Source: Homoserinimonas sp. (GTDB lineage: Bacteria; Actinomycetota; Actinomycetes; Actinomycetales; Microbacteriaceae). From it: a DNA stretch of 64,000 nt. This document shows, one piece after another, positions 1 to 64,000 of this stretch. Positions within the stretch are counted from its first letter, which is position 1; each line of letters opens with the position of its first letter. The notes beneath the pieces were generated by a model that did not search any database, was not told the origin of the DNA, and saw nothing but the letters and a program-made list of their open reading frames with translations. The translations under genes were made by a program, and so were the position numbers. Location of the stretch: positions 489,575 to 553,574 of the forward strand of contig JAMLGP010000001.1 of the NCBI GenBank assembly GCA_023957835.1. The letters run 5' to 3'.

Positions 1-1835
1 ACGGCCGTCGCGAGGAGCTCTACGAGGTCTCCGCGAAGACCGGCGCGACCCGGGGTGACTCGATGATCGACATCGACGGCGGCATCGGCGTGCTGTTCAC
101 CTTCGGCTCCAAGGGGCGGCGCGAACTGCCGAACTCGAACATCATCGTCGACGGTGCGGCAGAAGTGCTCTCTAAGGACGGATCGTTCATCGGCCAGCAC
201 ATTTACACCCGGCTGCCAGGGGTCGCTGTGCAGATCAATGCCTTCAACTTTCCGGTCTGGGGGATGCTCGAAAAGTTCGCTTCGGCGTTCCTGGCCGGTG
301 TGCCAACGATCGTCAAGCCCGCAACTCCTACGGTTTACCTCGCGGAGACCGCAGTGCGGGCCATGATTGAGTCCGGACTCCTGCCGGCCGGTTCGCTCCA
401 GTTGGTTTCAGGTTCGGCGAGGGATTTGCTCGATCACCTCGACTACCGGGACCTCGTCGGCTTCACCGGCTCAGCTTCGACCGCCAATTCGCTTCGCGCC
501 CACCCGAACGTCGTTCACGGGGGAGTGCGGTTCACAGCAGAGACCGACTCGCTCAACGCCGCGATCCTGGGGCCCGACGCTCTCGTCGGCACCCCGGAGT
601 TTGACGCGTATGTAAAGTCGCTGGTCACCGAAATGACCGCGAAGGCGGGGCAGAAGTGCACGAGCATTCGCCGAGCGATCGTTCCGGCCGCGGTAGTGGA
701 CGATCTGATTGTCGCGGTCAGTGCGAGGCTTTCCGAGCGGGTCGTGGTCGGCGATCCCAGGGCGGAGGGCGTGACCATGGGGGCCCTGGTTAGCCGCGAG
801 CAGAAGGCCGAAGTACTCGCGAAGGTTGGCGAGCTGGTTTCTGCGGGTGGCCAGATCGTGGTCGGCTCGCTCGATGAGCCTGAGGTGCGCCGCGCCGACG
901 GTTCGACCGGGACCGTGCCTGAGGGCGCTTTTATGCAGCCGGTGCTACTGCATTTTGCGGATGCCCTGGCTGCGGCCGCGCACTCGGTCGAGGCGTTCGG
1001 CCCGGTTTCTTCGGTCATCGGCTACGATTCGGTGGATGAGGCGGTCGCCCTGGCAGCGATGGGTGCCGGCTCTCTCGTTGCCACAGTTGCTACCCACGAT
1101 GGCGAGGTTGCCCGCAAGGTCATCGAGGGGATTGCGGCCCACCACGGCCGTACGTTGATTTTGGATCGCGACGATGCCCGGTCGAGTACCGGCCACGGTT
1201 CCCCGGTGCCGCACCTTGTGCACGGCGGTCCCGGTCGCGCCGGCGGCGGGGAGGAGCTTGGCGGCATCCGCTCTGTGCTTCATCACATGCAGCGGACCGC
1301 GGTGCAGGGTTCCCCGGCGATGCTCACCGCAGTTACCGGCCAGTGGTTCAGCGGCGCCCCACGCAACCTAGACGGCCCGCACCCATTCAGAAAGTCGCTC
1401 GCGGAGCTCAAAGTAGGAGACTCGATCGAATCGCCGCTTCGCGAGGTCACGCTTGAAGACATCACGGCGTTTGCCGAGTCGACCGGTGACAAGTTCTACG
1501 CCCACACCGATGAGCAGGCCGCCGCCGCGAATCCGTTCTTCCCCGGCATCGTTGCCCACGGCTACCTGCTCGTTTCCTGGGCCGCGGGCCTCTTCGTCGA
1601 CCCGGCCCCCGGACCGGTGCTCGCAAACTATGGCCTAGAGAATCTGCGCTTCGTGACCCCGGTCTCACCCGGCGACAGCATCCGCGTGACCCTCACCGCC
1701 AAGAAGATCACCCCGCGCGAAACCGACGAATACGGCGAAGTCTGCTGGGACGCCGTGATCCACAACCAGAACGACGAAGTGGTTGCGACCTATGATGTTC
1801 TGACGCTCGTGGCGAAGAGGTGGCCCACGCCTTAG
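1..1835 (+). CDS. paaZ: PaaZ, bifunctional oxepin-CoA hydrolase / aldehyde dehydrogenase (5' end outside window)
   Basis: Opens the oxepin-CoA ring made from phenylacetyl-CoA and oxidises the resulting semialdehyde in the phenylacetate pathway. The reading frame is open from base 3, and its first residues (LYEVSAKTGATRGDS) already match the aldehyde dehydrogenase domain, so the true start lies upstream. The dehydrogenase nucleophile is the Cys of AGQKCTSIRR (codon 657-659). The C-terminal MaoC-type hydratase domain begins near base 1380 and carries the D-x4-H dyad in GDKFYAHTDE, followed by FFPGIVAHG. The gene is probably the last of an upstream paa transcript; the rest of the cluster restarts at 5.6 kb. 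A decayed copy of its last 350 bases lies about 1.1 kb downstream. Function is near certain from both intact domains. Confidence 0.95.
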   Translation, partial: GRREELYEVSAKTGATRGDSMIDIDGGIGVLFTFGSKGRRELPNSNIIVDGAAEVLSKDGSFIGQHIYTRLPGVAVQINAFNFPVWGMLEKFASAFLAGVPTIVKPATPTVYLAETAVRAMIESGLLPAGSLQLVSGSARDLLDHLDYRDLVGFTGSASTANSLRAHPNVVHGGVRFTAETDSLNAAILGPDALVGTPEFDAYVKSLVTEMTAKAGQKCTSIRRAIVPAAVVDDLIVAVSARLSERVVVGDPRAEGVTMGALVSREQKAEVLAKVGELVSAGGQIVVGSLDEPEVRRADGSTGTVPEGAFMQPVLLHFADALAAAAHSVEAFGPVSSVIGYDSVDEAVALAAMGAGSLVATVATHDGEVARKVIEGIAAHHGRTLILDRDDARSSTGHGSPVPHLVHGGPGRAGGGEELGGIRSVLHHMQRTAVQGSPAMLTAVTGQWFSGAPRNLDGPHPFRKSLAELKVGDSIESPLREVTLEDITAFAESTGDKFYAHTDEQAAAANPFFPGIVAHGYLLVSWAAGLFVDPAPGPVLANYGLENLRFVTPVSPGDSIRVTLTAKKITPRETDEYGEVCWDAVIHNQNDEVVATYDVLTLVAKRWPTP

Positions 1836-1944
1836 GCAAATTGCATCTCGATCTTCTTTGGCCACATTTTGGCGGTGGCGTGGAGAAGCCGACCTTAGGG
1901 GCCGCGGGCACCGCAGTTGAGTTCATGATGTGGCGGTTGCTTAG

Positions 1945-2430
1945 TTAGGTAGAGGGATCTGGTTGGCAGGAGAATCCTGAAACGACAAACTTCTTTGCTG
2001 GCTTTGCCGTTCTCACGATTGCAAACCAGAAGTGACCTGCTCGCCGGGTCCCCTCGCTACTACCAGATTGAGTGTCGATGACTGTGCCGGTCTCGTCAAG
2101 GAACATGATCTGGACTGTCAGTTGTTCACCGTTACAAACGTCTTTTCGGTTGTAGACCATTATCGAAACACAGAGATCATTACCGCACCGACCGCTCTGC
2201 GACGTGTCGTAGGCAAAAGGCCCGTTTGGAAATTCCGTATATCCGCTTGGGATTCGATCGAGGCTTTCTGCCCGGGCCCTATTTCGCTCATCTTGCGCTT
2301 GGTCTCTCTCCCACAAGAAATTGCCTTGTGAGACGCTCAAGAACGATAAGTAAGCAATGATCAAGGCAGCGGCGACTAACATCCACATCCGGCGCCAAAG
2401 TTGCCGCTTTTGCGCATGCGAATCGGTCAC
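1945..2430 (-). CDS. Membrane-anchored hypothetical protein
   Basis: 161 residues, not recognised. A basic N-terminus (QKRQLWRR) precedes one hydrophobic helix at about residues 15-33, then a charged linker and an outside domain of about 110 residues. That domain holds four cysteines (CGNDLC, then two more) that could form disulphides, and its beta-rich pattern (LTVQIMFLDETGTVIDTQSG) resembles small extracytoplasmic FxLYD-like domains. This suggests a type II membrane protein exposed on the outer face. It lies between paaZ and the decayed paaZ tail copy, on the opposite strand, so it may have arrived with the rearrangement. Function unknown. Confidence 0.65.
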   Translation of the reverse strand: MTDSHAQKRQLWRRMWMLVAAALIIAYLSFLSVSQGNFLWERDQAQDERNRARAESLDRIPSGYTEFPNGPFAYDTSQSGRCGNDLCVSIMVYNRKDVCNGEQLTVQIMFLDETGTVIDTQSGSSEGTRRAGHFWFAIVRTAKPAKKFVVSGFSCQPDPST

Positions 2431-2614
2431 GCGTCAAGCATAGGTGCGTGGGAGACTTTGTCGAACGATCTGCCACGTTGGTAGTTCGGCGCAATCTTGC
2501 CGAAATTACCAATCATTCACGATGCCTCCCGACACTGGATGTCGTCGGCACTGAAGAGCGACTTTGGTGGACAAGAAGCCTCCTTGCTTTGTCGAAATGC
2601 TCCACGTTCTTGGG

Positions 2615-2967
2615 CACCCGCCGCCGCGAGAAGGTTCTTTCCCCGCATCATCCTCTATGGCCATCTGCTCGTCTTCCGGACCGCGGGCCCATTCGTCGAT
2701 CCAGCCCTAGACCAGCTCTCGCCAATTACGGCCTCAAGAACCCGCGCTTTGTGACGCCTGTCTCACCCAACGACAGTACTCGCGTGGCTCTAACAGCCAA
2801 GCAGATCACCCCGTGAGACACTGGCGAATACCGCGAAGTCTGTTGGGTAACCGTGATTCGCAACCAGAAAGATGAAGTCGTTACGACCCACGATGGCTTT
2901 ACTCTTGTGTCGAAGGGTAGGACGGTCTAATCGGTTGGTCGCCTATTGCCTAATTGCACCTCGATCA
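2615..2967 (+). pseudogene. Decayed duplicate of the paaZ 3' end
   Basis: The stretch is recognisably homologous to bases about 1510-1853, covering the hydratase end of paaZ and a little sequence past its stop. Translated pieces such as ALANYGLKNPRFVTPVSP match VLANYGLENLRFVTPVSP of PaaZ. It has lost coding capacity: a one-base deletion near 2700-2715 shifts the frame, an in-frame TGA sits at 2814-2816, and there is no start. Homology resumes after the stop (TTGCCTAATTGCACCTCGATC at about 2946-2966 against AAATTGCATCTCGATC at 1838-1853), so the unit copied was DNA running past the gene end. It is a partial tandem duplication, or the remains of a second paaZ. Confidence 0.85.
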
Positions 2968-3125
2968 CAAGTAAAGATCACCTAGCTTAGGAATGAAGCG
3001 GGTTTTCGGTCAGTGATGGCGATCCGGGTTACAGACTTAGCTTTCTCCCAAGCGAAGCCAGATGTGCTACATGTCCCAGAAGACCCAATCCGACATCTAG
3101 GTCGGTTTCGCACTCGTCGACCGAG

Positions 3126-3731
3126 TTACTGCTTAAAATCAATAACGATGTCGATGCCACTGTCTTTCGAATAAGTCCAATGCATCGAAAGATCATCCCA
3201 TTCGGCTTCCTGAGTGCCATCTAGCGGCCTTGTTTGGCCGATTCGATCCAAGATGGTTTCGGAGGCGCCCAGCTTTCCAAGAATGCATTTTTGCTGTGTC
3301 CATGCTAGGTAGATAGTGAAATCGTCACCACCATCGCTATCCAGCAATAAGCCTTTGCCACCATCGCGAACTTCCGCCGTACCCGCGAAAGAATTCGAGG
3401 CCGCGCAGGAGTCAAGTGCGCTCTGGAATAGAGTCTTGTGCCGAGTCTCAAGCTCTTTAGCTGCTGCTGCCTTTGCCTTATCAATCTTCGCCTGCTTCTC
3501 TGCAGCCCCAATCGAATTGACACTGAAAACAGTAACTGCCACAACAATGATCGCGAGGATTGCCCCACCAACCGCGTAAAGGACCCACTTCGGCAACGTC
3601 ACCATTGACTTGGCAGGCACCTTCTCGCTTTCAGGCACTTGCTTCGCGTCAATTTCCTTAGACTCCGAACCGTTATCTGACACTTCTGTTTCTCCCTCAT
3701 TCTCTATGTTGAAGATTATCGGTACCGCCAC
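3126..3731 (-). CDS. Single-pass membrane hypothetical protein
   Basis: 201 residues, family not recognised. A disordered acidic N-terminus of about 45 residues precedes one transmembrane helix (LPKWVLYAVGGAILAIIVVA, about 46-66), an Ala/Lys-rich coiled-coil-like stretch (about 75-97), and an outside domain with two cysteines (DSCAAS and QQKCILG) likely to form a disulphide. This layout is typical of Actinobacterial secreted-domain proteins of unknown role. Start taken at the first ATG (3731); an internal start before the helix is possible. The 720 bases upstream hold only a short possible ORF. Confidence 0.65.
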   Translation of the reverse strand: MAVPIIFNIENEGETEVSDNGSESKEIDAKQVPESEKVPAKSMVTLPKWVLYAVGGAILAIIVVAVTVFSVNSIGAAEKQAKIDKAKAAAAKELETRHKTLFQSALDSCAASNSFAGTAEVRDGGKGLLLDSDGGDDFTIYLAWTQQKCILGKLGASETILDRIGQTRPLDGTQEAEWDDLSMHWTYSKDSGIDIVIDFKQ

Positions 3732-4131
3732 CGCGCTAGCAGCCCTCTTTCAGGGTGCAAAATTTTGACACAAGTCTCCCGATATCACTCTTGCTTTTCG
3801 ATAGTGGCGTGCTGCATTCATTTATGGCATTCTGAAGCGCCTCGGCGTGGTGAACTTGTGCTCGATTAGAGTGTGTCGGTTGTCAACGCGGCGAGGCTGA
3901 ACTCCCCTGTTCGACTGGGCATTCACGATTCTCTTGGATCCAGGTTTAGTAGTGAAAGCTAGTCACGAAACTGGCGCGCCAATGGGGTACCTAGGCTTCA
4001 CCTCAAGATTTGACCAGGAGATGGAATAAGTTCATCCAAATTCCGTTTCAGCCATATCTACTCGAACGTTGCTCGTCATTGGGGGCTCTACTACGCAGGT
4101 CATCAATCTCCCCGAATGAGTCAACCAAGTT
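3732..4131. other. 400-base stretch with no recognisable gene
   Basis: Both strands lack an open frame with coding character, and no RNA gene or convincing repeat was seen. Base composition is lower in G+C than the surrounding core genes, consistent with the accessory character of the 1.9-5.5 kb insert. Confidence 0.5.
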
Positions 4132-4311
4132 ATGGAGAGTTATAGTTCGAGCATGCATGGTGACATTGAAGAACTAGAGGCGATAATCGCCGAAATCCGC
4201 AGGATGGATCAAAATGCCATGGGCATGAATGGTCCGGTTCCAGCGGATCCGAAATTCCATCGGATAGCAGATGCACTTGAAAAGATTGCCGACATACTTT
4301 GCGAAAGGTGA
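4132..4311 (+). CDS. Possible small helical protein (59 residues)
   Basis: ATG at 4132 (or the in-frame ATG at 4153) opens 59 (52) codons ending in TGA at 4309-4311. The product is charged and looks alpha-helical (DIEELEAIIAEIRRMDQNAM, then FHRIADALEKIADILCER), with amphipathic spacing more like a real small protein than noise. A GTG at 4308 overlaps the stop (GTGA) and opens a further 31 codons to 4403. It lies next to, and convergent with, hicBA. No homologue recognised; the case rests only on composition. Confidence 0.35.
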   Translation: MESYSSSMHGDIEELEAIIAEIRRMDQNAMGMNGPVPADPKFHRIADALEKIADILCER

Positions 4312-4451
4312 GACCTTCGGTCGTCTCGTCCAATGAGTTGTACCCCCAGAAATTCCTTCAGGAAAGCTATCGCGGGTTAATGGCAACTCTGTTACTGATT
4401 TAGTTCGAGAGTGCACAGAGCGCGACCCGAATGGAGTCACGGTTATAAGAC

Positions 4452-4787
4452 TTACGCACCAATAAGGCGACTCGCTGCCAGCCGATTAAGCGAAACCCTC
4501 TGCTCCGCGGCGTCGATTGCGAGTTGACGGTGTACTTCCGGGGGTACGCGCACCATGAACTTACCCGAGTAGCTGCGGTCAGCTATAGCATCCGGAGGTG
4601 TCTCGGCGTTCGCCAGCATGTCGTCGAGCACTTCTGCGACAAGACTCCGGATGCCAACGAAAGCGTCGTTCTGCGTGTCGGCCGCCCATGAAAGCGAAGG
4701 CATCTCCACTACTGTTCCGATGAATGCGTTGTCTTCAGCCGACCAGCGCACTCGGTATATGTAGTGTTCTGCGTTTACCCTTGTCAC
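4452..4787 (-). CDS. hicB: HicB-type antitoxin
   Basis: 111 residues. The N-terminal half is a degenerate RNase H-like HicB fold (YIYRVRWSAEDNAFIGTVVE, then PSLSW). The C-terminal half (SGKFMVRVPPEVHRQLAIDA, then SLNRLAASRL) is a ribbon-helix-helix DNA-binding domain of the Arc/HicB kind. It neutralises HicA and should repress the operon. The start is the GTG at 4787: it overlaps the hicA stop as GTGA and follows AAGGAGAA at ideal spacing. A longer upstream frame is only read-through of the hicA region. Confidence 0.85.
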   Translation of the reverse strand: MTRVNAEHYIYRVRWSAEDNAFIGTVVEMPSLSWAADTQNDAFVGIRSLVAEVLDDMLANAETPPDAIADRSYSGKFMVRVPPEVHRQLAIDAAEQRVSLNRLAASRLIGA

Positions 4788-5035
4788 GATTGTTCTCCTT
4801 CCAATTTCTCGATTGCCGCCAGCACTTGTCTCACCTGGTAGGGCTTGGCCTTCCCGTGGTCGTCTTGAATATTCACGCGCGGGTCTCCCCGCCAAGGCAT
4901 TCGGTACACCCGGTGCGAGGTTCCCTGCTGGCGCGGTGCACCGAAATAGTGTTCACAAACCTTCGCAAGGTCAGTAAACCTGATTCCACTTGGTGAGTTC
5001 CGCATCTGGGCAAGTATCTGCTCGATTTGTGTCAC
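4784..5035 (-). CDS. hicA: HicA-type mRNA interferase toxin
   Basis: 83 residues with the double-stranded-RNA-binding-like HicA fold. The conserved motif GTSHRVY carries the catalytic histidine, followed by the basic segment HGKAKPYQVRQVLAAIEK. HicA proteins cut mRNA and are held in check by HicB. The gene order (toxin first, antitoxin overlapping by 4 bases) is the usual one. The start is GTG at 5035, only 7 bases after the likely -10 box inside the palindromic operator, so the mRNA is probably leaderless. Slightly longer than the smallest HicA proteins (about 60). Confidence 0.85.
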   Translation of the reverse strand: MTQIEQILAQMRNSPSGIRFTDLAKVCEHYFGAPRQQGTSHRVYRMPWRGDPRVNIQDDHGKAKPYQVRQVLAAIEKLEGEQS

Positions 5036-5042
5036 TCAAGAA

Positions 5043-5062
5043 TAGTATCACTATTGATACTA
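5043..5062 (-). promoter_or_regulatory. hicAB operator/promoter palindrome
   Basis: Perfect inverted repeat TAGTATCA-CTAT-TGATACTA (8-bp arms, 4-base spacer). Read on the minus strand, the proximal arm contains GATACT, a good -10 hexamer, ending about 8 bases before the hicA GTG. HicB binding here would cover the -10, giving direct autorepression. The role is inferred from position and symmetry. Confidence 0.75.
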
Positions 5063-5262
5063 ATATCGTGATTGGCGTATCGCCTTCATTGCGGCACTCG
5101 CAGCTGCAGGCGTCGCGGACCCGTTATTTCGTGGCGAACAGATTGGAGCTCCGAACGGCGAAGATGGGGAGTCGGCCGACGGGTTTACCTGCACCCACGG
5201 GACCGCTGAGATCAACATCTTCGACCGCAACCGGGTATGTACCGCTGTCTGCCGTCTTTCAG

Positions 5263-5484
5263 CTACGCGCCAGTCTCTAACGAAATGCTGTCAACGGTCC
5301 AGCCGCTCCTGTTGCCGCCGGTCATGCGATCGGCCGCGAGACCAATTGCAAGCGATGCGGCTTCCTGGTCATCGAAGGCTGACAACTGCTCGATCCTAAC
5401 CGATTCGGAAACCGTCGGATGCCTTAGCAACACGGTGAACCACTGGACATTCTCGTCTTCGTTGGGCTGAAGTTCGCTCACCAC
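5263..5484 (-). CDS. Small hypothetical protein
   Basis: 73 residues starting at GTG 5484. Acidic, no membrane segment, no cysteines. The pattern (ENVQWFTVLLRHPTVSESVR, then FDDQEAASLAIGLAADRM) reads like a compact alpha/beta protein, and codon usage resembles that of neighbours. No clear ribosome-binding site. It lies between hicAB and paaR with no obvious partner. Not recognised; it could be chance. Confidence 0.45.
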   Translation of the reverse strand: MVSELQPNEDENVQWFTVLLRHPTVSESVRIEQLSAFDDQEAASLAIGLAADRMTGGNRSGWTVDSISLETGA

Positions 5485-5575
5485 TCAATGATTGCAAATG
5501 CCGCGGACAGGCCAAAGTGCAACAACCAGGAGACTCTGGCTTGGCGGAGTAACTGGCGGTGAGGGGATAGGCCGT

Positions 5576-6172
5576 CTACCGCACCTGCACCCCGCCGAAC
5601 GCGACCGCGACCACGTCGTCGGCAACCTTCTCCGCACTCACCGGGCCATCCGGCCGATACCAGTCGACGACAGAGCCGATCATGCCGAACAGGAGCCTTG
5701 CGGTGGTCCGAGAATCCAGATCCGGACGGATGGCGCCGTCGGCCTGCGCCTGATCGACGAGTTCCGAGATCGTCCGATTGAAGGCGCGCCGGCGCTCCAG
5801 CGCGGAGCGTTCCATTTCGCTGTTGCCGCGTACCCGGAGCAGAAGGGTGATGAAGGATACGTCGTCGGTTAGCACGCTCGTGGCCGAGCGAAGGACGTAG
5901 CGGAGCTTGTCGATTGCCGGTCCGGTTGAGGCGAGCGGGTCATCCAGTATTGCTTCGAGGCGGCCGAGCGCCCGATCGAGGGCCAGCTGCAGCAGGTACT
6001 CCTTGCTCGGGACGTGGTGATAGATCGCGGACTTGGTGATCCCGAGCGCCTCGGCGAGCATGCCCATGGAGGTGGCTTCGTAGCCGTGCCGATTGAAGAC
6101 GTCGACCGCGATCGCGAGGATCGACTCCTGGTCGTAGTTGTGGCGGGTGCCGTTGCCTTCGGACTCAGTCAT
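5576..6172 (-). CDS. paaR: PaaR-like TetR-family repressor
   Basis: 198 residues. The N-terminal helix-turn-helix spans about residues 15-60 (ILAIAVDVFNRHGYEATSMG, then LGITKSAIYHHVPSKEYLL), with an all-helical ligand domain after it. In Actinobacteria, TetR-type PaaR represses phenylacetate genes and is released by phenylacetyl-CoA. Here it overlaps the end of paaI by 8 bases and is co-transcribed with it, divergent from paaABCDE, which supports that role. The matching operator lies at 6631-6650. The ligand is inferred. Confidence 0.85.
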   Translation of the reverse strand: MTESEGNGTRHNYDQESILAIAVDVFNRHGYEATSMGMLAEALGITKSAIYHHVPSKEYLLQLALDRALGRLEAILDDPLASTGPAIDKLRYVLRSATSVLTDDVSFITLLLRVRGNSEMERSALERRRAFNRTISELVDQAQADGAIRPDLDSRTTARLLFGMIGSVVDWYRPDGPVSAEKVADDVVAVAFGGVQVR

Positions 6173-6590
6173 CGCGCTTCCTCACCCTTTCTGCCGGCAC
6201 TGTTCTGGAATGTCCGCGGAACTCTGCGACGATCCCGGCTTCGTTCCGCACTTCGACGTCGCAAATTCCGTTTCGGCCCCGCTGGGAGCGCATTACCGCC
6301 GTTGCGGTCAGCAAATCGCCCGCGTGTGACGGAGCGTAGAAGACGATTTCCGCGCCCGAAGACACCGTGACCGAGCCTTCAGTGTTGCACGCCATGGCGA
6401 ACGCTGTGTCGGCGAGAGTGAAGACCAGCCCGCCGTGGGTGATCGCGTGTCCGTTGAGCATGTCAGGTCGAACGAGCATCGACACGACTGCCCGACCCTG
6501 CTCCATTTCGAGTACTTCCATGCCGAGCAGTTCCGTGGATGCCCGATCATCTCGGAGCATCGTTTCCGGCCGCACATAGGTATCGCTCAT
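6165..6590 (-). CDS. paaI: PaaI, hydroxyphenylacetyl-CoA thioesterase
   Basis: 141-residue hotdog-fold thioesterase. The signature NGHAITHGGLVFTLADTAFA contains the His-Gly-Gly stretch and the Asp that activates water in PaaI enzymes. It hydrolyses aryl-CoA dead-end products to free CoA when the pathway stalls. First gene of the paaI-paaR transcript, divergent from paaA. Length is normal for the family. Confidence 0.9.
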   Translation of the reverse strand: MSDTYVRPETMLRDDRASTELLGMEVLEMEQGRAVVSMLVRPDMLNGHAITHGGLVFTLADTAFAMACNTEGSVTVSSGAEIVFYAPSHAGDLLTATAVMRSQRGRNGICDVEVRNEAGIVAEFRGHSRTVPAERVRKRDD

Positions 6591-6630
6591 CGTTGACCGC
6601 CCATCTCCCGGGTGTTAGCCTAGGGGAAGC

Positions 6631-6673
6631 CTAAACGAACGGTCGGTCAGTTTCCAGTAGCTGCGACTAGAAT
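6631..6673. promoter_or_regulatory. paa operator and paaA promoter
   Basis: Bases 6631-6650 (CTAAACGAACGGTCGGTCAG) form an imperfect palindrome, 14 of 20 positions symmetric. On the opposite strand it reads CTGACCGACCGTTCGTTTAG, close to the site type known for TetR-like PaaR (pattern ACCG-N2-CG-N2-CGGT). The paaA -10 is TAGAAT at 6668-6673; with a 17-base spacer its -35 would be 6645-6650, so a bound repressor would block it. AGCCTA at 6617-6622 gives a TAGGCT -10 for paaI on the other strand. Confidence 0.7.
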
Positions 6674-6702
6674 TTCAACGTCGAAACTTCGAATCGGAGG
6701 TC

Positions 6703-7677
6703 ATGAGAATGGCACGCGAGGAAACCGAATCGGGCGCCATAGATCAGGACGCTCTGGCAAGGTTCGACGAAATCATCGCCGCAGACGAGCGGATAGAGCC
6801 GACCGACTGGATGCCGGAGGCCTATCGCAAGACCCTCATCCGCCAGATTTCCCAGCACGGCCACTCCGAAATCATTGGGATGCAGCCGGAAGGCAACTGG
6901 ATCACTCGCGCCCCGAGCCTCAAGCGCAAGGCGATCCTCATGGCCAAGGTTCAGGACGAGGCCGGTCACGGGCTGTACCTCTATTCAGCCGCCCAAACCC
7001 TCGGTATCACTCGCGACAAGATGACCGAGGACCTCATCACCGGCAAGGCCAAGTACTCCTCGATCTTCAACTACCACACTCCGAGCTGGGCAGATATGGG
7101 TTCGATCGGCTGGCTTGTCGACGGCGCGGCAATCTGCAATCAGGTTCCGCTCTGCCGAGCCTCCTACGGTCCTTACGGCCGGGCGATGGTGCGCATTTGT
7201 AAGGAAGAATCCTTCCACCAGCGCCAGGGGTTCGAGATCCTCCTGCACCTGTCCCGCGGAACGAAGGAGCAGCACGAGATGGCGCAGGAGTCGGTGAACC
7301 GCTGGTATGCCCCGGCGCTCATGATGTTCGGCCCGCCGGATGCCGACTCGCCGAATTCGGCCCAAAGCATGGCCTGGAAGATCAAGCGCTTCAGCAATGA
7401 CGACTTGCGGCAGCGCTTCGTCGACATGATCGTTCCGCAGTCCGAAGTACTAGGGCTCACCCTGCCGGACCCGGCAATCAAGTGGAACGAAAAGCGCGGC
7501 CACTACGACTTCGGCGAACTCGACTGGGATGAGTTTTACGAAGTGCTAAAGGGCCGCGGCCCGGCGAACTCGATCAGGCTCGAGCGTCGGCGCAAGGCGC
7601 ACGAAGACGGAGCCTGGGTGCGCGAGGCCGCTGCCGCCTACGCTGCAAGGGAGTCCGAACAGGCGATGGCATCATGA
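6703..7677 (+). CDS. paaA: PaaA, phenylacetyl-CoA epoxidase catalytic subunit
   Basis: 324-residue di-iron subunit of the ring 1,2-phenylacetyl-CoA epoxidase. Ferritin-like helices carry the carboxylate/His ligands, with the Glu-x2-His motif visible in [13 protein letters not shown] and a second in [18 protein letters not shown]. It activates O2 and epoxidises the aromatic ring of phenylacetyl-CoA, working with PaaC (structural), PaaB and the reductase PaaE. It starts a tightly overlapping operon: its TGA shares ATGA with paaB. CGGAGGT precedes the start; ATG 6703 and ATG 6709 are both possible. Confidence 0.97.
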
Positions 7678-7979
7678 GCAGTCCGGGCGGGGGAGAGCAC
7701 GAGACCTGGCCGCTTTGGGAGGTTTTCGTTCGGGCATCCAGAGGATTGAGCCATCTGCACGCCGGTTCGCTGCACGCTCCGGATGCGGAAATGGCGCTAC
7801 GCAACGCGAGGGACCTCTACACTCGCCGCAACGAGGGCGTCTCGATCTGGGTGGTTCCGTCAAGCGAGATCACGACCTCTGATCCGGACGAAAAGGACGC
7901 CTTCTTCGAGAGCCCAAAGGGCAAGCGCTATCGTCACGCCGGCTACTACACCGAGGCTGAGGGAGTGAAGCACCTTTGA
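7674..7979 (+). CDS. paaB: PaaB, phenylacetyl-CoA epoxidase subunit
   Basis: 101 residues. The core ([20 protein letters not shown], then [20 protein letters not shown]) is the conserved PaaB fold that bridges PaaAC heterodimers and is needed for activity in vivo. Usual length is about 95-105. ATG overlaps the paaA stop; its own TGA overlaps the TTG start of paaC. Confidence 0.95.
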
Positions 7980-8791
7980 GCGAGACGAGCTTTCAGGTCT
8001 CGGTCGGCGAGGCTTTCACCGCCGAGGATGTCGCAGAGGCTGCCGAGAAGCCGACCGAGCAGGTCGCCCGCTACGCGCTTCGGCTCGGCGATGACGCGCT
8101 CATTCTCGCTCAGCAACTCGGCTGGTGGGTGGCTCGGGCACCGGAACTCGAAGAGGATGTCGCGCTCACCAATATCGCCCTCGACCAGCTCGGCCACGCC
8201 CGCGCCTTCCTGAGTTACGCCGGCCTCGCCTGGGGCAAGACCGAGGATGACCTCGCCTACTTTCGCGGCGAAAGCGAATTCGTAAACGCCCAGCTCTTTG
8301 AACAGCCAAACGGCGACTTCGCCCAGACGATCGCCAGGCAGTTTGTTGCCTCGCACTTTCAGTTCGAGCTCTACCGGCAGTTGCAGGGCTCTGCCAATGC
8401 CACTTTGGCTGCAATCGCCGCCAAGGCCCTCAAAGAGGTCGACTACCACCGCGATCACGCAGACCAGTGGATGCTGCGATTGTCTCTCGGCACAGACGAG
8501 TCCCGCAGGCGCATGCTTCGCGGACTCGAAGTGATCTGGCCCTTCGTCGAGGAGCTGTTCCGGGATGACGAACTGACGGACTCGCTCAAGGGCGTCGCAG
8601 CCGCACCGTCGAGTCTCCTGGAAGGCTTCGAGAAGTCGACCGCGGCCGTGTTTGCACGCTGCGAAATCGAGATTCCGGCAGGCTTCGTCGCCCGAGGCGG
8701 CGGCAGGCTCGGGCAGCACACCGAGTTCCTGGGGCACCTGCTGGCCGAAATGCAGGTGCTGGCTCGCGAACATCCCGGAGCGACCTGGTGA
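7976..8791 (+). CDS. paaC: PaaC, phenylacetyl-CoA epoxidase structural subunit
   Basis: 271 residues, a ferritin-like paralogue of PaaA that has lost most iron ligands and stabilises the catalytic subunit. Characteristic stretches are DDALILAQQLGWWVARAPEL, ALDQLGHARAFLSYAG and KEVDYHRDHADQWMLRLSLG. The TTG start at 7976 is set by overlap with the paaB stop (TTGA). The overlapping antisense frame is a composition artefact. Confidence 0.95.
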   Translation: MSETSFQVSVGEAFTAEDVAEAAEKPTEQVARYALRLGDDALILAQQLGWWVARAPELEEDVALTNIALDQLGHARAFLSYAGLAWGKTEDDLAYFRGESEFVNAQLFEQPNGDFAQTIARQFVASHFQFELYRQLQGSANATLAAIAAKALKEVDYHRDHADQWMLRLSLGTDESRRRMLRGLEVIWPFVEELFRDDELTDSLKGVAAAPSSLLEGFEKSTAAVFARCEIEIPAGFVARGGGRLGQHTEFLGHLLAEMQVLAREHPGATW

Positions 8792-9318
8792 GCGCGGTCG
8801 CAAAGTCTCAGCTCAGCCGCGAGCACTCACTCGCCGAGAGGGTGTGGAAGATCGCCGCCACCGTTTGCGACCCGGAAGTTCCCGTGCTCACAATCGAAGA
8901 TCTCGGAGTGCTTCGGGAAGCCGATTTCGCAGATGGAACCGCAAAAGTTACCCTCACCCCGACCTACTCGGGCTGTCCGGCAATGGACACCATGAAAGCA
9001 GACGTAGAGTCCGCGCTCAAAGCCGAGGGCTTCGACAAGGTAGAGGTCAAAATGGCCCTGGCGCCGGCCTGGACTACCGACTGGATGTCCGAAGAGGGGA
9101 AGCAGAAACTCTCAGAATTCGGAATCGCCCCGCCCACCGGCAGGGCAGCGCTCGGTCGGACAGCACAGGGCAAAGTCTCCCTGTCACTGCAGGTCAAGTG
9201 CCCGCACTGCGGCTCGCTCAACACGAAGGAGCTAACCCGCTTCGGCTCGACAAGCTGCAAGGCCCTATATTCCTGCAACGCCTGCCAGGAACCGTTCGAT
9301 TACTTCAAGGTGCACTGA
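8788..9318 (+). CDS. paaD: PaaD, MIP18/DUF59-type iron-sulfur maturation factor
   Basis: 176 residues. The N-terminal DUF59 domain (CDPEVPVLTIEDLGVLR, then TPTYSGCPAM) is shared with SufT-type Fe-S assembly factors. The C-terminal zinc-ribbon-like segment has two cysteine pairs (CPHCGS and CNACQE). It is thought to help mature the PaaE cluster or the di-iron centre. GTG start overlaps the paaC stop as GTGA. Confidence 0.95.
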   Translation: MSAVAKSQLSREHSLAERVWKIAATVCDPEVPVLTIEDLGVLREADFADGTAKVTLTPTYSGCPAMDTMKADVESALKAEGFDKVEVKMALAPAWTTDWMSEEGKQKLSEFGIAPPTGRAALGRTAQGKVSLSLQVKCPHCGSLNTKELTRFGSTSCKALYSCNACQEPFDYFKVH

Positions 9319-9319
9319 G

Positions 9320-10432
9320 ATGGCTCTGGAACCCCGCTCCCAGCGCAAGCGTGCGAGCTTTCACAAGCTTGCAGTCAGTCAGGTTCGAAGGCTCACCGAT
9401 GACTCGATAGAGGTCACCTTCGATGTGCCGAAAGAGCTGTTCGACCACTACGACTATGCTCCCGGCCAGTACCTGGCTTTGCGTAAGGAACTCAACGGTC
9501 ACGAACTTCGCCGCAGCTACTCGATCTGCGCCGCTCCCAAACCGGGCGAACTGAAGGTTGCGATCAAGCGGGATATCGGAGGAGAGTTCTCCACCTGGGC
9601 AAACGAATCCCTCGAAGCCGGGATGGAAATCGACGTGATGAGCCCGCAGGGCACCTTCACGACGAAACTCGGTCCAGACATCGAGCGCCACTATGCGGCG
9701 ATCGCCGCAGGCTCCGGCGTAACCCCGATCATGTCCCTGGCCAGATCGATCCTCGAGGCCTCGCCGCTGACAAGGTTCAGCCTCATCTACTCGAACCGCA
9801 CCGCGCAGGATGTGATGTTCCTAGAAGAGCTGGCCGAATTGAAGGATCGATACCCGGCCAGATTCGCACTCTTCCACGTGCTGACCCGAGAGCGCAGGGG
9901 AGCGGAAGTCTTCTCAGGCAGGCTCGACTCGGAGCGACTGAAGCTTTTTCTCGACCACCTCGTGCGGCCCAGAGATGTCGATGAGTGGTTCATTTGCGGA
10001 CCCTTCGACCTCGTGCAACTCGTGCGCGACACCCTCGAGGAATCCGGAGTCGACCGCAAGCACGTGCGCTTTGAGCTGTTCACGACCGACCGGCCGGATC
10101 GACCCGCCGGCCAGCAGGGCAGGCCGGTCATAGTCGACGAGCGAGAGGGAGTGCACACGATCAACTTCACGCTCGACGGGGTTTCGGCGACCGTCACGAC
10201 TGCCAAACACTCCAGGGAGACGGTGCTGAACGCCGCCTTGCGGATTCGCTCGGATGTCCCGTTCGCCTGTGCCGGCGGGGTCTGCGGCACCTGCAGGGCC
10301 AAGCTCGTCGACGGCACGGTCTCGATGGACGAGAACTTCGCTCTGGAACCGGAAGAGCTCGAGGCCGGCTACGTGCTCACCTGCCAGTCGCACCCGACGA
10401 GCGACACCGTTTCGGTTGACTACGACGCCTAA
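9320..10432 (+). CDS. paaE: PaaE, epoxidase reductase (FAD, 2Fe-2S)
   Basis: 370 residues. The N-terminal ferredoxin-NADP reductase part has FAD-binding RRSYSICAA (about residues 70-78) and nucleotide-binding GSGVTPIMSLARSIL (about 132-146). The C-terminal plant-type ferredoxin has cluster ligands in CAGGVCGTCRAK plus a later Cys in VLTCQSHP. It passes electrons from NAD(P)H to PaaA. One base separates it from paaD, so they are translationally linked. Confidence 0.96.
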   Translation: MALEPRSQRKRASFHKLAVSQVRRLTDDSIEVTFDVPKELFDHYDYAPGQYLALRKELNGHELRRSYSICAAPKPGELKVAIKRDIGGEFSTWANESLEAGMEIDVMSPQGTFTTKLGPDIERHYAAIAAGSGVTPIMSLARSILEASPLTRFSLIYSNRTAQDVMFLEELAELKDRYPARFALFHVLTRERRGAEVFSGRLDSERLKLFLDHLVRPRDVDEWFICGPFDLVQLVRDTLEESGVDRKHVRFELFTTDRPDRPAGQQGRPVIVDEREGVHTINFTLDGVSATVTTAKHSRETVLNAALRIRSDVPFACAGGVCGTCRAKLVDGTVSMDENFALEPEELEAGYVLTCQSHPTSDTVSVDYDA

Positions 10433-10462
10433 GCGACTTTTGCGCTGGTTAGGATTCCCAAC

Positions 10463-11236
10463 ATGATCGATTTGACCATCGCCGATGACGTAGCCGAGAT
10501 CGTGCTCAACATTTCGGAGAAGCTCAACGCGCTCGACGAAGCGGCGCTCGCTGAACTGGGTGCGCGGCTAGAAGAAGCCGAGGCGGCATCCCCTCGCGCC
10601 CTGCTCATTCGCGGGGAAGGCCGGGCATTCTGCGCAGGGCGGGACATTTCCGCGGTAGACCCGGCGGCCGATGACGCCCTGAGTTTTCTTGGCGAAGTAT
10701 TCGAGCCGGTAATGCGCTCGCTCGCAGAGTTTCCTGCCCCCACTTTCGCGGCCGCGCAGGGCGCTTGCCTCGGCATTGGCCTTGGGCTCCTCATCGCCAC
10801 AGACGTCGTCTATGTGGCCGAGGGAGCGAAGTTCGGCTCACCGTTTGCCAACCTCGGAGCGCTTCTGGACTCTGGCGGTCACGCGCTGTTCTTCGAGCGG
10901 CTCGGTGCCCATCGAGCTCTCGACCTCATCTATACCGGGGAGCTGATCTCCGGCTCAGAAGCCGTGACGGCCGGTCTGTTCAGTCGGGCAATTCCGGATG
11001 CCGAACTGCTCGACTTCGCCAGGCAGAAAGCGCGCACCGCGGCGACCGGGGCCACCAAAGCCTTCCTCGCGAGCAAGCAAATCATCCGGAGCCTTCGCGA
11101 TGAGCGGGTAGGCCTGTGGACATCCATCGCTCGCGAAAGCGCAGTTCAGGAGGAGTTGCGCGCCACCACCGCCGACTACACAGAAGGCTTCAAGTCGTTC
11201 CAGGAGAAGCGCAAGCCGGGTTTCCTCGGCAAATAG
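10463..11236 (+). CDS. paaG: PaaG-like epoxyphenylacetyl-CoA isomerase (enoyl-CoA hydratase family)
   Basis: 257-residue crotonase fold. The oxyanion-hole motifs are GEGRAFCAGRDIS and the Gly-rich AAQGACLGIGLGLLIATDVV. In the pathway it turns the ring epoxide into oxepin-CoA; position right after paaE supports this over a generic hydratase. It also has its own likely leaderless promoter: TAGGAT at 10450-10455 ends 7 bases before the ATG, and there is no ribosome-binding site. Confidence 0.88.
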   Translation: MIDLTIADDVAEIVLNISEKLNALDEAALAELGARLEEAEAASPRALLIRGEGRAFCAGRDISAVDPAADDALSFLGEVFEPVMRSLAEFPAPTFAAAQGACLGIGLGLLIATDVVYVAEGAKFGSPFANLGALLDSGGHALFFERLGAHRALDLIYTGELISGSEAVTAGLFSRAIPDAELLDFARQKARTAATGATKAFLASKQIIRSLRDERVGLWTSIARESAVQEELRATTADYTEGFKSFQEKRKPGFLGK

Positions 11237-11263
11237 GCGGCGCCGGTCTGCGCCGGGCCCGCA

Positions 11264-12607
11264 TCACTTCTTCCTCGGCCACTCCACGAGATCCTTCTCC
11301 CAGGTTTCGGGAGTGCCGATTGAGCGAATCGGCTTGTAAAACGCGAAGACGATCGCGCCGATGATGAAGAAAACGGCGAAGGATCCCATTGCGAAGTTGA
11401 CGTTTGAAACTTCCAGCAGCAATCCCGCAACTACCGGGGCGATTGGCGCAACTGCGACTCCGGAAAGATTCAGAACGGCGTTCATCCTGCCCTGAAGTTT
11501 TGATGGCGTAATCACACTCGCATATCCAATTAGCCCTGAGTTGACAGCTGGAATGAGGATGATGGCGATTGCGATCCAGACGAGGTATTCCCAGTACTCG
11601 GTCGAGAAGGCCATAGCGGTTCCGCCGACCACCGCCAGCAGGATTCCCGCGATGGCGAGTGGCCCGGAAGGGAACCGCTTTACGAGCGGTCCTGCAATGA
11701 TTGCACCGACGAGCATGGATGCCCCGGCGACTGCGTCGATCAGTCCGATGAGAAACGGCTCAGTTCCGATCGCGACGAGGTGCAGGTTCAGGGCGATCAT
11801 GAGTCCGTTGAAGCCGAGGTTGATGAGCGCGAAGATTCCGATTCCGGCTCTTAGAAACTTGACAGCCCAAACAAACTTCAGGCCGTCGATCAGGGACTCC
11901 CAGGCACTCTCTTTCTTTGCGTGTTCGAGATCGCCATTGAGCGGCCGCCTTACAAATAGCGTGCAGACGAAGACAACCGCGTAGCCCACCGCGCCGGCCA
12001 GGAAGGGGAGGACTCTCGCAATCGAGTAGAGCAAGCCGCCGATCGGGCCCGAAGCGAGGGCGGCGACCGCCGAGCGGCCCTGCATTGCTGCCATCGCTGA
12101 ACCCATTTGGTCTGCCCGAACTACTTCGCGGATGCCACCGGCTTCCGCCGGCTGAAAGAAGGAAGCCACGATTGCAGAAAGGAACAGCACGATCGCGAGA
12201 TGCCAGAAGCCGAGGGCGTTCATCCAGATGGCGACTACCAGCGAGGCCAGCAGGGCAAAGTCAAGGCCCGCGCAAAGCAGCAGGAGTTTCTTGCGATCGA
12301 CCCGATCCGCAATCGCACCGGCTGGAAGGGTTGCAACCAGGTAGCCGAGGGCACCGATCGTGCTCACCAGTCCGGCAAGAAACACCGACTGGGTTATCGC
12401 GAACGCGATTAGCGGCACGGCGAAAGTCACAAAGCCCGCGCCGATAATCTGGGTCGTCTTGCCGGACATGAGCAGCAGGTAATCGGCGTTGTGCCAAAGC
12501 GAGGGGCCGAGAGATTTCTTGTGTCCAGCGGGCTCCACCGGCACGGCAGTTTCAGGTGAAATTGCCGGTGCGGGGATCGTGTCGTCACTCGCGGGGATGG
12601 TTGCCAT
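11264..12607 (-). CDS. MFS efflux transporter
   Basis: 447 residues with about 12 membrane helices. The loop 2-3 signature is present (GAIADRVDRKKLLL), typical of the DHA3/enterobactin-exporter-like branch with long stretches such as LWHNADYLLLMSGKTTQIIG at the N-terminus. It likely exports a small toxic compound or drug. The start is the ATG at 12607, 7 bases after a TATGCT -10 (leaderless); the frame is open far upstream but that part overlaps the divergent regulator. Its substrate probably induces the neighbouring regulator. Confidence 0.88.
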   Translation of the reverse strand: MATIPASDDTIPAPAISPETAVPVEPAGHKKSLGPSLWHNADYLLLMSGKTTQIIGAGFVTFAVPLIAFAITQSVFLAGLVSTIGALGYLVATLPAGAIADRVDRKKLLLLCAGLDFALLASLVVAIWMNALGFWHLAIVLFLSAIVASFFQPAEAGGIREVVRADQMGSAMAAMQGRSAVAALASGPIGGLLYSIARVLPFLAGAVGYAVVFVCTLFVRRPLNGDLEHAKKESAWESLIDGLKFVWAVKFLRAGIGIFALINLGFNGLMIALNLHLVAIGTEPFLIGLIDAVAGASMLVGAIIAGPLVKRFPSGPLAIAGILLAVVGGTAMAFSTEYWEYLVWIAIAIILIPAVNSGLIGYASVITPSKLQGRMNAVLNLSGVAVAPIAPVVAGLLLEVSNVNFAMGSFAVFFIIGAIVFAFYKPIRSIGTPETWEKDLVEWPRKK

Positions 12608-12614
12608 GCGGGAA

Positions 12615-12667
12615 AGCATACTTACGCAAGAATAGTTGCGCAACTTTTGTTGCGGAATTGCTATACT
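12615..12667. promoter_or_regulatory. Divergent promoters with shared palindromic operator
   Basis: GTTGCGCAAC at 12635-12644 is a perfect 10-bp palindrome. On the minus strand it supplies a -35 (TTGCGC), 17 bases before the -10 TATGCT (12620-12615) of the transporter. On the plus strand it lies 17 bases before TATACT (12662-12667), the -10 of the regulator. A repeat of the half-site (GTTGCG) follows at 12649-12654. One repressor dimer here would control both genes. Confidence 0.65.
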
Positions 12668-12673
12668 CGAGCC

Positions 12674-13276
12674 ATGGTGAAGGAATCGTTCCGAATAACG
12701 GACCCGGAAACGATGAAAGCGCTCGCCCACCCGATTCGCCAGAGAATTATCCACGAGCTTTCCGTGCGGCACTCCGCTCGAGCAGCCGATCTGGCGGAAA
12801 TTATGGGCGAGCCGGCCAATGCTGTGAGCTATCACCTTCGAGCACTTGGAGCGGTGAGACTGCTTGAAGAGGCTCCCGAGCTGGCCAGAGACAGCAGGGA
12901 CCGAGTGTGGAAGCTCACCCACCCGGAGGGCTTCTATTTCCCCGCCGAAGTCATACCGGGCGGGGCCGACCCGATAAACGCCGAAATTCTGCAGTGGATT
13001 GAGTCGATGCTGGACGAAACGATCCCGAAGGACCCCGCGGCGCTCAGAGCCAGATATCAGGGGGCTGCTCTGCTCACGAGGGCAGAAGCCGAAAAGATGT
13101 TTCTCGAGGTCGCTGAAGTACTCGAGCGATGGCGAGAGCACGGAATGGATGTAGCCGCTCGTGATCCCAAAGACGCGAGCCTCGTCTTTCACAATGTTGT
13201 CGTCCTCGTTGGAAACAGGGAGGCAGGGTTCGGACAGAAGCCGAATCCCGGGGAACCCGAGCAAACGGTTTCCTGA
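12674..13276 (+). CDS. ArsR-type winged-helix regulator
   Basis: 200 residues. The N-terminal winged helix-turn-helix reads ALAHPIRQRIIHELSVRHSA, then ADLAEIMGEPANAVSYHLRA. It is followed by a helical region of about 110 residues of the kind seen in HTH-20/ArsR regulators next to MFS exporters. The ATG at 12674 lies 6 bases after TATACT, so the mRNA is probably leaderless. Divergent from the transporter it probably represses. Ligand unknown. Confidence 0.82.
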   Translation: MVKESFRITDPETMKALAHPIRQRIIHELSVRHSARAADLAEIMGEPANAVSYHLRALGAVRLLEEAPELARDSRDRVWKLTHPEGFYFPAEVIPGGADPINAEILQWIESMLDETIPKDPAALRARYQGAALLTRAEAEKMFLEVAEVLERWREHGMDVAARDPKDASLVFHNVVVLVGNREAGFGQKPNPGEPEQTVS

Positions 13277-13320
13277 CCGGTTAGGTCCCCGGATTCTGGG
13301 CTAGCTTCTAGGCTTGAACC

Positions 13321-14058
13321 GTGCCGTCCATTGACCTCAACTGCGATCTTGGTGAGGGAATGGGCGCTGACACCGAGATTTTTTGGCTGATCTCCAGCGC
13401 CAGTATCGCCTGCGGCGGGCACGCGGGAGACGCGGAGAGCATGCGGAGGAGCGTCGAACTTGCGATTGCAAATGGGGTAACCATTGGCGCGCATCCGTCG
13501 TTTCCGGATCGCGAAGGTTTCGGGAGGCGGGAAATCGAAATAGAGTCTGCCGACTTGCTCGAAAGTATCACCGGACAGGTTACGTCCCTGATGCGGGTGG
13601 CTGAGAGTCTGGGTACCGCTGTGCGTTATCTGAAACCGCACGGCGCCCTCTATAACCGAGCGGCAGTAGTCGAGAGGCTGGCCTCCATCGTCGCCCAGGT
13701 GGCATCGCAATTCGGTTTGCCGGTTCTTGGACTGCCGCGCAGTGCAATTCAGACCGCGTGCGCCGAGCTGGGTGTGAAGTTCTTTCGTGAGGCCTTTGCA
13801 GATCGCGGTTATCTGCCGGACGGCTCCCTCGCGCCACGAGGCGCGGAAGGCTCCGTGATCAAGGATCCGGAGGTTGCCGCGAGCCGGGCCATCCAAATCG
13901 CAACGGAGGGTACCGTGGTTGCCCTCGATGGGTCCTTATTGCAAATTGAGGTCGATTCGCTTTGCCTGCACTCGGATACACCGGGGGCGGCAAGAATGGT
14001 TGCAGCAGTGCGTTCTGGGCTTTCCGGAGCGGGAGTTGAAGTGAGGTCGTTTGGATGA
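13321..14058 (+). CDS. pxpA: PxpA, 5-oxoprolinase subunit A (LamB/YcsF family)
   Basis: 245 residues. Conserved motifs: DLNCDLGEGMGADTEIF at the N-terminus, SIACGGHAGD, and KPHGALYNRA. With PxpB and PxpC it hydrolyses 5-oxo-L-proline to glutamate with ATP. The GTG start follows TAGGCT (13309-13314) by 6 bases, pointing to a leaderless pxpABC transcript. ATGA overlap with pxpB. Confidence 0.93.
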   Translation: MPSIDLNCDLGEGMGADTEIFWLISSASIACGGHAGDAESMRRSVELAIANGVTIGAHPSFPDREGFGRREIEIESADLLESITGQVTSLMRVAESLGTAVRYLKPHGALYNRAAVVERLASIVAQVASQFGLPVLGLPRSAIQTACAELGVKFFREAFADRGYLPDGSLAPRGAEGSVIKDPEVAASRAIQIATEGTVVALDGSLLQIEVDSLCLHSDTPGAARMVAAVRSGLSGAGVEVRSFG

Positions 14059-14663
14059 AGATCATGCCGTACGGGGACAGGGCTGTTCTGGCAGAGTTTG
14101 AGGATCTCGAATCCACAATTGCCGCGTATGCCTCGATGGAAGACTCGAAACCTTCCGGAGTGCTTGGGCTGGTCCCCGCGGCGAGAACAGTTCTCGTGAG
14201 CGTGGATCCGGAACGAATTGGCTTAAGAGCACTGGTCGACTGGATCAATTCTCTCGAAGTTGGCACCGCTGCGTATGCCGATTCCAAAGAGGTCACGATC
14301 CCGATCAGGTATGACGGAGCCGATCTCGAAGAGGTCGCGAAGATCCTGGACCGCAGTACCGACTCACTAATCGACTGGCACTTGAAGACCGACTGGGTTT
14401 GCGCTTTCATCGGCTTTGCTCCGGGTTTTGCCTACCTGGCCGGTGGCGGCCTGTCAGTACCGAGACTCGAAACCTCCAGACCCGAAGTGCCACGCGGCTC
14501 GGTTGCGCTCGCCGGAGAGTTTTGCGGGATCTACCCGAGAAACTCGCCTGGCGGCTGGAGAATCATCGGCACTACCGAGGCAGAACTCTGGGATGGCGAA
14601 CTCGAATCACCGGCTCTGATAACACCCCGCACTCGGGTGAAGTTCGAGGCGGTGTCCCGGTGA
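14055..14663 (+). CDS. pxpB: PxpB, 5-oxoprolinase subunit B
   Basis: 202 residues of the KipI/allophanate hydrolase subunit 1 family. It contains the hallmark AFIGFAPGFAYLAG, then RGSVALAGEFCGIYPRNSPG. It partners PxpC; the pair was long named for kinase inhibition (KipI/KipA) before the oxoprolinase role was shown. Overlaps pxpA by ATGA and pxpC by GTGA. Confidence 0.93.
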   Translation: MKIMPYGDRAVLAEFEDLESTIAAYASMEDSKPSGVLGLVPAARTVLVSVDPERIGLRALVDWINSLEVGTAAYADSKEVTIPIRYDGADLEEVAKILDRSTDSLIDWHLKTDWVCAFIGFAPGFAYLAGGGLSVPRLETSRPEVPRGSVALAGEFCGIYPRNSPGGWRIIGTTEAELWDGELESPALITPRTRVKFEAVSR

Positions 14664-15529
14664 AGGCTCTGCGAGTAATCAATCCCGGTGCGCTTACGCT
14701 CGTTCAGGACAGAGGACGAAGCGGGGCGACCGCTTTCGGCGTTGGGCGCTCCGGCGCAATGGACAGGGCCGCCATGGCCCTGGCCAATCGTCTGGTTGGC
14801 AATCCGAAGGATGCCGCCGGCCTGGAGATACTCTTGGGCGGAGTCGAGTTTGAAGCCCTCGGCGATCTTTGGATTGCGGTCACGGGCTCCTGGGGACTGC
14901 TCAAAGTTGACGACCTTCCTGCAGAACCCAACACCGCCATCCGACTGAATGCCGGCTCGCGGCTAAAGCTGCCGGTAACCGAGCACGGGCTCAGGTTCTA
15001 CCTTGCGATTCGAGGCGGAGTAGATCTGCCCCCGATTCTCGGTTCAAGGTCGAGGGACACCCTCGCGATGATCGGCCCGGACCCGCTCCGTGCCGGTGAC
15101 GAACTGCCGATCGGGATCAGTTCAATCGACCCGATTCCTGTAGTTGATTTGGTTCCGGTGAATATCCCGGATGCCGGTACCCGCCAAATCGAGGTCAGAC
15201 CGGGCCCCAGGCGAGGCTGGTTCGGCCCGGAGAACTGGTCCAAATTCTTCGAGGCCGAGTGGGTGGTTTCGCAGCGTTCTGATCGCAGAGGAATCAGAAT
15301 TGACGGCCCGATCCTCGGTCGGGTGAAGGACGAAGAACTTCTCAGCGAAGGAATGCTTCCGGGTGCGATTCAGGTGTCACCGGATGGCGTCCCGACGATT
15401 CTCGGAGTGGATCACCCGGTTACCGGAGGTTACCCGGTCATAGCCGTAGTAACCGATCCATCCCTGGACGCACTCGCTCAGGTTCGTCCGGGCCAGGTAA
15501 TCAAGTTCCGACTGGCAACCGGTCGGTAG
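14660..15529 (+). CDS. pxpC: PxpC, 5-oxoprolinase subunit C
   Basis: 289 residues, KipA/allophanate hydrolase subunit 2 family. Starts LRVINPGALTLVQDRGR, with the conserved GVGRSGAMDRAAMALANRLV, and ends with PTILGVDHPVTGGYPVIAVV. GTG at 14660 overlaps the pxpB stop; the longer upstream frame is antisense-free read-through over pxpB and is rejected. Third member of the ATP-dependent complex. Confidence 0.93.
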   Translation: MKALRVINPGALTLVQDRGRSGATAFGVGRSGAMDRAAMALANRLVGNPKDAAGLEILLGGVEFEALGDLWIAVTGSWGLLKVDDLPAEPNTAIRLNAGSRLKLPVTEHGLRFYLAIRGGVDLPPILGSRSRDTLAMIGPDPLRAGDELPIGISSIDPIPVVDLVPVNIPDAGTRQIEVRPGPRRGWFGPENWSKFFEAEWVVSQRSDRRGIRIDGPILGRVKDEELLSEGMLPGAIQVSPDGVPTILGVDHPVTGGYPVIAVVTDPSLDALAQVRPGQVIKFRLATGR

Positions 15530-15535
15530 GCCGGC

Positions 15536-16867
15536 TCAAAGTCCGGCAAGGGCCGAAATCGGGTTCTCAATGCACCCGGTCACGTACTTGACGAATTCGC
15601 TCGGGATATCGCCATCGCAGACCCGGTGGTCGAAAACCATCGAGACGACCATGATTTTGCGAACGACGATCTGTCCGTCCACGACCCACGGGCGGTCGAG
15701 TACCCGGCCCATGCCGAGCATCCCGACTTCAGGCTGGTTGATGATCGGTGCCGAGCCATCAACCCCGTGGCCGCCGTAATTGTTGAGGGTGAAGGTGCCG
15801 CCGCGCAATTGCTCGGCGCTGAAGCTGCCAGTCTTGGCGGTTTGAGCAATCTCGACGAAAGCGTCTCGCAATTGCCTCGTATTCATTTCCCCGGCGTTGC
15901 GGATTACCGGCACCATTAACCCTCGAGAAGTCTGGGCCGCGATTCCCAGATTGATTTGCGAGTGCTGCACGATCTCTCCGGCCGCCATATCGACGCTCGA
16001 ATTCAGGATCGGGTGAAGCTTCAATCCTTCGACCACGAACCTTGCTACGAGAGCGGTTGAACTCCAGCGCTCGCCGGTTGCTGCTTCGAGCTCACCCTTG
16101 GCGGCGAGCAGGTTGGTCGCGTCTACATCGAGCCAGATCGTTGCTTCTGGCACCTCCCGTCGGGAAGCCGCCATTCTCTCCGCGACGACCTTGCGCAGCC
16201 CCGTGATCGGGATCACGAGATCTCCGGTCGCGCGCGAGACAGGAGCGGGAGGGGCCTCTGAGCGGCCCGGCTGTCCAATTGCCTTCTCAACATCCGCTCG
16301 CATGACGAGACCACCGGGTCCCGAACCGGCGAGCCTGTGTGCGACGAGGCCGTTATCCCGAGCAAGCTTTCGAACCAGAGGCGAGACCACCGGGGAGGCA
16401 GCGCCCTTGGCCGGCACGGCTGGCACCACCGGCGCGGCTACTGCGGGAGAGACAGAGTCTGCTGCACCGCCGGCGGCCTTTCCGAATCTTCCCGATCTTC
16501 TCGGCGCAGCTCCGCTCTTTGCGGCGCCGAAGCCCTCGAGCACTTCGACCTGGCCCCCGCTCGACGCAGTTGCGGGATCGCCCCTCAGCGCCGTTCCAGG
16601 AACGGAGTCCGCGGTATCCGCAGCGTCGGTGACGATCGTGATTATCGCCTGACCAGTGTGAATCGTGTCTCCGACGGCAAAGTGAAGTTTCTTGACGGTG
16701 CCGGCGAAAGGGGAAGGCAGATCAACAATTGACTTGGCAGATTCCACTTCGATGATCGGCTGGTCGACGAGAATCTCTTCACCTTCTGTCACGAGCCAGT
16801 TCACAATTTCGGCTTCGGTGAGCCCTTCACCGAGGTCGGGGAGAATGAAATCCCTATCTCTGGCCAC
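15536..16867 (-). CDS. bkdC: Branched-chain 2-oxoacid dehydrogenase E2 (lipoyl acyltransferase)
   Basis: 443 residues in the standard order. A lipoyl domain (1-80) has the lipoylated Lys45 in EVESAKSIVDLP. An Ala/Pro linker follows, then a peripheral subunit-binding domain (about 160-200, SPLVRKLARDNGL). The catalytic acyltransferase domain ends with DHRVCDGD (His414, Asp418). It moves the acyl group from E1 to CoA. One base separates it from bkdB. E3 (lipoamide dehydrogenase) is not in the window. Confidence 0.92.
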   Translation of the reverse strand: MARDRDFILPDLGEGLTEAEIVNWLVTEGEEILVDQPIIEVESAKSIVDLPSPFAGTVKKLHFAVGDTIHTGQAIITIVTDAADTADSVPGTALRGDPATASSGGQVEVLEGFGAAKSGAAPRRSGRFGKAAGGAADSVSPAVAAPVVPAVPAKGAASPVVSPLVRKLARDNGLVAHRLAGSGPGGLVMRADVEKAIGQPGRSEAPPAPVSRATGDLVIPITGLRKVVAERMAASRREVPEATIWLDVDATNLLAAKGELEAATGERWSSTALVARFVVEGLKLHPILNSSVDMAAGEIVQHSQINLGIAAQTSRGLMVPVIRNAGEMNTRQLRDAFVEIAQTAKTGSFSAEQLRGGTFTLNNYGGHGVDGSAPIINQPEVGMLGMGRVLDRPWVVDGQIVVRKIMVVSMVFDHRVCDGDIPSEFVKYVTGCIENPISALAGL

Positions 16868-16868
16868 T

Positions 16869-17879
16869 TCAGTCCTCCCACTGCCAGGTGCTTAGCGAAT
16901 CGAGAATTCGCTCAGGATTAGGCAAGTAGAACTTCTCCAGAAGGGGTGCCGGAAAAGGAGTGTCAGCACCGGTGATCCGCAAAATGGGCGCTGCGAGGTG
17001 ATAGAACTCGCGCTCGGTGACGCGGGCTGCCACTTCGGCTCCGTATCCTCCGAACTGGGCGGCCTCGTGAATCACAGCCGCACGGTGAGTCTTTCGAACC
17101 GAAGCTCCTACGGTCTCGTCATCAAAGGGGGAGAGGCTGCGCAGGTCAATCACCTCGACAGATAGTCCCTCGTGAGTTCCGAGTTCGGCAGTTTCAAGGG
17201 CTACCGAGACGGTCGGCCCGTAGGCGATGAGCGTCACGTCGGTTCCTTCGCGAACCACTCTCGCCCTGTTCATCGGAAGCGGTTCGAGGTTCCCCTCGCT
17301 TTTTTCCTTCATCCAGTAGCGGCTCTTAGGCTCAAGGAAAATCACCGGATCGTCGCTTCGGATCGCCTCGAGAAGCATCGAATACGCATCTGCCGGGTTT
17401 GAAGGAGTTACCACCGTGAGTCCAGGGGTGTGGGTCCAGTAGGCCTCCGAAGAATCAGAGTGGTGCTCGACACCGCCGATTCCACCGGAAGTTGGAATTC
17501 GAATGACCATTGGAAGCCGCACCGCGCCCCTGGTTCGATTGTGCATCTTTGCAACGTGGGACACGACTTGCTCGAAGGCCGGGTAGCTGAAAGCGTCGAA
17601 CTGCATTTCGACTATCGGCCGCATCCCGTACATTGCCATTCCAATTGCGGTGCCGATAATGCCCGATTCGGCGAGCGGAGAATCCCAGACCCGGTTTTCA
17701 CCGAAGTCGCGGGTAAGGCCGTCGGTAATCCGGAATACTCCGCCGAGTGGTCCCACGTCCTCGCCGAAGATTACGACGCTTGAGTCTTCGCTGAGTGCCT
17801 CACGCATCGCCCGATTGAGTGCGGAAGCCATAGTGACCGTTGCAGAGTCAGCCGCGGCTGCAGAGTTCTTCGCCATCAT
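16869..17879 (-). CDS. bkdB: Branched-chain 2-oxoacid dehydrogenase E1 beta
   Basis: 336 residues, transketolase-like pyrimidine-binding domain then C-terminal domain. Recognisable stretches are VVIFGEDVGPLGGVFRITDG, ADSPLAESG-type motif (WDSPLAESGIIGTAIG), and GIGGVEHHSDSSEAYW, which fits branched-chain rather than pyruvate E1. It forms the alpha2beta2 E1 with BkdA and needs thiamine diphosphate. The start ATG overlaps the bkdA stop. Confidence 0.92.
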   Translation of the reverse strand: MMAKNSAAAADSATVTMASALNRAMREALSEDSSVVIFGEDVGPLGGVFRITDGLTRDFGENRVWDSPLAESGIIGTAIGMAMYGMRPIVEMQFDAFSYPAFEQVVSHVAKMHNRTRGAVRLPMVIRIPTSGGIGGVEHHSDSSEAYWTHTPGLTVVTPSNPADAYSMLLEAIRSDDPVIFLEPKSRYWMKEKSEGNLEPLPMNRARVVREGTDVTLIAYGPTVSVALETAELGTHEGLSVEVIDLRSLSPFDDETVGASVRKTHRAAVIHEAAQFGGYGAEVAARVTEREFYHLAAPILRITGADTPFPAPLLEKFYLPNPERILDSLSTWQWED

Positions 17880-19009
17880 TCGCCTCCGCCAGTGCGGCCC
17901 GCGGAGCCGCGTGAAGCGAGCTCGGAAGCAAGAGCCTCTCGCTGCTCTTTGAGCGCGGGCCTTTCGGCAAAGTAGACATGATCAAAAAGTTCGAGCGGAT
18001 CCAGCACCGGATCCTTATTGAGAGCATCGCGCATGGCCCGAGCGCCTTCTTCTGCTTCCGCGTTGATTGATTCGCGATCCGCGTCGGTCAACGCGCCCTC
18101 TGAAAGCAGGTAGCGCTCAAGTCGTTCGATCGGGTCTTTGGCTCGCCAGGCATCCACTTCCTTGGAATTCCGGTACCTGCTCGGATCGTCCGAGTTGGTG
18201 TGCGGTTCGGTTCGGTAGGTGAGGCACTCGATCATGGTGGGACCGCCACCTGATCGCGCCCTCTCAAGCGCGGATGAAACTACGGCGTAGACGGCTGCAG
18301 CATCATTCCCATCTACATGGAAACCGGGGATGCCGTATCCAACGGCCCGATCGGCAAGCATTCTCGCCCGGGTCTGCTTTGAATAGGGAACGCTGATTGC
18401 GAACTGGTTGTTCTGGATTACGAAGACAGTTGGCGCCTGCCAGACCCCGGCGAAGTTGAAAGCTTCGTGCGAGTCGCCTTCGCTAGTTGCGCCGTCCCCA
18501 ATGAATGTAACCGCCGCGATCGGGTCGCCTTTGAGTTTTGCCGCAGTGGCAAGCCCCACTGCGTGGAGCAACTGGGTAGCAAGAGGAGTCACCTGCGGGG
18601 CGGTCGAGTATTCATGCGGATCCCAGCCGCAATGCCAGTCTCCGCGAAAACTCGTAAGAATTTCTGCTGTCGGAACCCCTCTGGTGAGCACCGCGATACT
18701 GTCCCGGTAGGTGGGGAACAGCCAGTCGGTCGGCCGCATCGCAATCACGGTTCCAAGCTCGGAAGCCTCCTGACCCCTCGCTGACGGGTAGGTAGAGAGC
18801 CTGCCTTGACGGGTGAGAGCGGTCACCTGAGTGTCCCACCGTCTTGCAACGACCATCTTCCGGTAAATGAGGGAAAGGGTTTCGATGCTCGGCAGTTCGA
18901 AGCCTTTTCGTTGCTTCGGAGGCACGGCCTTGCCGGTGTCTCCGATCAGGCGGAAGGGCGCGTCATCCGGAAGCACGTTAGGCAAAGGGGTAGCCAGATC
19001 GATACTCAT
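17876..19009 (-). CDS. bkdA: Branched-chain 2-oxoacid dehydrogenase E1 alpha
   Basis: 377 residues. The thiamine diphosphate/Mg site runs from GDGATSEGDSHEAFNFAGVW (about 170) to FVIQNNQFAIS, the GDG-x(about 26)-N pattern. The phosphorylation-loop-like region has YRTEPHTNSDDPSRYR. It decarboxylates 2-oxoisovalerate and relatives. First gene of bkdABC, 109 bases downstream of an Lrp-type regulator on the same strand. Confidence 0.92.
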   Translation of the reverse strand: MSIDLATPLPNVLPDDAPFRLIGDTGKAVPPKQRKGFELPSIETLSLIYRKMVVARRWDTQVTALTRQGRLSTYPSARGQEASELGTVIAMRPTDWLFPTYRDSIAVLTRGVPTAEILTSFRGDWHCGWDPHEYSTAPQVTPLATQLLHAVGLATAAKLKGDPIAAVTFIGDGATSEGDSHEAFNFAGVWQAPTVFVIQNNQFAISVPYSKQTRARMLADRAVGYGIPGFHVDGNDAAAVYAVVSSALERARSGGGPTMIECLTYRTEPHTNSDDPSRYRNSKEVDAWRAKDPIERLERYLLSEGALTDADRESINAEAEEGARAMRDALNKDPVLDPLELFDHVYFAERPALKEQREALASELASRGSAGRTGGGE

Positions 19010-19117
19010 GGGTCAATGTTGCTCCGAGTGATCAGCCATGTATCTCGTTGGGCCGGTAATCGTAACGACTGGCGTTGGAGGGGCTCAAAGCCGGGACAGT
19101 CAGCAACCAGGCGAGGG

Positions 19118-19588
19118 CTACTTGTGCCAAATGTCCAGCACTTGTTCGGGTGCGGTTCCCGGCCGCTCTTCGAGGATTACATAGGAGCGAGTCGAAGCCA
19201 CGCCGGGCATGCTCCTGATCCTGCGAAGGATGGTTTCAGACAGCGTCTCGTGATCCGGAGCGCTCACGGTTAGCAAAATATCGATGTCACCGGCAAGTGC
19301 CTGAACTTTTTCAACGAAAGGCAAGGTCGCAAGGGACTCTGAGACCGTGGTCCAGTCGGTATCGACTTTGACAATCACAATCGCGGTAATCGTGAGCCCC
19401 AGAGCTTCCCTGTTTACCGTTGCCGCGAATCCGGTGATGACTCCGTCATCTATCAGCCGCTGGAGGCGCGCATGGGCGGAAGTCCGGGAAATATGGACTT
19501 TCTCAGCGAGACCCCGGATCGAAAGCCTCGCGTCTTTTCCCAACTCGGCGATTATCCGCCTGTCGATCTCGTCAATGCGCGACTTCAA
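19118..19588 (-). CDS. Lrp/AsnC-family regulator (BkdR-like)
   Basis: 156 residues. An AsnC helix-turn-helix (IDRRIIAELGKDARLSIRGL, then HISRTSAHARLQRLIDDG) is followed by the RAM ligand domain (GDIDILLTVSAPDHETLSET). Such regulators often activate or repress adjacent branched-chain 2-oxoacid dehydrogenase genes in response to leucine or similar amino acids; position just upstream of bkdA fits. The start is chosen as TTG at 19588 because AAGGAGG lies 9 bases ahead and the length is then normal. The longer frame would overlap proS. Confidence 0.85.
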   Translation of the reverse strand: MKSRIDEIDRRIIAELGKDARLSIRGLAEKVHISRTSAHARLQRLIDDGVITGFAATVNREALGLTITAIVIVKVDTDWTTVSESLATLPFVEKVQALAGDIDILLTVSAPDHETLSETILRRIRSMPGVASTRSYVILEERPGTAPEQVLDIWHK

Positions 19589-19615
19589 TCCGGCAACCCT
19601 CCTTGCTCGCTCGGT

Positions 19616-19631
19616 AGTACCCAAGCGTACT
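19616..19631. promoter_or_regulatory. Small palindrome between lrp-type gene and proS
   Basis: AGTAC-CCAAGC-GTACT, perfect 5-bp arms, 28 bases upstream of the regulator start. It could be an Lrp-type autoregulatory site. Weak evidence from symmetry and place only. Confidence 0.3.
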
Positions 19632-19668
19632 GCGATCGGCTGTTGAGCCTTAAGTAGACTCGATAACT

Positions 19669-21441
19669 GTGACGACCAGACTTTCACAGCTATTCGTGCG
19701 CACCCTTCGGGACGACCCTTCGGATGCCGAGGTTGCCAGCCACCGGCTGCTGGTGCGTGCCGGCTATATCCGCAGGCAGGCTCCCGGGATCTTTGCCTGG
19801 CTGCCGCTCGGCCTGAAAGTCAAGGCGAAGGTCGAGAAGATAATTCGCGAGGAGATGGATGCCGCGGGCGCCCAGGAAGTGCACTTTCCGGCTTTGCTGC
19901 CGAGAGAGCCGTACGAGCTCACCGGCCGGTGGACCGAATACGGTGACGGCATCTTTCGACTGAAGGACCGCAAGGATGCCGACTATCTGCTGGCTCCAAC
20001 ACACGAAGAGGTCTTCACTCTGCTTGTAAAGGACCTTTATTCAAGCTACAAAGACCTTCCGCTAATGCTTTACCAGATTCAGGACAAGTACCGTGATGAG
20101 GCAAGGCCCAGAGCGGGACTGCTTCGGGGCCGCGAGTTCACCATGAAGGATGCCTATTCCTTTGACTACACGGATGCCGGTCTGGACGCTTCCTATCAGG
20201 CACAGCGCGACGCCTACGAGCGGATCTTCAGGCGATTCGGGCTCTCGTACGTCATTGTCCAGGCTGACGCAGGAGCAATGGGAGGTTCACGCTCGGAAGA
20301 ATTCCTCCACCCCACTCCGATCGGCGAGGACACTTTCGTGAGATCGGCCGGTGGCTACGCGGCCAACGTAGAGGCTTATCGAACGCTCGCCCCGGAGCCG
20401 ATCCCGTTTGACGGCCTGCCGAAGGCGGTAATCCACGATTCACCGAATACCCCGACGATTTCGACCCTTGTGGATCTGGCCAACAGTGCAGTGCCCAGGC
20501 AGGACCGGAAGTGGACTGCAGGGGACACTCTCAAGAACGTGGTTCTCGCGCTCAAGCACCTCGACGGCTCACGCGAACTCGTGATTATCGGTCTCCCCGG
20601 CGATCGCGAAGTCGATCTCAAGCGAATCGAGGTGGCATTTGCTCCGGCAGAAGTCGAAGCCGCTACCGATGCCGACTTTGAAGCGAACCCGGAGCTGGTA
20701 AAGGGCTACATCGGGCCCTGGTCTCCTACCGGCGCAATCCTCGGAGAAGATTCTGCCAGCGGCATCCGGTATCTCATTGACCCGAGGGTCGTAGATGGCA
20801 GTTCCTGGGTTACCGGTGCCAATCAGCACGAAAAGCACGTCTTCGGGCTGGTCGCCGGCCGGGACTTCACTGCGGACGGTTACATTGAGGCAGCCGAAGT
20901 CAAGGCGGGGGACGCCGCGCCCGATGGCTCAGGACCGGTAGAACTTGCAAGAGGCATGGAAATCGGCCATGTCTTCCAGCTCGGCCGCAAGTATGCGGAA
21001 GCGCTCGGCCTTCAGGTTCTTGACGAGAACGGCAAACTCGTGACTGTAACCATGGGCTCTTACGGAATTGGCGTGACGAGGGTTCTTGCGGTGATTGCGG
21101 AGGCAAATCACGACGAAAAGGGGCTGATCTGGCCGGTAGAAGTCAGCCCTTTCGATGTTCACCTGGTTGCCGCAACAAAAGAGGATGCCGTTTATCAAAA
21201 GGCCGAAGCACTCGTTTCAGAATTCGAGAGTGCCGGTTTCGACGTTCTTTTTGACGACCGGCAGAAGGTCTCACCTGGAGTCAAATTCGGCGATGCCGAA
21301 TTGCTAGGAGTACCGCTCGTAGTTGTAGTCGGCAAGGGCGCCGAGCGCGGTGAAGTCGAGCTTTGGGACCGCCGCAGCGGAGAGCGGATTTCGCTACCTC
21401 TGATCGAAGTGCGATCGAAGCTTGAAGCAATTCTTAAATAG
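19669..21441 (+). CDS. proS: Prolyl-tRNA synthetase (bacterial type)
   Basis: 590 residues, cytoplasmic class II synthetase with inserted editing domain. Motif 2 region [20 protein letters not shown] lies at about 140-160; the insertion (about 220-400) follows. Motif 3 region is [16 protein letters not shown], and the anticodon-binding domain is at the C-terminus ([20 protein letters not shown]). GTG start 8 bases after TAGACT (19655-19660), with no ribosome-binding site, suggesting a nearly leaderless mRNA. Divergent from the Lrp-type gene. Confidence 0.97.
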
Positions 21442-21527
21442 GCTCAAAAAGGAATACTGTGAAGAGCCTGAGAATGGTATATTCGCCGCAACCCTATCTC
21501 AGAAGCCTTATCCAGCCGGGAGCAATT

Positions 21528-23321
21528 ATGCGTCCTATTTCCAGAATTCGCGTCGCTGGAATCATCGGCGTGCTCGCACTATTGAGTGCAATGCTTATGC
21601 CAACTGCGGCGCAGGCCGCAACCGGAGACACAGTCATAGTGTTCTCAAACTCCAGTGTCGTCGATACGAGCAACGGGGTTGACGGCGGTGAATACGAGTG
21701 GATCTCGAACGCGCTGACAGCCGCGGGATACAACGTAGTTCCGTTTGACGGAGGCAACGGCCAGGACACGACCTGGGCGACTGAGCTGAGCGGAGTCGAC
21801 TATTTCGTTCTCCCTGAGCAGGAGAATGCGGACTTTTACGACTCGTCCAATCCTCCGACCTGGATGTCTGCAGACGCCTGGGACGTTTTCATTGCCTGGA
21901 TCCAGGATGGCGGGCACGTGCTCATTAGCGGATCCTGCTACTCCCCGAGTTATGGGGGTGGAACTGCGGAGATCTTGGATGCCGCGCTCGGTGTCAACTA
22001 TGACAATGTCCTTAGTTGTGCTGGTTCGCCTAATTCGATTCGCTGGGTCGACGACTCGAGCCTTCCAAACGATATTCCATATGTAAACGGAACCTACGCA
22101 ATGAACCTCGGAGCATTCAGTCAAGCTCAACTTGAGCCTCTGACCGTTTGGTACGCGGGCACTATCTGCGATGACACCTTCATGACTGCCGGTGTCTTTA
22201 AGGCGGGCGATCCGCAGACCCAGACCGGTGGGACTATCGCTTTCGAAGCCTGGGATTATTTCAACGATGATGAGAGTCCGAGCGGCCAGGCAGCCTGGAA
22301 TCAGGTTCTGCCAAAGTTGCTGGAAAACAGTACGACAAGTTCAACCTGGGGCGGACATCCGATAACCAAGGCCCCAATCTCTGCGACGACCCCTTCAGGC
22401 CAGAAGCTCTATACGGTTGGGGCGCCACTGTGCGAAGACTCAAGTGAGTTGTATCGGGTTAACCCCGGTTCGGGCGGTGCGATTCTTGTAGGCTCTGGTG
22501 GGGTTGAGGGGAACGTAGGTCAAGGGGCAATCCAGCCGTCATCCGGAAAAGGATTCATCCCTGTTGAGGATGAGGATTCCAACTTTCTTTACAGCATCAA
22601 CATGGGTACTGGAGGCTTCCAGCAGGTGGGAGAGTTCTCTTCCGGTGGTCTCGATATCTACAAGGTTTTTGGCATTGCGATTTCGGATGACGGGACGGCC
22701 TACGCCTTCGCTGATTACAGTGATCCGGATCAGGACGGCGCTTTCCTCGGCCTGTTCACAGTTGACTTGAATAACGCTGAACTGACTCTGGTTGGCAATG
22801 TTGACGACGACGATCTTGTTGATCCGTACGCTTTTGCATTCGACCCGGCGAATGGCAAGTTCTACGTCATCGACAGGTATCTCCGCTACGTCTACTCGGT
22901 GGATGTTAGCAGCGCGGTGGTGACGGTTGAGGGTCGGCTTGACGGAGAGTGGCTGGTCACCGACTCCTGGATTTACGGGCTGCAGATCGATACCGATGGA
23001 ACTTTCTGGGTGGCACATGACACCTACATGGGTGATTACGACGAATCCGGTTTCGGCGACTGGGTCGGAGTGCTGGTGAAGTTTACTTTGGCCGATCTGG
23101 ACAATAATAACTACTTCCCAAGTCACTTCGTCGGTTTCCTGGTAGATGACCCGATTGTCGGCTATTCCCTTTTGCTGGGCAGGGGCTCACCCGAGTTGGC
23201 CGACACAGGTATTGATTGGGCCGGTGCTTCCGGCATTGGTTTCGGAGGGGGAGTAGCGCTGCTCCTTGGGCTTGGGTTGATCGTTGCCCGAAGGCGTATG
23301 CAGCGTCATAAGAGCGCCTGA
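21528..23321 (+). CDS. Secreted surface protein with LAxTG sorting signal
   Basis: 597 residues. The signal peptide is clear (RPISRIRVAGIIGVLALLSA, cleavage after AQA at about residue 30). The first domain (about 31-260) resembles the ThuA/glutamine-amidotransferase-like fold (DTVIVFSNSSVVD, DYFVLPEQENADFY, GGHVLISGSCYSP). The second (about 290-545) is beta-propeller-like and Asp/Gly rich (LYRVNPGSGGAILVGSGG, FAFDPANGKFYVIDRY). It ends LADTG (557-561), a hydrophobic helix and RRR, i.e. a class E sortase signal (LAxTG) common in Actinobacteria. Start ATG 21528 has GGGAG ahead. Substrate unknown. It lies 86 bases after proS. Confidence 0.85.
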   Translation: MRPISRIRVAGIIGVLALLSAMLMPTAAQAATGDTVIVFSNSSVVDTSNGVDGGEYEWISNALTAAGYNVVPFDGGNGQDTTWATELSGVDYFVLPEQENADFYDSSNPPTWMSADAWDVFIAWIQDGGHVLISGSCYSPSYGGGTAEILDAALGVNYDNVLSCAGSPNSIRWVDDSSLPNDIPYVNGTYAMNLGAFSQAQLEPLTVWYAGTICDDTFMTAGVFKAGDPQTQTGGTIAFEAWDYFNDDESPSGQAAWNQVLPKLLENSTTSSTWGGHPITKAPISATTPSGQKLYTVGAPLCEDSSELYRVNPGSGGAILVGSGGVEGNVGQGAIQPSSGKGFIPVEDEDSNFLYSINMGTGGFQQVGEFSSGGLDIYKVFGIAISDDGTAYAFADYSDPDQDGAFLGLFTVDLNNAELTLVGNVDDDDLVDPYAFAFDPANGKFYVIDRYLRYVYSVDVSSAVVTVEGRLDGEWLVTDSWIYGLQIDTDGTFWVAHDTYMGDYDESGFGDWVGVLVKFTLADLDNNNYFPSHFVGFLVDDPIVGYSLLLGRGSPELADTGIDWAGASGIGFGGGVALLLGLGLIVARRRMQRHKSA

Positions 23322-23322
23322 C

Positions 23323-23346
23323 GCAGGGAAACCTGCTCTTCTCTGA
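23323..23346 (+). terminator. Terminator-like hairpin after the surface protein gene
   Basis: GCAGG-GAAA-CCTGC (23323-23336), a 5-bp stem with a stable GAAA tetraloop starting 2 bases after the stop codon, followed by pyrimidine-rich TCTTCTCTGA. Likely ends the proS/surface-protein transcript so that nusA has its own promoter. Confidence 0.55.
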
Positions 23347-23447
23347 GGATCTTCAGCAGGTCAGCGACCGCAGATCGATGTCAACTCGGGTAACTTAGTT
23401 CTCGAGTTCTAGCGCACCTGTAGCAGAAGTGAATAGTGGAGGCCACC

Positions 23448-24440
23448 TTGGAAATCGATCTGAGTGTGCTTCGCGGCATGGAACGCGAACGGGAAATCCC
23501 GTTTGAGGAGCTCGCCTCCATAATCGAGCAGGCGATACTTACCGCCTATTTGCGGCACACGGGCAAACTCGATTCGCGAGATTCCAAGACTCAGGCGAGA
23601 GTTGAACTCAACCGAAAGACCGGTCGGATTTCTATCTTCGTTCCGGAACTGAACGAAAACGGCGAAGTTATTGGCGAAGTTGAAGACGAGCCGGAAGACT
23701 TCGGGCGAGTCGGTGCATTCGCGGCGAAGCAGGTCATCAACCAGCGGCTTCGCGACATCGCAGACGACCACGTGCTTGGCGAATTCAAGGGTCGCGAAGG
23801 CGACATTGTCGCAGGAGTAATCCAGCAGGCGCAGAATCCGCGGATGATCCACATCGACCTTGGCGCAGTTGAGGCGATTCTGCCTCCTGAGGAGCAAGTG
23901 CCCGGTGAGGAATACCAGCACGGCTCGCGGATCCGCGTATATGTGACCAACGTCGCTAAGGGGGTTAAGGGCCCTTCTATTACGGTTTCGAGGACTCACC
24001 CTTCCCTGGTCAGGAAGCTGTTTGCGCTGGAGGTCCCGGAGATCGCCAGTGGTGCGGTAGAGATCGTTTCCCTGGCAAGAGAGGCGGGGCATCGAACCAA
24101 AATCGCAGTGAAGGCCAACGAGCCCGGGATCAACGCAAAAGGAGCCTGTATCGGCGAGATGGGGCAACGCGTAAGGGCCGTGACTGCGGAGCTAAATGAC
24201 GAAAAAATCGACATCGTTGACTACAGCCCGGATCTGGCAACTTTCGTCGCAAACGCACTGTCGCCTGCCAAAGTTTCCAGTGCATTTGTCATTGATGAGT
24301 CGCTCAAGGCAGTCAGAGCGCTCGTTCCCGATTACCAGCTTTCGCTGGCCATCGGCAAGGAAGGGCAAAACGCTCGACTGGCCGCCAAGCTAACGGGAGC
24401 CAGGATCGACATCCAGCCTGACAGCATCCTCGAAAGCTAG
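23448..24440 (+). CDS. nusA: Transcription termination/antitermination factor NusA
   Basis: 330 residues: N-terminal RNA polymerase-binding domain (about 1-120), S1 domain (about 130-200, GDIVAGVIQQAQNPRMIHID), KH1 and KH2 (GACIGEMGQRVRAVTAELND and LSLAIGKEGQNARLAAKLTG). No C-terminal acidic repeats, as usual in Actinobacteria. TTG 23448 is preferred over GTG 23436: GGAGG lies 5 bases before it, and the protein then begins MEIDLSVLRGMEREREIPF, the family N-terminus. No rimP was found just upstream, where it commonly sits. Confidence 0.95.
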   Translation: MEIDLSVLRGMEREREIPFEELASIIEQAILTAYLRHTGKLDSRDSKTQARVELNRKTGRISIFVPELNENGEVIGEVEDEPEDFGRVGAFAAKQVINQRLRDIADDHVLGEFKGREGDIVAGVIQQAQNPRMIHIDLGAVEAILPPEEQVPGEEYQHGSRIRVYVTNVAKGVKGPSITVSRTHPSLVRKLFALEVPEIASGAVEIVSLAREAGHRTKIAVKANEPGINAKGACIGEMGQRVRAVTAELNDEKIDIVDYSPDLATFVANALSPAKVSSAFVIDESLKAVRALVPDYQLSLAIGKEGQNARLAAKLTGARIDIQPDSILES

Positions 24441-24448
24441 GCGCTACA

Positions 24449-24724
24449 CTGGAATCCGTCAGAACCTGCCTCGGCTGTCGGCAACGTGCATTCCGCTCGG
24501 AATTACTCAGAGTGGTTGCAAGAGCCGGTGAAGTGGTAGCGGATCAAACTGCGACCATGGGTGGACGGGGTGCGTGGGTGCATGCCGCAAGCGATTGCGT
24601 GCAATCGGCGATATCTCGAAGGGTCTTCGCGAAGGCGCTGAGGGTGGAGGGGCCGATTAGTGCTCGCCAGGTTTTGGCGGACATCATTGCCGCGAAAGCG
24701 ACACAAGAAGAACAGGCTGAATGA
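24449..24724 (+). CDS. ylxR: YlxR (RnpM-like) RNA-binding protein with no standard start codon
   Basis: About 91 residues. The conserved core is VRTCLGCRQRAFRSELLRVV, then GGRGAWVHAASDC, matching the DUF448/YlxR family found between nusA and infB. The frame is closed upstream by TGA at 24419, and no ATG, GTG or TTG precedes the CxGCR motif. The only candidate starts are CTG at 24449 or the GTC at 24458, which lies 7 bases after a TACACT -10-like box. The first standard start, GTG 24512, would remove the motif. The family acts on RNase P or ribosome assembly in Gram-positives. Confidence 0.85.
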   Translation: MESVRTCLGCRQRAFRSELLRVVARAGEVVADQTATMGGRGAWVHAASDCVQSAISRRVFAKALRVEGPISARQVLADIIAAKATQEEQAE

Positions 24725-24814
24725 GCTATGGACAACTGATGAGCGGCTCGAAATGAGACCGTCGTCTAGCTAAAGGTCTGCTCCTGCCCGGGGCAGACCC
24801 GAGACAGGAGAATT

Positions 24815-27478
24815 GTGGCGAAACCACGCGTGCACGAGATCGCAGCAGAGCTCGGCATCGACAGCAAGAAGGCCCTTGAGAAACTCAAGGAGATGGGCGA
24901 GTTCGTAAAGGGGCCGTCCTCCAGTATTGAGCCTCCGGTGGCGAGAAAGCTCAAGGCCGCCCTCGAGGCGGAGGGAATCACCGCCCCTAAGGCTGCCGAA
25001 ACCAAGGCTCCGGCAGCAAAGAGTCCCGCCGGTCCGAAACCGAGTACTGCCGCAAAGCCGGAAGAATCTGCATCGCCGACAGCAGAAACGAGCGCTGCAG
25101 TCCCCGCTGCGGCTCAGGCAGAAGTATCAAGTGTCCCGCGACCCTCAGATGCGAAGCCGACCCAGGGACTCTCAGAGCCAAAGGCCACCCCTAAGCCCGG
25201 AATCCCGAGACCCGGAAATAATCCATACACAAGCAGCCAGGGAATGCCAAGACCGGGAGGGCCGCGACCGGGAAACAACCCGTTTGCGAGCACTCAGGGA
25301 ATGCAGTCCCGGCCAGGTTCTCCTTCGGGAATTCCGAGACCTGGAGCTCCGAGACCGGGCGCGCCAAGGACCGGTGCTGGTCCTCGAAGTGGCGCCCCGT
25401 CGGGTCCGCGTACAGGCGCACCAGGAGGCGGCAGGGGGCCGGGCGCTCGCACCGGCGGAGGTTTCAGGCCGGGAGGTCCAGGTGAGGCACCGGGAGGTTT
25501 TGGCGCACCGCCGAGACCGGGTGCCGGGGGCAGGGGCCGCGGAGGCGGTACGGCAGGAGCATTCGGCCGCGGCAGCGGCAAGTCAAAGGCGCGCAAGTCG
25601 AAGCGGACCAAGCGCGCAGAATTCGAACTTCGTGACGCTCCTACTCTTGGCGGCGTAACCGTTCCAAAGGGCGACGGCAGTACGGTAATCAGGCTTCGCC
25701 GCGGAGCATCCATCACCGACTTCGCGGACAAGATTGATGCGAGCCCGGCAAACCTTGTAACCGTGCTGTTCCACCTCGGTGAAATGGCGACGGCGACAGA
25801 GTCGCTTGACGAGGCGACCTTCGAGGTGCTCGGCGCTGAGCTCGGCTACAAGATCCAGATCGTTTCTCCGGAAGACGAGGATCGCGAGCTCCTCGAGGGC
25901 TTCGACATCGATCTCGATCAGGAGGCTGAGGACGAAGAAGACGAAGACCGCATCGCGAGGCCACCGGTAGTTACCGTTATGGGTCACGTCGATCACGGAA
26001 AGACGAGACTGCTGGACGCGATCCGCAAGGCGAATGTGCGCGAAGGGGAAGCCGGCGGAATCACCCAGCACATCGGCGCCTACCAGGTCGAGGTGGAACA
26101 CGATGGCGAAGAGCGAACCATCACCTTCATAGACACTCCGGGCCACGAAGCCTTTACGGCCATGCGCGCGCGCGGTGCTCAAGTCACCGATATTGCGATC
26201 CTGGTGGTGGCGGCAGACGACGGAATAATGCCGCAGACGGTTGAGGCTCTAAACCACGCTCAGGCGGCGAATGTGCCAATCGTGGTTGCGGTGAACAAGA
26301 TCGACAAGCCGGATGCCAATCCCGCCAAGGTCCGCCAGCAACTGACCGAATTCGGCCTGGTTGCGGAAGAATACGGCGGAGACACGATGTTCGTTGACGT
26401 TTCGGCACTCAACAACATCGGTATCCAGGAGTTGCTGGATGCAGTCCTGTTGACCGCCGATGCCGGAATGGACCTGAGGGCAAACCCGGATCGTACGGCC
26501 CGCGGGGTCGCGATCGAGGCCAAGCTCGACAAGGGGCGCGGCGCCGTGGCGACCGTGCTCATCCAGTCTGGAACTCTCGAAGTGGGAGATCCGATCGTGG
26601 CCGGTACGGCATACGGTCGAGTCCGGGCCATGTTCGATGAGAACGGCGAACCGGTCGAGGAGGCACTTCCTGCCCGTCCGGTGGCAGTTCTCGGTTTCAC
26701 TTCCGTGCCGAGAGCCGGCGACACCTTCATAGTCACCGACGATGACCGCACGGCTCGTCAAATCGCGGAGAAGCGCGAGGCGGTCGAGCGCAACGCCCTT
26801 CTTGCCCGCAGCAGAAAGCGGATCAGCCTCGAAGACTTCACCAAGGCGATCGAGGACGGCAAGGTCGAGTCTCTCAACCTCATCATCAAGGGTGATGTTT
26901 CCGGTGCGGTCGAAGCGCTTGAGGAATCGCTGCTCAAGATCGAGGTCGACGAGAGCGTGCAGCTTCGAATCATCCACCGCGGTGTGGGAGCTATTACCGA
27001 GAGCGACGTCAACCTCGCAACGGTCGATAACGCGATCATCATCGGCTTCAACGTGCGCCCCGACTCGAAGGCCAGAGAGCGCGCGAGTGTGGAAGGGGTG
27101 GATGTCCGCTTCTACTCGGTGATTTACTCGGCCCTCGAGGATGTCGAGAACGCTCTAAAGGGCATGCTCAAGCCGGAGTACGAAGAGATTCAGTCCGGTC
27201 TCGCCGAAATCCGCGAGGTGTTCCGCTCCTCGAAGTTCGGCAATATCGCCGGAGTGCTCGTGCGGAGCGGGACCATTACCCGCAACGCGAAGGCGAGAGT
27301 CATTCGAGACGGAGTGGTTCTTGCCGATGGACTCGCAATCGAGAGCCTTCGCAGGTTCAAGGACGACGTCACTGAGGTCAAGGACGGGTTCGAGTGCGGT
27401 ATCGGTCTCGGCAAGTACAACGACATCCAGATTGGCGACGAGATCGAGACTATCGAGCTTAAGGAAAAGGTTCGCTGA
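24815..27478 (+). CDS. infB: Translation initiation factor IF-2
   Basis: 887 residues. An N-terminal helical IF2-N motif ([20 protein letters not shown]) precedes a Pro/Gly/Arg-rich linker (about 130-260, repeated PRPGxPRPGNNP-like units) and a second IF2-N. The GTPase domain has G1 GHVDHGKT (about 390), G2 GITQHIG, G3 DTPGHEAF and G4 NKID; beta-barrel domains and the fMet-tRNA-binding C-terminus follow. GTG start with ACAGGAG upstream. Within the nusA-ylxR-infB-rbfA block. Confidence 0.98.
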
Positions 27479-27517
27479 TCCGCTAACCGGATTGGCACCC
27501 CAAGGCAGGAGGCTGAA

Positions 27518-27982
27518 ATGGCTGATTCCGAACGCGCCAGAAAGATGGCAGATCGAATCAAGGTGATTGTTGCGGAGCGCCTCGAGAAGGGCTTGAAAGA
27601 CCCGCGACTTGGGTTTGTCACAATTACCGACGTTCGAGTTTCCGGTGATCTGCAGCTCGCGAGTATCTTCTACACCGTTTACGGCAGTGATGAAGAGCGA
27701 GCTGCAAGCGCAGAGGCTTTGAAGTCGGCGACCGGAATGCTAAGGACCGAGGTCGGCAGGAACATCACGGCGAGGCTCACCCCAAAACTCGAATTCATTG
27801 CGGATGCGATCCCGGAGAATGCCCGGCACATCCAGGACCTGCTAGCCGAGGCGCAAAAGCGGGACACGGAAGTGAGTGAGCTGGCAGCGGGAGCAACCCA
27901 CGCAGGGGATCCCGATCCCTATCTCAAACCGCGCACGGGAGAGGATGCGGCGGAAGGCGAGCCCCGGTCGGGAGGCTGGTAA
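27518..27982 (+). CDS. rbfA: Ribosome-binding factor A
   Basis: 154 residues. KH-like fold of RbfA: ARKMADRIKVIVAERLEKGL, then DPRLGFVTITDVRVSGDLQL, and TPKLEFIADAIPENARHIQD. It helps 16S rRNA 5' end maturation and 30S assembly in the cold. GCAGGAGG lies ahead of the ATG. The charged C-terminal tail (last 30 residues) varies in the family. Confidence 0.95.
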   Translation: MADSERARKMADRIKVIVAERLEKGLKDPRLGFVTITDVRVSGDLQLASIFYTVYGSDEERAASAEALKSATGMLRTEVGRNITARLTPKLEFIADAIPENARHIQDLLAEAQKRDTEVSELAAGATHAGDPDPYLKPRTGEDAAEGEPRSGGW

Positions 27983-28000
27983 CCGGACTAGTCTGGAAAT

Positions 28001-28636
28001 ATGGCTCGTTGGGCTCCGCAGAAAAAGGATCAGCTGGCCGCCATTGCGGCTGAAATTAGTCACAATTACGGCCACGGTCGAACATTGATTGCAATCGATG
28101 GTCGGCACGGCTCAGGCCAGCGCGAGTTCGCTGACGACCTCGCAGAGGCGCTGGGCGAATTCGAGCCCAAAGTATTCCGGGCCTCGATTGACGATTTTCA
28201 ATTGCCGAGATCAGGCAGGTCAGATGGGCCCGGCAACAGCGGTTTTGATTTCTACCGAAGCAAGTACGACTATTCTCTGCTCAGGCGCGTGCTCATCGAC
28301 CCGTTTCACACTGCGGGTAGCACCGGTTTCGTCCTGACCGGGTTCGATGCGGTGAGAGATCAGCCCGTCTTCCAGCCGAAGTGGATGACCGCGGGGCTCG
28401 ACGCGGTGCTCATCATGGATGGAGTCTTCCTGCTTCGGCCCGAACTTGCTTCAGTCTGGAACTACTCAGTTTGGCTGAGCGTTCCCCCGCAGGATTCGGA
28501 AGAACCCGAAGTCAAACTTCGGGCGGCTGCGGATGTCGCCTACATTGACGACGCGGACCCGAGCACGAGAGCCTCTACCATAATCGACAATCAGGACCCG
28601 GAACACCCGAGAAGAATTTTCGCCGACTCCTGCTAG
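28001..28636 (+). CDS. Uridine kinase-like P-loop protein with altered Walker A
   Basis: 211 residues of the uridine kinase/phosphoribulokinase-like group. It has TLIAIDGRHGSGQREFADDL, DDFQLPRS, FYRSKYDYSLLRRVLIDPF and LDAVLIMDGVFLLRPEL. The P-loop reads GRHGSGQR where GxxxxGK[ST] is expected: the phosphate-binding Lys is Gln and the Thr/Ser is Arg. ATP-dependent kinase activity is therefore doubtful. TAGTCT at 27989-27994 ends 6 bases before the ATG (leaderless). It overlaps the convergent reductase gene by 4 bases. Confidence 0.8.
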   Translation: MARWAPQKKDQLAAIAAEISHNYGHGRTLIAIDGRHGSGQREFADDLAEALGEFEPKVFRASIDDFQLPRSGRSDGPGNSGFDFYRSKYDYSLLRRVLIDPFHTAGSTGFVLTGFDAVRDQPVFQPKWMTAGLDAVLIMDGVFLLRPELASVWNYSVWLSVPPQDSEEPEVKLRAAADVAYIDDADPSTRASTIIDNQDPEHPRRIFADSC

Positions 28637-29634
28637 TAGCCTGTAGCGGCACCAATTCGCGCGGCAACCTCCTGCGCGGAGTAGAACCTGCCGCCGACCT
28701 CAACCTCATGCACTAATTTGACGAGCTCGGCGTTTATCGGTGCCTTGAGACCCTGCGCGATCGCCGCGTCGACGATTGCCCCGTTTAGAAAGTCGATCTC
28801 GGTCGGCTGTCCCCTAAGTATGCTTTGCAGCGTCGATCCGGGGTTTGGCCGCTTGCCCATTCTCAGTTTCATTAGCAGCGGAAGCAATTGCGCGATCCAG
28901 TCTGGCAGTCGGCAGTAGAGCCTCAGGAGCGGATTGGATAACCCCTGAAGACTCGCAAATCGGATTCCCGTCCTGAACCCGATTCGAGCTGCCTCCTTGA
29001 GGCTGCGGGTGAGGACGAGCCTCAAGCCGCGGATCGAGATGGTCTCCTGGGCGCTCAGGCCTGTAATCGCGGGGAGCGCGTTGATCTGGTTCACGAGCAG
29101 CTTCGTCCACTGGGCACCGGGAAAGTTCCGGATGACCTTAGTTGGCATGACCATCTCGAGGATTCCGGCTGCGAACTCGACTTCCGGTCCGTTCGAAGCG
29201 CTTCCAAGATAGGTACTTCCCGGAGTGGTTACTGCGACCGAGCCGGGTGCGAGATAGCTGGCCGCGAATACAGCCAGGGCTCCGACAGGGGTGGAACTCG
29301 GCAGTACTTGCGAAGCGATGCGAAGCCCGTCCAGTCCGTTCTGAACCACTACGAGGGGAACGCCGTCGATAAGCCTCGAGTTTTCTTCCAGAGCCGATTG
29401 GGCATCCAGCGCTTTGGTGGTCAGCAAGACCAGATCGGGAGCAGCGGTAAGGATCGGATTGGCTTCGACTTTGGCAACGTGGGTTCCCCAGGCTCCTTCG
29501 AGACTTAAGCCGTGTCGTCTGATCGCAGCGAGGTGTTCACCCCGTGCAGTTACCTCGATCTGGTGCCCGCCTCTATCCAGCAAAGCGGCTATCGTTCCGC
29601 CAACAGCTCCCGCTCCGATTACACCAATCCTCAT
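28633..29634 (-). CDS. 2-dehydropantoate 2-reductase family protein
   Basis: 333 residues, ApbA/PanE fold. N-terminal Rossmann GxGxxG is MRIGVIGAGAVGGTIAALLD; the C-terminal helical domain has GAQWTKLLVNQINALPAITG, holding the catalytic Lys. It reduces ketopantoate to pantoate with NADPH, or acts on another 2-oxoacid; the family has many paralogues so the substrate is unsure. ATG 29634 lies 7 bases after TAAGAT (leaderless); the long upstream open frame is antisense to truB and is rejected. Confidence 0.82.
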   Translation of the reverse strand: MRIGVIGAGAVGGTIAALLDRGGHQIEVTARGEHLAAIRRHGLSLEGAWGTHVAKVEANPILTAAPDLVLLTTKALDAQSALEENSRLIDGVPLVVVQNGLDGLRIASQVLPSSTPVGALAVFAASYLAPGSVAVTTPGSTYLGSASNGPEVEFAAGILEMVMPTKVIRNFPGAQWTKLLVNQINALPAITGLSAQETISIRGLRLVLTRSLKEAARIGFRTGIRFASLQGLSNPLLRLYCRLPDWIAQLLPLLMKLRMGKRPNPGSTLQSILRGQPTEIDFLNGAIVDAAIAQGLKAPINAELVKLVHEVEVGGRFYSAQEVAARIGAATGY

Positions 29635-29674
29635 GGCCGGAATCTTAGACCCAGGTAGTTGGTAACCTCGTCGA

Positions 29675-30601
29675 GTGGGCGGTCTCGAGTCTAAAACCAG
29701 CGGATTGTTGTTGATTGACAAGCCTTCGGGAATGACGAGCCACGATGTCGTTTCCATCTGCCGCAGACGATTCGGGATTCGCAGGATCGGCCACGCTGGA
29801 ACACTTGACCCCATGGCGACGGGGCTCCTGTTGCTCGGTATCGGTCCCGCCACCAGGCTACTCACCTTCCTGGTTGGACTCGACAAGGAATATCTTGCGA
29901 CGATAAGGCTCGGGGCGAGCACGCCCAGTGATGACGCTGATTCACCCGCAGATCGAGTTGCAGAGCCGGGACTTGTTGCGGGCCTGACTGATAGCCAGAT
30001 CGCGAGGGCCATCGGGAAGTTAACCGGTGAGATCGCCCAGGTTCCTTCTACCTTCAGCGCAATAAAAGTTGATGGTAAACGGGCGTATGCGAGGGCCAGA
30101 GCGGGGGAGCAAGTCGAACTCAAGCCCAGAAAGGTAACCATCCATGAGTTTGAGCTTCTCTCCAGCCGGGCCGAGGGAGAATTTCTCGATCTGAAGGTGC
30201 GGGTGAACTGCTCTTCGGGCACTTATATCAGGGCTTTGGCCCGGGATCTCGGGGAAGCGCTCGAAGTCGGCGGCCACCTGACTTCTTTGCGCAGAACCAG
30301 GATTGGTCCCTTTGAAGTTGAAGCTGCTTCTTCCCCGGACACCGCGGAACTCCAGGACTCAGTAATGAATGCATCAGCCGCAATTTCTCAAATAATGCCC
30401 GCCCTCAAGTTTGACCAAAGGCAAAGCGCCGAGCTTCGGATGGGCCGCAAAGCCCAATTGTCGATTGCGACCGCAGCCGATATCAGCGATGGACGCGCCG
30501 CCGCGATTGACCCACAAGGAGAGCTCATCGGTATCGTCGAAGTCGAGTCGGGAATCGCCCGTCCGGTCATGAACCTTCCTGACTCTGGAGCGCGAAAATG
30601 A
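29675..30601 (+). CDS. truB: tRNA pseudouridine synthase B
   Basis: 308 residues. The catalytic motif GHAGTLDPMATG carries the nucleophile Asp45; KPSGMTSHDVV and RVNCSSGTYIRALARDLGEA are also conserved. Makes pseudouridine-55 in tRNAs. GTG start 6 bases after TAACCT (29663-29668), so probably leaderless and divergent from the reductase with less than 40 bases between starts. ATGA overlap with the next gene. Confidence 0.96.
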   Translation: MGGLESKTSGLLLIDKPSGMTSHDVVSICRRRFGIRRIGHAGTLDPMATGLLLLGIGPATRLLTFLVGLDKEYLATIRLGASTPSDDADSPADRVAEPGLVAGLTDSQIARAIGKLTGEIAQVPSTFSAIKVDGKRAYARARAGEQVELKPRKVTIHEFELLSSRAEGEFLDLKVRVNCSSGTYIRALARDLGEALEVGGHLTSLRRTRIGPFEVEAASSPDTAELQDSVMNASAAISQIMPALKFDQRQSAELRMGRKAQLSIATAADISDGRAAAIDPQGELIGIVEVESGIARPVMNLPDSGARK

Positions 30602-30978
30602 TTGACTGGTTTGCCTGGGTCCAGGTTGGGCTCGCTTTGGCCGCCGGGCTTGCCTGCGTTACGGCAGGGCTGCTCGGACGGAAACCAAATGACTATGTTC
30701 TGGGCATAGCCGTGCTCGTCGAACTGCTATTGATCGCGCAGCTCATTATCGCCATCATCGCTCCCGGGTTCGGGAACGCATGTCTTGGCAACCCTCTCGA
30801 GTTCTATACCTATCTGGTATCGGCGATCATCCTCGTCCCGGTTGCTGGTTTCTGGGGACTGATCGAGAGGACCAAGTGGAGCACGGTCATAATCGGGGTC
30901 GTGCTTCTGGCAATCTCGATAATGGTCTATCGAATGCTCCAGATCTGGAGTATCCCTCCGACTGGGACGATCGGCTGA
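30598..30978 (+). CDS. Small membrane protein, likely four helices
   Basis: 126 residues with four hydrophobic segments (about 8-26, 32-57, 65-87, 92-113) and little outside them. Gene order truB - this gene - another membrane protein - ribF suggests co-transcription; its ATG overlaps the truB stop. Family not recognised with confidence; no catalytic motif visible. Possibly an accessory membrane protein conserved in the truB-ribF interval of relatives (inference). Confidence 0.75.
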   Translation: MIDWFAWVQVGLALAAGLACVTAGLLGRKPNDYVLGIAVLVELLLIAQLIIAIIAPGFGNACLGNPLEFYTYLVSAIILVPVAGFWGLIERTKWSTVIIGVVLLAISIMVYRMLQIWSIPPTGTIG

Positions 30979-30994
30979 GTCGGGTGTCCTAGTC

Positions 30995-31447
30995 TTGAAG
31001 ACGATGGAAGCAGATTTACCGACCAGTTCGCGGGCCAGAGTAACCGGTATCGGTCGAGCGCTGATTGCGGTTTACGGCATCCTTGCGCTTGCAGCTACCG
31101 GCAGGTCCTTCGTGCAGATAGTCAGCAAGTTTGATCAGGCCCCGGTTGCCTACTCATTGTCCGCTGTTTCGGCGCTCGTCTATATAGTTGCGACCATTGC
31201 GCTTATCAAGTCTGGGAGCGGATGGCGAATAATTGCCTGGATCGCAATCATCTTTGAGTTCGTCGGGGTTATTGCTGTTGGATTGCTCAGCATTTTCGAC
31301 CCTGTGCTCTTCCCAAGTGACACGGTCTGGTCGGTATTTGGCAGGGGATACTTGTTCATTCCTCTCGTGCTTCCCGTGCTCGGAATGATCTGGCTATATC
31401 GCCAGCAGGCGGGAGCGCCACCAGCGCCCGAGGCTCGAGGAGCTTAG
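30995..31447 (+). CDS. Small membrane protein, likely four helices
   Basis: 150 residues with four hydrophobic segments (about 18-38, 50-70, 75-95, 112-132). The start could be TTG 30995 or ATG 31004; neither has a strong ribosome-binding site. One base separates its stop from the ribF start, so both are probably one operon with truB. Not recognised. Confidence 0.75.
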   Translation: MKTMEADLPTSSRARVTGIGRALIAVYGILALAATGRSFVQIVSKFDQAPVAYSLSAVSALVYIVATIALIKSGSGWRIIAWIAIIFEFVGVIAVGLLSIFDPVLFPSDTVWSVFGRGYLFIPLVLPVLGMIWLYRQQAGAPPAPEARGA

Positions 31448-31448
31448 G

Positions 31449-32294
31449 TTGCAGATCTTCAACTCGCCCAGCGAAGTTCCAGCTGGATTCGGGCCGAGTG
31501 CCGTTGCGGTGGGCAAGTTCGACGGGGTGCACCGTGGGCATCAGGAAATGATCTCCCAGTTGCTGGTTGATGCCGGTTCGAAGGACTTGATTCCAACAGT
31601 GCTTACCTTCGACCGCAACCCCCTTAGCGTTCTCGCTCCTGACAGGTGTCCGCCGTCACTCATTAGCAATCAGCAGAAGCTCGAATTGCTCGAAGACCGT
31701 GGCTTGCAGGCAACCCTCATGCTCACCTTCGACAAAGAACAGAGTCAGCAGTCTGCCGAGGACTTTGTGGAACTGATTGTTTTCAGGGGCCTGGGAGCGC
31801 GAATCGTTTACGCAGGCCCGGATTTTCGGTACGGAAAAGGCGGCAGGGGTGATTTGGCACTGCTGGATGAAATGGGTCTAAGCCTCGGGTTCGAAGTTCG
31901 GCACGTTCCCGCGATCGATTCGGAAGGCAGAAAGATTTCCTCCACCTGGATCCGGGAACTCCTTGGCCTGGGTCAGGTCGAAAGTGCGGCTCAACTATTG
32001 GGGAGGGAACATTCAGTTCGCGGTCGATTATCGATTGATTCAGATACTCCCCGGGCGATCGCAGGACGCGTTCTCGCTCTCAGCGGGCCGACTGAAGGGT
32101 TGATTCCCGCGGCCGGAGAATACGCGGGATCCATTGAGTTTGGGGGAGTAGTCGAGCCCGGTCGAGTTTTGGTTTCCGAGGATTTCCAGATCAGATTTTT
32201 AGCAAGCGAGAGTTCTGAATTTCAATTCCCGAACGAAGGCGGCCCAATCGAGGCAACGGCTTCAATTAGCTTCAGTTCAAGGCTCAGTGTTTAG
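31449..32294 (+). CDS. ribF: RibF-like FAD synthetase with degenerate riboflavin kinase half
   Basis: 281 residues. The N-terminal nucleotidyltransferase domain is intact: AVGKFDGVHRGHQEMI with the HxGH motif (His28, His31), VLTFDRNPL, then ISSTWIRELLGLGQVESAAQ. The C-terminal part should be a riboflavin kinase of about 125 residues but is about 95, and lacks the PTAN motif, the RPTF-type motif and the catalytic Glu region. After LLGREHSVRGRL the sequence no longer follows the family. FMN adenylylation is likely, riboflavin phosphorylation unlikely. TTG start one base after the previous stop. Confidence 0.85.
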   Translation: MQIFNSPSEVPAGFGPSAVAVGKFDGVHRGHQEMISQLLVDAGSKDLIPTVLTFDRNPLSVLAPDRCPPSLISNQQKLELLEDRGLQATLMLTFDKEQSQQSAEDFVELIVFRGLGARIVYAGPDFRYGKGGRGDLALLDEMGLSLGFEVRHVPAIDSEGRKISSTWIRELLGLGQVESAAQLLGREHSVRGRLSIDSDTPRAIAGRVLALSGPTEGLIPAAGEYAGSIEFGGVVEPGRVLVSEDFQIRFLASESSEFQFPNEGGPIEATASISFSSRLSV

Positions 32295-33222
32295 ACTCGG
32301 CGACCAGATTCGGCAGGTGTATCAGAGCAGCGGCTCCGATCAGGGGGCCGGCATCGCCCAGTGAGGTTTCCAGCAACTGCAGTCTGCTGCTGAACTCGAA
32401 ACCGTCGTGCTCATTGAGTCCCTTTCGAACGGCATCGAACATTCGAGACCCGACTCGGGAGAAGCCTCCGCCGATTACAACGGCATCCAGATCGATCAGA
32501 CAGCTCGCGGAACCTATCGCGAGTCCGATCGCCCTGCCCGCCCTCTCGATCGCGCGAAGGGCGAGTTCAATTCCCGCTTTCGCATCTAGCGCGAGTTGTT
32601 CGCCGGAGTCTCCCTCCCAGCCCTGACCTTGCGCCCACTTGACCGAGGACGGGCCGGATGCGATGGCTTCAAGGCAGGCGCGACCACCGCAAAAACACTC
32701 CGGATCGCCAAAGCCGGCCACCTGAACATGGCCAATGTGTCCCGCATTTCCACTTGCGCCGGGTGCCGGGGCCCCGCCGATAACGAGTCCGCCACCGATA
32801 CCGGTTGAAATTACCATTCCGAGCACGTTGCTGAATCCCCTGGCCGCACCCTTCCAGGTTTCGGCGAGGGTAATGCACAGGCCGTCCATTTGCATTGCCA
32901 CCGGCAAGTCGTCGACAAAGGAGCGCACGTGATCAACGAGAGGAAACTCCCGCCAGGCGGGCAGATTTAGCGGGGAAACCGTTCCGTTGTCCAGATTTAC
33001 AGGTCCGGCCGCTCCGATCCCCACACCGTCGATTCGAACCCGGTGAGCAGATTTCAGAGAGTCATTGAGGACCGCGGCGACCGCATCCTCAAGGTTCTCA
33101 GAAGTCGAATCCCGGCCGGTGAGTCGCCGAGCTCTGCTGCCTGGCAGAATTTGCCCCTCGGAGTCGACAAGAGCGGACTCTACTTTGGTGCCTCCCAGGT
33201 CCAGAGCAAGCGCAATTGCCAC
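32284..33222 (-). CDS. ROK-family sugar kinase
   Basis: 312 residues. ATP-binding DLGGTKVESALVDSEG at the N-terminus, the sugar-site region GTGIGGGLVIGG, and zinc-binding cysteines in CFCGGRACLEAIASGPS. Typical of ROK glucokinases or related hexose kinases; the exact sugar cannot be told. GTG start 6 bases after TAGGCT (33234-33229, minus strand), so probably leaderless. Its 3' end overlaps ribF by 11 bases. Confidence 0.85.
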   Translation of the reverse strand: MAIALALDLGGTKVESALVDSEGQILPGSRARRLTGRDSTSENLEDAVAAVLNDSLKSAHRVRIDGVGIGAAGPVNLDNGTVSPLNLPAWREFPLVDHVRSFVDDLPVAMQMDGLCITLAETWKGAARGFSNVLGMVISTGIGGGLVIGGAPAPGASGNAGHIGHVQVAGFGDPECFCGGRACLEAIASGPSSVKWAQGQGWEGDSGEQLALDAKAGIELALRAIERAGRAIGLAIGSASCLIDLDAVVIGGGFSRVGSRMFDAVRKGLNEHDGFEFSSRLQLLETSLGDAGPLIGAAALIHLPNLVAESKH

Positions 33223-33315
33223 ATCGCGAGCCTAGTCGCCGCAAAGTCCCGTGCCCGGCCAGCGTGCGCGAGAGCCGCCGGCAATCCAGCATGCGCGCAG
33301 GGAGCGCTCGTTCGT

Positions 33316-33375
33316 ATGCTCATTTGAGCATTATTTTCAACGATTGTTGCGGCTCGTCAATCGGCGACCTAGCCT
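33316..33375 (+). promoter_or_regulatory. Operator and promoter of the deoC operon
   Basis: ATGCTCA-TT-TGAGCAT (33316-33331) is a perfect palindrome with 7-bp arms. The promoter has -35 TTGCGG (33347-33352), a 17-base spacer and -10 TAGCCT (33370-33375). The SorC-type regulator just downstream is the natural binder. Confidence 0.65.
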
Positions 33376-33396
33376 GTAATAAGAGGAGGCGGGCCA

Positions 33397-34341
33397 ATGG
33401 CAACAAGCATTTCCGAGGACACCGAGCTACTGACGGTGCGGGTGGCCGAACTCTATTACGACGAAGACAAGACGCAGGATGAAATCGGAGCCCTGCTCGG
33501 GATTACGCGCTGGAAGGTCGGCAGGCTGCTTGCCCGCGGCAGAGAGCGTGGAATTGTACGAATTGAGATCGTGCATCCCAGGGCGAGGCGGCTGGGCGTG
33601 GAGCGGGAGCTTCGCGAAAAATTCGGACTCAAGGATGCGGTGGTTGTTCCAGTTGCGGAAGATCTGCGCTCGAGAGTTGCGCAAGCCGCCGCTGACTACC
33701 TGACCGCGCTGAGGCCGGTACCTCGCACTCTCGGAATCAGCTGGGGCAGAACCCTCGATGACGTTGCTCACCACTTGCCGATGGCATGGGCAAACGGGGT
33801 CTCTGTAGTTCAAATAAATGGGGGAGTGAGCCTGAACAAGAGGCCTGGTACCGCTTCAACCACTGCCGCAGAAATTGCCAGAAAGGGCAGAGGCCAGGCA
33901 ATACTCCTGCCGAGCCCGGCAATTCTCGAACGGCTTGAAACAAAGCGGGCAATTGTCGCGGATCGCACAGTCGCTTCGGTACTTGATCGGGCAAAGAAGG
34001 CAGATGCCTTCCTGTTCAGCGCAGGCGTCGCGGATGCCTCATCAGTCCTGGTCGACACCGGCTATCTGGTCAAAGAGAATATTTCCGAACTTGTCCGCAG
34101 AGGTGCGGTCGGCGACGTGCTTGGCCGCTACATCGACTCAAATGGAAACCCCGTGGATCCGGGCCTTGACGAGCGCACGGTCGGTTTGGGGCTCTCGGAA
34201 TTGCGAAGAGCACCGAACTCGATTCTCGTCGTCGCGGGCGAGGCCAAACACCCCGTGGCCAGGGCAGTCGTCACAAGCGGGCTTTGCACTGTCATCGTCA
34301 CCGACGAAGACACCGCCTCAATGCTTCTGGAGGAGAGATGA
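33397..34341 (+). CDS. SorC/DeoR-type sugar-phosphate-responsive regulator
   Basis: 314 residues. N-terminal helix-turn-helix (AELYYDEDKTQDEIGALLGI, then TRWKVGRLLARGRERGIVRI), C-terminal sugar-isomerase-like effector domain (GISWGRTLDDVAHHLPM, GGVSLNKRPGTAS). It resembles regulators of deoxyribonucleoside or deoxyribose use and is the first gene of the deoC operon. AGAGGAGG precedes the ATG. The effector is probably deoxyribose 5-phosphate (inference). Confidence 0.88.
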   Translation: MATSISEDTELLTVRVAELYYDEDKTQDEIGALLGITRWKVGRLLARGRERGIVRIEIVHPRARRLGVERELREKFGLKDAVVVPVAEDLRSRVAQAAADYLTALRPVPRTLGISWGRTLDDVAHHLPMAWANGVSVVQINGGVSLNKRPGTASTTAAEIARKGRGQAILLPSPAILERLETKRAIVADRTVASVLDRAKKADAFLFSAGVADASSVLVDTGYLVKENISELVRRGAVGDVLGRYIDSNGNPVDPGLDERTVGLGLSELRRAPNSILVVAGEAKHPVARAVVTSGLCTVIVTDEDTASMLLEER

Positions 34342-35351
34342 CAATGGAACAATCGACTGCCCTGGCTCCAGCCAGCAGGGCGGTGCAGCTACTTGGAACC
34401 GATCTGAGCGAGAAGAACCTGAAGCTTCACCTGGAGGGGCTGAGCGGAGTAGACGCGGTCGGACTTGAGGCTCGGGCGGCTGCGCTTGCAACCAGATCGA
34501 TAAAGACGAGTTCCAAGGTCTGGGCACTGGACACGATCATCAGACTCATCGATCTGACCACCCTCGAAGGTGCGGACACTCCTGGCAAAGTCCAGTCTCT
34601 CGTAGCCAAGGCTATAAATCCCGATCCGAGCGATCCGACTACGCCGAGAGTTGCTGCAGTCTGCGTCTACGGAGACCTCGTGGCTGATGCAGTTGAAGCC
34701 CTCGGAGCCGCCCACGGAAGCGGCGGGCCGGATGGGATCGCCGTCGCGGCAGTTGCTACCGCATTCCCCAGCGGCAGGGCTTCTCTTGCAGTCAAACTCG
34801 CCGATACGGCAGAGGCTGTGGCGGCCGGTGCCGACGAAATAGACATGGTTATCGATCGCGGTGCCTTCCTCGCGGGCAATTACGGCAAGGTTTTTGAGCA
34901 GATCGTAAAGATCAAGGATGCATGCCGCCGCCCGGACGGAACTTCCGCCCACCTCAAAGTGATTCTGGAAACCGGAGAGCTCAACACCTACGACAACGTC
35001 AAAAAGGCAAGCTGGCTTTCGATTCTGGCCGGGGCCGACTTTATCAAGACATCCACCGGAAAGGTTCAACCGGCTGCAACCCTCCCCGTCACCCTGCTAA
35101 TGCTCCAGGTGGTTCGAGACTGGTACCGACTGACCGGAGAGAAGATCGGCGTGAAGCCGGCCGGCGGCATCCGCTCATCCAAGGACGCGGTTCGCTATCT
35201 CGTGACGGTTGCCGAGACCGCCGGCGAAGACTGGCTCGATCCGCACCTGTTCCGGTTCGGAGCCTCAAGCCTGCTCAATGACGTTCTGCTGCAGCGACAG
35301 AAGCTGCAGACCGGGCACTACAGCGGAGCGGACTACCTGACCATTGATTGA
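34338..35351 (+). CDS. deoC: Deoxyribose-phosphate aldolase
   Basis: 337 residues, TIM-barrel class I aldolase. The Schiff-base Lys237 is in ADFIKTSTGKVQPAAT; the relay Lys is in IGVKPAGGIRSSKDA, and Asp is in DEIDMVIDRGAF. Splits 2-deoxyribose 5-phosphate into acetaldehyde and glyceraldehyde 3-phosphate. Longer than the short (about 220) DeoC type because of an N-terminal extension of about 90 residues, as in the eukaryote/Actinobacterial long form. ATGA overlap with the regulator; GGAGGAG upstream. Confidence 0.95.
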   Translation: MTMEQSTALAPASRAVQLLGTDLSEKNLKLHLEGLSGVDAVGLEARAAALATRSIKTSSKVWALDTIIRLIDLTTLEGADTPGKVQSLVAKAINPDPSDPTTPRVAAVCVYGDLVADAVEALGAAHGSGGPDGIAVAAVATAFPSGRASLAVKLADTAEAVAAGADEIDMVIDRGAFLAGNYGKVFEQIVKIKDACRRPDGTSAHLKVILETGELNTYDNVKKASWLSILAGADFIKTSTGKVQPAATLPVTLLMLQVVRDWYRLTGEKIGVKPAGGIRSSKDAVRYLVTVAETAGEDWLDPHLFRFGASSLLNDVLLQRQKLQTGHYSGADYLTID

Positions 35352-35399
35352 AATCGTGATTACCGAAGTCTTTGCATTCGGCCAAGAGAAGGAGTGGCA

Positions 35400-36986
35400 A
35401 TGAGTTTTCTGGAATACGCGCCGGCGCCTGAGTCCAGGAGCATTCTCAACCTCAGGAAGGAATACGGGCTCTTCATCGACGGCCAGTTCGTTGAAGGGCA
35501 CGGAAAGCAGTTCACCACCATTTCTCCGGCGGACGAGTCTCCGATCGCCCGAATTGCCTCGGCAAACGCTCAGGATGTCGATCTGGCCGTTTCCGCAGCC
35601 AGACGCGCCTATGACAAGACCTGGTCGAAGCTAAGCGGTCGTGACCGCGGGAAGTACCTCTTCCGGATCGCGAGGCTCGTCCAGGAGCGCACTCGCGAGC
35701 TGGCGGTGGCCGAGAGTCTCGACAATGGAAAGCCCATCAAAGAGAGCAGGGATGTCGACGTCCCGCTGGTCGCAGCCTGGTTCTTCTACTACGCGGGCTG
35801 GGCCGACAAGCTCGACTACGCGGGGCTTGGACCCGCGCCGAAGCCTCTCGGAGTTGCAGCGCAGGTGATTCCCTGGAACTTCCCGCTGCTTATGCTCGCC
35901 TGGAAAATCGCACCGGCGCTGGCCTGCGGCAACACCGTAGTGCTCAAGCCGGCAGAGACCACGCCGCTGTCTGCACTTCTGTTTGCTGACATTCTTCAGC
36001 AGGCCGACCTCCCGCCCGGAGTGGTGAATATCATCACCGGCGCTGGAGACACCGGCTCTGCCCTGGTCAATCACGCGGGAGTCGACAAAGTAGCGTTCAC
36101 CGGATCGACCGCAGTAGGCAGGGCAATTGCCAGGTCCACCGCAGGCACCGGAAAGAAGATCACCCTTGAGCTCGGCGGGAAGGCCGCCAACATCGTCTTC
36201 GACGATGCTCCGCTTGATCAGGCGGTCGAGGGCATAGTGAACGGGATCTTCTTCAATCAGGGTCACGTTTGCTGCGCCGGCAGTCGCCTGCTGGTTCAGG
36301 AGAACATCCACGACGAGGTTATCGACAGGCTCAAGTCGAGACTCTCCACCCTGCGGCTGGGGGACCCGCTTGACAAGAACACGGATATTGGGGCCATCAA
36401 CTCCAGAGAGCAGCTTGATCGCATCCGCACCCTCTCCGAAGTCGGAGAGGCGGAAGGTGCAACCAGATGGAGTTCAGACTGCGCGATCCCGGACAAGGGC
36501 TTCTGGTTCGCCCCCACCATCTTTACCGGAGTCGAAACCAGCCACCGAATCGCCAGGGAAGAGATCTTCGGGCCGGTGCTCTCGGTCCTGACTTTCCGCA
36601 CTCCAGCAGAGGCGATTGCAAAAGCCAACAACACGCCTTACGGCTTGTCAGCTGGGATCTGGAGCGACAAGGGGAGTCGAATCCTGGGAGTGGCTGATCG
36701 GCTAAGGGCAGGAGTTGTTTGGGCGAACACCTTCAATCGATTTGATCCAGCAAGCCCGTTCGGCGGCTATAAGGAGTCTGGATACGGCCGCGAAGGCGGG
36801 CGGCACGGACTCGGCGCCTATCTTGAATCAAGCTGGGGTCAGTTCGGGAAGGGAGTGCTTACGCGGGCCGCTTCGGAGCCGAAGGGCTCGCGATCAGGGA
36901 CTGGCGAGATTGCGGCAGCAAAGAAGACTTCATCCAGATCAGCTTCCGGCCAGAAGCGCGGTTCGAAGAAGGCGGTAGCACGATGA
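35400..36986 (+). CDS. Aldehyde dehydrogenase (deoC operon)
   Basis: 528 residues, NAD(P)-dependent. Catalytic Cys291 is in NQGHVCCAGSRLLVQ, the general-base Glu is in TLELGGKAANIVF, and GSTAVGRAI is the coenzyme loop. It probably oxidises the acetaldehyde released by DeoC. A Lys/Arg/Ser-rich tail of about 45 residues extends past the usual end. ATG 35400 follows AGAAGGAG; GTG 35394 is less likely. Its last codons overlap the next gene by 4 bases. Confidence 0.92.
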   Translation: MSFLEYAPAPESRSILNLRKEYGLFIDGQFVEGHGKQFTTISPADESPIARIASANAQDVDLAVSAARRAYDKTWSKLSGRDRGKYLFRIARLVQERTRELAVAESLDNGKPIKESRDVDVPLVAAWFFYYAGWADKLDYAGLGPAPKPLGVAAQVIPWNFPLLMLAWKIAPALACGNTVVLKPAETTPLSALLFADILQQADLPPGVVNIITGAGDTGSALVNHAGVDKVAFTGSTAVGRAIARSTAGTGKKITLELGGKAANIVFDDAPLDQAVEGIVNGIFFNQGHVCCAGSRLLVQENIHDEVIDRLKSRLSTLRLGDPLDKNTDIGAINSREQLDRIRTLSEVGEAEGATRWSSDCAIPDKGFWFAPTIFTGVETSHRIAREEIFGPVLSVLTFRTPAEAIAKANNTPYGLSAGIWSDKGSRILGVADRLRAGVVWANTFNRFDPASPFGGYKESGYGREGGRHGLGAYLESSWGQFGKGVLTRAASEPKGSRSGTGEIAAAKKTSSRSASGQKRGSKKAVAR

Positions 36987-37855
36987 ATTCTCACCTGGCA
37001 GTTCCCAAGACCTACAAGCTCTACATTGGCGGAGCCTTCCCCCGAAGCGAATCCGGTCGCACTTTCGAGGTAGCGGACCGCAAGGGACGTTTTCTGGCAA
37101 ATGCCGCCAAGGCAAGCAGAAAGGATGCCAGGGACGCAGTTGTGGCCGCGCGAGCTGCAGTAGCGGGCTGGTCTTCTGCCACCGCCTACAATCGCGGGCA
37201 GGTCCTGTACCGGATTGCAGAGTTGCTTGAAGGGCGCCGGGAGCAGTTCGTTGCGGAGCTTAGGGCAGCGGGAGGGCTGACCCAGTCCAAAGCCAACCAG
37301 GAAGTGGACGCCGCGATCGATGTCTGGATTTGGTATGCAGGCTGGGCGGACAAGTATCTGCAGGTAGTCGGAAACGGCAACGCTGTGAGCGGCCCGTACT
37401 TCAACATCTCCACCCCCGAACCAACTGGAGTGGTAGCGATAATCGCTCCACAGGGGGAACTGGCGGCAGGGGGAGGGCTGCTTGGTCTTGCGTCGGTGCT
37501 CGCGCCGGTACTGGTCAGCGGAAATACGGCGGTGCTGGTAGCCAATGAGGCAGCACCCCTGCCAGCGATCAGTCTTGCCGAAGTTCTCGCCACGAGTGAC
37601 GTTCCCGGAGGAGTGGTCAACATTCTCACCGGTTCGGCGGCGGAGATCGCTCCCTGGCTTGCTTCCCACTCGGATGTCAATGGTCTCGATCTGGCCGGAG
37701 CAGGCGAACTCGAGTGGGTCGACCTGCAAATCAGCGCCGCTGAAACGCTCAAGAGGGTATTGCCCCCTGAGACCGGAGTTCCTGCTCCGTCGATCGAACG
37801 CATCCGCTTCTTTACGGAAACGAAGACGGTCTGGCACACCAAGGCGATCATCTGA
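36983..37855 (+). CDS. Half-length aldehyde dehydrogenase-like protein lacking catalytic Cys
   Basis: 290 residues. It aligns with the N-terminal coenzyme-binding half of aldehyde dehydrogenases (YIGGAFPRSESGRTFEVADR, AYNRGQVLYRIAELLEGRRE, AIDVWIWYAGWADKYLQVVG, GGVVNILTGSA) and stops before the catalytic Cys region, with an unrelated-looking end (APSIERIRFFTETKTVWHTK). The frame is intact and the start overlaps the upstream dehydrogenase (ATGA), so it looks maintained and not like a recent truncation. It may pair with the full-length enzyme. Confidence 0.85.
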   Translation: MNSHLAVPKTYKLYIGGAFPRSESGRTFEVADRKGRFLANAAKASRKDARDAVVAARAAVAGWSSATAYNRGQVLYRIAELLEGRREQFVAELRAAGGLTQSKANQEVDAAIDVWIWYAGWADKYLQVVGNGNAVSGPYFNISTPEPTGVVAIIAPQGELAAGGGLLGLASVLAPVLVSGNTAVLVANEAAPLPAISLAEVLATSDVPGGVVNILTGSAAEIAPWLASHSDVNGLDLAGAGELEWVDLQISAAETLKRVLPPETGVPAPSIERIRFFTETKTVWHTKAII

Positions 37856-37887
37856 GTCAGCTCTTGAAGTCGGCATTCGGGATCAAT

Positions 37888-37917
37888 GTAACGGAATGGT
37901 AACGAACCCTGTATAGT
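37888..37917 (+). promoter_or_regulatory. Promoter of the glycerophosphodiesterase gene with 11-bp direct repeats
   Basis: GTAACGGAATG and GTAACGAACCC are adjacent units (37888-37898, 37899-37909) sharing GTAACG at exactly 11-bp spacing, just ahead of the -10 TATAGT (37912-37917). This is the spacing of PhoP (PHO box) repeats in Actinobacteria, where phosphodiesterase genes of this kind are often phosphate-starvation controlled. Sequence match to a known PHO consensus is only partial. Confidence 0.45.
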
Positions 37918-37963
37918 GGCTCTACTTGCATTCGCAGGCAGAACCAACAGGAAGCAGTCAGCG

Positions 37964-38857
37964 TTGACCAGCAACCCGTCCAGACCGTGGATAGTGCGCA
38001 GATCTACGGCAGTGATTCTGCTCGCCGCGTTCGCTTCGGCGGCCCTGGTTCTGAGCCCCGACTTGTCCAGCGTTCGCGCCAGTTCTCTGTTTGGAGTCAT
38101 CAGATCGCCTGGCGACGCCGCTTTTGTTGCCAGCCATCGCGGAGATCGAAAAGTCGCTCCAGAGAACACTCTTCCTGCCTTTGAATCCGCCATTCGGGCT
38201 GGTGCGCGGTTTATAGAAACCGACGTCCAGCTCACCAGTGACGGTATTCCGGTATTGATGCACGACAGGACCGTCGATCGGACGACCAACGGCACCGGCC
38301 GTGTCAGCGACCTTGAACTTTCAGTACTGGAGCGTCTGGACGCTGGTTCCTGGTTTTCACCGGAGTTTGCCGGTACCAGGATCCCGACCCTCGAGCAGCT
38401 GCTTAGCCGGCTGGGCGAACTGGCAGCGACTGCGCAACCTGTGCGGGCGCTAATCGAGCTAAAGGGCTACTGGAGTGCCGAAGAAGCAGGAATCGTTACC
38501 GCCATGATTCAGCAGTTCGAGCTTTCCGGGCTTGTAGTCCTTATGAGCTTCGATCCGGTGACTTTGGATAACGCCAGAATTGCGGACGAATCGATCCCGC
38601 GAGCGATTCTAATCAAAGAGCTTCCCTCTGACCCGGTGGGCTATGCGGAGCTATACGGTGCAATCGCGATCATCACGAGTGCGGATGCAATAGCTGCAGA
38701 CCGGTGGGCGGTCGATCGCATTCATCGTTCAGGCATGGCTGTTCTGGTCTACACCCTCAACTCAAAATCGAGCTGGAATCAGGCGATTTCGCTCGGAGTG
38801 GACGGAATCATTACCGATCGGCCCAGCCCGCTCATGAACTGGATGGCCGACCGATAA
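37964..38857 (+). CDS. Secreted glycerophosphodiester phosphodiesterase
   Basis: 297 residues from TTG 37964 (CAGGAAG 9 bases ahead; the earlier GTG 37916 overlaps the -10 box). A signal-anchor-like helix at about 15-30 is followed by the GDPD TIM barrel: VASHRGDRKVAPENTLPAF, then ARFIETDVQLTSDGIPVLMH, and TDRPSPL near the end. It releases glycerol 3-phosphate from glycerophosphodiesters outside the membrane, so supplies phosphate or carbon. Confidence 0.9.
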   Translation: MTSNPSRPWIVRRSTAVILLAAFASAALVLSPDLSSVRASSLFGVIRSPGDAAFVASHRGDRKVAPENTLPAFESAIRAGARFIETDVQLTSDGIPVLMHDRTVDRTTNGTGRVSDLELSVLERLDAGSWFSPEFAGTRIPTLEQLLSRLGELAATAQPVRALIELKGYWSAEEAGIVTAMIQQFELSGLVVLMSFDPVTLDNARIADESIPRAILIKELPSDPVGYAELYGAIAIITSADAIAADRWAVDRIHRSGMAVLVYTLNSKSSWNQAISLGVDGIITDRPSPLMNWMADR

Positions 38858-38871
38858 CAATTGCTGCTCTC

Positions 38872-40218
38872 TCAGAGAGCCGCTATGACTTTTCGATAGA
38901 ACTCAATCCCCTTGAGGAACGTCTCGACTCTAATTCGCTCATTCATGGCGTGGAGAGTACCCCGTTCCTCGGTCGACATTTCAAATGGGCTAAACCGATA
39001 AACGAAGCCCGAGACCCTTGCAAAGTGCCTGCTGTCGCTGGCCCCGAGCATGACGTACGGAGTCACAATGGCATCTCTGTAGGTCTCTGAAATTGCCGCT
39101 TTCACTAGTTCCCATGCCGGTCCGGAAGTTGGAGAAGCAGGAGACGGTTCCGTGGGGTGGATGGCTTCGATTTGAACACCGGGGTCTCGAACGGCCTTCC
39201 GCACGTGTTCTATCGCCGTCGCAGTACTCGAATCAATTGCTATTCGAATATTGACAATTGCCTCAGCCGATTCTGGAATGGCGTTGGCGGCCTGTGCACC
39301 GCTGAGCTGAGACGCCACCTGAGTGGTTCTAACCATTGCTCTGGTTTCGTCGCTTAGCCTGCCGAATAGCCAAAGCAGCGGCCAGCGGGTCAGCCACTGG
39401 TTGGTGAACACCCACTTGAGAGGTTGGCGGGCTTGGCTGCCCACCGTCCGAATCATTTCGAGGTTGGTAGGAACAAAGCTCTTCCTGAACGGCTTCTTGT
39501 TGAGTCGTACGAGTGCTCTCGCGAGTCGGATCGTAGCCGCTTCTTTCGGGGGCGTGGATGCGTGCCCGCCCGGCTGGCTGACCGAAAGTCGAAGGCTCAT
39601 TATCCCTTTTTCACTCACCCCGACGACTGCGATCGGTTTAGTCACTCCCGGGAAGATTCCCTCGACTACCGCACCGCCCTCATCCAGGACCAGGCGCGGA
39701 CGAATCTTGCGAGTCTCGAAAAGATCCACGGCTCTCATCGCTCCGGTGCCGGCGACTTCCTCGTTGTGTCCGAAGCTGAGGTAGACATCGTGCCTGGGCT
39801 GGAATCCCTCTCTCAATGCAGCCTCTACGGCTTCAGCCGCACAAACCAGAGACCCCTTATCATCCAGAGTGCCTCGACCCCAGAGAATCTCACTGCCATC
39901 GGGCTCAGTAACGATTTCGGCTGCGAATGGCGGATGCTCCCAGCCCTCGTCTGTAGCGGCCACTACGTCATAGTGGGCCATAAGAACCGCTGGATCGCCA
40001 GGCTCTCGCCCTTCCCACTTGAACAGCATCGAATGGGTGTCGACCGGCTCGAGAGTGAGCTTCTCGTGAATGAGCGGATAGAGACTTGCGAACTCTCTGC
40101 GGAATCTATCGAAAGTCGCCCAGTCGGTCTCCCCTTCATCCAGTCTGGAAATAGTCGGGATTCTGACTAGTTGCTGCAGGTTGGCAATTGCCCGCTCCCG
40201 GGCGTTCTTCGAGGCCAT
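38872..40218 (-). CDS. M20-family zinc metallopeptidase
   Basis: 448 residues. Metal ligands in AVLMAHYDVVAATDEGWEHP (HxD) and WGRGTLDDKGSLVCAAEAVE (D, then Glu in FGHNEEVAG). A lid domain (about 200-320) interrupts the catalytic domain; a final His is in ASDSRHFARV. Close to the carboxypeptidase PM20D1/CPS1-like subgroup. Cleaves small peptides or N-acyl amino acids; substrate unknown. ATG 6 bases after TAGAGT (40230-40225), leaderless. Confidence 0.9.
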   Translation of the reverse strand: MASKNARERAIANLQQLVRIPTISRLDEGETDWATFDRFRREFASLYPLIHEKLTLEPVDTHSMLFKWEGREPGDPAVLMAHYDVVAATDEGWEHPPFAAEIVTEPDGSEILWGRGTLDDKGSLVCAAEAVEAALREGFQPRHDVYLSFGHNEEVAGTGAMRAVDLFETRKIRPRLVLDEGGAVVEGIFPGVTKPIAVVGVSEKGIMSLRLSVSQPGGHASTPPKEAATIRLARALVRLNKKPFRKSFVPTNLEMIRTVGSQARQPLKWVFTNQWLTRWPLLWLFGRLSDETRAMVRTTQVASQLSGAQAANAIPESAEAIVNIRIAIDSSTATAIEHVRKAVRDPGVQIEAIHPTEPSPASPTSGPAWELVKAAISETYRDAIVTPYVMLGASDSRHFARVSGFVYRFSPFEMSTEERGTLHAMNERIRVETFLKGIEFYRKVIAAL

Positions 40219-40259
40219 GATTCGACTCTATCCCGCTCTGGACAGGTAACCTTGGCGAG

Positions 40260-40610
40260 ATGACTTCTTATCCAACTCCGCCATTTACCAGGCCAGCTCT
40301 GGCGCCCGGGATTCTCGGCGCAATCGTGCTAATGGCCGGGCTTGCACTGCTTGATAACAACAGCGGCTACTACTGGATCAAAATCGTCGTGAGTGTTTTC
40401 GCTCTTATAGTTGCGGTCTTTGCCTGGCAGGCAAAGCAGTGGTGGTGGATTTTGGTAATGGCCGTGATTGTGGTCGTCTGGAATCCGTTCTGGCCCCTGG
40501 ACCTCCACGGGCAGTTCTGGGTGGCTGGACAGTTCCTCGCGGCCCTTGGACTGATCATCGCGGGTGTACTGATCAAAGTACCGAATCCCGACTACAAAGC
40601 CCGTAAGTAG
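40260..40610 (+). CDS. DUF6804-like membrane protein
   Basis: 116 residues with four hydrophobic helices separated by very short loops (LAPGILGAIVLMAGLALLD, YWIKIVVSVFALIVAVFAW, WWWILVMAVIVVVWNPFWPL, WVAGQFLAALGLIIAGVLI). The aromatic WNPFWPLDLHGQFW loop is the family mark. Function unknown. ATG 7 bases after TAACCT (40247-40252), leaderless; the divergent peptidase start lies 41 bases away. Confidence 0.8.
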   Translation: MTSYPTPPFTRPALAPGILGAIVLMAGLALLDNNSGYYWIKIVVSVFALIVAVFAWQAKQWWWILVMAVIVVVWNPFWPLDLHGQFWVAGQFLAALGLIIAGVLIKVPNPDYKARK

Positions 40611-40818
40611 CGGTGGTGGCACTTGGTCGGTAGAATAATTGCGATTCAAGGGGATCTCTTCGAGATCTGACCTCAGCTTTGGTGAGTTGCTCAGATCGAG
40701 AAACCCAAAGCGCCTCAACGGACCGCCGTAACCCAACGGGAGGTTCAGGTGGCGGGAGTACCAGACGGCACGGCAATTGTGCCGATTCAGTTAAGAGGCG
40801 AAGCCCTCAAGGAGGAAC

Positions 40819-42960
40819 ATGGCTCAATTGGGCCAGGGAACCAGGTCAACCGACGCGGGTTCCGCCAGAACCACCCAAAGGCGCAGCGCACACAAGCGCA
40901 GCCGTCCAGGAGATGACGTAGGCATCATCCCGATTCTTGCCCGCGCAGTTCGGGAGGTCGAAAGCGCCGCAGAGCGCGGAAAAGTGTCACCCAGCAGCAG
41001 GATTAAGTTTCAGGTGATTGCGCTCCTGATGCGCGAAGAGCGGGCAAAGGCGAAGTCAGATCAGGGCCTGACCGAAACCGAGCGGGCAGAACTGTTTAAG
41101 AGACTGGACGGAGTTGCGACGATTCTCGCGAAGACCGCGGCGAGAGACACGACCTTGATTCAGTTGCTCGCTGAGGACGCGAAAGTAAGTGAGGCTGCGA
41201 AGAAGCTCCGTCGCGACATGCTGATTGCCTCCGGAACGGAGTTGAGCCCGGACGATCTCATGATTGTCAAGGAGACGGAGCCGACGCCTAAGGAGCAGGA
41301 GAAGCAGGTAGTACCGCAGTCAGTCAGGCAAGCCCAACTGGCGAATCCATTTCTGGCCCCAGACTTGTCTGCGATTCAATCCCGAGCTGTGAAACCTGCC
41401 GGCAGACTTTCGAACTGGGAACTGCTGGAACCGCTGTTCAGAGCGTTCGAGTTGGGGGCGGGCGGCGGTGCCGCTTCTATGGAGTTGCCTGAAGCGCGTT
41501 CGCTCAAGCTTCCCGGCGGGCCGGATCTGATGCGCCATCAGGCAAGATTTCTTGCCGAAGTCAGAGCAGGGCACAGGACCTTTCTGCTCGCGGATGAACC
41601 CGGTCTTGGAAAGACTGCGCAGGCATTGCTTGCGGCTTCGGTCTCCCACTGTTATCCGCTGCTGGCAGTAGTGCCAAATGTGGTGAAAATGAACTGGGCG
41701 CGAGAGGTGGAGATCTGGACGCCGCAGCGATCCGCCACCGTAGTTCACGGGGACGGCAAGGAAGTCGATGCCTTCAGTGATGTCGTCATAGTCAACTACG
41801 AAGTGCTCGACAGGCATGTCGGTTGGCTGGGTCGATTCGGCTTCAAGGGAATGGTCGTTGACGAGGCGCACTTCATCAAGAACCTCACGTCGCAGCGATC
41901 GCGCAACGTTCTGGCTCTCAGTAAGCAAATCAGGGGCACTTTCAAGGATCCCCTGATGATGGCATTGACCGGTACTCCGCTCATTAACGACATCGAAGAT
42001 TTCAGGGCAATTTGGCAGTTCCTCGGCTGGATTGATGACAAAAAGCCACTACCTCCGCTCATGCGCAAACTTGAAGATACTGGATTGACTCCGGCTGATC
42101 CGGGTTTCTTCGCCGCCGCGCGAAAGACCGTGATCGACATGGGGATCGTCAGGAGGCGCAAGATCGACGTTGCGGCTGATATTCCCGCGAGAAGAATTGC
42201 GGATCTTCCGGTCGAGCTTGATGACGAGTCAGGCCGCAGCATCCGCCAGGCAGAGTCCGCTCTGGTTCAGAGACTGCTCGAACGCTATCGCAGAGTCATT
42301 GCGGCCAAACCTGACGGCGATCCGGAAGACCTGATCCGGGTCGTTGCCCATGCCGAGCTCGAAGAGTCCAGAGCCCTTGGCAATACGGAGAATGTATTCA
42401 CGATGGTGAGGAGAATCGGCCAGGCAAAGGCAATTCTCGCTGCTGACTATACGGTGCAACTGGCGAGATCGGTCGGAAAGGTTGTGTTCTTTGCGAAGCA
42501 CATAGATGTCATGGATGCCGCGGAAGAGCACTTCGAAAAGCATGGCCTCAAATCGATTTCAATCAGGGGAGACCAGTCAACTGCCTTCAGACAAAAGCAG
42601 ATCGACGCATTCGCCAATGATCCGGATGTCGCGATAGCTGTTGCCTCTCTCACGGCGGCCGGAGTCGGTCTCAATCTTCAAGCAGCCTCCAACGTGGTCC
42701 TCGCGGAGCTGTCATGGACGAGCGCGGAGCAGACTCAGGCAATTGACCGCGTTCATCGAATCGGCCAGACGGAGCCGGTAACGGCCTGGAGAATTATCGC
42801 CGCCCACACGATCGACGCGAGAATTGCCGACCTCATTGGGAATAAGGCAGGGCTCGCGGCGCGGGCTCTGGAAGGCAGTGACGATGCTATTGACGGGGAG
42901 TCGGACATCCAGCTCGCGGCGCTGCAGTCTCTGCTGCGCGAAGCGATTGCGGCAGGTTAG
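40819..42960 (+). CDS. SNF2/SWI2-type DNA-dependent ATPase
   Basis: 713 residues. After an N-terminal region of about 240 residues with no recognised domain (basic start, then helical) comes the helicase core: Walker A DEPGLGKT (about 258-265), DEAH (about 348), MALTGTPL, then the second RecA lobe with AVASLTAAGVGLNLQAAS and the motif VI QAIDRVHRIGQ. Resembles SMARCAL1-like annealing ATPases or Actinobacterial DEAD/SNF2 proteins. AAGGAGG precedes the ATG. No methylase or nuclease partner nearby, so a lone DNA-repair or remodelling role is likelier than a restriction system. Confidence 0.9.
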   Translation: MAQLGQGTRSTDAGSARTTQRRSAHKRSRPGDDVGIIPILARAVREVESAAERGKVSPSSRIKFQVIALLMREERAKAKSDQGLTETERAELFKRLDGVATILAKTAARDTTLIQLLAEDAKVSEAAKKLRRDMLIASGTELSPDDLMIVKETEPTPKEQEKQVVPQSVRQAQLANPFLAPDLSAIQSRAVKPAGRLSNWELLEPLFRAFELGAGGGAASMELPEARSLKLPGGPDLMRHQARFLAEVRAGHRTFLLADEPGLGKTAQALLAASVSHCYPLLAVVPNVVKMNWAREVEIWTPQRSATVVHGDGKEVDAFSDVVIVNYEVLDRHVGWLGRFGFKGMVVDEAHFIKNLTSQRSRNVLALSKQIRGTFKDPLMMALTGTPLINDIEDFRAIWQFLGWIDDKKPLPPLMRKLEDTGLTPADPGFFAAARKTVIDMGIVRRRKIDVAADIPARRIADLPVELDDESGRSIRQAESALVQRLLERYRRVIAAKPDGDPEDLIRVVAHAELEESRALGNTENVFTMVRRIGQAKAILAADYTVQLARSVGKVVFFAKHIDVMDAAEEHFEKHGLKSISIRGDQSTAFRQKQIDAFANDPDVAIAVASLTAAGVGLNLQAASNVVLAELSWTSAEQTQAIDRVHRIGQTEPVTAWRIIAAHTIDARIADLIGNKAGLAARALEGSDDAIDGESDIQLAALQSLLREAIAAG

Positions 42961-42981
42961 CCAAAAGACTCGGCAGCCCGG

Positions 42982-43317
42982 CTATCTGGTAATCAATGTG
43001 AGCATAAGCCTCGAGGCAGACACCGCCTGAACCTCGTGACGAAGCATTGCATCCAGTCTCAGGAGCATTCCGGGGATCAGCCTCGTCTCTTCTCCGCCAG
43101 CTCGAACGAGCAGCTCGCCGGTCAGCGCCTGCATCAGGACAGGGAATGGAGCGGCATGTTCTTTCAGCAAGTGACCATCACTGAAGGCGAGGACAACTAC
43201 TCGCGCGTCCGGGTGAGTCAAGACCGTGTAGTGCCCGAGTCCTTCCTCTGGAATTGGAGTTGCCGCAATCAGGTCGTCGACCAGCGTTATAACTGAATTT
43301 GAATCAACATTGCTCAT
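42982..43317 (-). CDS. Small cupin-domain protein
   Basis: 111 residues, single cupin barrel. The stretch SDGHLLKEHAAPFPVLMQAL, then GELLVRAGGEETRLIPGMLL, and LRLDAMLRHEVQA give His residues at the usual metal positions. Such small cupins act as sensors or detoxifiers (the group is found with hemerythrin or quercetinase-like proteins). ATG 6 bases after TAGCTT (43329-43324), leaderless. Confidence 0.8.
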   Translation of the reverse strand: MSNVDSNSVITLVDDLIAATPIPEEGLGHYTVLTHPDARVVVLAFSDGHLLKEHAAPFPVLMQALTGELLVRAGGEETRLIPGMLLRLDAMLRHEVQAVSASRLMLTLITR

Positions 43318-43362
43318 GGTTCAAAGCTAGCCGCTGCCCGAAGATAGTGGGATTGTGGAGAT

Positions 43363-43710
43363 ATGGAAGTAAAAATCAAGAGGGTCTATGAGCCTGCAGA
43401 CCCTGCGGACGGATATCGGATTCTGGTCGACAGATTGTGGCCGAGAGGAATCAGCAAAGACAAGGCTGAAGTAGAAGTTTGGCTCAAAGAGGTTGGTCCT
43501 TCGAATGAATTGAGAAAGTGGTTCAACCACGAGGCCGCAAACTGGCCGGAATTCGAAAAAAAGTATCGGGCCGAGCTTGCCGGCAATCCCGCGTTCGAAG
43601 AATTGCGAGTATTGGCTGCTCAGCAGCCCAGGGTAACCCTCGTCTACAGCGCACACGACGAGACCATGAATCAGGCCGTTGTTCTGCAGGATCTTCTGCG
43701 AGAGCCCTAA
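43363..43710 (+). CDS. DUF488-family protein (YeaO-like)
   Basis: 115 residues. The family core is present in full: KRVYEPADPADGYRILVDRL, then WPRGISKDKAEVEVWLKEVG, and VTLVYSAHDETMNQAVVLQD. Members are widespread small cytoplasmic proteins of unknown activity. GTGGAGAT precedes the ATG. Divergent from the cupin gene (45 bases apart). Confidence 0.88.
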   Translation: MEVKIKRVYEPADPADGYRILVDRLWPRGISKDKAEVEVWLKEVGPSNELRKWFNHEAANWPEFEKKYRAELAGNPAFEELRVLAAQQPRVTLVYSAHDETMNQAVVLQDLLREP

Positions 43711-43739
43711 GTCTAAACTATCTAGCGAAACTTTAGGGG

Positions 43740-43772
43740 TTGTGCTCTCGCTCGAAGTGCGGGATATAAGTT
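43740..43772 (+). promoter_or_regulatory. Possible promoter upstream of the rod RNA
   Basis: TTGTGC (43740-43745) and TATAAG (43765-43770, spacing 19) or TAAGTT (43767-43772), with TGCGGGA before the -10. It would give a plus-strand RNA starting near 43778 that runs through the hairpin at 43803 into the rod at 43922-44115 (about 340 bases). No start codon or ORF follows. Confidence 0.3.
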
Positions 43773-43802
43773 GAACCGAGGAGGTCAAACTCCAAGGTAA
43801 TA

Positions 43803-43842
43803 GAAAGCCTCCAGAAGCTACTCGTAGCGACCGGGGGCTTTC
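43803..43842. terminator. Strong symmetric hairpin, likely bidirectional terminator
   Basis: GAAAGCCTCC (43803-43812) pairs with GGGGGCTTTC (43833-43842), 10 bp with one G-U, and encloses a second stem GCTAC-TC-GTAGC. The A-tract/T-tract ends are the mark of a two-way intrinsic terminator. It would end the DUF488 transcript or a minus-strand RNA from 44 kb. Confidence 0.6.
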
Positions 43843-43921
43843 GCCTTTAAGTTACTAGTTTTCGCTCAGTCGCTCACTCTGCGAGGCAGGAGCCATAGAA
43901 CCAGCGTGGCAACCCCCTTTT

Positions 43922-44115
43922 GGGGACAGCGCGCATCTTTGCTTGGCAACTAACCTAGAAACACGCAATACGGGGGGTACCCGGAGGCGGTAGCGAACAA
44001 GAAGCTAATAGCGAGGTTACGGGGGTAATTCGCGACAGTGCTTCGGTTCAGAGACTACCGCCTCCGTACCATTTAACCCGGAGTTTCGGCCAGACCTGAG
44101 GCGCTCCGAGTCCCC
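43922..44115. ncRNA. Candidate structured RNA folding into one long rod
   Basis: No ORF. The whole 194-base interval between convergent genes pairs with itself in nested order. GGGGA/TCCCC (43922-26 with 44111-15), GCGC/GCGC (43931 with 44101), TGGC/GCCA (43944 with 44089), GAAAC/GTTTC (43958 with 44083), CGGG/CCCG (43971 with 44077), GGTAC/GTACC (43976 with 44066), an 11-bp stem GGAGGCGGTAG/CTACCGCCTCC (43983 with 44055), GAAC/GTTC, GAAGC/GCTTC, GCGA/TCGC and TTAC/GTAA around a GGGG loop (44021-24). Length and rod shape resemble 6S or Ms1-type RNAs. tmRNA, RNase P and SRP signatures are absent. Strand and expression are unknown. Confidence 0.55.
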
Positions 44116-44119
44116 GCTG

Positions 44120-45319
44120 TCAAAGGAAAGGCAGCTGGTACGGCTCGATTAGTTCCGGCATGAAGTAGTCAGCTGCAAACCAGGCTCCAACCAGAGCTGC
44201 TGCCAAGAGGAGCCAGACGATTAGGAGTACCGAGAGCCGACCTGTTTCCCTCTTCACGGAAATTGTTCTGACCAGCAAATAGATCGGAGCTGTCAACAGA
44301 GCCCAGGCCCAGTGTGCAGGATTGCGATGCCCAGCCCAGTCGAGCTTGCTCCGATCCGCTATTGCAAGAATGATCGTCACGACATAGAGAGCAGCCAGCA
44401 CTCCGACTGCCAGCATCCACCATGGGATGCTATCGGGGATATACCGCGGGTAGTTCTCCGCTCCTTTTACTGCGGCCGCAGCAAGTAACGCGAAGATGAG
44501 CGGCATGAGGGCAATGAACCAGCCGGAGGTAGTTGACTTTCTGGTAGCACCAGCCTCTCCAGGGCTTGTCACGCCATCCGCCTGACCCCAGGCTGGGGTT
44601 CCCTTTGCTGGAACAGGGGCAGAATGAGGAGTTGACTCGGATCCATTTCCACCATTGCCAAAGATCGCCAGTCCGTCTTCAGCCGGTGCCGTAGTAAGTG
44701 AAGAAGTTGAGGCTCCAAGCGGCCTTGCATCCGGCAGCCAATCGAAGCCTTGCTGGTTTGCTTTGTCATCTGGTTTTACAGCCTGAGTTCCCGCCGCAGG
44801 AAACTCAGGTTCTGTAGCTGTGGCAGGAGTGCCCAACAAAGTGGATCCAGTCTCGTCGTGCGAACGGAGTTGGCGCCGCGAGGGTAAAGGTGTGGCAGAC
44901 GAATCTGGTTGCAGGCCCGCCTGGTCCGAAGTTGTTGCGGTTTGTTGTTGAGTTTCGCCTTGCGGGGAAGCAGGAGCGGGAGAGCCTGCCGGAGGCATCG
45001 GGAAGGGGTTTGAAGGGATTTGTGCTGGTTCAGGCGCCTGTACCTGTGGAGGTGCAGGCGTGGTTGCCTGAATCGGCGTAGAAGCGGGTGAAGGATTCGG
45101 GGCGGTTACCTGCGGAGGAGTGCCCTGCGATTGTTGCGAAGGTGCAACCTGCGAAGAGGTTACTTCGGGTGACTGAATGGGAACCGGAGCAACCGGGGGA
45201 GGCGGCGCGGCGGGCGGATGCACTGATTCGGTCCAGTTTGTTCCATCCCACCAGCGCAACTCAGAAACTGAGTACGGGTCCGGGTACCAACCAGCCGGTA
45301 CGGCCTGGTCTGGTGCCAT
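44120..45319 (-). CDS. DUF2510 membrane protein 1
   Basis: 399 residues from ATG 45319 (GAGAGGA 12 bases ahead). An N-terminal DUF2510 motif (VPAGWYPDPYSVSELRWWDG, then TNWTESVHP) precedes a long Pro/Ser/Gln-rich disordered part (about 45-250) and four hydrophobic segments at the C-terminus. DUF2510 is a short Trp-rich module common in Actinobacterial membrane proteins; its role is not known. It shares architecture with the two proteins at 49.7-51.8 kb. Its stop abuts the rod RNA. Confidence 0.82.
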   Translation of the reverse strand: MAPDQAVPAGWYPDPYSVSELRWWDGTNWTESVHPPAAPPPPVAPVPIQSPEVTSSQVAPSQQSQGTPPQVTAPNPSPASTPIQATTPAPPQVQAPEPAQIPSNPFPMPPAGSPAPASPQGETQQQTATTSDQAGLQPDSSATPLPSRRQLRSHDETGSTLLGTPATATEPEFPAAGTQAVKPDDKANQQGFDWLPDARPLGASTSSLTTAPAEDGLAIFGNGGNGSESTPHSAPVPAKGTPAWGQADGVTSPGEAGATRKSTTSGWFIALMPLIFALLAAAAVKGAENYPRYIPDSIPWWMLAVGVLAALYVVTIILAIADRSKLDWAGHRNPAHWAWALLTAPIYLLVRTISVKRETGRLSVLLIVWLLLAAALVGAWFAADYFMPELIEPYQLPFL

Positions 45320-45485
45320 AGGGGTTGTCCTCTCCGATTCGAAGGTTTGCCACAGTCTTTCGATTCTATTCAAGACTTCAAAAAGGCTGGTCTACTGGCA
45401 AAGGGTAGCCCTTCAAGGGTATCGAAGTTGGGGGACACTCAGGAATGCAAGGACAGACAAATCCTGATTCTTATCCCCTTTCTGG

Positions 45486-45521
45486 GGGTAGCCAGCCGAT
45501 CAGAAATACGACTGGCTACCC
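45486..45521. terminator. Inverted repeat downstream of uracil permease
   Basis: GGGTAGCCAG (45486-45495) and CTGGCTACCC (45512-45521) are a perfect 10-bp inverted repeat, 16-base loop, 12 bases past the permease stop on the minus strand. No U-tract follows, so termination may need other factors. Confidence 0.45.
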
Positions 45522-45533
45522 GCTTCAGCCCTT

Positions 45534-46859
45534 CTAACTCGCTTTCTTCTTCGAACTGCTACTCGCCTTTGCTTCAGTCGAGGGTGAGGAGGCATCCGAG
45601 CCGCCACGGAGCTTGCTGAGCAGGTTCATAAGGTGATAGATGACAACAGCAGCTACCGTGCCGAGAATGATTCCCTCGAACTTTACTTCTCCGAAGGAGA
45701 GTGTGTAGTTGGCGATTCCCATAATCAGGGCGACACCCGCGGTCATCTGGTTGGTCGGCCTGGCGAAGTCAACTTTGTTTTCCACCCAGATGCGAACACC
45801 AATGATGCCGATCAATCCGTATAGGGCAGTGGTAACTCCGCCAATAACTCCCGGTGGAATGGTGTTGATCAGCTCGCCGATCTTGGGCGAAAGTCCAAGC
45901 AGAATTGCCACGATTCCAGCAATCCAGTATGCGGCCGTCGAGAAAATCTTCGTAGCCGCCATTACACCGATGTTTTCGCCATAAGTAGTCGTTGCAGATC
46001 CTCCACCGAGGCCGGCGATGACAGTCGCGGCACCGTCGGCAAACAGGGCGCGTCCGGTCAGAGGATCCAGGTCTCGCTTTATGAGTTGCCCGACCCCCTT
46101 AATGTGGCCCACGTTCTCTGCAACCAGTGCGAGTACGACAGGAAGGAACATTAGGTAGACCGCGAAATACTGAGCGGAGAATACCGGAGTTGTAAAGGTG
46201 GGCAATCCCAGCCAGGCTGCGTCGTTGACCTTGTCGAAATTCACCTCTCCTGCGATTACCGCGGCAATGTATCCGACGATAACTCCGATCAGGATCGAGA
46301 GCCTTCCGATGAACCCCTTGAACAGAACTGCGCAGAGGATTACACCGGCGAGCGTGATCAGAGCGATCCAGGGTGACGCGGCGAAATTGTTTCCCGCGGC
46401 CGGGGCGAGCGCGAATCCAATAAGCGCCACAATCGCTCCGCTCACTACTGGAGGCAGCAGGAAGTTTATCCACCTGGTTCCTGAGAAGTGGACGATGATT
46501 CCAACCACGGCCAGCACGGCACCGGTAACGATGATTCCACCGAGCGCCACACCCTGGCCGCCAGCCGCCGTCGCGGCAATTATCGGGGCGATAAACGCGA
46601 ACGATGACCCCAAATAGCTCGGCAGTCTGTTCGCCGTGATGATCAGGAAGAGGAGCGTTCCAATTCCGGAAAAGAGCAGTGTTGTTGATGGCGGGAAGCC
46701 GGTAAGCAAAGGAACCAAAAAGGTTGCACCGAACATGGCAACCACGTGCTGACCACCGAATCCGATAGTTCTAAGCCAGCTAAGTCGTTCCTCGGGGAGG
46801 ATGATCTCATCTGCTGAGACTTCCTTCCCGTTGCCATGAAGTTTCCAGGGAAGCGCCAT
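45534..46859 (-). CDS. uraA: Uracil permease (NCS2 family)
   Basis: 441 residues with about 14 membrane segments. Family marks: QHVVAMFGATFLVPLLTGFP near the start, and ENVGHIKGVGQLIKRDL, then GLGGGSATTTYGENIGVMAA in the substrate-binding core, where the Glu residues of UraA lie. Takes up uracil by proton symport; xanthine is less likely. The C-terminal Ser/Lys-rich tail is cytoplasmic. AAAGGAG upstream of the ATG. A hairpin lies in its leader. Confidence 0.9.
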   Translation of the reverse strand: MALPWKLHGNGKEVSADEIILPEERLSWLRTIGFGGQHVVAMFGATFLVPLLTGFPPSTTLLFSGIGTLLFLIITANRLPSYLGSSFAFIAPIIAATAAGGQGVALGGIIVTGAVLAVVGIIVHFSGTRWINFLLPPVVSGAIVALIGFALAPAAGNNFAASPWIALITLAGVILCAVLFKGFIGRLSILIGVIVGYIAAVIAGEVNFDKVNDAAWLGLPTFTTPVFSAQYFAVYLMFLPVVLALVAENVGHIKGVGQLIKRDLDPLTGRALFADGAATVIAGLGGGSATTTYGENIGVMAATKIFSTAAYWIAGIVAILLGLSPKIGELINTIPPGVIGGVTTALYGLIGIIGVRIWVENKVDFARPTNQMTAGVALIMGIANYTLSFGEVKFEGIILGTVAAVVIYHLMNLLSKLRGGSDASSPSTEAKASSSSKKKAS

Positions 46860-46885
46860 TGTTTCTCCTTTGGGTTGGATTTAGT

Positions 46886-46904
46886 CGTTCAGGACAACTG
46901 AACG
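46886..46904 (-). promoter_or_regulatory. Hairpin/operator in the uraA leader
   Basis: CGTTCAG-GACAA-CTGAACG, perfect 7-bp arms, 27 bases before the uraA ATG. It could be an RNA hairpin near the ribosome-binding site or a dimeric operator for a pyrimidine regulator. No PyrR-type site was recognised. Confidence 0.4.
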
Positions 46905-46979
46905 GTTTGCTCAAACGTAGTGGCAGAACACCACCCAAAGTAAGTATTAATTCAATGGAATTTTGCGTGTCGTCGACAA

Positions 46980-47264
46980 TTAGCGACTTAGCAACTGAGT
47001 TCGGTCAGGATGCTTGTCAAACCATTCGCCGACATACCAGCACATGGGAACGATTCGAAGGTTCGAACTTTGCTCGACGTCATTGACGGCGAATTCAACT
47101 ATTTCGCCGGCCAATCCCTGACCGCGACGCTTTGCGTCGGTGAACGTGTGGGTAAACGAAATGGAGTCCCCGCTGATCTTGTAGTCAACGGCGCTCGCGA
47201 TTTCGCCGTCTATTCTCAGCGTGTAGCGACTCGACTCGGTCTCGTTCTTGAATTCCTTGCCCAT
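46980..47264 (-). CDS. GNAT-like acetyltransferase (YjdJ/COG2388 type)
   Basis: 94 residues. Compact Gcn5-like fold: TLRIDGEIASAVDYKISGDS, then SFTHTFTDAKRRGQGLAGEI holding the acetyl-CoA loop (R-R-G-Q-G-L-A), and LRIVPMCWYVGEWFDKHP. This minimal type lacks the usual N-terminal strands. Substrate unknown. ATG 47264 taken; a longer frame to 47309 is possible. Confidence 0.85.
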   Translation of the reverse strand: MGKEFKNETESSRYTLRIDGEIASAVDYKISGDSISFTHTFTDAKRRGQGLAGEIVEFAVNDVEQSSNLRIVPMCWYVGEWFDKHPDRTQLLSR

Positions 47265-47329
47265 AGCTAAAAGCCTAACCGCGGATGAAGCAGTTTGCAG
47301 TGGCGTCACCGTGACCCGCTGCGATGGTT

Positions 47330-47818
47330 TTATCGCCTGCTGAGGGCGTTTTCAATGGTCGAAACGAGCTCGAAGGATTCCGGCTCAATCTTGCTCCTGA
47401 AGCGTTGAATCGAGTCATCATCCTCAATTAGAAACTTCTCGAAATTCCACTTGACGTCTCCGGCTTCACCCGAAGAATCCAGGGCGAGTTTCAATTGGCG
47501 ATAGAGCGGATGAGTGTGCTTCCCATTGACTTTGATCTTTTCGAAGAGTGGGAAGGTTACCCCGTAGTTGAGACTGCAGAATTCCTTTATCTGCTCCGCA
47601 CTGCCCGGTTCCTGAAGCATGAACTGATTGCAGGGAAATCCGAGTATCGTCAGGCCGGAGCTCGAGTACTTTTCGAACAGTTTTTCGAGTCCGCCGTATT
47701 GGGGAGTGTGCCCGCATTTGGATGCTACATTCACTACGAGTGTTGCGGAGGATCGGACGTCACCAAATGTTGTTTCGTCTCCGTCGATGGTCACGAGCGG
47801 GATCTCATTGAGGCTCAT
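47330..47818 (-). CDS. Glutathione peroxidase family protein (thiol peroxidase)
   Basis: 162 residues. Peroxidatic Cys35 in VNVASKCGHTPQY, with the partner motifs GFPCNQFMLQEPG and VKWNFEKFL (Gln and Trp of the catalytic set). In Actinobacteria lacking glutathione these enzymes use thioredoxin; the second Cys in the CNQF region supports an atypical 2-Cys cycle. ATG 6 bases after TAGAGT (47830-47825), leaderless. Confidence 0.93.
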   Translation of the reverse strand: MSLNEIPLVTIDGDETTFGDVRSSATLVVNVASKCGHTPQYGGLEKLFEKYSSSGLTILGFPCNQFMLQEPGSAEQIKEFCSLNYGVTFPLFEKIKVNGKHTHPLYRQLKLALDSSGEAGDVKWNFEKFLIEDDDSIQRFRSKIEPESFELVSTIENALSRR

Positions 47819-47852
47819 ATTCCAACTCTAGGCAGAGGTATTGCTCCTTCGC

Positions 47853-49655
47853 TCATCGGCCGGCTGCGTAACCCTGCATGCCCCTCGGGTTCGCCGCGGC
47901 GAAATAACTGCCGTCTGGCTCGATTCCGACTGCAGATAGTCTGCCGAGTGTCCAGTCTCCGGCAACTGTGACTTCATGGCCGCGATCCCGCAGTTCGGAT
48001 ATCAAGTCTTCTCCTAGCCGACTTTCCAGTACTGCGCCTCCGGGTTCCCAATGTCTTGGCCAGAACGAATCCGGGAAGGAGGTTGAATGAAGGGTTGGTG
48101 CGTCGATGGCTTCCTGCGGGGAATAGCCTCCAACGATCGTGCGAAGCAGGTAGGGCAATTGCCATTGATCCTGCTGGTCACCACCAGGTGACCCGAGGGT
48201 GCTGAAAGCCTTTCCGTTTCTAAGCAGCAAAGTAGGCGTAAGAGTGGTTCTCGGCCGCATTCCCGGTTTGAGGGCAGAAGGGGATCGCGGATCGAGCCAG
48301 GTCATTTGAAGCCTGGTCCCAAGGCAGAACCCGAGTTCAGGAAATGCCGGGGACGACTGGAGCCAACCGCCGGAGGGTGTTACGGAGACCAGATTTCCCC
48401 ACCTGTCGACCACGTCCAGGTGGCAGGTGTCACCCTTCGTCTCGCCGTTCTCTTCCACGGTCGGTTCTCCAAAAGGAGGCGTCTTACCGGATCTGGCAGT
48501 CTGATCGCGATCTGCCGAATTGAGCGGTGGAATGAATGGAAGTTGTGTGGACAGTAGTCCCGGCCTGAACTCTCTTGACGCTTCTGGACCGATGAGAGCT
48601 CTTCGACCGGCCAGATATTCAGGGGAGAGCAATTCGCTCAGTACGCCCTGATTTGAGTCGCCAAAGTAGGAGTCTCTGTCTGCCAGAGCGAGTTTCTCCG
48701 CTTCGAGAATATTGTGGGCACCAGCGGCAGACGCCGGGTCAAGTTCGTCATCGGGGAAGCCGTCGAGAATTCCGAGCATTTCAAGCAGCGCCGGCCCCTG
48801 ACTCCACGGTCCGGCCTTTGCAATGGTTACTCCTCGGAAGTCCGCGCAGACTGCTGTTTCGAATTGTGCACGAAAAGCCGCGAAATCGGCTGCCGTAATG
48901 ACTCCGGGAAGGTCGGCACCGTTTGAATGCCTGTGCGGCATTGCGAGGAATTTCTCTGCAGTCTCTGCGACAAAGCCCTCTGACCACTCGGCTCTTGCAG
49001 CGTCGATTCTCGATGCTCGGCTAGTTCCCTTTGCCGCCTTCGCAAGGCGCTCGAATGTTCTGGCGAGCGGTAAGTTCTGGAAGTGGCTTCCTCTGGCGGG
49101 AGCGTTCCCGTCGGGAAGCCAGAGATCTGCGGAACTCGTCCAGTTTTCGCGGAAGAGCGAAGCTACCGTCTCGATCGTTGCTACCACTCGATCCAGAATC
49201 GGGAAGCCGGATCTCGAGTAGTCAATTGCAAACTTGAGGACATCCTCAAGCTCCCAGGTTCCATAGTCACGAAGCAGGAGCAACCAGGCATCGGTGGCAC
49301 CTGGCACTGCAGCGGCGAGCCCACCTGCCCCTGGAATGGAAGAGAGGCCCTCGGCGCGATAATGATCAATTGTTGCCTGAGAGGGTGCTGGCCCCTGACC
49401 CATGAGCACTATCGGTTCGCCAGGCTCTTCGGACGTGCTGAAGATTCCGACGAGATCCCCGCCGGGGCCGTTGAGATGTGGTTCGACTACCTGCAGGACG
49501 AATGCGCAGGCAACGGCCGCGTCAAAGGCGTTTCCGCCTCGCTCGAGCACTGCCTGACCAGCTGCTGTGCCCAGCCAGTGGGTAGAGGCCACCATTCCGA
49601 AGCTGCCTCGAAGAGTGGGTCGGGTGGTAAATTCCGGGGGCGCGGAGAAGCTCAC
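47853..49655 (-). CDS. Gamma-glutamyltransferase-like Ntn hydrolase
   Basis: About 600 residues. Glycine-rich start of the fold (GMVASTHWLGTAAGQAVLER, GGNAFDAAVACAFVLQVVEP, LNGPGGD) and the predicted self-cleavage/nucleophile Thr in GDTCHLDVVDRWGNLVSV. It lacks an obvious signal peptide, so it may act inside the cell. Could be a gamma-glutamyl hydrolase or a family acylase. The start is set at GTG 49655, 8 bases after TAACCT (49669-49664); TTG 49676 is an alternative. Confidence 0.85.
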   Translation of the reverse strand: MSFSAPPEFTTRPTLRGSFGMVASTHWLGTAAGQAVLERGGNAFDAAVACAFVLQVVEPHLNGPGGDLVGIFSTSEEPGEPIVLMGQGPAPSQATIDHYRAEGLSSIPGAGGLAAAVPGATDAWLLLLRDYGTWELEDVLKFAIDYSRSGFPILDRVVATIETVASLFRENWTSSADLWLPDGNAPARGSHFQNLPLARTFERLAKAAKGTSRASRIDAARAEWSEGFVAETAEKFLAMPHRHSNGADLPGVITAADFAAFRAQFETAVCADFRGVTIAKAGPWSQGPALLEMLGILDGFPDDELDPASAAGAHNILEAEKLALADRDSYFGDSNQGVLSELLSPEYLAGRRALIGPEASREFRPGLLSTQLPFIPPLNSADRDQTARSGKTPPFGEPTVEENGETKGDTCHLDVVDRWGNLVSVTPSGGWLQSSPAFPELGFCLGTRLQMTWLDPRSPSALKPGMRPRTTLTPTLLLRNGKAFSTLGSPGGDQQDQWQLPYLLRTIVGGYSPQEAIDAPTLHSTSFPDSFWPRHWEPGGAVLESRLGEDLISELRDRGHEVTVAGDWTLGRLSAVGIEPDGSYFAAANPRGMQGYAAGR

Positions 49656-49713
49656 AGTCCCAGAGGTTACCTTCAACGCCGTCCATTCAACAGTCGACGC
49701 AATCCTTGGTGGC

Positions 49714-50382
49714 TCAGACTTGAGTCAGAAATCCTGACAAAAGGGTGAAGAGCCAGGTATAGGCGAGAACTGCAGAGATTGGCACCGCGGAGCAAAGAGC
49801 GTAGACGATCACCGGGGCCCAGCCGCGACCGGTGTTGTGCGTGACGTGGACGGCCCTCGCAATTAGATAGATGAAGGGCCCGAGCAGGAACCACCAGGCG
49901 GAAGCAGCTGACGGATGCAGATTATTCAACAGGCCTTTTCGATCCTGCATGGTCAGAGCCGCTGCGGTAAGCCAAAGAACAATTCCGACAATCAGGGCTG
50001 GGAAGAACGAAAAATACTGTCCGAGTCCGACGATTAGTACAACCAGCAATACAGTGGCCCAGACTGGCATGGTTGCCAGCCACCAAACGGAGGCTGTGTA
50101 AGCGCGAGTTGGAGTGTATTTGTATGCCGGTCTCGCCTCCATTGAGACAAATCCAGTTGAGTTGTATCGGTGATCAGACGGCCGGAACGGGTCTACCGGT
50201 GGAAGAGCCGCTTCCTTTCGGGCATTCGCAGCACTGAAGTAGCGATCCTGCTCAGGTTCCGGATGCATTGGTTTGACTGTGTCAGTCCAGCCGGATCCAT
50301 CCCACCAGCGTGCCTGGCTCCCATCGGCCGGATCCGGGTACCAGCCGGCTATTACAATCGTTTCCGCCGCGTCCAATGACAT
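49714..50382 (-). CDS. DUF2510 membrane protein 2
   Basis: 222 residues from ATG 50382, with GGGGGA four bases ahead. DUF2510 (GWYPDPADGSQARWWDGSGW) is followed by a short linker and four hydrophobic segments (about 95-115, 120-135, 150-170, 190-215). No enzyme motif. Downstream of the third DUF2510 gene on the same strand and likely co-transcribed. Confidence 0.82.
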   Translation of the reverse strand: MSLDAAETIVIAGWYPDPADGSQARWWDGSGWTDTVKPMHPEPEQDRYFSAANARKEAALPPVDPFRPSDHRYNSTGFVSMEARPAYKYTPTRAYTASVWWLATMPVWATVLLVVLIVGLGQYFSFFPALIVGIVLWLTAAALTMQDRKGLLNNLHPSAASAWWFLLGPFIYLIARAVHVTHNTGRGWAPVIVYALCSAVPISAVLAYTWLFTLLSGFLTQV

Positions 50383-50485
50383 TTTGTCCCCCAGAATGCT
50401 TCGCATTCGTCTGAAGTTTCCCCACTTCTGACGTTAGCGACTTCGGGTGTGATCTGGATACCCCAGTTCGCGGGGAACTTATTCG

Positions 50486-51754
50486 TTAGCCGATTGTGTA
50501 GATGCCCCAGTCGGTGACCTGCCAGTCAATCCAGCCATTTACGCGCTGGAGGCTGACTTCGATATTCATTCCCTTGCCGGCAGCATTCATGCCCAGACAT
50601 TCGAAAGTCTGGCCGATAAATACCGGTGGTTCCTTCGGGCAGAAGACGTTGAGTTGGGCTCCGATGACAGCAGCATCGGATGCAATGGATTGCTCAGCCT
50701 GACTGGCGAACAGGGCAGGTACAGAGGAGATAAGAAGTCCCGGAACCGCAACAATTGCACCAATCTGCAATAGTCCGAGACCGAGCCAAACCAGAACTGG
50801 ACCGAATCCGCCGCCGGACTCGCGAATTGCCGCCACCGCTCTGACAACCAAATAAATCGGGGCTCCCGCAAAGGCCCACAGCCAGTGCGCGGTCTTCTCA
50901 TGGCCTACTTTTCGAAGAGTGTTGCGATCCATAGCTGCAAGGAGGACCGTGATCGGGTACGGAGCCAGCCAGATGGCGGCCATGATTGCCGACGGTTCGG
51001 AAGTACCAAATGCGGTCAATACCAGCAGGCTAAGTACGAGCTGGAGCAGAGGAATCAAGGCGATCGTCCAGACTGCGCCGTTGTGGGTCGGCTTTGCGTG
51101 CGGGGCCGTCTGGGCTCGCAAATAGGCCTGATACTGCGGATCGCTTAACGGATCGACTCTCGGTGCCCAGTCAAAGCTCTGCTGGGGTTGCTGGGACTGT
51201 TGTGGAGCAAAACCGGAGAAGCCCTGGAAAACGGAGTCGTCTTGAGTCCCGGAACCATATTGCGTGCCGGAAAATGCGGGCTGCGAGGTTGGGGGTTGAC
51301 CTGAATAACCTGTCTGGCCAAATCCTGACGGATCCGGAGGATTCCCAACTGACGAATCAGGGGAACTGCTTGGAGATGCGCCGAATGCCGGAGCAGAGGC
51401 GAATCCGCCTTCAGCAGAACCGCTGCCAGGGCTTGGAACTCCCGATTGGACATCCGACTTCGAAGGCGGCTCAAGCTGGAGCAGTGTCAATGCAGTGGGC
51501 AGTGAAGTTTCGGCGCGATCGCGACGTTCTTTTTCTCGACGTTCGCGGCGGGTTGGAGCGTCGTCATCTTCCAAGTCCATCGAACGCGGTTCGTCATCCG
51601 CCCAGGCATAGGTGGTCTCCTGCATTACCATGGGCGCTCTGGCCTCTGCGGTCTGGTGCGTCCAGGCAGTACTGTCCCACCACCGCAATTGAGGCAGACC
51701 GAGAGGATCCGGATACCATCCCGCTGGTGCACCGTAAAAGTTGTTGTCGTCCAA
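50486..51754 (-). CDS. DUF2510 membrane protein 3
   Basis: 422 residues from TTG 51754 (GGGGA seven bases ahead). DUF2510 (PAGWYPDPLGLPQLRWWDST), a Ser/Pro/Gln-rich linker (about 90-205), then four hydrophobic segments in the C-terminal half. The final 80 residues, after the last helix, hold two cysteines and lie probably outside. Same plan as the 44.1-45.3 kb protein; they look like paralogues. Function not known. Confidence 0.82.
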   Translation of the reverse strand: MDDNNFYGAPAGWYPDPLGLPQLRWWDSTAWTHQTAEARAPMVMQETTYAWADDEPRSMDLEDDDAPTRRERREKERRDRAETSLPTALTLLQLEPPSKSDVQSGVPSPGSGSAEGGFASAPAFGASPSSSPDSSVGNPPDPSGFGQTGYSGQPPTSQPAFSGTQYGSGTQDDSVFQGFSGFAPQQSQQPQQSFDWAPRVDPLSDPQYQAYLRAQTAPHAKPTHNGAVWTIALIPLLQLVLSLLVLTAFGTSEPSAIMAAIWLAPYPITVLLAAMDRNTLRKVGHEKTAHWLWAFAGAPIYLVVRAVAAIRESGGGFGPVLVWLGLGLLQIGAIVAVPGLLISSVPALFASQAEQSIASDAAVIGAQLNVFCPKEPPVFIGQTFECLGMNAAGKGMNIEVSLQRVNGWIDWQVTDWGIYTIG

Positions 51755-51950
51755 GTTCAGATCCCCACCAATCGCATACCTGGTTTGAGAAAAGTTTAGA
51801 GTCTCCGAGTCAGGCAGCAGAATAGTCTTAGCTCCCCCAGAGTTGGGGGTGTATGCAAGTCGTCTGCGAAAATTATGAATCGCTGGCCGATTACCGATTG
51901 TACTAGTGATAACACGTCCATTTCCACTTCACGACTTGACTCAGCTAAAA

Positions 51951-51959
51951 GGTCCGGGA
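51951..51959. repeat. Left arm of a hairpin split by the insertion sequence
   Basis: GGTCCGGGA. Its exact complement TCCCGGACC is at 53259-53267, beyond the insertion sequence. With the element removed they form a 9-bp stem with a 17-base loop. Confidence 0.7.
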
Positions 51960-51966
51960 GTGGCAG

Positions 51967-51994
51967 CGTGTGCCTCACGTAAAGAGGTCCGCGT
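51967..51994 (+). repeat. Left terminal inverted repeat of the IS
   Basis: 28 bases, matching 53224-53251 reversed with a single-base gap. 12 bases before the first possible transposase start. Confidence 0.9.
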
Positions 51995-52026
51995 AGTTCC
52001 CTGGCATGATGAGCAAGGGATTATCG

Positions 52027-53220
52027 ATGGCTACGCGTCGGGAGATCACGAAGAAGTACGCCCGCGAGTACACGAAAGCCGACCGTGCTGGGAAGAGCCG
52101 ACTGCTGGACGCACTCGTGGAGACCACCGGCTGGAACCGGGACTACGCCCGCCGAGCGATCCGGAAGGCGCTCGCTCGCAAAGGCGCCGACCGTGACCAG
52201 CAGCGCAGGCCGCGGCCGAGGAAGTACTCCTACGACGCACTCATCGTCCTCCAGGAGGTCTGGGCACTATCAGGGCAACCGTCAGGGAAGTACCTCGCCG
52301 CGATCATGGACGACACCCTCGAGCGCTTGATCCGCTTCAACGAGCTCGGCCGCGTCGCGAACCGCGTCTCCGATGTGGTGCTGGATGAGCTGCGGTCGAT
52401 GTCCGCGGCAACGATCGACCGTTACCTAAAACCCCACCGCGACGCCCGCTACCCGGGTGCGTTAGGCACGACGAAACCGTCCCACATCCTGCGCTCCTCG
52501 ATCCCTATCCGCACATCAATGGACGGCCTGCCACCCGGACCGGGGTTCTACGAATTGGACACCGTCGCGCACTGCGGCCACACCACCAAAGGCGAATACC
52601 TACGCACCCTGACCGCAACGGACCCGGTGATCGGGTGGACACTGATCCGCGGCATCCGCAACAACGCCCATGTGAACGTGAAAGCAGGCATGGAGTGGAT
52701 CCGAAAGACCTCACCGACTCCGATCCTCGGAATGGACTTCGATAACGGGTCCGAGTTCCTGAACTGGTCAGTGATCACCTGGTGCGACGAGCACGACATC
52801 CCTGTCACCCGCGGCCGCCCCTACCAGCACAACGACAACGCCCACGTCGAGCAGCGCAACGGCGACTGGGTCCGCCGACACGCGTTCCGCTACCGCTACG
52901 AGACCGACCACGAACTACGACTCCTCAACGAACTGCACTCCCTGGTGATGAAGCGCAAGAACTTCCTACTGCCCTGCGTGAAAGCCACCAGCTTCACCCA
53001 CACCAGTGCGGGCCGGAAGAAGCGCGTCTACGACAAGCCGAGAACCCCATACCAACGACTCCTCGATGCCAACATGCTCAACGCCGCGGCCATCCAACGA
53101 CTGGCCGACGAGCATGCAACACTGAATCCCGCAGCGATAACCCGACGCATCACCGGCATCCAGCAGCAACTCATCGAACTCGCCGCCGCCCGCACCCAAG
53201 GAACCCGCCCCGCGGCCTAA
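52027..53220 (+). CDS. IS transposase (DDE, rve integrase core)
   Basis: 397 residues. The N-terminal helix-turn-helix (MATRREITKKYAREYTKADR, then TGWNRDYARRAIRKAL) recognises the ends. The catalytic triad is Asp in FYELDTVAHCG, Asp in LGMDFDNGSEF and Glu in AHVEQRNGDWVRRH. Start chosen at ATG 52027 with AAGGGA ahead; ATG 52006 also possible. The frame is intact, so the element may be active. Confidence 0.92.
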   Translation: MATRREITKKYAREYTKADRAGKSRLLDALVETTGWNRDYARRAIRKALARKGADRDQQRRPRPRKYSYDALIVLQEVWALSGQPSGKYLAAIMDDTLERLIRFNELGRVANRVSDVVLDELRSMSAATIDRYLKPHRDARYPGALGTTKPSHILRSSIPIRTSMDGLPPGPGFYELDTVAHCGHTTKGEYLRTLTATDPVIGWTLIRGIRNNAHVNVKAGMEWIRKTSPTPILGMDFDNGSEFLNWSVITWCDEHDIPVTRGRPYQHNDNAHVEQRNGDWVRRHAFRYRYETDHELRLLNELHSLVMKRKNFLLPCVKATSFTHTSAGRKKRVYDKPRTPYQRLLDANMLNAAAIQRLADEHATLNPAAITRRITGIQQQLIELAAARTQGTRPAA

Positions 53221-53223
53221 GCC

Positions 53224-53251
53224 ACGCGGACCTTTTACGTGAGGCACACGT
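53224..53251 (+). repeat. Right terminal inverted repeat of the IS
   Basis: Reverse complement of 51967-51994 apart from one missing base. Starts 4 bases after the transposase stop. Confidence 0.9.
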
Positions 53252-53258
53252 CAATCAT

Positions 53259-53267
53259 TCCCGGACC
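53259..53267. repeat. Right arm of the split hairpin
   Basis: TCCCGGACC, exact reverse complement of 51951-51959. The IS junction falls almost exactly at the loop centre (7 bases on the left, 8 on the right of CG). Confidence 0.7.
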
Positions 53268-53357
53268 TATTGACACGAGGCAAGACGCTTCGGAGTGGTG
53301 CTGACGGACATCCTTCAACCATTACCTTCAGGTCTGTGTTGACCGCTAGTTGTCTGG

Positions 53358-54596
53358 ATGAAAGACTCAACGGCAGTGGACATTTCGCTTCTCGTCGTAC
53401 TGGTCATTTGCCTGGCCTTATTCTTCGATTTCACAAACGGGTTTCACGACACCGCCAATGCGATGGCCACACCTATAGCTACTGGCGCTCTCAAGCCCAA
53501 AGTGGCAGTTTCGATAGCTGCAATTCTCAATCTCGTTGGTGCTTTCTTAAGTACAGAGGTGGCCAGGACCATCTCAGGGGGATTAATACGTGAGGGTGAC
53601 GGCGGAATACAGATCACTCCGATGATGATCTTTGCCGGCTTGATCGGCGCCATCATGTGGAACCTGACCACTTGGTTGCTTGGGTTGCCTTCGAGTTCTT
53701 CGCATGCCCTGTTCGGTGGACTCATCGGTGCGGTTTCAGTTGGGGCAGGGGCGGGTTTTGGAGCGATCGACCCGGGGGTGTTTCTTAGCAAGATTGTTTT
53801 TCCGGCTGTATTGGCGCCGCTGACGGCCGCTGGCGTTGCCTTTGTGGCGACGAAGCTCGCTTATGCATTGACCAGAGGGAAGCAGCTGGGCAATGCGCGA
53901 AGGCGATTCAGATTGGGACAGGTCTTCACTTCAAGCATGGTTTCCCTGGCGCATGGGACCAATGATGCCCAAAAGACCATGGGTGTAATCACTCTGGCTC
54001 TCATTGCTGCGGGCTTCCAGAAGCCGGGATCTGGCCCGGAATTCTGGGTCATCGCGGTTTGCGCCCTCGCCATCGCTGCTGGGACTTATGTTGGCGGCTG
54101 GAGGATCATTCGTACTGTAGGTACCGGAATTACAGATGTCTCCCCTGCCCAGGGTTTTGCCGCCGAGGCTTCAACAACTGCAACCATTCTTGCCAGTTCG
54201 CACTTAGGCTTCGCACTCTCGACCACTCAGGTAGCCAGCGGCTCCGTCATTGGAGCTGGATTGGGCAGAAACCCGAGAAGTGTCAGGTGGCGGGTCGCCG
54301 GGAGGATCGGAATTGCCTGGCTGGTAACTCTTCCCTGTGCTGCGGCTATGGCCGCTGTTGCCGAGCTAATCGCAAGGCTCGGACCTCTTGGAGTATTGGC
54401 AGACACGATCGTAGGGGCAGTTGTAATTATTCTGATGTTCCGACGATCCCGTAGGAACCCGGTCAACAGCAAGAATGTGACCGGTGAGATTCCAGTGATT
54501 GAGTTCACACCGAGCGTTGTGATGCCAAAAGCGCCGCCGGTAATCGCCAGTGCCAAGCCAAAGCCTCCCGCTGACCAGGGAGGGCAGGGGAAGTGA
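53358..54596 (+). CDS. pit: Low-affinity inorganic phosphate transporter (Pit family)
   Basis: 412 residues, about 10-11 helices. Two PHO4 signature repeats, FTNGFHDTANAMATPIATGA and SLAHGTNDAQKTMGVITLA, carry the GxNDxx sequence. Moves phosphate with a metal cation by proton symport. GTGA overlap with a small membrane gene. The IS upstream ends 108 bases before the ATG and may change its expression. Confidence 0.93.
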   Translation: MKDSTAVDISLLVVLVICLALFFDFTNGFHDTANAMATPIATGALKPKVAVSIAAILNLVGAFLSTEVARTISGGLIREGDGGIQITPMMIFAGLIGAIMWNLTTWLLGLPSSSSHALFGGLIGAVSVGAGAGFGAIDPGVFLSKIVFPAVLAPLTAAGVAFVATKLAYALTRGKQLGNARRRFRLGQVFTSSMVSLAHGTNDAQKTMGVITLALIAAGFQKPGSGPEFWVIAVCALAIAAGTYVGGWRIIRTVGTGITDVSPAQGFAAEASTTATILASSHLGFALSTTQVASGSVIGAGLGRNPRSVRWRVAGRIGIAWLVTLPCAAAMAAVAELIARLGPLGVLADTIVGAVVIILMFRRSRRNPVNSKNVTGEIPVIEFTPSVVMPKAPPVIASAKPKPPADQGGQGK

Positions 54597-54823
54597 TCGA
54601 CTGGCTTTCTTTTGTGGTCGTGGCTACCGCCTCGCTGATCGGAGCTTGTTTGGTGGTGGTAATCGCTTCACTTGGGATACGTCTTTATGAACGAGGCATT
54701 CAGGCGCGCGCAGAGAACCCCGATTCGGGCAAGGTGAAGATAGCTCTCTCCAGGCTGCTGTTCGGAATATCTGGAATCCTGGCTCTGTTCGGCGTCTACT
54801 TGATAGTCCCCATCTTCCATTGA
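54593..54823 (+). CDS. Small membrane protein co-transcribed with pit
   Basis: 76 residues with two hydrophobic helices (about 6-28 and 54-74) joined by a charged cytoplasmic-looking loop. GTG overlaps the pit stop as GTGA, so translation is coupled. Position suggests an accessory subunit of the phosphate transporter; not recognised otherwise. Confidence 0.75.
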   Translation: MIDWLSFVVVATASLIGACLVVVIASLGIRLYERGIQARAENPDSGKVKIALSRLLFGISGILALFGVYLIVPIFH

Positions 54824-54892
54824 TTGGGGTTGTCATCGGGCTTCGCGCCCAAAGCTAGAGTTGGAACATCGATCTTCAAAGGAGATTTTCGA

Positions 54893-56362
54893 ATGTCTGA
54901 AGCGCCAAGCGCTCTGCCCAGCGAACCGGCTGGCCCAACCCGCACAGAAACCGACTCTGTCGGCTCGATGGAGATTCCAATGGACGCCTATTGGGGGATT
55001 CATACCGAGAGGGCAAGAGAGAATTTTCCAATTACTCGGAGACCAATCTCGGTCTATCCCGACCTGATCCGGGCCCTCGCTATGGTGAAGCAGGCTGCAG
55101 CACGTGCGAATCGCGAGCTGGGCACTATTGACGCAGCCAAGGCGGAGGTCATTGACAAGGCCTGCCAGGAAATTATCGATGGAAAATTCCATGACCAATT
55201 TCTGGTGGGAGTCATACAGGGCGGTGCCGGCACCTCGACAAATATGAATACAAACGAGGTGATCGCCAATCGGGGCCTCGAACTCATGGGCGAGAAGCTC
55301 GGCGACTACGTGCACCTTCATCCGATCGATGATGTCAATCGGAGTCAGAGCACAAACGACGTCTATCCGACCGCGATAAAGCTCGCGATGGTATTGAGTA
55401 CTCAACGATTGCTCGCAGAGCACAAGAAGTTGATCGCGGCCTTTGAGAAGAAGGGTGCGGAGTTCGCCAGTGTGCTAAAGGTCGGAAGGACCCAACTGCA
55501 GGATGCGGTTCCAATGACCCTCGGTCAGGAATTCAACGGCTTCGCCCACACCCTGATTGAGGATCAGGAGCGGCTCAGTGAGACGATCCCATGGCTCAAT
55601 GAAATCAATATGGGCGCAACAGCTATTGGGACAGGGATAACTGCGGACCCTCGCTACGCGGAAGCGGTCAGACGGAAATTGGAAGAAGTCACCGGAATCC
55701 CGATGGTTACTTCACCGGACCTGATCGAAGCAACCAGCGATGCCGGCATCTTCATGACGCTGAGCGGCCATCTGAAGAGGGCAGCAGTGAAACTCTCGAA
55801 GATTTGCAACGATCTCCGACTGCTTTCCAGCGGCCCGCAGGCAGGAATCGGAGAGATCAACCTCCCTGCGCGTCAGGCCGGATCGTCGATCATGCCAGGC
55901 AAGGTCAATCCGGTAATCCCCGAGGTAGTGAACCAGGTTGCCTTCAGCGTGATTGGAGCGGATGCGACGGTCACTGCCGCCGCAGAAGCCGGCCAGTTGC
56001 AATTGAATGCATTCGAGCCGGTCATAGCGCACAGCATCCTGCAGTCACTGGCATGGATGACGAATGCGTGCTACACGCTGCGCGTCCACTGCATTGATGG
56101 GATCACCGCCAACACCTCAAGGCTTGCTGCTCAGGTGGGAACTTCAGTCGGCGTAGTCACGGCGCTCACTCCATACATCGGCTATGCCGCCGCTGCCAAA
56201 CTGGCACATACTGCACTGACGACGAACGCTTCAATAGCCGAGCTGGTCGTCGAGGCAGGACTTATGAAAGCCGATGAAGTCGCAAGAGTTCTGTCGCCTG
56301 AGCGACTCAGCGGTCTTGCTCCTGTAACAGGTGCTATCACAACCGTTGAAGCTGACTCCTGA
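54893..56362 (+). CDS. aspA: Aspartate ammonia-lyase
   Basis: 489 residues, fumarase/aspartase superfamily. Family signature GSSIMPGKVNP with the catalytic Ser; also GAGTSTNMNTNEVIANR and VNRSQSTNDVYPTA. The overall match (MDAYWGIHTERARENFPIT) favours aspartase over class II fumarase. Makes fumarate and ammonia from aspartate. AAAGGAG precedes ATG 54893; the open frame to 54824 overlaps no gene but lacks a ribosome-binding site. Confidence 0.9.
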   Translation: MSEAPSALPSEPAGPTRTETDSVGSMEIPMDAYWGIHTERARENFPITRRPISVYPDLIRALAMVKQAAARANRELGTIDAAKAEVIDKACQEIIDGKFHDQFLVGVIQGGAGTSTNMNTNEVIANRGLELMGEKLGDYVHLHPIDDVNRSQSTNDVYPTAIKLAMVLSTQRLLAEHKKLIAAFEKKGAEFASVLKVGRTQLQDAVPMTLGQEFNGFAHTLIEDQERLSETIPWLNEINMGATAIGTGITADPRYAEAVRRKLEEVTGIPMVTSPDLIEATSDAGIFMTLSGHLKRAAVKLSKICNDLRLLSSGPQAGIGEINLPARQAGSSIMPGKVNPVIPEVVNQVAFSVIGADATVTAAAEAGQLQLNAFEPVIAHSILQSLAWMTNACYTLRVHCIDGITANTSRLAAQVGTSVGVVTALTPYIGYAAAAKLAHTALTTNASIAELVVEAGLMKADEVARVLSPERLSGLAPVTGAITTVEADS

Positions 56363-56365
56363 ATC

Positions 56366-56390
56366 ATCAATTTCTACGGTGGGAATTGAT
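56366..56390. terminator. Weak inverted repeat between convergent aspA and alkA
   Basis: ATCAATT-(11 bases)-AATTGAT, perfect 7-bp arms, A/T-rich. Starts 4 bases after aspA stop; it could end both transcripts weakly. Confidence 0.3.
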
Positions 56391-57292
56391 CAGTTGTGAG
56401 AGGGGTCTCGGCGATTCCTGAGCTTCACAGTTATGGAATTCCGGCTCGCCAGAGCATGACGCCAAAGGTGCGCGGTGACCGAACTGCGGTAAGGGCTCCA
56501 TCGGCTGGAAAGTCTTTCGAGACCGCGAGCATCTCCTGGCAGGCCAAGCAATGTTGCCCCTTGCCTTACAACGAGATCACCTGAAAGAAACACATCCTGT
56601 GCACCAAGAACTCTCATTGCTACATGGCCAATCGTCCACGGTCCGATTCCTGGAAATGGCAGAAGTCGTTCTCTGAGTTCTTCGGGGTTCAGGTCTGGAT
56701 TGATGACGAGTTCACCTTCGGCCAGAGCCTGACAAACCCCTATAACTGCTGATGCGCGGGCGCGCGGTCCTCGAAGCAGGCTCGCTCCCTCTGACGCGAT
56801 CATTGCTGAGGTTGGGAATAGCCCTGAGTCCGGGCAAAGCTCCAGACAAAGCCGGGACAAAGCGCTTCGAGCCGCGGAAATCGAAACTTGCTGGCCGATC
56901 ATTGTCCGGACCAATTCCTCCTCAGCAAACAGACTCCCAGGGATTCGGAGACCGGGGGATTGACGAATGAGCACACCAACGTCAGGATCCTCGGCAAGCT
57001 TGCGATCTGAATCTGTCGTGTCAATATCAAGGCTCAGCAGCCGTCGAACTCTTTGCTCCAGTTCCACAGGGAGCTTGTCTCCATCCAGAGAACAACCGAA
57101 GATGGCGTAGTTCTCCCTGCCAGCTCGAACCAGCGAAATGTTCAATTCTTTAACACCGCCAGAGGTACGGATTTTTCGCCGGTAACGCTGAGGAGTTGCA
57201 TCCTCAATTTCAGGAATTGCGTGCGTTGCCAGATATCCGAGAACTCCATGGGCATCGTAGTTGCCTGTCGATTTCAGGAGAGTTGCCGGCAT
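56390..57292 (-). CDS. alkA: DNA-3-methyladenine glycosylase II
   Basis: 300 residues. Helix-hairpin-helix LPFPGIGPWTIGHVAMRV (about 212-229) and the catalytic Asp239 in VFLSGDLVVRQGATLL; the N-terminal AlkA beta domain is present (RRKIRTSGGVKELNISLVRA). Removes alkylated bases. There is no Ada domain, unlike the fused AdaA/AlkA proteins of many Actinobacteria. Divergent from rbsK. Confidence 0.9.
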   Translation of the reverse strand: MPATLLKSTGNYDAHGVLGYLATHAIPEIEDATPQRYRRKIRTSGGVKELNISLVRAGRENYAIFGCSLDGDKLPVELEQRVRRLLSLDIDTTDSDRKLAEDPDVGVLIRQSPGLRIPGSLFAEEELVRTMIGQQVSISAARSALSRLCLELCPDSGLFPTSAMIASEGASLLRGPRARASAVIGVCQALAEGELVINPDLNPEELRERLLPFPGIGPWTIGHVAMRVLGAQDVFLSGDLVVRQGATLLGLPGDARGLERLSSRWSPYRSSVTAHLWRHALASRNSITVKLRNRRDPSHN

Positions 57293-57336
57293 GAGACAAC
57301 TCTCTCACCGTGAACTGCGGCAGTTAGGGTTAATGT

Positions 57337-58242
57337 GTGAGTTCTAAGCGCGGTGTGATCGTTGTTGGCAGCGCAAACATGGATCTTGTGGTCACGGTTG
57401 AGCGTATTCCCAATCCAGGAGAAACCCTCAAAGCAACCGGAGTTGCGAATTACCCGGGAGGCAAGGGGCTCAATCAGGCGGTAGCGGTTGCGAGATCCGG
57501 TGCCGATTGTTCAATGATTGGTGCTCTCGGCAGCGATGAGAATGCGGTAATTCTTCGTGGAGTCATGAAGGATGCCGGAATCGACGATTCGCAAGTCCGG
57601 AGCGAAGACGGAGTTTCCGGACTTGCCCTGATCACGGTCGCCGCGAACGCAGAGAATACCGTGCTGGTAGCTTCCGGTGCCAATGCCGCAGTGACAGCAA
57701 TGGGAGAAGGAGACCTGGCGAAACTGGCTTCAGGAAAAGTCGTCCTGGCACAGCTTGAATTGCCAATAGGGGCCGTGACAGAGGCAGCAAGGGCTTCGAG
57801 GGAATTCGGATCTGAATTCATCCTTAACGCCGCACCTGCAATGAAATTGCCCGAAGATCTGATCGGACATCTGGACTTCCTGATCGTAAACGAACATGAA
57901 GCCTGTGTGATCGCAGAATTAGACGATCTGCGGGAGGCATCCGAAGTTTTGGCCGCACGGGTACCGAATCTGATAGTCACTCTTGGCTCTGCTGGCAGCG
58001 TCTACTACCGAAATGGCGAGCAAGTTGCCGAGATCGAGGCTCTCAAGGTAAGCGCAGTTGACACCACCGGAGCGGGTGACACTTATTGCGGTGCCTTCGC
58101 CGCCGCGCTGGCCGAGGGCCAGGAAGTCCGGCAAGCGATCCGGTTTGCAACTGCCGCCGCGGCACTCTCGGTCCAGAAAGAAGGAGCGGTGCCGTCGATC
58201 CCGTTGCGGGACGAGGTAGATGCGCTGCTTGCCGGTTCGTAA
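57337..58242 (+). CDS. rbsK: Ribokinase
   Basis: 301 residues, PfkB family. N-terminal ribose-binding NMDLVVTVERIPNPGETLKA, then YPGGKGLNQAVAVARSGADC, and the C-terminal DTTGAGDTYCGAFAAALAEG with the catalytic Asp. GTG start 6 bases after TAGGGT (57325-57330), leaderless. Stop and the next ATG overlap by one base (TAATG). Could also act on deoxyribose, which would connect to the deoC operon; unproven. Confidence 0.9.
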   Translation: MSSKRGVIVVGSANMDLVVTVERIPNPGETLKATGVANYPGGKGLNQAVAVARSGADCSMIGALGSDENAVILRGVMKDAGIDDSQVRSEDGVSGLALITVAANAENTVLVASGANAAVTAMGEGDLAKLASGKVVLAQLELPIGAVTEAARASREFGSEFILNAAPAMKLPEDLIGHLDFLIVNEHEACVIAELDDLREASEVLAARVPNLIVTLGSAGSVYYRNGEQVAEIEALKVSAVDTTGAGDTYCGAFAAALAEGQEVRQAIRFATAAAALSVQKEGAVPSIPLRDEVDALLAGS

Positions 58243-59600
58243 TGGACGATCAACTCGTAACTGCGCTTCGGGACGCTCTGGGTCCCTCGGTTACTACCGA
58301 TCCGGTCGCTCTGGCCGAAGCTCGCAAGGACAAATCAGGGTATGAGAGCGACTCTTCACCTCTGGCGATCGTAGAGGCGCAGTCTGTAGAGGATGTCCGG
58401 CTGACGATGGAATTTGCCTTTGAGAATCGAATTCCGGTCGTTGTTCGAGGCGCGGGGACTGGGCTCGCCGGAGGTGCGATAGGCGGAGCGGGAGAGATAG
58501 TCCTGTCCACTCTGAGGATGAACCGGGTATTGTCTCTCAATCCGGATGATCAGACTGCGGTTGTCGAACCCGGTTTATTGAATGGTGAGTTCAACGATTC
58601 GCTTCGAATGCATGGCCTTTGGTACCCGCCGGATCCTGCGAGCCGGGCGATTTCCACCATCGGTGGCAATATCGCGACAAACGCCGGAGGGCTGCTCTGC
58701 GCGAAGTATGGCGTGACAAGGGAGTCCGTCCTTGCGCTAACCGTCGTGCTTGCAGATGGCCGCACTCTCAATCTCGGTCGCGGAACCGTGAAGGGAGTCA
58801 CCGGCCTTGATTTGGTTTCGCTCTTCGTTGGCTCTGAAGGAACCCTTGGCGTAATTGTCGCGGCAACACTTAGACTTCGAAATCTTCCTCCGGGGCCGAC
58901 GGTCACGATTCAGGTTGAGTTCGATCGCGTCGATGCCGCAGCGCGAGCATCAATGGACTTGAGCCGATCGGGACTTCAACCCGCATCGATGGAACTCATG
59001 GATGAAGTTTCAATCCGATTGATCAGCAGGTACCTGAAGTCTGATTCTGACATTCGCTCTGGTGCTCGGCTGATAGTTCAATTCGACGAGGGCGACGGTC
59101 AGTCGGATGCTGCCAGGGCTGTAGAGATCCTTGAAGCTGGCGCAAGGAAAGTTGAAGTGTCAGCCGACGCGGCAAGCGGAGAGGACATCCTTGCCTTTCG
59201 GCGAGCATTTCACCCGGCAATGGCCGCGACCGGCAGAGTCCTGATCGAAGATGTCGCAGTTCCGAGAAGCAAACTGGGTCAAATGTTTGGGGAAATAGCC
59301 AGAATCGGAAAGAAGTACGGACTGGAGATTCCAACTGTTGCGCATGCGGCGGACGGGAATCTTCACCCGAACTTCATGATCGAGGGCGAAGCGATTCCAG
59401 ATTCAGTCTGGGAGGCGGCAGGGGAGCTGTTTCGTTCTGCCCTCGACCTCGGGGGAACTCTAACCGGTGAGCACGGAGTAGGCCTGTTGAAGCGCAGGTG
59501 GCTTTCCGAGGAACTCGGAGACGATCAGGTTTCTCTTCAAAGAGAGATTAAGCAAGTCTTTGATCCTCGGGGGATACTAAACCCAGGCAAGGTCTTCTGA
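58242..59600 (+). CDS. FAD-linked oxidase (GlcD/D-lactate dehydrogenase-like)
   Basis: 452 residues. FAD-binding PCMH domain: VVVRGAGTGLAGGAIG, then YPPDPASRAISTIGGNIATN. Substrate domain with HAADGNLHPNFMI (metal/substrate His) and LTGEHGVGLLKRRWL. Oxidises a 2-hydroxyacid such as D-lactate or glycolate. ATG 58242 overlaps the rbsK stop. No Fe-S partner (GlcF) follows. Confidence 0.9.
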   Translation: MDDQLVTALRDALGPSVTTDPVALAEARKDKSGYESDSSPLAIVEAQSVEDVRLTMEFAFENRIPVVVRGAGTGLAGGAIGGAGEIVLSTLRMNRVLSLNPDDQTAVVEPGLLNGEFNDSLRMHGLWYPPDPASRAISTIGGNIATNAGGLLCAKYGVTRESVLALTVVLADGRTLNLGRGTVKGVTGLDLVSLFVGSEGTLGVIVAATLRLRNLPPGPTVTIQVEFDRVDAAARASMDLSRSGLQPASMELMDEVSIRLISRYLKSDSDIRSGARLIVQFDEGDGQSDAARAVEILEAGARKVEVSADAASGEDILAFRRAFHPAMAATGRVLIEDVAVPRSKLGQMFGEIARIGKKYGLEIPTVAHAADGNLHPNFMIEGEAIPDSVWEAAGELFRSALDLGGTLTGEHGVGLLKRRWLSEELGDDQVSLQREIKQVFDPRGILNPGKVF

Positions 59601-59631
59601 TTGAGTGCCGGAATACTGAAGGGTGACGCTA

Positions 59632-60468
59632 ATGACAGGCGATAGCTTCTGGATTGCACTCGTGACGCTGCTTGCAGTCTGGATCCTCGCTGCCCTGCTG
59701 CAGGTGGTTGACGTTGGAACCGGCCACTTTGTTCGCCGGGCGGGCAGAACTGCCGGAAATCGCGATCGCGACCGCATCCTGACCTGGATGATCGCGATTG
59801 GCTCAATCCTGCTGGTCGCGGTAGCGGCGGGAGTTGACCTGTCGCTGCGTCTGATTCTGGGCGCCTCGCACGACAACGGAGAGTCGATTGAATTGCTGAT
59901 TGGTTCAATCGGGGTAGTGCTGAGCTTCGCTGTCGCAGTAGTTAGCGCCTTGCTGATCTCGAGGGCGCTCCGGCGCCCCCAGACCGGTTATCAGGTGCTT
60001 CGCGACGAGCTCAGGTCGCAATCGGGCTCGAGGCTATCCAAAGGCAGAATTGCCGACTACAAGTCCTGGCTTTCGGCCGTCGATGAGCGACAGAAGAGTC
60101 TTAGCTCCAAGGTCGCAATTGGCAGAGTAGTTCGGTCCATCCCGGTGATTCTGGCGGTGGTAATCACGGCTCTTGCCATTTGGTCGACAATTTCAGGCAG
60201 ACCCCGGGTTTGGGTGATCATCGTTGGCCTGGTCGCCTGCGGGTTGAGCATTTGGCTTGCGGTCTGGGGCGCCCGGATTTCGCTTGCACGTAACCTCGCA
60301 GCCTATGCAGTTCACCAGAAGCAGCGTGCGGAGGCGCTGCTTCTGATTGCCGATCTTGAGCGTAAGGCTCCACGCAGAGTCGCCGGGCTAAGTGAGCGGG
60401 TGTCCAGAGCTCTGGCGATCCTTCGCGAGCAGCAGGGTCAGCAGTCTCAGGAGAACAAGTCGCGCTAA
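59632..60468 (+). CDS. Membrane protein of unknown function
   Basis: 278 residues with four to five hydrophobic segments (about 5-27, 45-70, 85-108, 170-190, 195-215) and a basic cytoplasmic C-terminus. AAGGG before ATG 59632; GTG 59623 also possible. Between an FAD oxidase and helD on the same strand. Not recognised. Confidence 0.75.
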   Translation: MTGDSFWIALVTLLAVWILAALLQVVDVGTGHFVRRAGRTAGNRDRDRILTWMIAIGSILLVAVAAGVDLSLRLILGASHDNGESIELLIGSIGVVLSFAVAVVSALLISRALRRPQTGYQVLRDELRSQSGSRLSKGRIADYKSWLSAVDERQKSLSSKVAIGRVVRSIPVILAVVITALAIWSTISGRPRVWVIIVGLVACGLSIWLAVWGARISLARNLAAYAVHQKQRAEALLLIADLERKAPRRVAGLSERVSRALAILREQQGQQSQENKSR

Positions 60469-60512
60469 ACCGATAGACTTGCACGTTGCCATTTCAAGGG
60501 GTGTGAGTCTGT

Positions 60513-62777
60513 TTGGGCAATTCTGAGTTGCAGCGGGAGCGCGAATACGTCAATGGACTATATGCCCGACTGGGCGAGCTGATTGAGGAAGCGAAGCAGC
60601 GTCTCGCAGAAGTGAGATCAAGCGACGTGGGCGGAGGGCATCAGGCCAGATCCGAACGGGACAGCTTCGCGAAGCTCTTCGAAGATCGGATTTTGCAACT
60701 GCAGGAGGTTGGCGATCGACTCGCCTTCGGCCGTATTACTACGGATGAAAATGAGCCGGAGCCTGTGCACCACTACATTGGGCGGATCGGAATTCGAAGC
60801 GAAGACCTGAAGCCTTTGCTACTGGACTGGCGGGTACCGCAGGCAAGTGCGTTCTATCAGGCAACTGCGCTGAACCCGATGGGGACGAGATCCAGGCGAC
60901 ACTTGTATGTTCGAGGTCGCGAACTGGTCCGAATAGAGGATGAGGTTTTCGATTCCAAATTGCTTCAAAGCGAGGGGATTCAACTCCAGGGAGAGGGGGC
61001 CCTGCTTGCCGCAATGAGCGCTCAGCGCACTGGCCGAATGTCAGACATAGTCGCCACGATTCAGGCGGAGCAGGACAAAATCATCCGATCAGAGATCAAG
61101 GGGGTGCTGGTTGTTCAGGGCGGACCGGGCACCGGAAAGACCGCAGTAGCCCTGCACCGGGCAGCGTTCCTCCTCTATTCAAACCGGGAACGGCTGCGAT
61201 CCAGCGGGGTGCTCATTGTGGGACCCACTCGATCCTTCGTTCGGTACATCGAAGCAGTACTACCCTCCCTTGGAGAATCTGGGGTAGTACTCGCGAGCCT
61301 TGGCCAGTTGTATCCAGGAATCGAAGCCAGTGAAGACGATCCCACCGCCACCGCACGGCTAAAGGGATCGATCGAGATGGTGAAACTTATTGAGAAGGCC
61401 GTCAGATCGCGTCAGGTGATTCCCGAGGCAGCCGCAGAAATAAGGGTTAATGGCGAATCCCTGACGCTGGAGCCTGAATTGATTGCGCGGGCCCTGAAGT
61501 CGGCTCAGGCCACAGGTTTACCGCACAATGAAGCGCGAGTGGTTTTTGCCAGAGCTGCACTCGGCGAGTTAACCGAAAGGATGGCCGCGAAACTCAGAGA
61601 GAGAGGCTCAACGCTCGACGACTCCGACCTCGCCTTGCTCAGAGAAGATCTTCGGACTTCAGACGACGTTAAAGTTCAGTTGAACACTGCCTGGCTGCCG
61701 TTGACTCCTCAGAAGCTTCTTCAGGATCTCTATTCGCGACCCAATTGGCTGGCCGAACTGACCCCCGATTGGAATCCGGAAAAGCGCGCGCTGCTTAGGC
61801 GCGATCGCGGAGCAGAGTTCACGATTTCCGACATCCCCCTGCTGGATGAGGCGGCCGAGTTGCTGGGGGAGGATGCGGTCCAGGACCAGTCTCGGCTCAG
61901 GCAACAGCAGGAGCAGGCCGAACGAGACATTGAGAATGCAAGGCAGGCAATCGAGAGCTTCAAAGTCGAGGGATTCATCGATGCGAAGTCTCTTGCCGAG
62001 GGTTTCGCAGATTACTCGGACTCCGTGACCACAGCCGAGAGAGCCGCAAGTGATCGCACCTGGGCATACGGTCACGTTGTAGTTGACGAAGCGCAGGAGC
62101 TCTCTGCAATGCAGTGGAGGTTGCTGCGACGCAGAGGGCCATCACTGTCGTTCACAGTCGTCGGTGATATTGCGCAGGCGGCTTCAGCTTCTGCTGTGGG
62201 GGACTGGTCGACAGCGTTGAAGTCCCTGATAGGCGCCAGGAACCAATCAGACTGGCTGAGGCTCGAAGAACTCACAGTCAACTACCGCACGCCCTCGCAA
62301 ATCGCCGAACAGGCCGAGCGAATGGCATTGGCACACAACCTGCCGATCACTGCCGCCGCTGCGGTCAGATCCAGCAATTGGCCTCCTGAGCTGGTAAACA
62401 GCGCCGAAACTGCAGTCGAACTCGCCTTCGAAGTTGGAGGGACTATTGGGGTGATGGCGCCAAAGTCGCGATTGCCTGAGTTATTTGAGGAGCTTCAAGC
62501 TACTTTCCCGGGACGAGTCGGGATCGGGGCAGAAGGCATTGATTCTGAGATCACCGTCTTGAGCACTTTCGATGCAAAGGGGCTCGAGTTCGATACCGTA
62601 GTTATCGTTGATGCCGTGCAAATCGTCGATGAATCGGATCGCGGCGCAGCCTCGCTTTATGTGGCAATGACAAGGCCGACTCAGCGGCTGGTCTTCGTCG
62701 GGACGAATGCCCTTCCGGACGGAATCGACTTGTCTCGATCTTCAGGAAAACAGTCCGAATCCGAAATGGCCAATTAG
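60513..62777 (+). CDS. helD: HelD-family RNA polymerase-recycling helicase-like ATPase
   Basis: 754 residues, UvrD/Rep-like. N-terminal coiled coil (about 1-60, LQREREYVNGLYARLGELIE) that reaches into RNA polymerase, Walker A GGPGTGKT (about 203-210), DEAQELSAMQWRLL, LTVNYRTPSQIAEQAERMAL and the C-terminal SLYVAMTRPTQRLVFVG. HelD clears stalled RNA polymerase and can give rifampicin tolerance in Actinobacteria. TTG start after AAGGGG. Its 3' end overlaps the convergent DUF3137 gene by 36 bases. Confidence 0.9.
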   Translation: MGNSELQREREYVNGLYARLGELIEEAKQRLAEVRSSDVGGGHQARSERDSFAKLFEDRILQLQEVGDRLAFGRITTDENEPEPVHHYIGRIGIRSEDLKPLLLDWRVPQASAFYQATALNPMGTRSRRHLYVRGRELVRIEDEVFDSKLLQSEGIQLQGEGALLAAMSAQRTGRMSDIVATIQAEQDKIIRSEIKGVLVVQGGPGTGKTAVALHRAAFLLYSNRERLRSSGVLIVGPTRSFVRYIEAVLPSLGESGVVLASLGQLYPGIEASEDDPTATARLKGSIEMVKLIEKAVRSRQVIPEAAAEIRVNGESLTLEPELIARALKSAQATGLPHNEARVVFARAALGELTERMAAKLRERGSTLDDSDLALLREDLRTSDDVKVQLNTAWLPLTPQKLLQDLYSRPNWLAELTPDWNPEKRALLRRDRGAEFTISDIPLLDEAAELLGEDAVQDQSRLRQQQEQAERDIENARQAIESFKVEGFIDAKSLAEGFADYSDSVTTAERAASDRTWAYGHVVVDEAQELSAMQWRLLRRRGPSLSFTVVGDIAQAASASAVGDWSTALKSLIGARNQSDWLRLEELTVNYRTPSQIAEQAERMALAHNLPITAAAAVRSSNWPPELVNSAETAVELAFEVGGTIGVMAPKSRLPELFEELQATFPGRVGIGAEGIDSEITVLSTFDAKGLEFDTVVIVDAVQIVDESDRGAASLYVAMTRPTQRLVFVGTNALPDGIDLSRSSGKQSESEMAN

Positions 62778-63782
62778 CAGCCAGAGCAGGAAGATTCCAA
62801 CCATAAGGGAAACCGCCGCCCAGGAGATTCCCCTCTTGAGCCTTCGACCCTGAGGGGCGATCATGTCTGCGGCCAGTCGGGAATTCAGGCCACTTCGAGC
62901 TTCGGCCGGCGACTGTAAGCGAGAGTCAGCGTATCTGGCTGATTGGGAAATCACCTTCTTGCCGACCGTCTGCACAATCTTGAAGAACTGCGAGAGGACC
63001 TCAGGAGTTGACAAGTCAAGCTGACCGTTTGCGTAGAAGAAGATCCAGTCATCCACAACTTCGACATCCAGTGCGGCCGCCTTGTCCATGAGAGCGCTCA
63101 TGAGATCTGGAGTGAAGATGTATAGAGCATCGGTTTCATACTCTTTCGGGCAATACAGCTTGAATTTGCTGTTGAAGTCTCCCTCAAGTTCCAGCACCTG
63201 GCTCCGAGTGAAGATCGCCGGCAAGTTGCTCAAAATCGTGTTGTTGAGTTTGGAATCCAGCACCATCTGCGGCAGCCTGCGGTCCAGTTTGAGAGCCAGA
63301 TAGGTCCAGTGATGAGTCCTCTTGTTCTTTCCCGATCCGGTCGTGTATCGATATTGCGCAATGTCTACGAAGGGGTCATCAAGGCGACTGATTCGCTCCT
63401 GAATGGCTCGGTTTTCGCCAATCGAAAAGATCATGCCTGCATAACCTGGAGGGGCGGTCTCGGTTTCGAACACCAGATCGTTGTCGAGGGCGAATCTGCT
63501 CATTCGAATCCAGCGTTCCCACTGCCCCCGGCTTCTTACGAGCGAGAGCACGACGAAAATACCTCCTGCGACAAGGAGCAGGATGAGAATCAATGCAGGG
63601 TTGCTGAACTCCACTTCGAAGAGGATCGAAGCCGCGAGACCGATTATTGCCAGAATGAAGGTTCCGATTATGAGCCTGAAGATTAGCTCGCCGGATTGAG
63701 AGGAGGAGTGCGCTCGCTTGAATTGCCTGATTTGCTCTGCAGTTACCGAAGAGTTAAGCGGGCTGTAGTCGAGTTCTTTCAT
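62742..63782 (-). CDS. DUF3137-like membrane protein
   Basis: 346 residues. Two membrane helices near the N-terminus (about 31-52 and 58-80), a soluble middle (about 85-310) with YTTGSGKNKRTHHWTYLALK and FKLYCPKEYETDALYIFTPD, and one C-terminal helix. Matches the DUF3137 pattern; role unknown. Start ATG 63782 with GAGGCGG ahead. Its end lies inside helD on the other strand. Confidence 0.8.
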   Translation of the reverse strand: MKELDYSPLNSSVTAEQIRQFKRAHSSSQSGELIFRLIIGTFILAIIGLAASILFEVEFSNPALILILLLVAGGIFVVLSLVRSRGQWERWIRMSRFALDNDLVFETETAPPGYAGMIFSIGENRAIQERISRLDDPFVDIAQYRYTTGSGKNKRTHHWTYLALKLDRRLPQMVLDSKLNNTILSNLPAIFTRSQVLELEGDFNSKFKLYCPKEYETDALYIFTPDLMSALMDKAAALDVEVVDDWIFFYANGQLDLSTPEVLSQFFKIVQTVGKKVISQSARYADSRLQSPAEARSGLNSRLAADMIAPQGRRLKRGISWAAVSLMVGIFLLWLLIGHFGFGLFS

Positions 63783-63828
63783 TTCCGCCTCAGAGTTCGT
63801 CGGTCGGTCTAAATGGCATCCTAGAACC

Positions 63829-64000
63829 ATGGCTATTCTCTCCGACGCGATGCTCGACCGGTTTCGATCCAGAGCAGGGGCTTACGATCGCGAAAACAGG
63901 TTTCCATTTGAGGATTTCGAAGAGCTAAAAAAGGCGGGCTATCTGGCGGCGCTTGTCCCGGAGCAATTCGGTGGAAAAGGACTTAGCCTGCAGGAGGTAG
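63829..64000 (+). CDS. Acyl-CoA dehydrogenase, N-terminus only
   Basis: 57 codons in the window. The first helices read FEDFEELKKAGYLAALVPEQ, then FGGKGLSLQEV, the usual N-terminal pattern of acyl-CoA dehydrogenases. Divergent from the DUF3137 gene. The gene runs past the window edge, so no more can be said. Confidence 0.8.
   Translation, partial: MAILSDAMLDRFRSRAGAYDRENRFPFEDFEELKKAGYLAALVPEQFGGKGLSLQEV

Follow-up and report, generated by a model that had tools for sequence, protein, structure and literature searches.

A conserved family of predicted G-tract small RNA genes in Microbacteriaceae and its possible link to 6C RNA

6C RNA is a well-known C-loop small RNA (sRNA) of actinobacteria, and in mycobacteria, where it is called B11, it controls virulence-related genes. 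C-rich sRNAs can be titrated by sponge RNAs in other Gram-positive bacteria, as SprY does with RNAIII in Staphylococcus aureus; to our knowledge, no sponge is known for 6C, widespread as it is among actinobacteria. In Mycobacterium abscessus, B11 represses eccB4 by pairing either of its C loops with a six-G tract, as shown by compensatory mutation (PMC10470900). A further Gram-positive sponge of a C-rich sRNA has been reported for RoxS in Bacillus subtilis (PMC8216469). Ms1 lies beside HAD hydrolase and oxidoreductase genes in an intergenic region of more than 300 nt (PMC9130861). A literature search of open-licence papers found neither a 6C sponge nor a description of the RNA considered here.

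We analysed a 64,000-nucleotide stretch of DNA (the window, to which coordinates refer) from a 2.07 Mb actinobacterial genome (G000), whose relatives are Microbacteriaceae. An earlier sequence-only reading had proposed that positions 43922-44115 form a single rod from end to end and may be an undescribed RNA. Judged from sequence comparison, the conserved unit is very probably a genuine plus-strand sRNA gene at about 43962-44076 (~115 nt; ~105-120 nt across the family), which we call the G-tract RNA. The features of the locus are as follows:

43912-43931, plus strand: upstream dyad box ACCCCCTTTTGGGGACAGCG, consensus ACCC-N5-TGGGG(A/G)CAGCG, near-invariant in 26 non-redundant loci
43951-43956, plus strand: predicted -10 element TAACCT (TAnnnT), at a fixed distance in homologues
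43962-44076, plus strand: small RNA, predicted transcript of ~115 nt (covariance model matches in 32/350 genomes, covariation, z -5.37, no conserved ORF)
43972-43977, plus strand: G tract 1 (GGGGGG), close to the 5' end; in most genera it forms the loop of a 5-bp hairpin, but it does not sit in that hairpin in the genus of G000
43983-43993, plus strand: 5' arm of the 11-12 bp GC stem, with compensatory changes at 7/12 stem pairs
44017-44028, plus strand: apical hairpin UUAC-GGGG-GUAA with G tract 2 (44021-44025); ACGGGGGU nearly invariant
44055-44065, plus strand: 3' arm of the GC stem, with compensatory changes at 7/12 stem pairs
44066-44076, plus strand: 3' tail GUACCAUUUAA, AGUAUUUAA / AAGUUUUU in homologues; a short U-rich run after the stem in most

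The segment 43922-44115 folds with -78.3 kcal/mol (z -3.59) and is more stable than all 200 of its dinucleotide shuffles, consistent with the earlier claim of a fold beyond chance. Two elements described earlier are present, namely the uninterrupted 11-bp stem (43983-43993 with 44055-44065) and, at 44021-44024, the central GGGG tetraloop; in four mapped relatives of the same genus, this stem is conserved, as are the apical pairs. The rod itself did not stand up. The minimum free energy structure is branched, with its ends paired, and in the four relatives only 45 of 116 cells of the outer pairs (43922-43958 with 44077-44115) are retained, while the GGGGA/TCCCC end pairs mostly lie opposite gaps. 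Moreover, the left outer arm (43922-43958) overlaps the conserved upstream DNA box and the -10 element, the right arm is non-conserved flank, and the GGGGA taken for the rod end is the right half of the dyad box. Given that the outer pairs are lost in relatives and the left arm lies in promoter DNA, the end-to-end rod is a coincidence of promoter DNA with flank. Variation that does not preserve pairing, named beforehand as evidence against a structured RNA, was thus found for the outer stems but not for the inner ones, whose pairing is preserved. The core (43962-44076) folds alone with -49.0 kcal/mol and, at z -5.37, is relatively better than the whole 194-base stretch (z -3.59).

Compensatory changes across relatives, which the sequence-only reading had called for, are present in an alignment of 27 homologues (A4). 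Standard pairs occupy 85.4% of the cells of the stated 25-pair structure, and pairing falls to 27-59% when partners are slid by 1-3 columns. Double-sided changes occur at 14 of the 25 pairs against a shuffle mean of 8.0, with none of 500 shuffles as high, although such counts are inflated by relatedness and pairs 42-45 with 102-105 of A4 are poorly aligned. RNAalifold, run without a supplied structure, recovers this 12-bp stem too, and 7 of its 12 pairs have changed on both sides. This stem is the firm part of the structure. Apart from it, homologues share only internal loops that are short and variable and an apical stem of 4 bp, in which UAC/GUA is swapped for CAC/GUG in two loci (L042, L046). 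The constant anatomy consists of the dyad box, TAnnnT, a 5' GGGGG tract, the 12-bp GC stem with UACGGGGGUA as its cap, and a tail that is short and U-rich. A 5' hairpin is clear in ~20 of the 27 sequences (variants CUAGU/ACUAG, CCAGU/ACUGG and CUGGU/ACCAG) and absent in the genus of G000 and in genus g76. No ORF within the RNA is conserved across homologues, and an encoded peptide was rejected on this ground.

The family was delimited from a DNA search of 149 relatives, in which two stretches of this intergenic region proved conserved. Seven homologues of the second stretch were picked by hand to build an alignment (A1) and a covariance model (R1). At E<=0.01, R1 matches in 32 of 350 genomes of Microbacteriaceae, a family of soil and water bacteria; the matches come from 11 genera, so that only part of the family keeps the RNA, and inspection of the two weakest matches (L139, L140) revealed the full anatomy. 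Samples of the order and class returned only G000 and one match at E 0.003 (G768), which we rejected as a family member: it is without the two G tracts and the anatomy, and is at chance-level expectation in 297 genomes. Exact pattern matches to the 5' hairpin occur in Pseudolysinimonas, Homoserinibacter, Schumannella and Protaetiibacter, as well as in MAGs; cultivable carriers include Pseudolysinimonas kribbensis and Homoserinibacter gongjuensis (L048, L049). The neighbours of the RNA are SNF2 helicase, DUF488 and DUF2510 genes, and in G000 its reported position between convergent genes holds (DUF488 on the plus strand, DUF2510 on the minus strand). An SNF2-helicase gene on the same strand lies just upstream of the RNA at no fewer than 24 of 30 loci, and the upstream gene in most homologues is SNF2 and not DUF488; the other loci include a truncated contig (L027) and one that keeps DUF488 and the neighbouring 111-aa gene (L024).

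Neither strand of the region matched any Rfam 15 family, whether at gathering score or at thresholds up to E 10, and eight homologous or related loci gave no match either. The same holds for tmRNA, RNase P and SRP RNA, whose signatures had already been noted as missing. The RNA family is therefore new and absent from Rfam 15, while its kind, bacterial structured sRNAs, is known. Together with the compensatory changes in homologues, the lack of any match at E 10 supports the suggestion of an undescribed RNA.

In 26 non-redundant loci the dyad box sits at a fixed position 33-45 nt upstream of the start of the RNA model (CCC at -45 to -43, GGGG at -36 to -33), followed at fixed spacing by TAnnnT; variants of the latter include TATCGT, TAATCT and TACATT. 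Further upstream, information is at background (0.14 bit per column). The sequence suggests that the box is likely an activator or -35-region site, with a predicted transcription start at about 43962-43964. Dyads of the form ACCC-N5-TGGGGG, often with a second CCCC-N-GGGGG dyad before them, lie upstream of the RNA promoter in the window (43912-43931) and in L018-L047. The box sequence has its sole exact genomic match at 43912-43931, and in a genome scan for ACCC-N5-TGGGG near matches with two mismatches were overall no commoner than those of a reversed-pattern control; a regulon of this box was rejected, as the genome holds no second high-confidence site. At the other end, the 3' tail, which is weak, is likely the end of an intrinsic terminator; a simple terminator scan did not call it. 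The two strands are about equal in fold stability, and the plus strand is favoured because of the upstream box and -10 element, the U-rich tail after the stem, and the covariation, in which the stem shows U-G pairs.

Another non-coding unit, 'RNA A', is conserved upstream of the G-tract RNA (43715-43849, plus strand). It has a promoter box (C/A)AACTATCTAGCGA(A/G)ACTT, a -10 resembling TATAAG and a short RNA whose end is AAAGCCTCC...GGGGGCTTTCGCCTTT, is 86-87% identical in same-genus genomes, has no Rfam match, and in other genera carries a conserved CUCGACGAACC...GGAACGCGG motif. The same long CAACYATCTAGYGARACTT box recurs downstream of the G-tract RNA in many genomes (L022, L025, L026, L028, L029, L032-L036); G000 has no other copy with fewer than three mismatches. 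Given this recurrence, a few RNA genes with a promoter element in common seem to be clustered in the intergenic region.

The most constant residues of the RNA in the 27-homologue alignment are its two GGGGG tracts. Five G's of tract 1 are invariant in 27 of 27 homologues. Both tracts are predicted to be exposed: the mean probability of being unpaired is 0.64 for tract 1 over homologues (0.49 in G000) and 0.89 for the apical tetraloop, versus 0.15 for other G's. Because the loop G's are invariant even where the 5' hairpin is absent, the functional part would be the G tract rather than the hairpin, and we think it reasonably probable that the RNA acts through its G tracts. By prediction, the locus thus combines its own promoter, a conserved structure, an exposed conserved seed, the lack of an ORF and a terminator with a weak tail, as is generic for trans-acting sRNAs.

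Which RNA the G tracts might pair with is less certain. A 6C model built from Microbacteriaceae sequences (R3) finds 6C in 275 of 350 genomes, far more widely than the G-tract RNA, and in G000 at G000:C1:71114-71195 (L127). All 32 carriers of the G-tract RNA have 6C, versus 243 of 318 other genomes (Fisher p 3e-4 by genome), an association that is not significant by genus (p 0.10), the fairer count. The CCCCCC loops of 6C can pair with the G tracts, and in all 11 genomes in which both were read UUGGGGG of the RNA is the exact complement of CCCCCAA of 6C. Among genomes with UCGGGGG in the RNA, 6C loop 1 is CCCCCGA in three, all from one genus, and five keep CCCCCAA, leaving a C-A mismatch; because of these five, the loop covariation rests on one clade and counts as one event. 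The complementarity is also partly generic, as a run of G's will pair with whatever run of C's it meets, and the bases flanking tract 1 differ in the genus of G000 and in g76. Whole-RNA duplex energies with 6C are uninformative owing to GC content. Complementarity and co-occurrence suggest a 6C partner and fall short of proof; that 6C is the principal partner is a tentative reading, to which we give somewhat less than even weight.

6C in Microbacteriaceae mostly scores below the Rfam gathering cut-off (above it in 5 of 150 genomes), so that annotation pipelines tend to miss it. Many 6C promoters (upstream of L104-L118) share a dyad, CCTCC-TTTT-GGAG, just before TACACT; a regulator box common to 6C and the G-tract RNA was rejected, since this dyad is a different one.

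The model we propose is as follows. A free-standing sRNA gene would have its own promoter at ~43962, probably a regulated one, and be read rightwards from there; the transcript would end near 44076 in the GC hairpin, which would double as terminator. The two exposed GGGGG tracts, of which the first lies close to the 5' end and the second tops the long hairpin, would base-pair with C-rich RNA in the cell. The likeliest partner would be 6C, with two CCCCCC loops, encoded in every carrier genome. With its loops taken up by this pairing, 6C would no longer hold down the G-tract mRNAs that it represses; we infer this direction of effect, which would make the G-tract RNA a 6C sponge or co-regulator. 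The stricter form, a dedicated 6C antagonist that mirrors it with G loops, pairs loop-to-loop and has its own regulated promoter, is doubtful.

The strongest competitor, if still rather unlikely, is an sRNA acting in trans, its G tracts binding C-rich stretches in particular mRNAs so that ribosome sites are blocked or exposed, with 6C not the main partner. The exposed invariant tracts and the RNA's own promoter box also fit this, and that carriers are a subset of 6C-bearing genomes is as expected for lineage-specific targets; against it, no second high-confidence site of the upstream box suggests a regulon. A protein-binding or scaffold RNA, with the G loops as recognition elements for RNA polymerase (as in 6S/Ms1) or for the neighbouring SNF2 helicase, would agree with the strong conserved structure, the small variable internal loops and the SNF2-family ATPase gene that adjoins the RNA at no fewer than 24 of 30 loci. 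However, the RNA is too short for 6S or Ms1, has neither a conserved open bubble nor a 6S match, and is found in few genomes, whereas RNA polymerase regulators are usually broad; gene neighbourhood, moreover, need not imply partnership, and we consider this improbable. Lower still we place an element acting as DNA, with the G/C-tract palindromes as operators or the hairpin as a shared terminator of the convergent genes found in this window. The palindromic G-tract sequences and upstream ACCC-N5-TGGGG dyads do look like protein sites, and ATACGGGGGTAT and CTAGTTGGGGGACTAG resemble CsoR/RcnR-type sites, but an operator does not need a 12-bp stem that changes by compensatory pairs including U-G, and a terminator has no need of a promoter box or of invariant G's in its loop; the terminator scan calls none, and the gene upstream in most homologues is SNF2 rather than DUF488. 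A 194-nt end-to-end rod of the 6S or Ms1 type, favoured by the paired segment ends in the minimum free energy fold, is hardly credible with outer pairs lost in four relatives, a left arm that is promoter DNA, and failed size, synteny and covariance-model tests.

Whatever the partner, this adds a covariation-supported RNA family beyond Rfam 15 in Microbacteriaceae, for which our literature search found no sRNA catalogue. If the G-tract RNA does titrate 6C, it would offer a natural handle on the role of 6C across actinobacteria, including mycobacteria, and its promoter would show when 6C activity drops. An RNA shown to act against 6C would be more unusual than an ordinary structured sRNA.

How does the G-tract RNA compare with described systems? 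The likeness to 6S and Ms1 suggested by the sequence-only reading reduces to both being structured, free-standing RNAs. The unit is a long GC-rich hairpin with a short 5' G-loop element, of ~115 nt (~105-120 nt in the family), and its synteny is different. 6S RNA (RF00013) was rejected, as the Rfam model gives no match and a large central open-promoter-like bubble is not conserved; Ms1 was rejected on size and because HAD hydrolase and oxidoreductase neighbours are absent at the locus.

6C (RF01066) is closer. Both are small actinobacterial sRNAs with two hairpins presenting homopolymer loops and a GC stem near the 3' end, and they occur in the same genomes. However, 6C has C-tract loops and ~80 nt, the RNA described here has G-tract loops and ~115 nt, and sequence, promoter and locus differ. 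The putative transcribed strand carries G tracts in place of two loops with about six C's, Rfam RF01066 gives no match at the locus up to E 10 on either strand, and R3 and the Rfam model place 6C elsewhere in carrier genomes. A divergent 6C on the minus strand, which would have C loops, was likewise rejected: the 6C of G000 is encoded at another site, and it is the plus strand that carries the promoter and the tail. The RoxS sponge and SprY are compared here on working principle, not on sequence: a G-rich segment would titrate a C-rich seed, with the target and effect of the G-tract RNA a proposal.
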